Part shown: positions 1-22,920 of the stretch, piece after piece
Layout: every line of letters begins with the position of its first letter
Position numbering within the stretch: position 1 is the first letter of the stretch
From: a virus
Reading direction: 5' to 3' (one strand)
Length of the DNA stretch: 22,920 nucleotides
Virus record (IMG/VR): IMGVR_UViG_3300030090_003725
Coordinates: 1 to 22,920 of that record
Notes under the pieces: generated by a model
What the model was told of the DNA's origin: nothing
The model's input: only the letters and a program-made list of their open reading frames with translations
The model's database searches: none
Program-made: the position numbers and the translations under genes

Positions 1-129
1 AAACACGAAGCGGTTTGTGCTGAACGATGGCTTGAAATGCTTAATCGTGTAAAAAGAATTGAACATTTTATTGTAGCCACTCTAATTACTTTAGTAGTTG
101 GTATGGCATCAATAATCTTTGGATCATAA
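1..129 (+). CDS. C-terminal part of XhlA/holin-like membrane protein
   Basis: An open frame enters from the left edge and ends at TAA 127-129, leaving 42 visible residues. The visible part has a charged, helical N-terminal stretch containing CAERWLEML and NRVKRIEH. A single hydrophobic segment of about 20 residues follows (IVATLITLVVGMASIIFG) and ends almost at the C-terminus. A charged or coiled-coil head followed by one C-terminal membrane helix is the layout of the XhlA/haemolysin family, which acts with holins in phage lysis. The beginning of the gene is outside the window, so length and start are unknown. The lysis role is inferred from layout and from other membrane proteins further downstream; a tail or other membrane protein is possible. 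Confidence 0.6.
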   Translation, partial: KHEAVCAERWLEMLNRVKRIEHFIVATLITLVVGMASIIFGS

Positions 130-154
130 ATATTAATAATAAGGGGAAATTATT

Positions 155-244
155 GTGCAAATAATTGAAAAGATTAAATCTTTTATAAAAAAAATAATAA
201 ACAAAATAAATGAAGGAATTATACGAATACGGAAAAATACCTAA
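155..244 (+). CDS. Tiny basic hypothetical protein (29 aa)
   Basis: This short ORF starts with GTG and is preceded by AGGGG (142-146) at about 8 bases, a reasonable ribosome binding site. The product is Lys/Ile-rich and amphipathic (QIIEKIKSFIKKIINKIN), with a basic tail. It overlaps the next small ORF by 35 bases. No family is recognised. It could be a genuine small amphipathic peptide, or a chance frame in AT-rich DNA; the Shine-Dalgarno is the only positive evidence. Confidence 0.35.
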   Translation: MQIIEKIKSFIKKIINKINEGIIRIRKNT

Positions 245-341
245 GAAAGCATATGATGACTATATGTTTTATAGAAAAGCATTTTGGATATGTTTTGTTT
301 ATGTTTTGTGGGATTTGTTTAGATCGTTTGGGTGGCTTTAA
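210..341 (+). CDS. Small single-pass membrane protein (43 aa), hypothetical
   Basis: The ORF begins with ATG and ends with TAA at 339-341, overlapping the ATG of the nuclease gene by one base (TAATG), as at many real junctions in this block. The N-terminal half is polar (MKELYEYGKIPKKAYDDY). The C-terminal half is hydrophobic and aromatic (FWICFVYVLWDLF), consistent with one membrane helix. No good Shine-Dalgarno is visible. The family is not recognised. Its position between an XhlA-like protein and a nuclease would fit a small lysis or membrane accessory protein, but that is inference. Confidence 0.45.
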   Translation: MKELYEYGKIPKKAYDDYMFYRKAFWICFVYVLWDLFRSFGWL

Positions 342-760
342 TGTATGAATATAAATGTAATATAGATAGAGTTGTAGATGGCGACACAGTTGATGTAATT
401 ATCGACTGTGGATTTTCTATATTGCATAAAGCAAGAGTTCGTATGTATGGTATTGATACACCAGAATCAAGGACTAGAGATAAAGATGAAAAGGCTAGGG
501 GTTTAATTAGTAAAGATTTTTTGGTTAAAGAATTATCAAAAGGCGATGTTGTTATAAAAACTAAAAAAGATAAGAAAGGTAAATTTGGAAGAATACTTGG
601 TGAGTTTTATGTTAATAACATAAATATTAATCGATTAATGATACACAGTTTTTATGCTGTTGCATATGATGGACAAAGCAAAGAAGATATTGAAAAAGAA
701 CACATCATTAATAGGCAAACATTGATTGCAAAAGGTTTGTTTGATCCAAAAAACATATGA
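341..760 (+). CDS. Staphylococcal-nuclease-fold (thermonuclease-like) protein
   Basis: This protein of about 139 residues has the SNase fold signature and a complete set of expected active-site residues. DGDT (D15 matches SNase Asp21), VRMYGIDTPES (R34, D39, T40 and E42 match Arg35, Asp40, Thr41 and Glu43) and KFGRILG (R84 matches Arg87) are all present. It is therefore probably an active calcium-dependent nuclease rather than a Tudor-like relic. I place the start at ATG 341, which overlaps the previous stop as TAATG; an in-frame GTG at 332 would add three residues. No signal peptide is visible, unlike secreted thermonucleases, so it probably acts in the cytoplasm or is packaged. The stop overlaps the next start as ATGA. 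Plausible roles are host DNA degradation or nucleotide salvage. Confidence 0.85.
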   Translation: MYEYKCNIDRVVDGDTVDVIIDCGFSILHKARVRMYGIDTPESRTRDKDEKARGLISKDFLVKELSKGDVVIKTKKDKKGKFGRILGEFYVNNININRLMIHSFYAVAYDGQSKEDIEKEHIINRQTLIAKGLFDPKNI

Positions 761-1896
761 AAAAATATTTACCATTTCTTTCAGTAATTATTGCTGTTTT
801 ATTGGCTTTGCTTATTAATAATGTAAAAGCAGATCAAACTGGAGATTGCACTGCTGGTTCTCAATATTGTGAACAGAACTCGATGACTACGACATCGACT
901 ACTACTACAACAAATACTAATACGAATACCAATACAAATACCAATACCAACAACAATACAAATACCAATACTAATACCAATACAAATACTACGACTACTA
1001 CTGGTACAAACACAAATACCAATACTAACAACAATACAAATACCAATACATCTACTGCTACAAACACAAACAGTAATACAAACAACAATACATCAACTTC
1101 GACTGCTACAAATACAAATAGCAATACAAACACCAGCACATCGACTGCAACTAGTACGAACAACAATACAAATGTAAATACATCGACTAGTTCAAACACA
1201 AATACAAATAACAATGTAAATACTTCGACCAGTACAAATACGAACAATAACAACAGCACATCGAATAATACGAATAGCAATACGAATATAAATACATCGA
1301 CATCAAACAACACTAATAAAAATGTAAATGAATCGACTTCTACATCGAATGTGCAGACGAACAATAAAAATGTAAATGAAAACAGTAGTACATCTAATAA
1401 CACAAACCGAAATATTAATGAGTCAAAATCTGAACAAACTATCAATCAAAATATCAAAACTGAAGCACCACCTGCTTCTGCGATTGCTCCTAGTATTATG
1501 AGTTATAGTCAAGATTTATGTACTGTAGGAAGATCAGGTGCATTTCAAGGACAAGTATTTGGTTTATCGGCTGGAAGAACTGTAAGAGATACAAACTGTG
1601 AACGATTAAAACTAGGAAAGTATTTATATGATATGGGCATGAAAGTAGCAGCAGTTGCTATTATGTGCCAAGACGTTAGAGTATTTAGTGCTATGTATAT
1701 GGCTGGTACTCCTTGCCCATACGAAGGTAAAATAGGCGAAGAAGCAAGAGCAGCTTGGGCTGCTAACCCCAAAGATCGACCAGACTATAAAGAAGCAAAA
1801 GCCAGTTATGTTGCTAAGTGTGTTAGAACAGAAAACTCTGCTGGTCAAAATAAATCAAGACTAACTTGTAAACGTGAGTTTGATAAGGGCAGTTAG
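757..1896 (+). CDS. Secreted Asn/Thr-repeat protein with conserved Cys C-terminal domain
   Basis: This 379-residue protein starts in an ATGA overlap with the nuclease gene. Residues 1-25 form a clear signal peptide (MKKYLPFLSVIIAVLLALLI, then a VKA-D cleavage-like site). Residues about 44-235 are low complexity: mostly alternating Asn-Thr, drifting to Ser-Thr and Asn-Ser-Asn. Residues about 245-325 are an ordinary folded-looking domain containing LCTVGRSGAFQ, FGLSAGRT, a DTNCERLKLGKYLYDMGMK helix, AAVAIMCQD and GTPCPY. The C-terminus is basic with two further Cys. I associate this C-terminal domain with hypothetical proteins of uncultured marine phages, with no known function. The gene overlaps the next secreted protein by 23 bases, so the two are probably made together. 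Export through the host Sec system is inferred. A surface, envelope or virion-fibre role is possible. Confidence 0.85.
   Translation: MKKYLPFLSVIIAVLLALLINNVKADQTGDCTAGSQYCEQNSMTTTSTTTTTNTNTNTNTNTNTNNNTNTNTNTNTNTTTTTGTNTNTNTNNNTNTNTSTATNTNSNTNNNTSTSTATNTNSNTNTSTSTATSTNNNTNVNTSTSSNTNTNNNVNTSTSTNTNNNNSTSNNTNSNTNINTSTSNNTNKNVNESTSTSNVQTNNKNVNENSSTSNNTNRNINESKSEQTINQNIKTEAPPASAIAPSIMSYSQDLCTVGRSGAFQGQVFGLSAGRTVRDTNCERLKLGKYLYDMGMKVAAVAIMCQDVRVFSAMYMAGTPCPYEGKIGEEARAAWAANPKDRPDYKEAKASYVAKCVRTENSAGQNKSRLTCKREFDKGS
886..1440 (+). repeat. Low-complexity Asn/Thr-coding repeat tract
   Basis: This tract is built of AAY-ACN codon pairs (AATACT, AATACG, AATACC, AACACA and similar), with TCN and occasional GTA codons increasing toward the 3' end. 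The unit is protein-level: third positions vary freely while the Asn-Thr alternation is kept. It lies entirely inside the secreted protein gene at 757-1896. Confidence 0.9.
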
Positions 1897-4177
1897 TTTA
1901 GTTTTTGTTTTATTTATACCCACATTAAATGCAGGGTATATTTATGAAGCGAATCAATCTCTTATTGATTTAAAAACAAACTATATAGCTACATCTAACA
2001 ATATGGCAGTTGGTGATGATCAAGTATCTTCTGCTTTTAATTTAGACTTTACGTTTACGTTTTATGGCGAAGACTTTACTTCTGCTCGAATGGCAACAAA
2101 CGGATGTTTACATTTTAAAACATCAGGAAGTTATTGTAATGATTACACTCCTGATCCTCTTGCAGGACAACATACATATACCTTGTATCCTTTCTGGACT
2201 GATTTAATACGAGACAATGGCTCAAAAGTATTGGCTAGAAATTTTACGGATAAGACTGTATTTGGTTGGTATAACTTACGAGAATATAATCGAGGCAATA
2301 CAGACAATTCGTTTGAGGTCATACTTTGGAAGTCAGATGACAGCTTTGAATTTAGATACGGCGGTTTAAACATCATTAATCACGATGTATTGATTGGTGA
2401 ACAAGGCAGTTCAGATGAGTCTTATACTTATTTGTATCACGATGAATGTAGCACAGGCTCAACAAATGTTGCAGGTACTTGTGTTAATACAAATTGGAAC
2501 AGTACATCTTTTAATACTTTATTAGAGAGTGGGGGCAGCTTATATGGTGTTGGTTCTGGAAACGGATTGGATTGTAGTAATCCTTTAAATGATACTGCGT
2601 GTACTGGTTATCAAGCAGCGTTTTTAAATCAACAATGTGATTTAGATGGATTGTATTCTACTCAATGTCCTAACTATTGGGATGATCTTTTTGATTATGA
2701 ATGTTCGTTGGATTCTCAATACTCTCCAACTTGTGCTGGGTACATGGTCGAAACATTTGTTGAAGATGCCTATTATCAAGAAGATATGTTTGGCTATGAT
2801 GATTATGAAGACGACCAGTATGGATATTATGATCCCTTTGAAGAAGAAGATTATTACTTTGAAGAAGAACCTATATATATTGCTGAGTTACAGGGGATAG
2901 AAATCTATGAAGAAGAATTATATTTTGAAGAAACATTGTTTTTTCAAGAAGAATACTTTGATCCTTTTATAGAAGAATTTAATTTAACTCCTGACGAAGA
3001 ACTTATTCCATTAAGTTATATAGAAGAAGAAACATATATACAACATATATACGAAGAATTAATACCAATAGAAGAAACTTTTGTAGTTAATTACGATTTG
3101 CCTAGACTGGATAATGTTTTACTTGATTATTTTGAATACGAAGAACACATTGAAGAATACATAGAAGAAGAAGTGATTGAGTATCTAGAGTTTGAAACGA
3201 TAGAAGAAATAGAGGAATGGATTGAACAAGAAGAAACGGAAGAAATATTGGAAGAACTTGCTCTTCTGTCTGATGTTGAAGATGGAGACCTGGAGGATAC
3301 AGAAACAGCTGAAGAAGAAATACAAGATCGAGAAGAAAATATCGAGATTGTTGTCGCAGAGAATGAAGAGAAAAAAGACAACAAAAGAGCAGAACAATTA
3401 AATGTTGTAGCTAACAGTATTATTGCAGCAAGTAACAGTGTAAGTGGTACAACCGCTGGAACATCTGGACAGGCCACAGGTACATCTATGTCATCAGGAG
3501 GCTCCTACGCTTCTTCTGTGGCTTCTGGTGGCGTTTCTAACCCTACCAGTACAGCAGTGGCTAGTTCAGCGTCAGGAGGCGGTATAAGCACCAGTAATTC
3601 GCCTAGCATCTCAGCTCAAGTTGCAAGTTCTGCAATGCAGACTCAACAAGTGCTTAGTTCGTTTAATGCCGACAGCAGTGTTGGAAGTACAATTGTTTCG
3701 CAAAACACAACAGTAGGAGATACCAACAGTGGTAGTAACGTAGCTGTAGGTTCAACCACTACAACAACTACTGAAACGAATACAAGCAGTAGTGTTGCAA
3801 GTAACACAAGTAGTGGTAATACAGGAGTTAGCGATACTATAGTTGATAGCAATACATCAGTTAGTCAATCAGATGCAGATGTTATTGCAGATCAAATCGT
3901 TGCACAGAACATAGAAGATCAACAAGAACAATTGGAACAACAACAACAAGAAACAGGTGAATACGCAGATGAATCTCAGTTAATTGGATACATGGCTTAT
4001 GTCCCAGGGTTTAGTGCTTATAGTCAAGTTGAAGTTCCTCAACCTAGTGTTTGGTACGAACCTGAGATAATATATGGTAATGTTAATATTCCAGACAACA
4101 ACTCAGCGTTTGGTGGATTGTATGGAAACAGTTTAACTGGAATGAATAATTTAATTAATATGCAGCCTAATTTATAA
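1874..4177 (+). CDS. Large secreted protein: nidogen-like domain, Cys repeats, acidic Glu/Tyr segment
   Basis: This 767-residue protein starts with GTG inside the end of the previous gene (23-base overlap); no clear Shine-Dalgarno is visible. Residues 1-20 form a signal peptide (VSLVFVLFIPTLNA-G). Residues about 21-210 look like a nidogen (NIDO)-type beta domain, with FTFYGEDFTSARMATNGC, YPFWTDLI and FEVILW. Residues 233-290 hold three imperfect Cys repeats (C-x9-C-x2-Y type). Residues about 295-500 are extremely acidic, rich in Glu, Tyr, Ile and Phe. Residues about 510-675 are Ser/Thr/Gly/Val-rich, followed by a short Gln-rich piece. The last 50 residues (VWYEPEIIYGNVNIP, FGGLYGNSLTGMN) look like a distinct conserved end. 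Its function is unknown. The exported, adhesive-like architecture suggests envelope or surface interaction, or an unusual tail fibre. Confidence 0.85.
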   Translation: MSLIRAVSLVFVLFIPTLNAGYIYEANQSLIDLKTNYIATSNNMAVGDDQVSSAFNLDFTFTFYGEDFTSARMATNGCLHFKTSGSYCNDYTPDPLAGQHTYTLYPFWTDLIRDNGSKVLARNFTDKTVFGWYNLREYNRGNTDNSFEVILWKSDDSFEFRYGGLNIINHDVLIGEQGSSDESYTYLYHDECSTGSTNVAGTCVNTNWNSTSFNTLLESGGSLYGVGSGNGLDCSNPLNDTACTGYQAAFLNQQCDLDGLYSTQCPNYWDDLFDYECSLDSQYSPTCAGYMVETFVEDAYYQEDMFGYDDYEDDQYGYYDPFEEEDYYFEEEPIYIAELQGIEIYEEELYFEETLFFQEEYFDPFIEEFNLTPDEELIPLSYIEEETYIQHIYEELIPIEETFVVNYDLPRLDNVLLDYFEYEEHIEEYIEEEVIEYLEFETIEEIEEWIEQEETEEILEELALLSDVEDGDLEDTETAEEEIQDREENIEIVVAENEEKKDNKRAEQLNVVANSIIAASNSVSGTTAGTSGQATGTSMSSGGSYASSVASGGVSNPTSTAVASSASGGGISTSNSPSISAQVASSAMQTQQVLSSFNADSSVGSTIVSQNTTVGDTNSGSNVAVGSTTTTTTETNTSSSVASNTSSGNTGVSDTIVDSNTSVSQSDADVIADQIVAQNIEDQQEQLEQQQQETGEYADESQLIGYMAYVPGFSAYSQVEVPQPSVWYEPEIIYGNVNIPDNNSAFGGLYGNSLTGMNNLINMQPNL

Positions 4178-4178
4178 A

Positions 4179-4487
4179 ATGGCAGTAAAAAGAAAACGAA
4201 AAAGAGCTAAAGCAATACCCAGAACCACAGGTAAAGGCGGTAATTATCGCAAAACAAAAGCTGGCGCAGGCATGACTAAAAAAGGAGTCAGAGCCTATAG
4301 AAAAAAGAATCCTGGATCTAAGTTAAAAACTGCGGTTACAGGTAAAGTTAAAAAAGGAAGTAAAGCCGCAAAAAGACGAAAGTCTTATTGCGCAAGGTCT
4401 TTAGGACAACTGAAAAGAAGTTCTAAAAAAACTAGAAACAACCCTAATTCAAGGATTAGGCAAGCAAGAAGAAGATGGAAGTGTTGA
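4179..4487 (+). CDS. Small very basic protein, DUF6321-like
   Basis: This 102-residue protein is dominated by Lys and Arg and begins MAVKRKRKRAKAIPRTTGKG. It contains GMTKKGVRAYRKKNPGSKLK, KAAKRRKSYCARSLGQ, and a C-terminal NPNSRIRQARRRWKC. This ordered set of motifs matches a family I recall from marine phages as DUF6321; the assignment is from memory and unchecked. The charge suggests nucleic-acid binding, for example condensing or packaging DNA or acting on host nucleic acid, but no function is established. It lies one base after the previous stop and is followed at one base by another basic protein. Confidence 0.8.
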   Translation: MAVKRKRKRAKAIPRTTGKGGNYRKTKAGAGMTKKGVRAYRKKNPGSKLKTAVTGKVKKGSKAAKRRKSYCARSLGQLKRSSKKTRNNPNSRIRQARRRWKC

Positions 4488-4488
4488 T

Positions 4489-4710
4489 ATGTCAAAACAA
4501 GGTTTGTATGCAAATATACATAAAAAAAGAAAAAGAATAGCTGCGGGATCAGGCGAAAAAATGAGAAAGCCTGGTTCTAAAGGCGCTCCAACCGCTAAAG
4601 CTTTTAGAGATTCAGCAAAAACAGCTAAAAAAATGAAAAGCGGAGGGTTTATCGCTAAAGGTTGTGGCAAAGTTATGCCGAACCGAAGAAAATTAACTAA
4701 AATATATTAG
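4489..4710 (+). CDS. Small basic protein with C-terminal Gly-Cys-Gly tag, hypothetical
   Basis: This 73-residue basic protein has a conserved-looking N-terminus (SKQGLYANIHKKRKRIAAGS) and a distinct C-terminal tag (GGFIAKGCGKVMPNRRKLTK). I associate both parts with small proteins of uncultured marine phages. The tag, ending in a Gly-Cys-Gly turn followed by RRK, looks separable from the body. No enzymatic motif is present. It sits directly behind another basic protein and ahead of a coiled-coil membrane protein. Nucleic-acid binding or a minor virion role is possible; neither is shown. Confidence 0.78.
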   Translation: MSKQGLYANIHKKRKRIAAGSGEKMRKPGSKGAPTAKAFRDSAKTAKKMKSGGFIAKGCGKVMPNRRKLTKIY

Positions 4711-4718
4711 GAGTAAAT

Positions 4719-5084
4719 ATGGATTGGTTTCAAAGTAAAACAACACAGCTTATTGCACTAGCAGGTATAGTTAGTACACTGGCTGGTTTTGGTTATACAG
4801 GTGCAACGTATGTTAATCGCATAGAAAATCTTGAGTCTAAAATGACTCGTTATATTAACGAAATAGATGCCCTTGCTGACCAGGTTACAGGACTGGACAA
4901 AAATGTAGTTGCTGTTGGTGAACAAATTAAATCATTAAATGTTGAGACACAAGATTTAAGTCCAATTAAAAATGACATTGTGGCCATACAAACAAGCATT
5001 GCAGGAATAAACTCAAGCATTGATTCTATGTACGATGATGTGCAAAGTTTAAAAAACAAAAACGATAACCCATTGGCGAATTAA
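4719..5084 (+). CDS. Membrane-anchored coiled-coil protein, hypothetical
   Basis: This 121-residue protein is preceded by a good Shine-Dalgarno (AGGAG at 4710-4714, 4 bases before ATG). Residues about 8-30 form one hydrophobic helix with a short cytoplasmic N-terminus. Residues about 33-115 are a heptad-like coiled coil with repeated Leu/Val/Ile spacing (RIENLESKM, IDALADQVTGLDKNV, IKSLNVE, IAGINSSIDSM). An N-terminal membrane anchor and a long periplasmic coiled coil are compatible with an i-spanin-like lysis protein or another lysis accessory. No overlapping o-spanin lipoprotein frame was seen, so this role is a guess. Confidence 0.72.
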   Translation: MDWFQSKTTQLIALAGIVSTLAGFGYTGATYVNRIENLESKMTRYINEIDALADQVTGLDKNVVAVGEQIKSLNVETQDLSPIKNDIVAIQTSIAGINSSIDSMYDDVQSLKNKNDNPLAN

Positions 5085-5085
5085 T

Positions 5086-5469
5086 ATGAGTGACGAACAA
5101 CATTACGGAAGCCCCAGGTTCGGTGGTGACCTATCAAGGAACGAAGTCGAGATCGACCTAGCCAAATTTATGGCTTTGTTGCAAGAGAAGTCTGATCTTA
5201 AAGATCGTATAAGAGAGCTTGAAGATGAGAAGAACGATAACCCTTATCAAAAGTTTATATTTGTAGCAGAAGCTATAGATAGTTGGAGAATTATACCTAG
5301 AGCTTTTTTAGGTGTGTATATGTATCTTCTTTATTACACGACATTTTGGTTCATGGATTTGCCTGAACCAAGTTTTGAGCAATCGGGGTTAATTTCTATT
5401 GTTGTGGGTGCGGGCGCAGCCTGGTTCGGCTTGTACACAAACTCTCACAAAAAAGATCCGATGAAGTAA
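5086..5469 (+). CDS. Holin-like membrane protein, hypothetical
   Basis: This 127-residue protein has a short coiled coil at about residues 20-50 (LLQEKSDLKDRIRELEDEKN). A conserved-looking EAIDSWRIIPRAFLG segment leads into two membrane helices at about residues 70-92 and 98-118, followed by a short basic tail. Two closely spaced transmembrane helices with charged ends fit a class II-like holin, and I recall similar proteins in marine phages without characterised function. Its stop overlaps the HNH-like gene start (TAATG). The lysis role is inferred from topology and from the neighbouring membrane proteins. Confidence 0.72.
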   Translation: MSDEQHYGSPRFGGDLSRNEVEIDLAKFMALLQEKSDLKDRIRELEDEKNDNPYQKFIFVAEAIDSWRIIPRAFLGVYMYLLYYTTFWFMDLPEPSFEQSGLISIVVGAGAAWFGLYTNSHKKDPMK

Positions 5470-5708
5470 TGTCTAAAAAGAAAAAAAGAGATTATGCAAG
5501 CGAATATAAAAATTATCACTCTAGGCCAGAACAAAAATTAAACAGAGCAGCAAGAAACAAAAGTAGAAATGAATTGTTAAAAACTGGAAAAGTAAGAAAG
5601 GGTGATGGAATGGATGTTCATCATGTAGATGGAAATCCTAGAAACAGTAAAAAAAGTAATTTAAGGGTTATTCCCAAAAAGAAAAATAGATCATTTAGTA
5701 GAGTATAA
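5469..5708 (+). CDS. HNH-endonuclease-like small protein
   Basis: This 79-residue basic protein begins in a TAATG overlap. The core is DVHHVDGNPRNSKKSNLRVI (H51, H52, N59, N64-L). This is the first two-thirds of an HNH nuclease motif, with the usual 'HHxDGN...N...NL' pattern. The final metal-binding His, typically in a CxxCH or HxxxH end after the NL element, is not evident: the protein ends in a Lys/Arg tail. It also lacks the DNA-recognition domain of homing endonucleases. It could be a minimal nicking enzyme such as those that assist phage packaging, or a degenerate or structural relative. The N-terminal YHSRPEQKLNRAARNKSR segment looks like a conserved, separate DNA-binding helix. Confidence 0.75.
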   Translation: MSKKKKRDYASEYKNYHSRPEQKLNRAARNKSRNELLKTGKVRKGDGMDVHHVDGNPRNSKKSNLRVIPKKKNRSFSRV

Positions 5709-5718
5709 GGAGTAAATT

Positions 5719-5895
5719 ATGTCTTGGTATGCAAAAAAAATAGGTTTAACAACTTGGTTTAAAACAAAATTTCTTGGTTACAAGGAAAAAAAAGTTCGTG
5801 CAAGAGATGAAGATGGAAAGTATGTGGGTGACGATAAATCAACGCCTGATGTAAACGAAGCATATACTACTGTTGCAGTAAAATCTAAAAAGTAA
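5719..5895 (+). CDS. Small hypothetical protein (58 aa)
   Basis: This short gene has a strong ribosome binding site (AAGGAG 5707-5712, six bases before ATG). The product is MSWYAKKIGL... with a central KVRARDEDGKYVGDD element and a polar C-terminus (STPDVNEAYTTVAVKSKK). No membrane helix or enzyme motif is seen. The DEDGKYVGDDKSTPDVNEAY part looks conserved in character, as in small marine phage proteins I have seen, but no function is known. It lies between the HNH-like gene and a three-helix membrane protein. Confidence 0.75.
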   Translation: MSWYAKKIGLTTWFKTKFLGYKEKKVRARDEDGKYVGDDKSTPDVNEAYTTVAVKSKK

Positions 5896-5903
5896 ACTCA
5901 ATT

Positions 5904-6344
5904 ATGGGTTTTCCTTTTGAAATTATAACCATGCTTGGTTCTACTTTGTTAAGTAGTTTGCTTAGTATTTGGTCGCAAAGCCGTAAAGCCAAAGCGGAAG
6001 AACAAAAACTTTTGATTACAAGAGGCGAGTTTGAGATAAAAGCTAGGCAACAATCTTTAAGTCATGGGCTAAAAGACAAAGGATTTGCTTGGACTAGAAG
6101 AATAATTGCACTGACTGCTATATTTGCAATTGTGCTTTTGCCAAAACTTGTTGCTGTATTTTATCCCGATGTAGACGTAACTGTTGGATATACGAACTGG
6201 CGTCCAGGTTTTATGTTTTTTAGAGAAGGACGAGAGGTTTTTGAATGGATTACATTTCAAGGTTTGGTTATAACTCAATTAGATACCAATTTAGTATCGG
6301 CTATAATTGGCATGTACTTTGGTGGTAGTTTGGTAAAACGATAA
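5904..6344 (+). CDS. Three-helix holin-like membrane protein, hypothetical
   Basis: This 146-residue protein has hydrophobic segments at about residues 5-23, 66-87 (RIIALTAIFAIVLLPKLVAV) and 118-144. The first two are separated by a charged helical linker (SQSRKAKAEEQKLL). The region between the second and third helices is a polar loop with YTNWRPGFMFF. Its length and three-helix layout resemble the 'holin of 3TMs' type found in phages and gene-transfer agents; this comparison is from memory. It follows the 58-residue gene by eight bases. A holin or a holin partner is the most likely role, and it could pair with the two-helix protein at 5086-5469. Confidence 0.72.
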   Translation: MGFPFEIITMLGSTLLSSLLSIWSQSRKAKAEEQKLLITRGEFEIKARQQSLSHGLKDKGFAWTRRIIALTAIFAIVLLPKLVAVFYPDVDVTVGYTNWRPGFMFFREGREVFEWITFQGLVITQLDTNLVSAIIGMYFGGSLVKR

Positions 6345-6360
6345 AGATTATTATAGAAAA

Positions 6361-8250
6361 ATGGCATTATCTAAATACATATTAAGACCTGGTATCGATA
6401 GAGAAGGTACTGAGTATAGCAATGAAGGCGGTTGGTTTGATGCCAACCTAGTTCGCTTTCGTAAAGGTTTGCCTGAAAAAATAGGTGGTTGGACCAAAGA
6501 TATTTCTAGTTCTTTCTTAGGCCTGTGTCGAGCATTGCATGCTTGGGTTAACTTAGACACCACAAAGTTTTTAGGTTTAGGAACCACTTTAAAATATTAC
6601 ATTTTATCAGGAGACACCTATAACGATGTCACTCCCATAAGAGCTACAACATCTGCTGGAGATGTGACTTTCTCTGCGACAAATGGTGATGCAACGATTA
6701 CTGTAGCTGATACAGCACACGGCGCAGTGCAAAATGATTTTGTTACTTTTAGTGGTGCAGCATCTTTAGGCGGCAACATAATTGCTGCTGTATTAAATCA
6801 AGAATACCAAATAGCAACGATTGTTAATGACAATAGTTACACCATTGAAGCAAAAGATACGTCTGGCGCTACAGTCACTGCTAATGCGAGTGATTCAGGC
6901 AATGGCGGATCAAGCACTGTTGGAACATATCAAATAAACGTAGGAATAGACGATTATGTCCCTGGTTCTGGTTGGGGCGCAGGCACTTGGGGAGGTGGAA
7001 CTTTTGGATCCGTTAGCGCATTGTCTGCAATTAACCAATTAAGATTGTGGTCACACGATAATTTTGGTGAAGACCTTCTTATGAATGTTCGTGCAGGCGG
7101 TATTTATTATTGGGACACCAGTGCCAAAACATTGGGAACAGACAGGGCTGTGGCTTTGAGTGATTTATCAGGCGCTAATTTGCCTCCTACAAAAGCGCTT
7201 CAAGTATTGGTCAGCGACATTGACAGGCATGTTATTTGTATTGGAGCCGATCCTTTAAATGATGGAGGAACAGCCAGGACTGGATCAATTGACCCTATGT
7301 TTATTGCTTGGTCTGATCAAGAAAACGCAGCCGAATGGGAACCAAAACTAACAAACACTGCTGGATCTTTTAGATTGTCATCAGGATCATCCATTGTTGG
7401 CGCATTAAGAGCAAGACAAGAAACGCTTGTTTGGACAGATAATTCGTTATATTCAATGACATATGTCGGTTCTCCCTATACTTTTAGCACAAACTTGGTC
7501 AATGAAGGCGTGGGTTTGGTTGGACCTAAAGCTTCAATCAATGCACCCGATGGCGTGTTTTGGATGGACATGAAAGGATTTTATTTTTACAACGGCGCTG
7601 TGGCAGCGTTGCCATGCTCTGTGCATGATTATGTTTTTAGCGATCTAAACATTACTCAAGCATATAAAGTGTTTGGTTTTCTAAATAAAGCGTTCAATGA
7701 GGTCGGTTGGTATTATTGTTCAAGCGACAGTTCTGAGATCAATCGTTATGTTGTTTACAATTATCTTGAAAAAACTTGGTCAATTGGCCAGTTATCAAGA
7801 CATGCTTGGTTGGACGAAGGCGTTGAAGATTATCCTAGAGCAACCGGAACAGATACTTACAACTACTTATACAAACATGAAACAGGCAACGACGCAGATG
7901 GATCGCCTATGGATAATGTCTACATTGAGTCCAGTAGCATGGACATACAAGAAGGAGATTACTATACATTTGTAAATCGAATTATTCCTGATATTCGTTT
8001 TACAGGCACAAACAGTGGCGCAGCTATGAATGTTGTATTGAAAAAGAAAAACTTTCCAGCTGAAAGTTTAAGCACTGCATCGACCACTTCTATTACTTCT
8101 TCGACCACTAAAATCAACACAAGAGCCAGAGCCAGACAAGTTGCAATACGTTTTGAGTCAGACGATGACAATTCTGCTGGATTAAGAGAAGGGTTAGGAT
8201 TTCGTGTAGGAGCCACTAGAATGGAAATCAGGCCTAACGGTAGGCGTTAG
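6361..8250 (+). CDS. P22 gp10-like tail accessory / stabilisation protein
   Basis: This is a 629-residue beta-rich protein. The N-terminus (NEGGWFDANLVRFRKGLPEK) states a 'list of values' start seen in this type of phage protein. Residues about 98-190 form an inserted beta domain (VTFSATNGDATITVAD, NDFVTFSGAASLGG) of the kind often labelled FCCH-like. The remainder looks like a beta-propeller, with IVGALRARQETLVWTDNSLY and VGPKASINAPDGVFWMD. The end, REGLGFRVGATRMEIRPNGR, resembles the close of P22 gp10. P22 gp10 joins the portal and gp4 ring to the tail needle in short-tailed phages. The match is by layout and motif memory, not by alignment. Its stop overlaps the next start (TAGTG). Confidence 0.75.
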   Translation: MALSKYILRPGIDREGTEYSNEGGWFDANLVRFRKGLPEKIGGWTKDISSSFLGLCRALHAWVNLDTTKFLGLGTTLKYYILSGDTYNDVTPIRATTSAGDVTFSATNGDATITVADTAHGAVQNDFVTFSGAASLGGNIIAAVLNQEYQIATIVNDNSYTIEAKDTSGATVTANASDSGNGGSSTVGTYQINVGIDDYVPGSGWGAGTWGGGTFGSVSALSAINQLRLWSHDNFGEDLLMNVRAGGIYYWDTSAKTLGTDRAVALSDLSGANLPPTKALQVLVSDIDRHVICIGADPLNDGGTARTGSIDPMFIAWSDQENAAEWEPKLTNTAGSFRLSSGSSIVGALRARQETLVWTDNSLYSMTYVGSPYTFSTNLVNEGVGLVGPKASINAPDGVFWMDMKGFYFYNGAVAALPCSVHDYVFSDLNITQAYKVFGFLNKAFNEVGWYYCSSDSSEINRYVVYNYLEKTWSIGQLSRHAWLDEGVEDYPRATGTDTYNYLYKHETGNDADGSPMDNVYIESSSMDIQEGDYYTFVNRIIPDIRFTGTNSGAAMNVVLKKKNFPAESLSTASTTSITSSTTKINTRARARQVAIRFESDDDNSAGLREGLGFRVGATRMEIRPNGRR

Positions 8251-8573
8251 TGGCAAAACTTCTTGAAACGAGGCTTCCTGGCGCTGTAGGAGAGGTTTCG
8301 CCTGACCTATACAATCGTTTAGTTCGTATTTTAGAGTTAAACTTAGGCGGATTTGATCCAACGGCAACACCGCAATACACTTTAACAACGCTTTCAGAAA
8401 ACAAATTTAACCCTGGCGATGTCATTTGGAACCTTAATGCAGGCAGTTTACAAGTTTTTGATGGCTCTAAATGGTATGACATTTACTCTGGGACCACTAG
8501 AGGAGTCAGCGCAACAGGAGCCGTTGGTTCGCTTTCGGTAAGTACGAATGGGGCAATATCCGTTGATTTATAA
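8250..8573 (+). CDS. Small structural-type protein (107 aa), hypothetical
   Basis: This protein starts with GTG overlapping the previous stop TAG by one base. It contains a helical start (VSPDLYNRLVRILELNLGGF) and then a beta hairpin motif, GDVIWNLNAGSLQVFDGSKW. The latter is a short repeat often seen in tail and fibre-associated phage proteins that ends in 'W' turns. The tail ends SLSVSTNGAISVDL. The gene is the last of its tightly linked group before a 68-base gap. A minor tail or connector component is likely; nothing more specific can be said. Confidence 0.75.
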   Translation: MAKLLETRLPGAVGEVSPDLYNRLVRILELNLGGFDPTATPQYTLTTLSENKFNPGDVIWNLNAGSLQVFDGSKWYDIYSGTTRGVSATGAVGSLSVSTNGAISVDL

Positions 8574-8592
8574 CTTAAAACATAGATATACT
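8563..8592 (+). promoter_or_regulatory. Possible sigma70-type promoter before the Gly-rich virion genes
   Basis: TTGATT (8563-8568) and TATACT (8587-8592) are separated by 18 bases, close to the -35/-10 consensus TTGACA/TATAAT (four and five matches of six). Transcription would start near 8599 and leave a leader of about 40 bases before the ATG at 8642. The site lies at the only real gap within the virion gene block. AT-rich DNA yields such matches by chance, so this is moderate evidence only. Confidence 0.35.
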
Positions 8593-8595
8593 ATA

Positions 8596-8640
8596 GAGAT
8601 TCTCGGCTCGTGGGATCTTCGCAAACTTATGTGATGCGAA
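8596..8640 (+). other. Structured leader: two mutually exclusive hairpins
   Basis: Bases 8596-8603 can pair with 8612-8619 (about eight pairs, including G-U wobbles, with an eight-base loop). Bases 8618-8623 (TTCGCA) can pair with 8635-8640 (TGCGAA). The stems share bases 8618-8619, so they cannot both form completely. The second stem ends one base before the ATG at 8642 and could affect ribosome access. No U-run follows, so neither looks like an intrinsic terminator. No clear Shine-Dalgarno precedes the gene. Confidence 0.35.
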
Positions 8641-8641
8641 A

Positions 8642-9394
8642 ATGAGAGAAGACATTGCAGAACAATTAGGCGTAACTCCAACACCAGGTGGTTTGGAAGT
8701 TCTTTTGCGTCAATCAGAAAACAATAAAATGGCCAGTGGCGGCATTGTGAACATGGCCAATGGTGGCTTTGCACTTAGTGTTTTATCTGGAATGTTAAAT
8801 CCTGGCGGTTCAGGAGGCTCTCAATTTGACCCATCAGGAATGTTAACAGCGGGTGCAAATGCATTGACTGGAGGTGGGTTTGGTCTTGTTAAATATCTTG
8901 CTGAGCTTGCTAATAGAAACCGATCTTCAAATCCTTTATCAAATCCTTTTCTCGATTCAGATTCATCTGTTAGGCCTGTAGACCTTATGTCTGCTGGTCC
9001 TTCTTACTATGGTTCTATGATGAGAATGTCTTCAGGCGTAGGAGAATTCCCTGGCGGAAAAGGCGGAGGAAAGGGCGCTGGCGGACTACAAGGTATATAT
9101 GGACGAATGATTAGAAAAGAAAATCGTAAATTAAACAGATTAATTGACAGATTTGCAGACACGCCTTTTGCACAAACAGTAATAAATTTTGTAAACAGAA
9201 AAAAAGAACAAGGTTTTGGATCGGGTGCATACGATGCGTTTGATAGGGTGGCTGCAAGCCCTCCAGTCAGTTATGCTTCTAGCACTGGCGTGCCTAGAAA
9301 CTTGCTTAACTTTAAAGAACTAAAAGAATATTATAAAAAACACGGCACTTTTATGAGAGAAGGAGCGCCAAAACCACAATATGGGGATGATTAA
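8642..9394 (+). CDS. Gly-rich virion-type protein with MxxGG motif, hypothetical
   Basis: This is a 250-residue protein. After a short helical start (REDIAEQLGVTPTPGGLEVL) it has ASGGIVNMANGG (residues 31-42), a motif typical of virion proteins in marine phages and shared with the 751-residue protein downstream. The middle is Gly/Ser-rich and hydrophobic (SVLSGMLNPGGSGG). The C-terminal half is basic and helical (RMIRKENRKLNRLIDRFAD) and ends in LLNFKELKEYYKKHG. There is no enzyme motif. Its stop overlaps the next start (TAATG). A minor virion or ejection protein is the most likely class. Confidence 0.75.
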   Translation: MREDIAEQLGVTPTPGGLEVLLRQSENNKMASGGIVNMANGGFALSVLSGMLNPGGSGGSQFDPSGMLTAGANALTGGGFGLVKYLAELANRNRSSNPLSNPFLDSDSSVRPVDLMSAGPSYYGSMMRMSSGVGEFPGGKGGGKGAGGLQGIYGRMIRKENRKLNRLIDRFADTPFAQTVINFVNRKKEQGFGSGAYDAFDRVAASPPVSYASSTGVPRNLLNFKELKEYYKKHGTFMREGAPKPQYGDD

Positions 9395-10674
9395 TGGCTA
9401 TTGAGAGAAACCCTTTTCAAGAAACAATTGGATTACCACCTCTAGGAGGATTTTCTGGTACTGACGACGTCAGTGATGCGGCGGTTATGGCCGCAATAAT
9501 TGAAGCTTACGGAGGAGGTTCGCTTGGTGGCACAGATGACATATATGATTTTGGAAAAGATTTAACAGAAGAAATCATTGCCAAACACAGCAACCCTGAA
9601 GACATTGAAAACTATGTAGGAACTAGAGAAGAAGTTATTGATCTTTTAGATTTAGATTCAGCAGTAGATACATTCATAGATACGCCCGATGAATTTCCAG
9701 TTCCTTCAACAACTTTACCAGATGATCCTACTGTAGAAGCAGACTCTTTAATGCGAATACTTGATGAATACGGATACACAAGCCCTAATGTTCCGACAGA
9801 TAAAGAGTCTATTGAAAATGTTATGACAAATTTGCAAGACATAGCCTTAAACCCAGACATAATAAATGTTCCAGGTGGAGGAATATCTGACATTGATCCT
9901 GATGATATATTAAATGCAGGAAATACTGATGAAGTATTTGGCATATCTACTGGTGATGTGTTAGGTGAAGGCGTTGAAGGTGAAGGCGTTGAAGGTGAAG
10001 GTGAAGGTGTTGAGGGTGAGGGCGGTGGCATTAAAGACATGCTATCCAAGGCTTATGACAAATTAGGATTTAGCGGAGTATTAAGTTTAATTAGTCTTCT
10101 AGCAGGAGGATTAAGTGGTGGCGGATCAAGAGGTCAACAAGGAGGACTTGGAGCATTCACTTCTGGTCAAGTTGATCCATATGGATTAGGAGCTACTGCA
10201 AACTACGGCGCTATGCCTGGAAGCGGAATGGGACAACCAGTATATTTGCCAAATACAAATGCACCGATTTATTATCCATTTGCTTCTGAAGTCACCAAAC
10301 AATACAACGCACAACAAGGCGGACCGTTCTCGTTTACAGCAGGACCACCACCAGAAGCAATGATTCAAAACCTAACATCACAAAGAATCCCTGGGGTTCA
10401 ATATGTGGCTGAAGGAAAGTTTATAAGGCGCAACGGATTAACCGAAGGTCCAGGCACTGAAACCAGTGATGACATACCAGCCATGTTATCCGATGGTGAG
10501 TTTGTGACCAATGCTGAAGCGAACCGAGGCATCGGTGCAATGGCATTGCTCGATCAAGGCATGCCACAAGAGGTTGCAATGGATCCAGAACAACAACGAT
10601 TAGCGGGCGCTAGACAAATGTATTTACAGCAAGCCATGGGACAACAAATGGCTAAACAATTGAGGAAGGGATAA
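9394..10674 (+). CDS. Acidic then Gly/Gln-rich virion-type protein
   Basis: This is a 426-residue protein. Residues 1-190 are strongly acidic (many Asp/Glu, with DDVSDAAVMAAIIEAYGGG and EDIENYVGTREEVIDL). Residues 191-212 are a Gly-Glu-Val tandem repeat. Residues about 225-245 are hydrophobic (GVLSLISLLAGGLSGGG). The C-terminal part is Gly/Gln/Pro-rich and holds the conserved motif GPGTETSDDIPAMLSDGEFV at about residues 353-372. I recognise that motif from internal or tail-associated virion proteins of marine phages. It ends in a Gln/Met-rich helix (YLQQAMGQQMAKQLRKG). Starts and stops overlap both neighbours (TAATG). Enzymatic activity is not apparent. A virion or DNA-ejection component is inferred. 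Confidence 0.78.
   Translation: MAIERNPFQETIGLPPLGGFSGTDDVSDAAVMAAIIEAYGGGSLGGTDDIYDFGKDLTEEIIAKHSNPEDIENYVGTREEVIDLLDLDSAVDTFIDTPDEFPVPSTTLPDDPTVEADSLMRILDEYGYTSPNVPTDKESIENVMTNLQDIALNPDIINVPGGGISDIDPDDILNAGNTDEVFGISTGDVLGEGVEGEGVEGEGEGVEGEGGGIKDMLSKAYDKLGFSGVLSLISLLAGGLSGGGSRGQQGGLGAFTSGQVDPYGLGATANYGAMPGSGMGQPVYLPNTNAPIYYPFASEVTKQYNAQQGGPFSFTAGPPPEAMIQNLTSQRIPGVQYVAEGKFIRRNGLTEGPGTETSDDIPAMLSDGEFVTNAEANRGIGAMALLDQGMPQEVAMDPEQQRLAGARQMYLQQAMGQQMAKQLRKG
9964..10023 (+). repeat. Tandem 15-base repeat coding Gly-Glu-Gly-Val-Glu
   Basis: The unit GGTGAAGGCGTTGAA occurs twice exactly (9964-9978, 9979-9993). It is followed by a six-base half unit, a third copy with three substitutions (10000-10014, GGTGAAGGTGTTGAG) and a degenerate remnant. 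The frame is kept throughout. It lies inside the 426-residue virion-type gene and looks like recent in-frame slippage or duplication. Confidence 0.85.
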
Positions 10675-12929
10675 TGTCAATATACGAACAAAGATTTAAC
10701 GTTCAACAACCGATTACCGCACCACAAGCGGGTTATAAGTTTTACCAACCTTACTATGAAGACTACACAAGGAGATTAGGCGCAGGTGTATTCGGCACAC
10801 CAGGTGGTGTAGGCGGCTTAATTAATCAGCCTCAAGACATTCCATTGCAACAAACGGCAGGAATGACTCCATTAATGATGATGGCTAGACAAGGGCTTAT
10901 GGGAGCCGGTCCCTATACGCCTGCTTATAAAACTTCTGCTCAACTAATGGATGAAGCTGCTGGAGGGTATCGGGCTTCAACGGGTGGGTTTGATCCGTCA
11001 AGAATGATTTCTCCATATTACGATCCATTTGAAAGCCAAGTTATAGATGACACATTAAGCAGAATGAGAAAAACATCTGCTCAACAAGACATTGCAGGCC
11101 GTGCACAAGATGTAAGTAGCGGTGCTTTTGGCGGTTCTAGAAGCAGATTGTTAGCAAAAGAAAGACAAAGAGAGTCGGATCGAGGCATCATGCAAGCACT
11201 TGCTGGCATCAGAAGTCAAGGATTCCAAAGCGCTAGAGATGCAGCAATGGCTGAAAACGCTAGGCGTATGGCTGCCATAAGTGGTGCTGCTGGAGGCTTG
11301 GGCGGTATCGCAGGACAAGTTCTAGGATTAGGCGGTCAACGACAACAAGAAATGATGAATTATTTGCAAATGATGGATCAATTTGGACGAGGAGGAAGAG
11401 ACATTTACGAAACAGGTCTAAGCCGAATCCAAGACGCAGCCATGAGAAAAGCACAAGAGCCTTGGGAAAGAATTATGAAAGGCATGGGAATCTTGCAAGG
11501 CATGAGACCAGGTGAGTTGATTGGCGGATATGGAACCACTGTTCCAGCTCAACCTCCAAAACCTTATCATGAACCTACTGCCATAGGAAGCGCTATAGAT
11601 TTAGCCACTGGCATTGGAAATCTTTTTAGTCTTTTCGGAGGCGGCGGAAAGAAAGACGGCGGATACATTGAAAAACCTAAAGACTACAATGCTGGCGGTA
11701 TTGTCAGTGGGATTGTTCCAGTCAATATGCAAGACGGCGGTGATGCCGCACAAGAAATGATGGACGATCTTCCAGATTGGGTTAAAAAAGGAATGGAGTC
11801 AGACAATTTTTTTGAAAGAAAAGCAGCAATGGATTACATCAGCACCGTAGGAGCCATAGATTTAGATCCAATAAGTGACATAACAGAAGAGGGCATTCAA
11901 AAAGCAGGCATGTCAGGCACAGGCCTAGAAGCGTTGCTCTTATCAGCACTGGCTGCGGGCAAAGCAAGAAAAGGAAACATAGTAAAAGCTGGCCAACAAG
12001 GAAAAACAGCACTGCAATCATGGACATCATTGTTAAACAGAAGACTTAGAGATGCTGCTGAGAAAGCCAATCGAAGAAAAGCAGCACAAAGAAAAGCTGG
12101 TGGTAAACCAACACCTATTAGTGGCCCTGGAGGAAGAACGCCTGCACTAACTGGTCCAGGGACTGGTGCGGGTGGTCCAAGAAAAGCAACTTTTGGAGAC
12201 ATATTTGGAAGTGGAGCTGCTGGTGCAGGAGCTGGCGCAGGTACTGAAGCTGCAAAAAGAACCGTTGCTCAAAGATTGGGTGATCTTATAAAACGAAATA
12301 AAGGAAGACTAGGTGTAGGCGCAGTTACTGTTGCTGGTGCGCCTTTTGCTTATAATTACTTTTTTGGCGATGATGACGGAGAAGTTGTAACGGCTGATCC
12401 TGAACAATTTGAAGAGTATTTAAAACTTAGACAAAAAGAAATAGAAGAAGCAAAAACCAAAGCAGAAAAAGAAGAATTGATGGCAGACATCATTAGAACC
12501 GGTAATCGGATCACTGCAATGGGTCGTGAAGAAGGTTATGGAGATGTTACTTTTGGTGATCTAGGTAGAATATTTGGCGAAGAAAGAATGGATCTGCCAG
12601 CAAAAGAAGCCGCTGATTTAGCTGCACTTGAACAAACGGCTAAAGCTTCGGGCATGAGTTTGGAAGAATACTTACAATTGGGACAACAAGATGAATTGGC
12701 TTCTAGAGGAGAATCCAAAGAAGCATTGGCTCAGAAAGTTTTGGAAGATGGTTATGCACGATATGGCGTTGATTTTAAAAATCACCCTGATGTATTAAGC
12801 GGTAAGAAATCGGGCGCTCAACTTCGATTAGAAATGATGAACGCTTTGATGTCGATGGGTTACGAAGAACTAAAATCTTTTTCTAAAAAATTAAGCGAAG
12901 AAATTGATGTCAGTGCCAAAGATTCTTAA
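10674..12929 (+). CDS. Probable internal virion / ejection protein (751 aa)
   Basis: This is a 751-residue protein with a Shine-Dalgarno (AGGAAGGG) just before a start that overlaps the previous stop. Residues about 114-190 (PYYDPFESQVIDDTLSRM, SSGAFGGSRSRLLAKERQRE, GIRSQGFQSARDAAMAE) form a long helical region that I associate with virion proteins of marine phages. Residues 339-356 carry NAGGIVSGIVPVNMQDGG, related to the MxxGG motif upstream. Residues about 430-540 are Ala/Lys/Arg-rich. A single hydrophobic segment lies at about residues 544-565 (LGVGAVTVAGAPFAYNYFFG), and a charged helical C-terminus follows. A role in the internal core or ejected channel is inferred from composition and position just before the giant protein. 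No lytic motif is visible. Confidence 0.75.
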   Translation: MSIYEQRFNVQQPITAPQAGYKFYQPYYEDYTRRLGAGVFGTPGGVGGLINQPQDIPLQQTAGMTPLMMMARQGLMGAGPYTPAYKTSAQLMDEAAGGYRASTGGFDPSRMISPYYDPFESQVIDDTLSRMRKTSAQQDIAGRAQDVSSGAFGGSRSRLLAKERQRESDRGIMQALAGIRSQGFQSARDAAMAENARRMAAISGAAGGLGGIAGQVLGLGGQRQQEMMNYLQMMDQFGRGGRDIYETGLSRIQDAAMRKAQEPWERIMKGMGILQGMRPGELIGGYGTTVPAQPPKPYHEPTAIGSAIDLATGIGNLFSLFGGGGKKDGGYIEKPKDYNAGGIVSGIVPVNMQDGGDAAQEMMDDLPDWVKKGMESDNFFERKAAMDYISTVGAIDLDPISDITEEGIQKAGMSGTGLEALLLSALAAGKARKGNIVKAGQQGKTALQSWTSLLNRRLRDAAEKANRRKAAQRKAGGKPTPISGPGGRTPALTGPGTGAGGPRKATFGDIFGSGAAGAGAGAGTEAAKRTVAQRLGDLIKRNKGRLGVGAVTVAGAPFAYNYFFGDDDGEVVTADPEQFEEYLKLRQKEIEEAKTKAEKEELMADIIRTGNRITAMGREEGYGDVTFGDLGRIFGEERMDLPAKEAADLAALEQTAKASGMSLEEYLQLGQQDELASRGESKEALAQKVLEDGYARYGVDFKNHPDVLSGKKSGAQLRLEMMNALMSMGYEELKSFSKKLSEEIDVSAKDS

Positions 12930-12931
12930 CA

Positions 12932-15900
12932 ATGGCTGTCAGAGTTAACATAGACGGGCAGATTGTTAATGTCAAAGATACCGACGATCCAAAGTTAGCA
13001 AAAAAAATTGCAAGACGAGAGCTTAAAAAACGCTCTGGTGATTATTCAGCATTGGGCGAAACCTTTGTTAAAGGACCCATATATGGTTTACAAACAGGTT
13101 TAATTCAAGGACCTGTTGAACTCACCACTACTCTTTTTGATTTGGCAGCAGGCACTGACTACACGTCGGATGTAAACGATTTTTTTCAAAAACACAAAGT
13201 TGAAAAACCAATCAGTGCAGCGGGAAATGTTTCTTCTGCTCTGTTTCAATTTGGTGCTCCTGCCAGTATTGCAACCAAGATGGCAAGAAAAAATTTATTA
13301 AAGCCAAAGCCAGGTAAATTGTTTGACCAAAGCGGTAAGTATGTTCAAAAACCCAAACTCTTTAAACACACGGTAGCACCAATTGCAACGGCTGACTTTA
13401 TTGCAGCTACTTCAGACACGCCTGAACTTGGCTTGTTCGATGCGTTGGATCCTGAGTTTTTTGCACCCACGAACCCAGAAGAAGAAGTAAAAGGATTGGA
13501 TGAAAAGATTACAGCCGCTGATCGCATTGGAAAAAGACTTCGAGTAGGTGCTGAAGGTGCAACATTATTATTAGGCCTGCCTTACTTGTGGAGAGGATTA
13601 AAAGCTGCTGGAAGTGGGGTTGCTTCTGAGCTGTCGCAAACCAAAGCAGCAGTCAGCGCTGCCGACTGGGTTAAAAATAAAAAAGATTACATCAGAAACA
13701 TGATGGATAAAAAGCAGTTTGAAAATAAAAAATTTAAAGTATTGGGTAAAGAATACGATCAATACGACATTATCTCTAAATTTAGAAGCCGTGGTGCATT
13801 ACCGACAGAAGATGTTGCCAATGTTAAAGCTGCAAAGACAGCAGCTATGAACCAACAAATGACTGTGTTGGAATCAAGTCTTGATAACATTTGGGGTGGG
13901 TTTAAGTACCTGGACAAAAACAACAAGATGTCAGGCGATGATCTTACTTCTTTAGCAGACAATATTCGTACAGCACTGTATGGAGAATCAAGAAAAGCAC
14001 AGAAAAACGCATTAAACACACTAAAACAGGTAGACAATCAGTTTCTTAAAGATCAAAATTTTTCTTTTTTTGACACAGCAAACCTGACTCGTAATCAAAT
14101 CGATGATCTGAGTCGATTGTTAATTCAGGAAGACAACTTAAAATACTTGCCCAAAGGTTATGCCCAAGCCGTCGATGCCAATTTAGGTAAATATGGATAC
14201 ACAGCTTATCGTGCATTTATTAAAAATGTTGACCATGTAGCTAACATAAATAGTCCTCAATGGAAAAACGCCAGAGAAGAATTGTTAAAGAAAAACAACG
14301 GAGTTTCAATTGCTCAAAATGCAAAAGAAGCTGATGATATTTTAAAAAGATTGTTAGAAAAGAAAAACTTTGACAGTTCATACATGGTTCCAGAAATGGC
14401 ATTGGGTGGTGTAAAAGTTGGTTTGCTTAAAGGAAAACAATTAGACAGCTTACCAAAAATTAGAGAATTTCTTGGAGAGGTGACTGGCAAAACTGGGACA
14501 GCGGCTGAAAGGGTACAGGAAACAATGATGAAGACCAGGGCAACATTAGAGAACCTAGCTAAACAAACAGCTGAACTTGATTATTTAAGAAATGTTTCGA
14601 TGATTAACAATCGATTGGCTCAGACAGGAAGCACACAAAGATTTCTTTATGATAGAATTGATGAGATCCCCGATGCTCAGAAAGCAGCCTTTCTTGATGA
14701 TTACGGCGATGCGGTTAAAATTCCTGATCAAGCAAAGTATGGTGACTTGGCTGGTAAAATCACAACCAAAAGAATTGCAGACGCAATAACCGATGTGCAA
14801 ACAGGCTTATTAGAAAGATCCCCTGGTGCTGTTTCTAAAACCTGGGCAACTTTTTTAGGTATAAAGGGAGCCATACAAAAAGCCAAAACCGTTTACAGTC
14901 CAATCACTCAAGTCAGAAATGCGACCAGTGCGTCTTTGTTTGCAGTAATGAACGGAAACATTCCAAACGGTAAAGTATTAGATGATGCTTTATCAGTTGT
15001 TCTTGCATCCTTAAAAAAGACCCAAGGCGATGAAATGTCAAAATATTATTCTAATGCTCAAGGAAGAAACGTGGTTCAATCGGGCGCAAGAATAGGAGAA
15101 CTTGAAAGCCTAATTGATGACATGCAAAGAGTTCTAAATTTAAAAGAAACCAATCCTTTTAGCAAAGCATATAAAAAAGAAAAAAATAATCTTCTTACAA
15201 GAATATATGTTGGCTCAGATGATATATGGAAAATTTTTAGCTGGGAAATGGAAAAGGGTCGATTGTCCAGAGCCTTTAACAATGCAGCTAAAAAAAATGC
15301 GTCTTTTACAATCACACCAAATCTATACAAAGGACTAGCGCCTAAAACCATTCGTGAGCTAGAAAGAAAAAAAGGCGTTTGGTCACAGCTTGATGATAAA
15401 TTAAAAAATGAAATCATTGAAGACATCGGTGCCGACGTGGTACGAAACACAGTGCCAAACTACTCAAAAGTACCACCGATTATTCAAATGTTAAGAAGAA
15501 CACCTTTTGGTAACTTTATTGCATTTCCTGCTGAAACAATTAGAACATCTTTAATGTCTACATCAAGAGCGATTGATGAAATTGCGAGCGGTGTCCCTGA
15601 GTTGGCTGACATCGGTATGCGTCGATTGATGGGAAACATGGCAGTTGCATATGCTATTCCAAAAGCAACTGTTGAGTTTGGCAAGTACATGACGGGTGCT
15701 ACCGATGAGCAAATACAGGCCTACAAAAGAAGTTTTGCAGCACCTTGGGAAAAGAACGCAGATCTTATACCGATTAGAACCGACAAAGACGGCAATATCG
15801 TAGAGTTTTACAACTATTCTTATACCAACCCATACGAATACCTAAGATCGCCTATAAGCGCTGTTTTTAATGCGGTGCAAAATGGAGAGACTAGAGGAGA

Positions 15901-16876
15901 TAAATTAAATGAAATATTAATGCAGGCTGTTTTCGGATCAAGAGATAATCCTGGGTTGATTATTGAGTACTTAGAACCTTTTTTTGGCGCTTCAATTGCG
16001 ACAAACATTGCATTAGATTTAGCAAGAAACACAACTTATGCTTCTGGCTCTGCTCAACCAATATGGAACTCAACCGATGGAATTGGTGAAATGTTTGCAA
16101 AAGGATTAGCGCATGGTACAAATTCAGCGTTCCCTCCTTTTCTTCCAGTCACAGTAAAACCAGGTCAGACAGGAGACTTTGGACCTTTGTTTCTTAAAGA
16201 CTTGCCCAGAGCAACGCTTGCGGGTTTAGGGTTTACCGAAAAAGACATAAACAAAAAAGGCGTAAGGCCAAACATATACAATCAACTTGCCGAATCTTTT
16301 ACAGGATTAAAAACCATAAAGCCAACTGTTGAAAGAACATTAAGGTTTAGAGCTTTTGATGCAAAGAACCAAATGAGAGAAGCAGTGTCTTATTACACAG
16401 CAGCGACCAACAACCCAAACATTCTTAATCCAGAGGAACACGTTAAAGCATTAATGAGAACCAACGAAGCTAGGTTCCAGGCCATTAAAGATTTATCTAT
16501 GGCAGTTGAGGATGCCAAAGCATTGGGTGCAGACGAGAATGAAGTTTATGAAGTGTTGAAAGGAACTAAGATTTCTAACCCAGAAGCAATCATGAATCAA
16601 ACCTTTATTCCTTATTATCCGTCCGCTTATCAAATTGAGAAAGTATTGGAAAAAGGCGGAAGGTTCCCAGAAGAAGAACTAAGAGAGTCTTTTATAGACG
16701 AGATCAAACCAACTTTACCGCAAATTCCAACAGCAGGTTTTGATAGACAACCTTTCGTTCCTCCTGCCAGTCCACGCAGAATGACAACAAGGCAAAAGGC
16801 AGCACAAGATCCAGAAGGTTCAGCGGCAGTTCTGTTGCGACAGAAAGAACTTGAAAAGCTTATGGGCATTGATTAA
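12932..16876 (+). CDS. Giant internal virion (DNA ejection) protein
   Basis: This is the longest gene in the window, encoding 1314 residues. The N-terminus (VRVNIDGQIVNVKDTDDPKL) is followed by a segment with GPIYGLQTGLIQGPVELTTT and then hydrophobic stretches, one at about residues 207-230 (GATLLLGLPYLWRGLKAAGS). The middle is a long Lys/Asn/Leu-rich helical region. The C-terminal half has VRNTVPNYSKVPPIIQMLRR and LMGNMAVAYAIPKATVEFGK. Length, helical content and position after other virion genes match the large internal core/ejection proteins of podoviruses (T7 gp16 is the comparable class). No transglycosylase motif is evident, unlike T7 gp16. The stop overlaps the start of the following nuclease gene by one base. 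Confidence 0.75.
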   Translation: MAVRVNIDGQIVNVKDTDDPKLAKKIARRELKKRSGDYSALGETFVKGPIYGLQTGLIQGPVELTTTLFDLAAGTDYTSDVNDFFQKHKVEKPISAAGNVSSALFQFGAPASIATKMARKNLLKPKPGKLFDQSGKYVQKPKLFKHTVAPIATADFIAATSDTPELGLFDALDPEFFAPTNPEEEVKGLDEKITAADRIGKRLRVGAEGATLLLGLPYLWRGLKAAGSGVASELSQTKAAVSAADWVKNKKDYIRNMMDKKQFENKKFKVLGKEYDQYDIISKFRSRGALPTEDVANVKAAKTAAMNQQMTVLESSLDNIWGGFKYLDKNNKMSGDDLTSLADNIRTALYGESRKAQKNALNTLKQVDNQFLKDQNFSFFDTANLTRNQIDDLSRLLIQEDNLKYLPKGYAQAVDANLGKYGYTAYRAFIKNVDHVANINSPQWKNAREELLKKNNGVSIAQNAKEADDILKRLLEKKNFDSSYMVPEMALGGVKVGLLKGKQLDSLPKIREFLGEVTGKTGTAAERVQETMMKTRATLENLAKQTAELDYLRNVSMINNRLAQTGSTQRFLYDRIDEIPDAQKAAFLDDYGDAVKIPDQAKYGDLAGKITTKRIADAITDVQTGLLERSPGAVSKTWATFLGIKGAIQKAKTVYSPITQVRNATSASLFAVMNGNIPNGKVLDDALSVVLASLKKTQGDEMSKYYSNAQGRNVVQSGARIGELESLIDDMQRVLNLKETNPFSKAYKKEKNNLLTRIYVGSDDIWKIFSWEMEKGRLSRAFNNAAKKNASFTITPNLYKGLAPKTIRELERKKGVWSQLDDKLKNEIIEDIGADVVRNTVPNYSKVPPIIQMLRRTPFGNFIAFPAETIRTSLMSTSRAIDEIASGVPELADIGMRRLMGNMAVAYAIPKATVEFGKYMTGATDEQIQAYKRSFAAPWEKNADLIPIRTDKDGNIVEFYNYSYTNPYEYLRSPISAVFNAVQNGETRGDKLNEILMQAVFGSRDNPGLIIEYLEPFFGASIATNIALDLARNTTYASGSAQPIWNSTDGIGEMFAKGLAHGTNSAFPPFLPVTVKPGQTGDFGPLFLKDLPRATLAGLGFTEKDINKKGVRPNIYNQLAESFTGLKTIKPTVERTLRFRAFDAKNQMREAVSYYTAATNNPNILNPEEHVKALMRTNEARFQAIKDLSMAVEDAKALGADENEVYEVLKGTKISNPEAIMNQTFIPYYPSAYQIEKVLEKGGRFPEEELRESFIDEIKPTLPQIPTAGFDRQPFVPPASPRRMTTRQKAAQDPEGSAAVLLRQKELEKLMGID

Positions 16877-17235
16877 TGCGAAGACGCAGAGGGAGAAGCA
16901 AGTACGGTGCGATTCGTGTTGAATACGATGGCCATAAATTTGACAGCAAACTAGAAGCCGCTAGATACAAACAGCTCAGACTGATGGAGAAGGCCGGTGA
17001 AGTCAAAGACCTGGAGTTACAACCCAAGTTTCCGTGTGAAGTCAATGGCAAGAAGATATGCACTTACATCGCAGATTTTCGTTACAAACTAAGAAACGAC
17101 AAAGAAGTGGTGGAAGATGTGAAGGGCGTGGAAACGGCTGTGTTTAAACTAAAGAAGAAACTGGTCGAAGCATTGTACCCAGATGTCACTATTGAGATCG
17201 TGAAGAATCCTCGGTTCTTTGTGATTCCTGATTAG
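16876..17235 (+). CDS. DUF1064-like PD-(D/E)XK nuclease
   Basis: This is a 119-residue protein. A basic start (MRRRRGRSKYGAIRVEYDGH) leads into FDSKLEAARYKQLRLM (E27), then YIADFRY (D67) and VVEDVKGVETAVFKLKKKL (D81-V-K83). These are the E...D...(D/E)xK residues of the PD-(D/E)XK fold as arranged in DUF1064, a phage family related to TnsA and T7 endonuclease I-type resolvases. It may cut branched DNA before packaging, or nick DNA. The start is a TAATG overlap with the giant virion protein, so it is translated with the structural genes rather than the replication operon. Its C-terminal codons overlap the convergent DUF3310 gene by 47 bases. Confidence 0.82.
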   Translation: MRRRRGRSKYGAIRVEYDGHKFDSKLEAARYKQLRLMEKAGEVKDLELQPKFPCEVNGKKICTYIADFRYKLRNDKEVVEDVKGVETAVFKLKKKLVEALYPDVTIEIVKNPRFFVIPD

Positions 17236-17458
17236 ACTCCTCTCTGGAAATCAACATGTCCAGGTAGAACCTGGCTTTCTTATAATCCTCAAGTGTCTTG
17301 CCCTTGTGTGGGGCACGCCAAATGTATTTAAAGATTTGCCCCTTGAGGTAGCCGACAAACTCAGAAGCACTCAAAGCCGATGCAATGGCATCGAGCGCTT
17401 CTATGCCCCCCTGGGTGTAGTGTGGTGGATGATTGACTGGATCGTTTTTATCAGTCAT
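17189..17458 (-). CDS. DUF3310 protein (T7 gp1.7-like nucleotide kinase family)
   Basis: The product is 89 residues long from the ATG at 17458. That start overlaps the upstream PP-loop gene stop by eight bases (ATGACTGA), and a ribosome binding site GGAAGGAG lies 11 bases before it; the frame extends further upstream but would intrude deep into that gene. The family signature is complete: NDPVNHPPHYTQGGIEALDA, GYLKGQIFKYIWRAPHKGKT and LEDYKKARFYLDMLI. DUF3310 includes T7 gp1.7, a nucleotide kinase that phosphorylates dGMP and dTMP. Activity here is inferred. The polar tail (REESNQESQRTEDSSRSQ) goes beyond the usual family end and lies in the region overlapping the convergent nuclease gene. 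It is the last gene of the minus-strand operon. Confidence 0.85.
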   Translation of the reverse strand: MTDKNDPVNHPPHYTQGGIEALDAIASALSASEFVGYLKGQIFKYIWRAPHKGKTLEDYKKARFYLDMLISREESNQESQRTEDSSRSQ

Positions 17459-18356
17459 GACAAAAACAACTCCTTCCATCGTCATCGAACAATTCCACTT
17501 GCTGTGCATCGAGTCGTGCCATTTCAACCAAGTCAGTATAACTTCGTGACTTGTTAAAGGTTGCGGTACTAACTTTCTTGTTTTCGTATTCTGTTCCTTT
17601 GTTTAGTTTTTCTATTCTTTTTTCTTGCTCAATCCACCAATCGGCAAGTTCCGGGCGTTCTTTTATAATCTGTATCAATGTTCTTGTGCCTTTTAAAAAA
17701 CACAAATCACAATTACCTGCTTGGGTTTTACCATTGTGGTTGGGAAGGCCTAAATCAAACTCATGGTTTTCCCAAAATCTAGATACGTCTTCTACCATGA
17801 TTTTGTAATCATACAAAGGGACCAAAGATGTCCATTTGTTTTTTCCTAAATCGTTTTGTTTTCTTTGTTTAGCAACTCTTGATGGCTCGTCGTATCTCAA
17901 GCCAACAACATTCGCCCATTCTTTATAACCTTTGGCTCGCATAAATCGATTCATTACTTCAATCTTCATCTTAATCGTGCACAGCCTAGCCACCACGTTT
18001 GGCAACATTTTCTTTCTTCCTATCAATGCCTCAAACGGTTCTCCATTTCTACTGGCTGTTTCATAGGTGACTTCTTTGGTGCGATAAATGGGCCGCTCTT
18101 CAAACACTTCGAGTTCCAACCAATGCACTTTAACGCCCCACCTGGTTGAGCACTCATGAATAAAGTCCAATGTCTCTGGCATTTCTTTGCCTGTGTTTGC
18201 AAAAGTCACATGCACATCATCAGGCAATGTCCAGTCGTAAGACTCAAGGATTTTGTAAAGCATATAACCCGATGTTCGACCACCACTAAAACTAATCAAA
18301 GTAGGGCAGTTAAACTTCTCAGGCAGAAATATCTGTTCTTCATTGGGTTCAGACAT
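17451..18356 (-). CDS. PP-loop PAPS-reductase-like protein
   Basis: This 301-residue protein of the adenine-nucleotide alpha-hydrolase (PP-loop) superfamily has SGGRTSGYMLYK (residues 24-35), the pyrophosphate-binding loop. It is followed by FANTGKEMPETLDFI (52-66), RLCTIKMKIEVMNRFM (124-139), VGLRYDEPSRVAK (151-163) and GNCDLCFLKG (215-224). Cys126, Cys216, Cys219 and the C-terminal CFC (297, 299) could bind an iron-sulfur cluster or metal, as in PAPS reductases and DndC. PAPS/APS reductases reduce activated sulfate, and DndC acts in DNA phosphorothioation; no DndA/B/D/E genes are visible. The start overlaps the exonuclease stop (ATGTCTGA). In this operon a role in nucleotide or DNA modification, or counter-defence, is inferred. 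Confidence 0.85.
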   Translation of the reverse strand: MSEPNEEQIFLPEKFNCPTLISFSGGRTSGYMLYKILESYDWTLPDDVHVTFANTGKEMPETLDFIHECSTRWGVKVHWLELEVFEERPIYRTKEVTYETASRNGEPFEALIGRKKMLPNVVARLCTIKMKIEVMNRFMRAKGYKEWANVVGLRYDEPSRVAKQRKQNDLGKNKWTSLVPLYDYKIMVEDVSRFWENHEFDLGLPNHNGKTQAGNCDLCFLKGTRTLIQIIKERPELADWWIEQEKRIEKLNKGTEYENKKVSTATFNKSRSYTDLVEMARLDAQQVELFDDDGRSCFCHD

Positions 18357-19404
18357 TCTCTGTCAGTTCCTCTAATCGTGTGTCTACTCCAAACTCTTCT
18401 CTGAATCTTAACAGTTTTTTCATTACATCAGAATCGTAATCTACTTTTGAGAGCTCTCGCATCTCGGCACTGGTAAAGCTGTTCATAGCAGCTTTTGATT
18501 TAGGTGCATTGGTAATGGATCTTTTGCCCTTCATGTAAGTCACATCGTCTTTGCCTTCGCTTTCAACGGGAAGATTAACCAGGGCGGTCAACCAAATGTG
18601 GTCATCGCAATGGTTTCGTTGTGCTTCCTCGTCCAACATTTTATTCTTTTTGTTGCATCTCCAACCGCCGTCACCCTCCATGACTGGCTCACTGAACTTG
18701 CAGTTTCTACAGTTCACATCATCGGGCAGTCGCTCCAGGTTATATATGGCCTGTTCTTTTGGCGACATAAACTTCTTAATTCGATAATCGGTGGGTGAAT
18801 ATGGAGACTCTGGCGGTTCCGTTGCCGTGATAATTTTACGGGCTTTATTTATCATGTCTTCCAAAACCCCCTCTCTCGCTTCCACAATCTCCGTGTAAAG
18901 CGATGAATCGTTTTTGTTGTACACTACCACCAAAGCACGTTCCAAATTAAATGACGCCATATAACACTGAATTTGTGTAGCATAGTTAAAAGACCATTGT
19001 TCGTAGCTTTCTCCTTGTTGCAGTTCATTGAACCGACTGTTGTTGGCAGATTTGACTTCCAGAAGCATCACTTCTTCTGGTTTCTCTGGGTCAACATTCT
19101 TAACAACGCCGTCTGTAGACCCTCCCAAATGCCCAGCTAAATAGGAACATCGATATTGTTTGCCGTTCTTATCCAACGCCGATACTTTAATTTCGCTTTT
19201 CTTCAATGCATCCACAACCTGGTCTTCAATGCGATTGCCCAGATCAAACAGACGCAGTATTCTGCCATTGTCAATCAGCGGGAACGACCATCTAAACATA
19301 AGCCACAGCTTCCTGGGGTTGTCCCCAATGATGCTCATGCCCATGTGCATACGGTGTTTTTGTCCTGCCTGTTCTGCTTTATCAAATTCTTCTACTATGT
19401 TCAT
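18349..19404 (-). CDS. Cas4/RecB-like PD-(D/E)XK exonuclease
   Basis: This is a 351-residue protein. GGSTDGVV (D98), VMLLEVKSANN (E116, K118) and the YATQIQCYMASF helix (Q144, Y148) are the core of a RecB/Cas4/YqaJ-type nuclease. Cys232, Cys235, Cys250 and Cys266 (VNCRNCKFSEP, GGWRC, RNHCDD) follow and could bind zinc or an Fe-S cluster; unlike classical Cas4, no Cys is seen near the N-terminus as the fourth ligand, so all four lie after the core. A charged C-terminal tail follows. The likely role is processing DNA ends for recombination with the Sak4-like and DUF669 proteins upstream in the operon. The start overlaps the previous small gene by four bases (ATGA), with AGAGGAA just upstream. 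Confidence 0.85.
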   Translation of the reverse strand: MNIVEEFDKAEQAGQKHRMHMGMSIIGDNPRKLWLMFRWSFPLIDNGRILRLFDLGNRIEDQVVDALKKSEIKVSALDKNGKQYRCSYLAGHLGGSTDGVVKNVDPEKPEEVMLLEVKSANNSRFNELQQGESYEQWSFNYATQIQCYMASFNLERALVVVYNKNDSSLYTEIVEAREGVLEDMINKARKIITATEPPESPYSPTDYRIKKFMSPKEQAIYNLERLPDDVNCRNCKFSEPVMEGDGGWRCNKKNKMLDEEAQRNHCDDHIWLTALVNLPVESEGKDDVTYMKGKRSITNAPKSKAAMNSFTSAEMRELSKVDYDSDVMKKLLRFREEFGVDTRLEELTENV

Positions 19405-19565
19405 CCGTTCCTCTCAAGTGATTGTTTTATCCGTGATTTTGCAATCTCTGGCGCCATAATTTTTATCCAAGAATCTAAACTCGTATGTTTAGGCTTGCTG
19501 GTTTTTATAAACCAAATATCAGAATTGGTAAGTTTATAAGGGCCAATCTCAGTTACAAATATCAT
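19401..19565 (-). CDS. Small hypothetical protein (54 aa)
   Basis: The protein MIFVTEIGPYKLTNSDIWFI... is coded from the ATG at 19565 to TGA at 19401-19403, whose last bases form an ATGA overlap with the exonuclease start. A weak ribosome site (AAGGAT) lies upstream. The start lies 17 bases inside the previous gene's end. There is a Lys-rich C-terminus (AKSRIKQSLERNG) and no recognisable family. It is supported by two tight gene junctions, the filled gap in an otherwise gapless operon, and a start region that copies that of its neighbour. Confidence 0.65.
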   Translation of the reverse strand: MIFVTEIGPYKLTNSDIWFIKTSKPKHTSLDSWIKIMAPEIAKSRIKQSLERNG

Positions 19566-19752
19566 TATGTTCATCCTTATAATTTCTCAATGCTTTCTCT
19601 GCTCTTATCATAAAGCTAACTTCCTTCTCGTACTGCCGCTCTGCTCTTTTTTTAAAATAAAATTTCATCGAAACTTCTTCCCAAAAATCAGGGTTGTTTT
19701 CTAAAAACTCCATAACTTCTTTAGGGTCTAAAATTTTAGATACAAATATCAT
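19549..19752 (-). CDS. Small charged hypothetical protein (67 aa)
   Basis: The product begins MIFVSKILDPKEVMEFLENN and is helical and charged, with many Glu/Lys residues and KKRAERQYEKEVSFMIRAEK. The start overlaps the helicase stop as ATGA and has AGGAG about nine bases upstream. The stop lies inside the start of the next gene (17-base overlap). No family is recognised. A cytoplasmic partner of the helicase or nuclease is possible because it sits between them. Confidence 0.7.
   Translation of the reverse strand: MIFVSKILDPKEVMEFLENNPDFWEEVSMKFYFKKRAERQYEKEVSFMIRAEKALRNYKDEHNDICN
19554..19571 (-). repeat. Copy 1 of duplicated translation-start region
   Basis: TACAAATATCATTATGTT (plus-strand reading) matches 19741-19758 at 17 of 18 positions. 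Read on the minus strand each copy carries ACAT(T/A)ATGATATTTGTA, the ATG of one of two consecutive small genes, with an AGGA-type ribosome site just upstream of both. Confidence 0.8.
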
Positions 19753-19758
19753 AATGTT
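19741..19758 (-). repeat. Copy 2 of duplicated translation-start region
   Basis: TACAAATATCATAATGTT (plus-strand reading) pairs with 19554-19571, differing at one base. On the minus strand it contains the ATG of the 67-residue gene and lies at the end of the helicase gene. The two copies give both small proteins the same first four residues, MIFV. Confidence 0.8.
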
Positions 19759-21410
19759 ATTCTCCTTTCTCCTGCATAAATTACTTTAATGTTCTCGTAC
19801 TTCCCTTCCTTTTTGGTAAGGATGCCGTCGATGTGACTAAAAGCGCCTTTCTTATTGATTAGCTCAACGGCTTCGTTAACGGTCTTCGGTGGAAACAAAT
19901 CCATGGTGATTCTTTTCCACCTGGATTTAGCAAACTGATCTGCCTTGGGGTGGCCAAACATAAAAGGCAGTTGATATTGATTAAACATATCCTCGCATTC
20001 AAACACCACCTTGCAATAAAAGTTGCCGCCCTTAGAAGTAACCGAGTGAGCTGACACTCGGCTCACGTTAAATATGTTTTCTTTTTTGTTTTTCTTCTCA
20101 TCCGACAACACATAGCCTTCGCTAGAAGAACCGCTCTTGGCTAGGCCAGGTGGTTTTCTTTCTGGTTGAAAGTGAAAAGACTGGGGCTTTGGAAACGCTT
20201 CACCGCATTCTCTACATTCCTTAAACGCTCTTGGGTTAACAGCAAAACAGCTCTCGCATATTTTAACTTTGGCGTGAGCACCCTCGTCTTCAGGTATGGC
20301 TTCATCCAAACAACCGTGGCGCTGCATATTCTCCCCATAGTCCAACATCAAACAATTGTCTTTCCCAGGGTATTGACGCATCCCTCGTCCACACATCTGA
20401 ACATACAGGCCAAGACTTTGAGTCGGTCTTAGCAAAGCCAAACAATCTGTGCGGGGCGCATCCCATCCTTCAGTTAACACGCCTACATTACATAGGGCAT
20501 GTATTCTTCCGACTTCAAAATCATTTAAGATGCGCTCCCTTTCTTTTGTGGGGGTAGTGCCAGTGACGACCTCCGCTTTAATGCCTTGTTCTTTTAAAAA
20601 CAAACACATTTTTTCAGCATGGAGAACTGACACACAAAAGAATACCGTTGCGGTTCGACCTTTCAGATAAGCTTTATCCATCCAGTCGTTGAATATTTCT
20701 AGCATCAAAGGCTCGTTAATCGCCAATGCTTCTAGTTCGCCCTCTCTGTAATCACCGCCTTTAAATTTTAGTCGTACCCCACTCGCATCAATCACCGCCT
20801 TGTTGTCAACGGCAAATGCAGACAAGCGAGAAAGGTATCCGTCTTGAACCAATTGAGGTATAGAAACCTGATAAGCAACCTCTTTAAAAAAATGATCGAG
20901 CTTGTCTCCATAGATATAACCTTGGCCCATTCTATATGGCGTAGCTGTTACGCCAATAATCCGACATGGCTTTTTCTCTCGCATTGCATCCAGTATCTTT
21001 CTGTATCTTGTACTGGCGCCTGGTGCAATATGGTGAGCCTCGTCAATAATAATGTAATCAACGCCTGGAACCGCATCCAAACGCTTTTGCGATGCCAGTG
21101 TGTCTCTAGACGCCACCAGGATCTGTGCGTCGGTGTCATAGCTTTTTAGTGAGGCGGCTAAGACACCGACAGGTGCGCTAGGCCACACCTTTAATAGTTT
21201 GTCCTTGGCCTGTGAAACCAACTCTTGTCGATGTGCCAAGATCAAGAACCGTTTATTGCTAGAGCTCAACTCTTTAATCAAGTGAGAAAACACAATGGTC
21301 TTCCCTGCTGCCGTTGGTAAAACGAGCAATGGGTTATGGTCTATGGGCTTGGTTTGAAAGTATTTTAATAAAGATCCAAGCGCCTCTTCTTGGTAGTATC
21401 TTAATTGCAT
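19749..21410 (-). CDS. SF2 DEAH-box helicase with zinc finger
   Basis: This 553-residue helicase has LPTAAGKTIVFSHLI (Walker A, K37), ILAHRQELV (motif Ia), IIIDEAHHI (DEAH, 123-126), GVTATPYRMGQG (motif III), TATVFFCVS (motif IV), CNVGVLTEGWDAPRTDCLAL (motif V) and QMCGRGMRQ (motif VI, ending at R345). A CxxC-x10-CxxC zinc finger follows (C385, C388, C399, C402), and the last 150 residues form an unidentified C-terminal domain. It belongs with the RecG/UvsW/type III Res-like DNA helicases and would unwind or branch-migrate DNA in replication and recombination. Its stop overlaps the following start (ATGA) and its start overlaps the upstream gene stop by one base (TGATG). Confidence 0.9.
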   Translation of the reverse strand: MQLRYYQEEALGSLLKYFQTKPIDHNPLLVLPTAAGKTIVFSHLIKELSSSNKRFLILAHRQELVSQAKDKLLKVWPSAPVGVLAASLKSYDTDAQILVASRDTLASQKRLDAVPGVDYIIIDEAHHIAPGASTRYRKILDAMREKKPCRIIGVTATPYRMGQGYIYGDKLDHFFKEVAYQVSIPQLVQDGYLSRLSAFAVDNKAVIDASGVRLKFKGGDYREGELEALAINEPLMLEIFNDWMDKAYLKGRTATVFFCVSVLHAEKMCLFLKEQGIKAEVVTGTTPTKERERILNDFEVGRIHALCNVGVLTEGWDAPRTDCLALLRPTQSLGLYVQMCGRGMRQYPGKDNCLMLDYGENMQRHGCLDEAIPEDEGAHAKVKICESCFAVNPRAFKECRECGEAFPKPQSFHFQPERKPPGLAKSGSSSEGYVLSDEKKNKKENIFNVSRVSAHSVTSKGGNFYCKVVFECEDMFNQYQLPFMFGHPKADQFAKSRWKRITMDLFPPKTVNEAVELINKKGAFSHIDGILTKKEGKYENIKVIYAGERRITL

Positions 21411-21688
21411 CAGTGTATGGTCTCTTCGTCGTCTGGAGTCTCATCTTTGTTGAGCGCATCGTTAATTTTTTTCAGTGACATGTTTAATAAATTATATGCA
21501 CTTTCTGGATTCGGTGCAGTAGATAATATGACATCAGGATGTATAAACACTAAAACTCTAGCAATGTTTTCTTCTGATATGCCACGCTCTTTCCATTCTT
21601 CGATTAAATTGTAGAAGTCATTGATCATGGCTTCTCCGGCTTTGATGCCGTCTTTAACCGACTGGCTTAACTCGTCGTCGTCTTTCAC
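21410..21688 (-). CDS. Hypothetical acidic small protein (92 aa)
   Basis: I place the start at GTG 21688, which overlaps the previous gene stop as GTGA. A longer version from TTG 21706 would overlap the upstream gene by 22 bases. The protein is helical and acidic (KDDDELSQSVKDGIKAGEAM, NDFYNLIEEWKERGISEENI, ALNKDETPDDEETIH) with no membrane segment or known motif. It precedes the helicase with a one-base overlap, so the two are probably translated in step. No family is recognised. Confidence 0.68.
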   Translation of the reverse strand: MKDDDELSQSVKDGIKAGEAMINDFYNLIEEWKERGISEENIARVLVFIHPDVILSTAPNPESAYNLLNMSLKKINDALNKDETPDDEETIH

Positions 21689-21882
21689 CAAGGCTCTCTT
21701 TTCCAATCTTCTTCGTTGGTTCTCTCAATAACAACTTCAGCTGTTTTTCTTGCTGTTTCATAAGTTAATGTGTTGGCAATTAATAACATAGCCAATTGTT
21801 TTACTTGGTATTCGTCCAGGTCAGAAGCCATTATGTCTTCAAACACTGTAAATACATCGTACGTTCCTTTAGATTCTTTCAT
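21685..21882 (-). CDS. Hypothetical small protein (65 aa)
   Basis: This is an ATG-initiated 65-residue protein with a weak purine-rich site upstream (AGGAAA). It is helical and acidic: MKESKGTYDVFTVFEDIMAS, DLDEYQVKQLAMLLIANTLT, ETARKTAEVVIERTNEEDW. No family is recognised. It is the first gene after the gap in the operon, and its stop overlaps the next start by four bases. A host-factor or partner protein role is possible but not supported by a motif. Confidence 0.65.
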   Translation of the reverse strand: MKESKGTYDVFTVFEDIMASDLDEYQVKQLAMLLIANTLTYETARKTAEVVIERTNEEDWKREPW

Positions 21883-21962
21883 TTTGGTTTCCTAGATAGA
21901 TGTGGCCTTTTGATAAACGAGAGGCCATATAAACTCGTGATCGGAGGTGATCTATGCAAAAA
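21883..21962. other. Gap in the minus-strand operon: hairpin and SD-like motif
   Basis: This 80-base gap is the only real gap in the minus-strand operon. Bases 21904-21911 (GGCCTTTT) and 21919-21926 (GAGAGGCC) can form an eight-pair hairpin with two wobbles around a seven-base loop; no U-run follows on either strand. Bases 21943-21952 read GGAGGTGATC on the plus strand, six bases after which comes ATG 21954. On the minus strand, the operon's direction, the same bases read GATCACCTCC, identical to the typical 16S rRNA 3' end. GTGATC occurs twice (21937-21942, 21947-21952). Confidence 0.5.
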
Positions 21963-22454
21963 TTAATCCCAATCTTCGATTGCATTACCTGTTGCGGTTG
22001 GTACCGATTGCTCGGTTTTCTCCGCAGTTTTTTCTTTTGTTGGCATTGCCTCAGTCATTTTGGGTCTGAGAAAAGCAACGATCTTGTTTGAGTCTCCCCA
22101 CTCGGCACTTTTTTCAATACCAATCTTAGCCATAAACGTTTCCATCATTAGATTGTTTACAGCATCTTGGTTCAGCTCAGTGGCATCACTGCCTGTGGCA
22201 ACCATCCATTGCTTTAAACGACTGATACCAACCGTTGGGTTCGCACCAGAGATGGTAAAGTTCTCCCAAACCACACGGTTTGCGTAGTTTTCACCTTGCA
22301 CTCGGTATGTGACTTTGAGATATTTGTTTCCAGCTTTTGAAATCTTTTGCTCCCAATCCTCGGCCATTAGCTCGTAAGTGCCTTCCGGTATGGGTTCAAA
22401 ACTGCCGCTAGTATCCTCGACCTCAGTAAGGTCTATATGAAAATCTTCAGACAT
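21963..22454 (-). CDS. DUF669-like single-stranded DNA-binding protein
   Basis: This 163-residue protein has a strong ribosome site (AAAGGAGG, about six bases before ATG). The core resembles DUF669: SFEPIPEGTYELMAEDWEQK, KAGNKYLKVTYRVQGENYAN, VVWENFTI and GISRLKQWMVATG, a fold and context usually treated as OB/SSB-like. A disordered Lys/Glu/Thr linker (TEAMPTKEKTAEKTEQS) leads to an acidic C-terminal tip (GNAIEDWD), like the tails of SSBs that recruit partners. The start overlaps the ATPase stop (ATGTCTGA). With the Sak4-like ATPase it likely coats single-stranded DNA for annealing. Confidence 0.85.
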   Translation of the reverse strand: MSEDFHIDLTEVEDTSGSFEPIPEGTYELMAEDWEQKISKAGNKYLKVTYRVQGENYANRVVWENFTISGANPTVGISRLKQWMVATGSDATELNQDAVNNLMMETFMAKIGIEKSAEWGDSNKIVAFLRPKMTEAMPTKEKTAEKTEQSVPTATGNAIEDWD

Positions 22455-22920
22455 TTTGTCCTCCTTTGTTTATAGATTCATTTGATTTAATGGTTGACTT
22501 ACAGGCCTCAGTAAATGCAGACCAGGTGAAGTCTATTTTTTCAGGAAGTTGCAGTCTTGATTTGGCATCAAAAGCAGCCGTTCTCTTCGTGAATAAATAT
22601 CGTTTGTCGCTGAATGTTTTGCCACGAGTTTTCTCGTTAAAGCCTTGTCCAGACTTAACGGTGGTGAACTTGTGGTTAGCGAAAAAATTGAAGTCGACCC
22701 AGGCACGAATCAAAGAAGATACTTTCTTGTGGGTGTTCAGCTCGTATCGGTCATATGGTTCGTGCTCTGGGTCAGCAAATGTGCGGATTTGGACGTGTGA
22801 TAGTAGTATAACGTTCATCTTCTTTGCAACAGAAAGAGATTCCAGGTTATCTAATATGCGTGTAAAGAGCTCATAGCTTTCGGTAAAACCTTTGCCAAAA
22901 CCCAAAGCCTCAATGGTTTT
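22447..22920 (-). CDS. Sak4-like RecA-fold recombinase ATPase (5' end missing)
   Basis: The frame runs off the right edge, so only the last 157 residues are visible. The strand MNVILLSHVQIRTFADP fits a Walker B/RecA-like end, and RAWVDFNFFANHK is the typical follow-up in phage ATPases of the Sak4 type. Walker A and the N-terminus lie outside the window, so the assignment rests on this half and on context with DUF669, helicase and Cas4-like nuclease. Sak4 proteins anneal or invade with single-stranded DNA, and SSB is known to assist them. The C-terminal part is Lys/Ser-rich and ends in NKGGQNV. Confidence 0.72.
   Translation of the reverse strand, partial: KTIEALGFGKGFTESYELFTRILDNLESLSVAKKMNVILLSHVQIRTFADPEHEPYDRYELNTHKKVSSLIRAWVDFNFFANHKFTTVKSGQGFNEKTRGKTFSDKRYLFTKRTAAFDAKSRLQLPEKIDFTWSAFTEACKSTIKSNESINKGGQNV

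Follow-up and report, generated by a model that had tools for sequence, protein, structure and literature searches.

Two overlapping genes of a marine, pelagiphage-like tailed phage recorded in IMG/VR, here termed A and B, together with a third gene, C, very probably (about 90%) constitute a conserved, three-part, exported module directed at the cell envelope, carried mainly by phages of SAR11 and roseobacters. The window on which the analysis is based is the entire 22,920-nucleotide stretch of that record. The original prediction was of a two-component system, not described before, whose two exported proteins would act in the host envelope; the functions it offered, among them surface exclusion, spreading and a matrix, are conjectural. 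The near-universal adjacency of the two genes and the retention of their signal peptides confirm the pair as genuine and support its direction to the envelope; as a two-component system it was drawn too small, for the conserved A-B pair belongs to a unit of three genes, in which C encodes an inner-membrane coiled-coil protein. The carriers infect some of the most abundant bacteria of the ocean, and recognition of the module would allow many 'hypothetical proteins' of marine viromes to be named and corrects labels like 'lysozyme' and 'OmpA family' given to roseophage proteins.

Two overlapping genes for exported proteins

Both genes lie on the plus strand, as do their parts and gene C, A at 757-1896 (ATG start, 379 amino acids) and B at 1874-4177 (GTG start, 767 amino acids), and the 23-base overlap, the total of 1146 residues and the Sec signal peptide on each product agree with what was first described. 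Both are in the half of the genome with the structural genes. An antisense open reading frame at 861-1445 was rejected as a gene, being a side product of the A repeat tract, and an Rfam search returned zero matches. Composition counts bear out the Asn/Thr repeat, Cys repeats, Glu/Tyr segment and Ser/Thr/Gly region reported earlier. The label 'mega-disordered' is apt for much of each protein, with AlphaFold2 pLDDT below 50 at 252 of 379 residues of A and 375 of 767 of B, but not for the confidently modelled conserved domain that each contains; Foldseek comparison of either model with the PDB gave no significant match. Alignments show that the Cys residues of both proteins are kept across relatives, and a lipobox is absent from both A and B of the window.

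A, an exported stalk protein, has a significant profile match to PHROG 20531 (phrog_20531, E=4.1e-15), as has every tested isolate relative; this is a sequence family without assigned function, for which no system or partners are described. More than 400 relatives occur in IMG/VR, and 11 annotated phage records contain A. Its Sec type-I signal peptide, of textbook form, spans residues 1-25 (757-831; MKKYLPFLSVIIAVLLALLINNVKA, then DQ after cleavage at VKA/DQ) and is recognised from the sequence and by a heuristic applied to relatives. At 880-1467 there is a low-complexity Asn/Thr/Ser stalk of 196 residues (N 72, T 68, S 28) in imperfect tandem repeats, delimited by composition, TRF and pLDDT below 50; across 78 relatives the stalk measures 118-288 residues, its sequence type varies and it is short in several isolates. 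The remainder (1468-1893) is a conserved four-Cys, all-helical domain with a GTPCP ... IG motif, defined by alignments and by pLDDT of 80-91 at residues ~280-379. The domain has no Pfam family, the A profile found zero matches among PDB sequences, and in a BFVD structure search every significant match was to a viral protein that is either unnamed or uncharacterised. Eight viral A proteins carry a hydrophobic C-terminal tail. The domain is also encoded on the chromosomes of some Hyphomonadaceae-type bacteria, where some relatives are fused to a peptidoglycan-binding OmpA domain and the genes occur as tandem pairs in which an A gene with a collagen stalk precedes one for an A-OmpA fusion. Such pairs resemble bacterial OmpA-domain anchors beside collagen-like or adhesin proteins (TpgA-type), although phage A lacks an OmpA domain and B bears no relation to OmpA.

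B is an acidic, multi-domain exported protein, and since a search of 50,697 phage records gave zero matches its 144 relatives were taken from IMG/VR. The signal peptide, again Sec type-I and of textbook form, covers residues 1-20 (1874-1933; MSLIRAVSLVFVLFIPTLNA, then GY after cleavage at LNA/GY) and is indicated by the sequence and by the export score of A-adjacent genes. A beta-sandwich domain follows (1934-2539; pLDDT mostly 67-94), and the B profile over residues ~16-159 aligns with residues 20-171 of the Flavobacterium gliding adhesin RemA (8gl6_D, E=2e-9), the rest of RemA being absent from B. The earlier term 'nidogen-like' survives in weakened form: the B family consensus scores against Pfam NIDO (PF06119) with E=0.0067 and 16.9 bits, under the curated cut-off of 25, and the window B protein itself gives no match. 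In other phages the N-terminal domain scores, also under cut-off, as CBM_4_9, and some are annotated as carbohydrate-binding; its type varies between phages, while A and C are constant. Beyond it lie six Cys in repeats of the type CxxxxxYSxxCxGY, seen in the alignment and by composition (residues 223-292; 2540-2749), a mostly disordered acidic linker (residues 293-500; 2750-3373) with 31% Glu and 10% Tyr (D+E 39%, K+R 1%), and a Ser/Thr/Ala/Gly-rich region (residues 501-660; 3374-3853). The latter had been taken for the tail of B, but the real C-terminus is a conserved segment (residues 661-767; 3854-4174) of near-invariant columns with a WYEPxIIY...DN motif. The motif is partly common to other B types, as upheld for two loci (L174 and L171, 25 and 16 bits, against 11.4 for the best shuffle); B of HTVC023P scores no better than the best shuffles. 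Several weak signals were discarded: a CPW_WPC match as chance Cys spacing, MRE11 and NCBIfam matches to acidic or low-complexity parts as composition, and a comparison of the B(A2) and B(A4) profiles as N-domain homology, the alignment consisting mainly of signal peptides and a short stretch.

Conservation of the unit and the third gene

The adjacency survey took in 186 distinct viral A genes, of which 169 are complete at the 5' end, and 173 distinct viral loci for the gene after A. A signal peptide was found heuristically in 160 of 169, the gene after A encodes an exported protein at 169 of 173 loci against 472 of 1689 background open reading frames (28%), and the two genes overlap in 151 of 169 cases. 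B of the same family follows at 142 of 173 loci, and most of the others have a different exported protein in its place; in the annotated phage records an exported B adjoins A in 11 of 11. The signal-peptide sequences of A and B diverge among relatives and the export property is retained. The IMG/VR search proposed along with the original prediction thus removes rarity of adjacency as an argument against it.

Gene C (4719-5084), found at viral A loci, encodes an inner-membrane-anchored coiled-coil protein ending in NPLAN. One N-terminal transmembrane segment and a periplasmic coiled coil give it the topology of an i-spanin, and it has a weak, coiled-coil-type match to phrog_739 (Rz-like spanin, E=4.5e-4). 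A transmembrane segment is present in 211 of 213 C proteins, and NPL stands at the C-terminus, nearly always as NPL[AN], in 210 of 214 C candidates as against 41 of 12477 other open reading frames. C is present at 97 of 97 viral A loci with at least 5.5 kb of downstream sequence and, among A loci, is missing from bacterial chromosomes only; in a stricter set it occurs at 50 of 50 loci, every other neighbour reaching at most 27 of 50. In most annotated A records (MW202481 was left out of this per-record look-up) C comes directly after B or within two small genes. The pelagiphages HTVC010P and HTVC019P, without A or B, encode C-like proteins, and C is therefore independent of A and B. The 'lysozyme' of CRP-207 and CRP-810 was considered as an adjacent endolysin and rejected: with their transmembrane segment and coiled coil these sequences are C, ending in NPLGR in CRP-810, and the support they lent to an adjacent endolysin is dropped.

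Alternative roles

A-B-C lies among late genes, and this position, with the topology of the proteins, favours a role late in infection. The main rival to a role in lysis is receptor masking or surface adhesion, in which A and B would reach the outer surface late and the NIDO/CBM-like domain of B would cover or bind surface glycans, blocking superinfection or the sticking of progeny to debris. Phage T5 Llp, which protects T5, is a precedent for masking. The match of the B N-terminal domain to RemA, its CBM_4_9-like scores and carbohydrate-binding annotations in other phages, its switching of type against a constant A and C, as would befit a part that binds in a host-specific way, and the collagen-like stalks, typical of adhesins, on bacterial A relatives all point this way. 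The cassette, however, has no visible route to surface display (CsgG, autotransporter or T9SS signal), genes for exclusion tend to belong to the early set, and masking would not explain why A and B are so strictly linked to a gene for an inner-membrane coiled-coil protein. Such a role is possible yet rather unlikely.

A place in the virion, as appendages of tail or capsid whose N-terminal hydrophobic segments are unused for export, is improbable for A and B. The genes do share a genome half with the structural genes, and NIDO/CBM-like domains and long disordered parts occur in phage fibres as well; yet the signal peptides are retained in homologues despite sequence divergence, which weakens the tail-fibre alternative, neither protein matches a PHROG tail or head family, both have conserved Cys residues, and A has relatives on bacterial chromosomes. 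An extracellular matrix or aggregation factor, by analogy with phage-encoded curli (T8SS), appears very improbable. Curli have been proposed as the cause of 'sibling capture' in pelagiphages (PMC7029224, PMC9599517), related pelagiphages are reported to encode them, and the Asn/Thr-rich tract of variable length (118-288 residues) would suit a matrix. Like A-B-C, the curli modules form a cluster of envelope-directed genes in phages of the same groups (PMC9599517), but theirs is another gene set: A-B-C has no CsgA/B/F/G homology, and neither A nor B matches a CsgG, CsgF or CsgA-B homologue in Pfam, PHROGs or NCBIfam, so that curli identity was rejected. Moreover, the stalk sequence type is not conserved among A relatives, the stalk being short in several isolates, and in the Melnitz study the authors saw no clumping (PMC9004378).

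A possible role in lysis

A spanin-like role of A-B-C in breaching the outer membrane at lysis is the uncertain step of the explanation, plausible though somewhat short of even odds. A and B would be delivered to the periplasm or to the outer membrane's inner face; the A stalk would span the distance, its Cys-stabilised helical domain docking near membrane or peptidoglycan, the B beta-sandwich would bind an envelope glycan or protein, and C would anchor the complex in the inner membrane, with its coiled coil and conserved C-terminal tip as the link, the purpose being to destabilise or breach the outer membrane in phages without a recognisable lipoprotein spanin. The likeness to two-component spanins (lambda Rz/Rz1, T7 gp18.5/18.7) lies in the topology of C, in overlapping genes, in the pairing of an inner-membrane protein with exported partners, and in position: in T7 both spanin genes are directly upstream of TerL, and in HTVC202P, Baldr and Votkovvirus MedDCM, T7-like members, the order is A-B-C, zero to two small genes, TerL. 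A spanin-like role is further suggested by a scan of the window and of HTVC202P, Baldr, HTVC115P, HTVC023P and HTVC033P, up to 5-11 kb from the end in three genomes, which found no plausible lipobox open reading frame, and hence no o-spanin, and which detected the controls lambda Rz1, Bor and T7 gp18.7. These isolates show no recognisable lipoprotein spanin, and the A-B-C unit, conserved, strictly linked and bearing a new domain family, offers a concrete candidate open to testing. The same scan likewise found no lipoprotein spanins in HTVC010P and HTVC019P, so the absence is not specific to A-B-C phages, and the idea that it was has been dropped. A peptidoglycan hydrolase lies within 2.5 kb of 24 of 90 C genes, a lower bound, nearly always downstream, which argues for lysis.

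Against a spanin-like role, the endolysin is far from A-B-C in CRP-810, Baldr, HTVC115P and HTVC202P, and A and B of the window have no lipobox. The unit has three proteins rather than two, and A and B, with folded beta and helical domains, are several times larger than known spanins; the adhesin-like or glycan-binding domains of B would be superfluous in a simple spanin. A more far-reaching and tentative proposal is that A-B-C is a previously unrecognised trans-periplasmic envelope machine of SAR11 phages, in which a repeat-stalk A, its new four-Cys domain common to alphaproteobacterial surface or peptidoglycan proteins, and a host-tuned, glycan-binding B may replace spanins or do something without a known phage counterpart. 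A location on the periplasmic side, which would favour the spanin-like role, is hinted at by the hydrophobic tails of A, by the A-OmpA fusions of bacteria, and by lipoproteins with a mini A-like motif encoded just upstream of A in CRP-810, CRP-207 and MW202675, where the motif scores 13-19 bits and the best of 3000 shuffles reaches 8.9.

Two overlapping exported genes

The window, an IMG/VR record of 22,920 bases, derives from a pelagiphage-like tailed phage; one of its genes matches a virion structural family (phrog_3287), and a 1314-residue protein matches HTVC027P gp85 and its relatives. As the original prediction held, both A (757-1896) and B (1874-4177) are genuine open frames; they share 23 bases and together encode 1146 residues, and each begins with a Sec signal peptide of the ordinary type (VKA/D in A, LNA/G in B), with no lipobox read in either signal sequence. 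Just ahead of A is a staphylococcal-nuclease-type gene (332-760), within whose stop region A starts.

In A the signal peptide is followed by a Cys pair (DCTAGSQYC). Next come a tract of 196 residues, composed mostly of N, T and S and encoded by imperfect tandem DNA repeats, and a four-Cys domain that is strongly conserved among relatives while tract length ranges between 118 and 288 residues. AlphaFold2 is confident only over the final ~100 residues, which it models as all-helical, and the model had no fold match in the PDB. In BFVD the significant matches are viral proteins that are either uncharacterised or without a name, and A belongs to PHROG 20531, a family of unknown function; its four-Cys domain constitutes an unnamed family. 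B begins with a signal peptide and a predicted beta-sandwich (residues 21-222, pLDDT mostly 67-94). Repeats with six Cys, an acidic linker rich in Glu and Tyr and a stretch of Ser, Thr, Ala and Gly then lead to a C-terminal segment that is conserved. The proposed nidogen-like domain finds weak support in Pfam: of the B sequences compared, the family consensus alone reaches NIDO, with a score under the NIDO cut-off.

Conservation of the pair and a third gene

Relatives in IMG/VR number 144 for B and more than 400 for A. Of the viral A genes whose 5' end is complete (all loci, duplicates removed), 160 of 169 encode a signal peptide. The anticipated conserved adjacency is borne out. The reading frame after A scores as exported in 169/173 cases, against 472/1689 background frames, and overlaps A in 151/169; these counts, like that of the A signal peptides, come from a simple heuristic and a sample biased towards relatives of the query. 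Annotated phage records, a collection free of that bias, agree: an exported B adjoins A in all 11 carrying A, namely Pelagibacter phages HTVC023P, HTVC033P, HTVC115P, HTVC202P, Baldr (with a single small membrane frame between A and B) and Mosig, roseophages CRP-207 and CRP-810, and three uncultured phages. In these records the N-terminal domain of B differs in type (CBM-like or helical), which makes A the constant partner and B the variable one. At a few loci an exported DUF5658-like protein of ~130 residues is inserted between them (L028:2323-2712, coordinates within that compared locus; also L027, L031, L032, L098, L105 and L201).

A third gene, C (4719-5084 in the window), lies within 3.5 kb after A in 97/97 viral A loci whose downstream sequence extends for 5.5 kb or more; in a stricter set it is present in 50/50, and every other neighbour in at most 27/50. 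The sole A loci without it are those on bacterial chromosomes. The C protein combines a single membrane helix at its N-terminus with a coiled coil and carries NPL[AN] as a C-terminal motif, NPL occurring within the last 12 residues of 210/214 C candidates versus 41/12,477 other frames. The "lysozyme" annotations of CRP-810 gp51 (L162:7165-7587) and CRP-207 gp73 (L161:3292-3873) were rejected, these being C-type transmembrane coiled-coil proteins, as was "OmpA family" for CRP-810 gp53, which is A. HTVC010P and HTVC019P have C-like proteins and lack A and B; small exported-looking Cys-containing proteins adjoin the C-like gene (L299:37996-38223, L299:39338-39547, L300:23304-23537) and are possible partners of C there.

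Bacterial relatives of the A domain

Some Hyphomonadaceae-type Alphaproteobacteria also carry the A domain on the chromosome: it is present in 7 of the 150 genomes examined from the order and, among 385 genomes of the class, in the query genome itself only. Neighbours such as ribosomal protein S6, read from translation, show that at least some of these genes are not prophage. The proteins are built like viral A, with a signal peptide, often a Cys pair, an Asn-rich or collagen-like repeat and the A domain, and about one third carry an OmpA domain. In three genomes (L282, L193, L271) a gene for a collagen-like stalk plus A domain is followed in tandem by one for an A domain plus OmpA, which may be a so far undescribed pair of bacterial proteins of the cell surface or peptidoglycan.

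Site of action and possible function

Eight viral A proteins have a hydrophobic C-terminal tail, as expected of a protein membrane-anchored from the periplasmic side. Directly upstream of A in CRP-810, CRP-207 and MW202675 lie lipoprotein genes (L295:38698-38958 and L296:48061-48276, minus strand; L281:886-1101, plus strand), seemingly unannotated in the two roseophages, whose products carry a short A-like Cys motif (13-19 bits, where 3000 shuffles reached 8.9 at most) and look like outer-membrane-anchored short forms of A. Together with the OmpA fusions, these features make the open surface a less probable site of action for A-B-C than the periplasm and the inner face of the outer membrane.

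The function favoured here, though uncertain, is a spanin-like contribution to breaching the outer membrane at lysis. HTVC202P, Baldr and MedDCM have A-B-C just ahead of TerL, the position that the spanins occupy in T7, and no plausible lipoprotein was found in the window or in five A-B-C pelagiphages (three scanned over 50 kb rather than the full genome); the same scan does recover Rz1, Bor and gp18.7. A peptidoglycan hydrolase lies within 2.5 kb of C for no fewer than 24 of the 90 C genes. Counting against the idea, lipoproteins are likewise missing from HTVC010P and HTVC019P, which lack A and B, and several isolates have their endolysin far from A-B-C. On balance our estimate for a spanin-like role is roughly 40%. 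Receptor masking or adhesion by A and B is somewhat less likely; in its favour, the B profile matches the N-terminus of the Flavobacterium adhesin RemA (E = 2e-9). A virion component or a matrix factor is less likely than these.

No description of the pair or of A-B-C was found in the literature searched. Curli modules have been described for these phages (PMC7029224, PMC9599517, PMC9004378) but are unrelated to A-B-C in sequence. A-B-C adds a new form to the known phage systems of the envelope or of lysis, and may even be a system of a new kind.

Among other window genes, 4179-4487 encodes a basic DUF6321 protein ending in RRRWKC, which has a stand-alone copy in HTVC010P (26149) and in PHROGs appears as a domain at the C-terminus of far larger phage proteins, and 17451-18356 (minus strand) is a phosphoadenosine phosphosulfate reductase-like gene (phrog_424).
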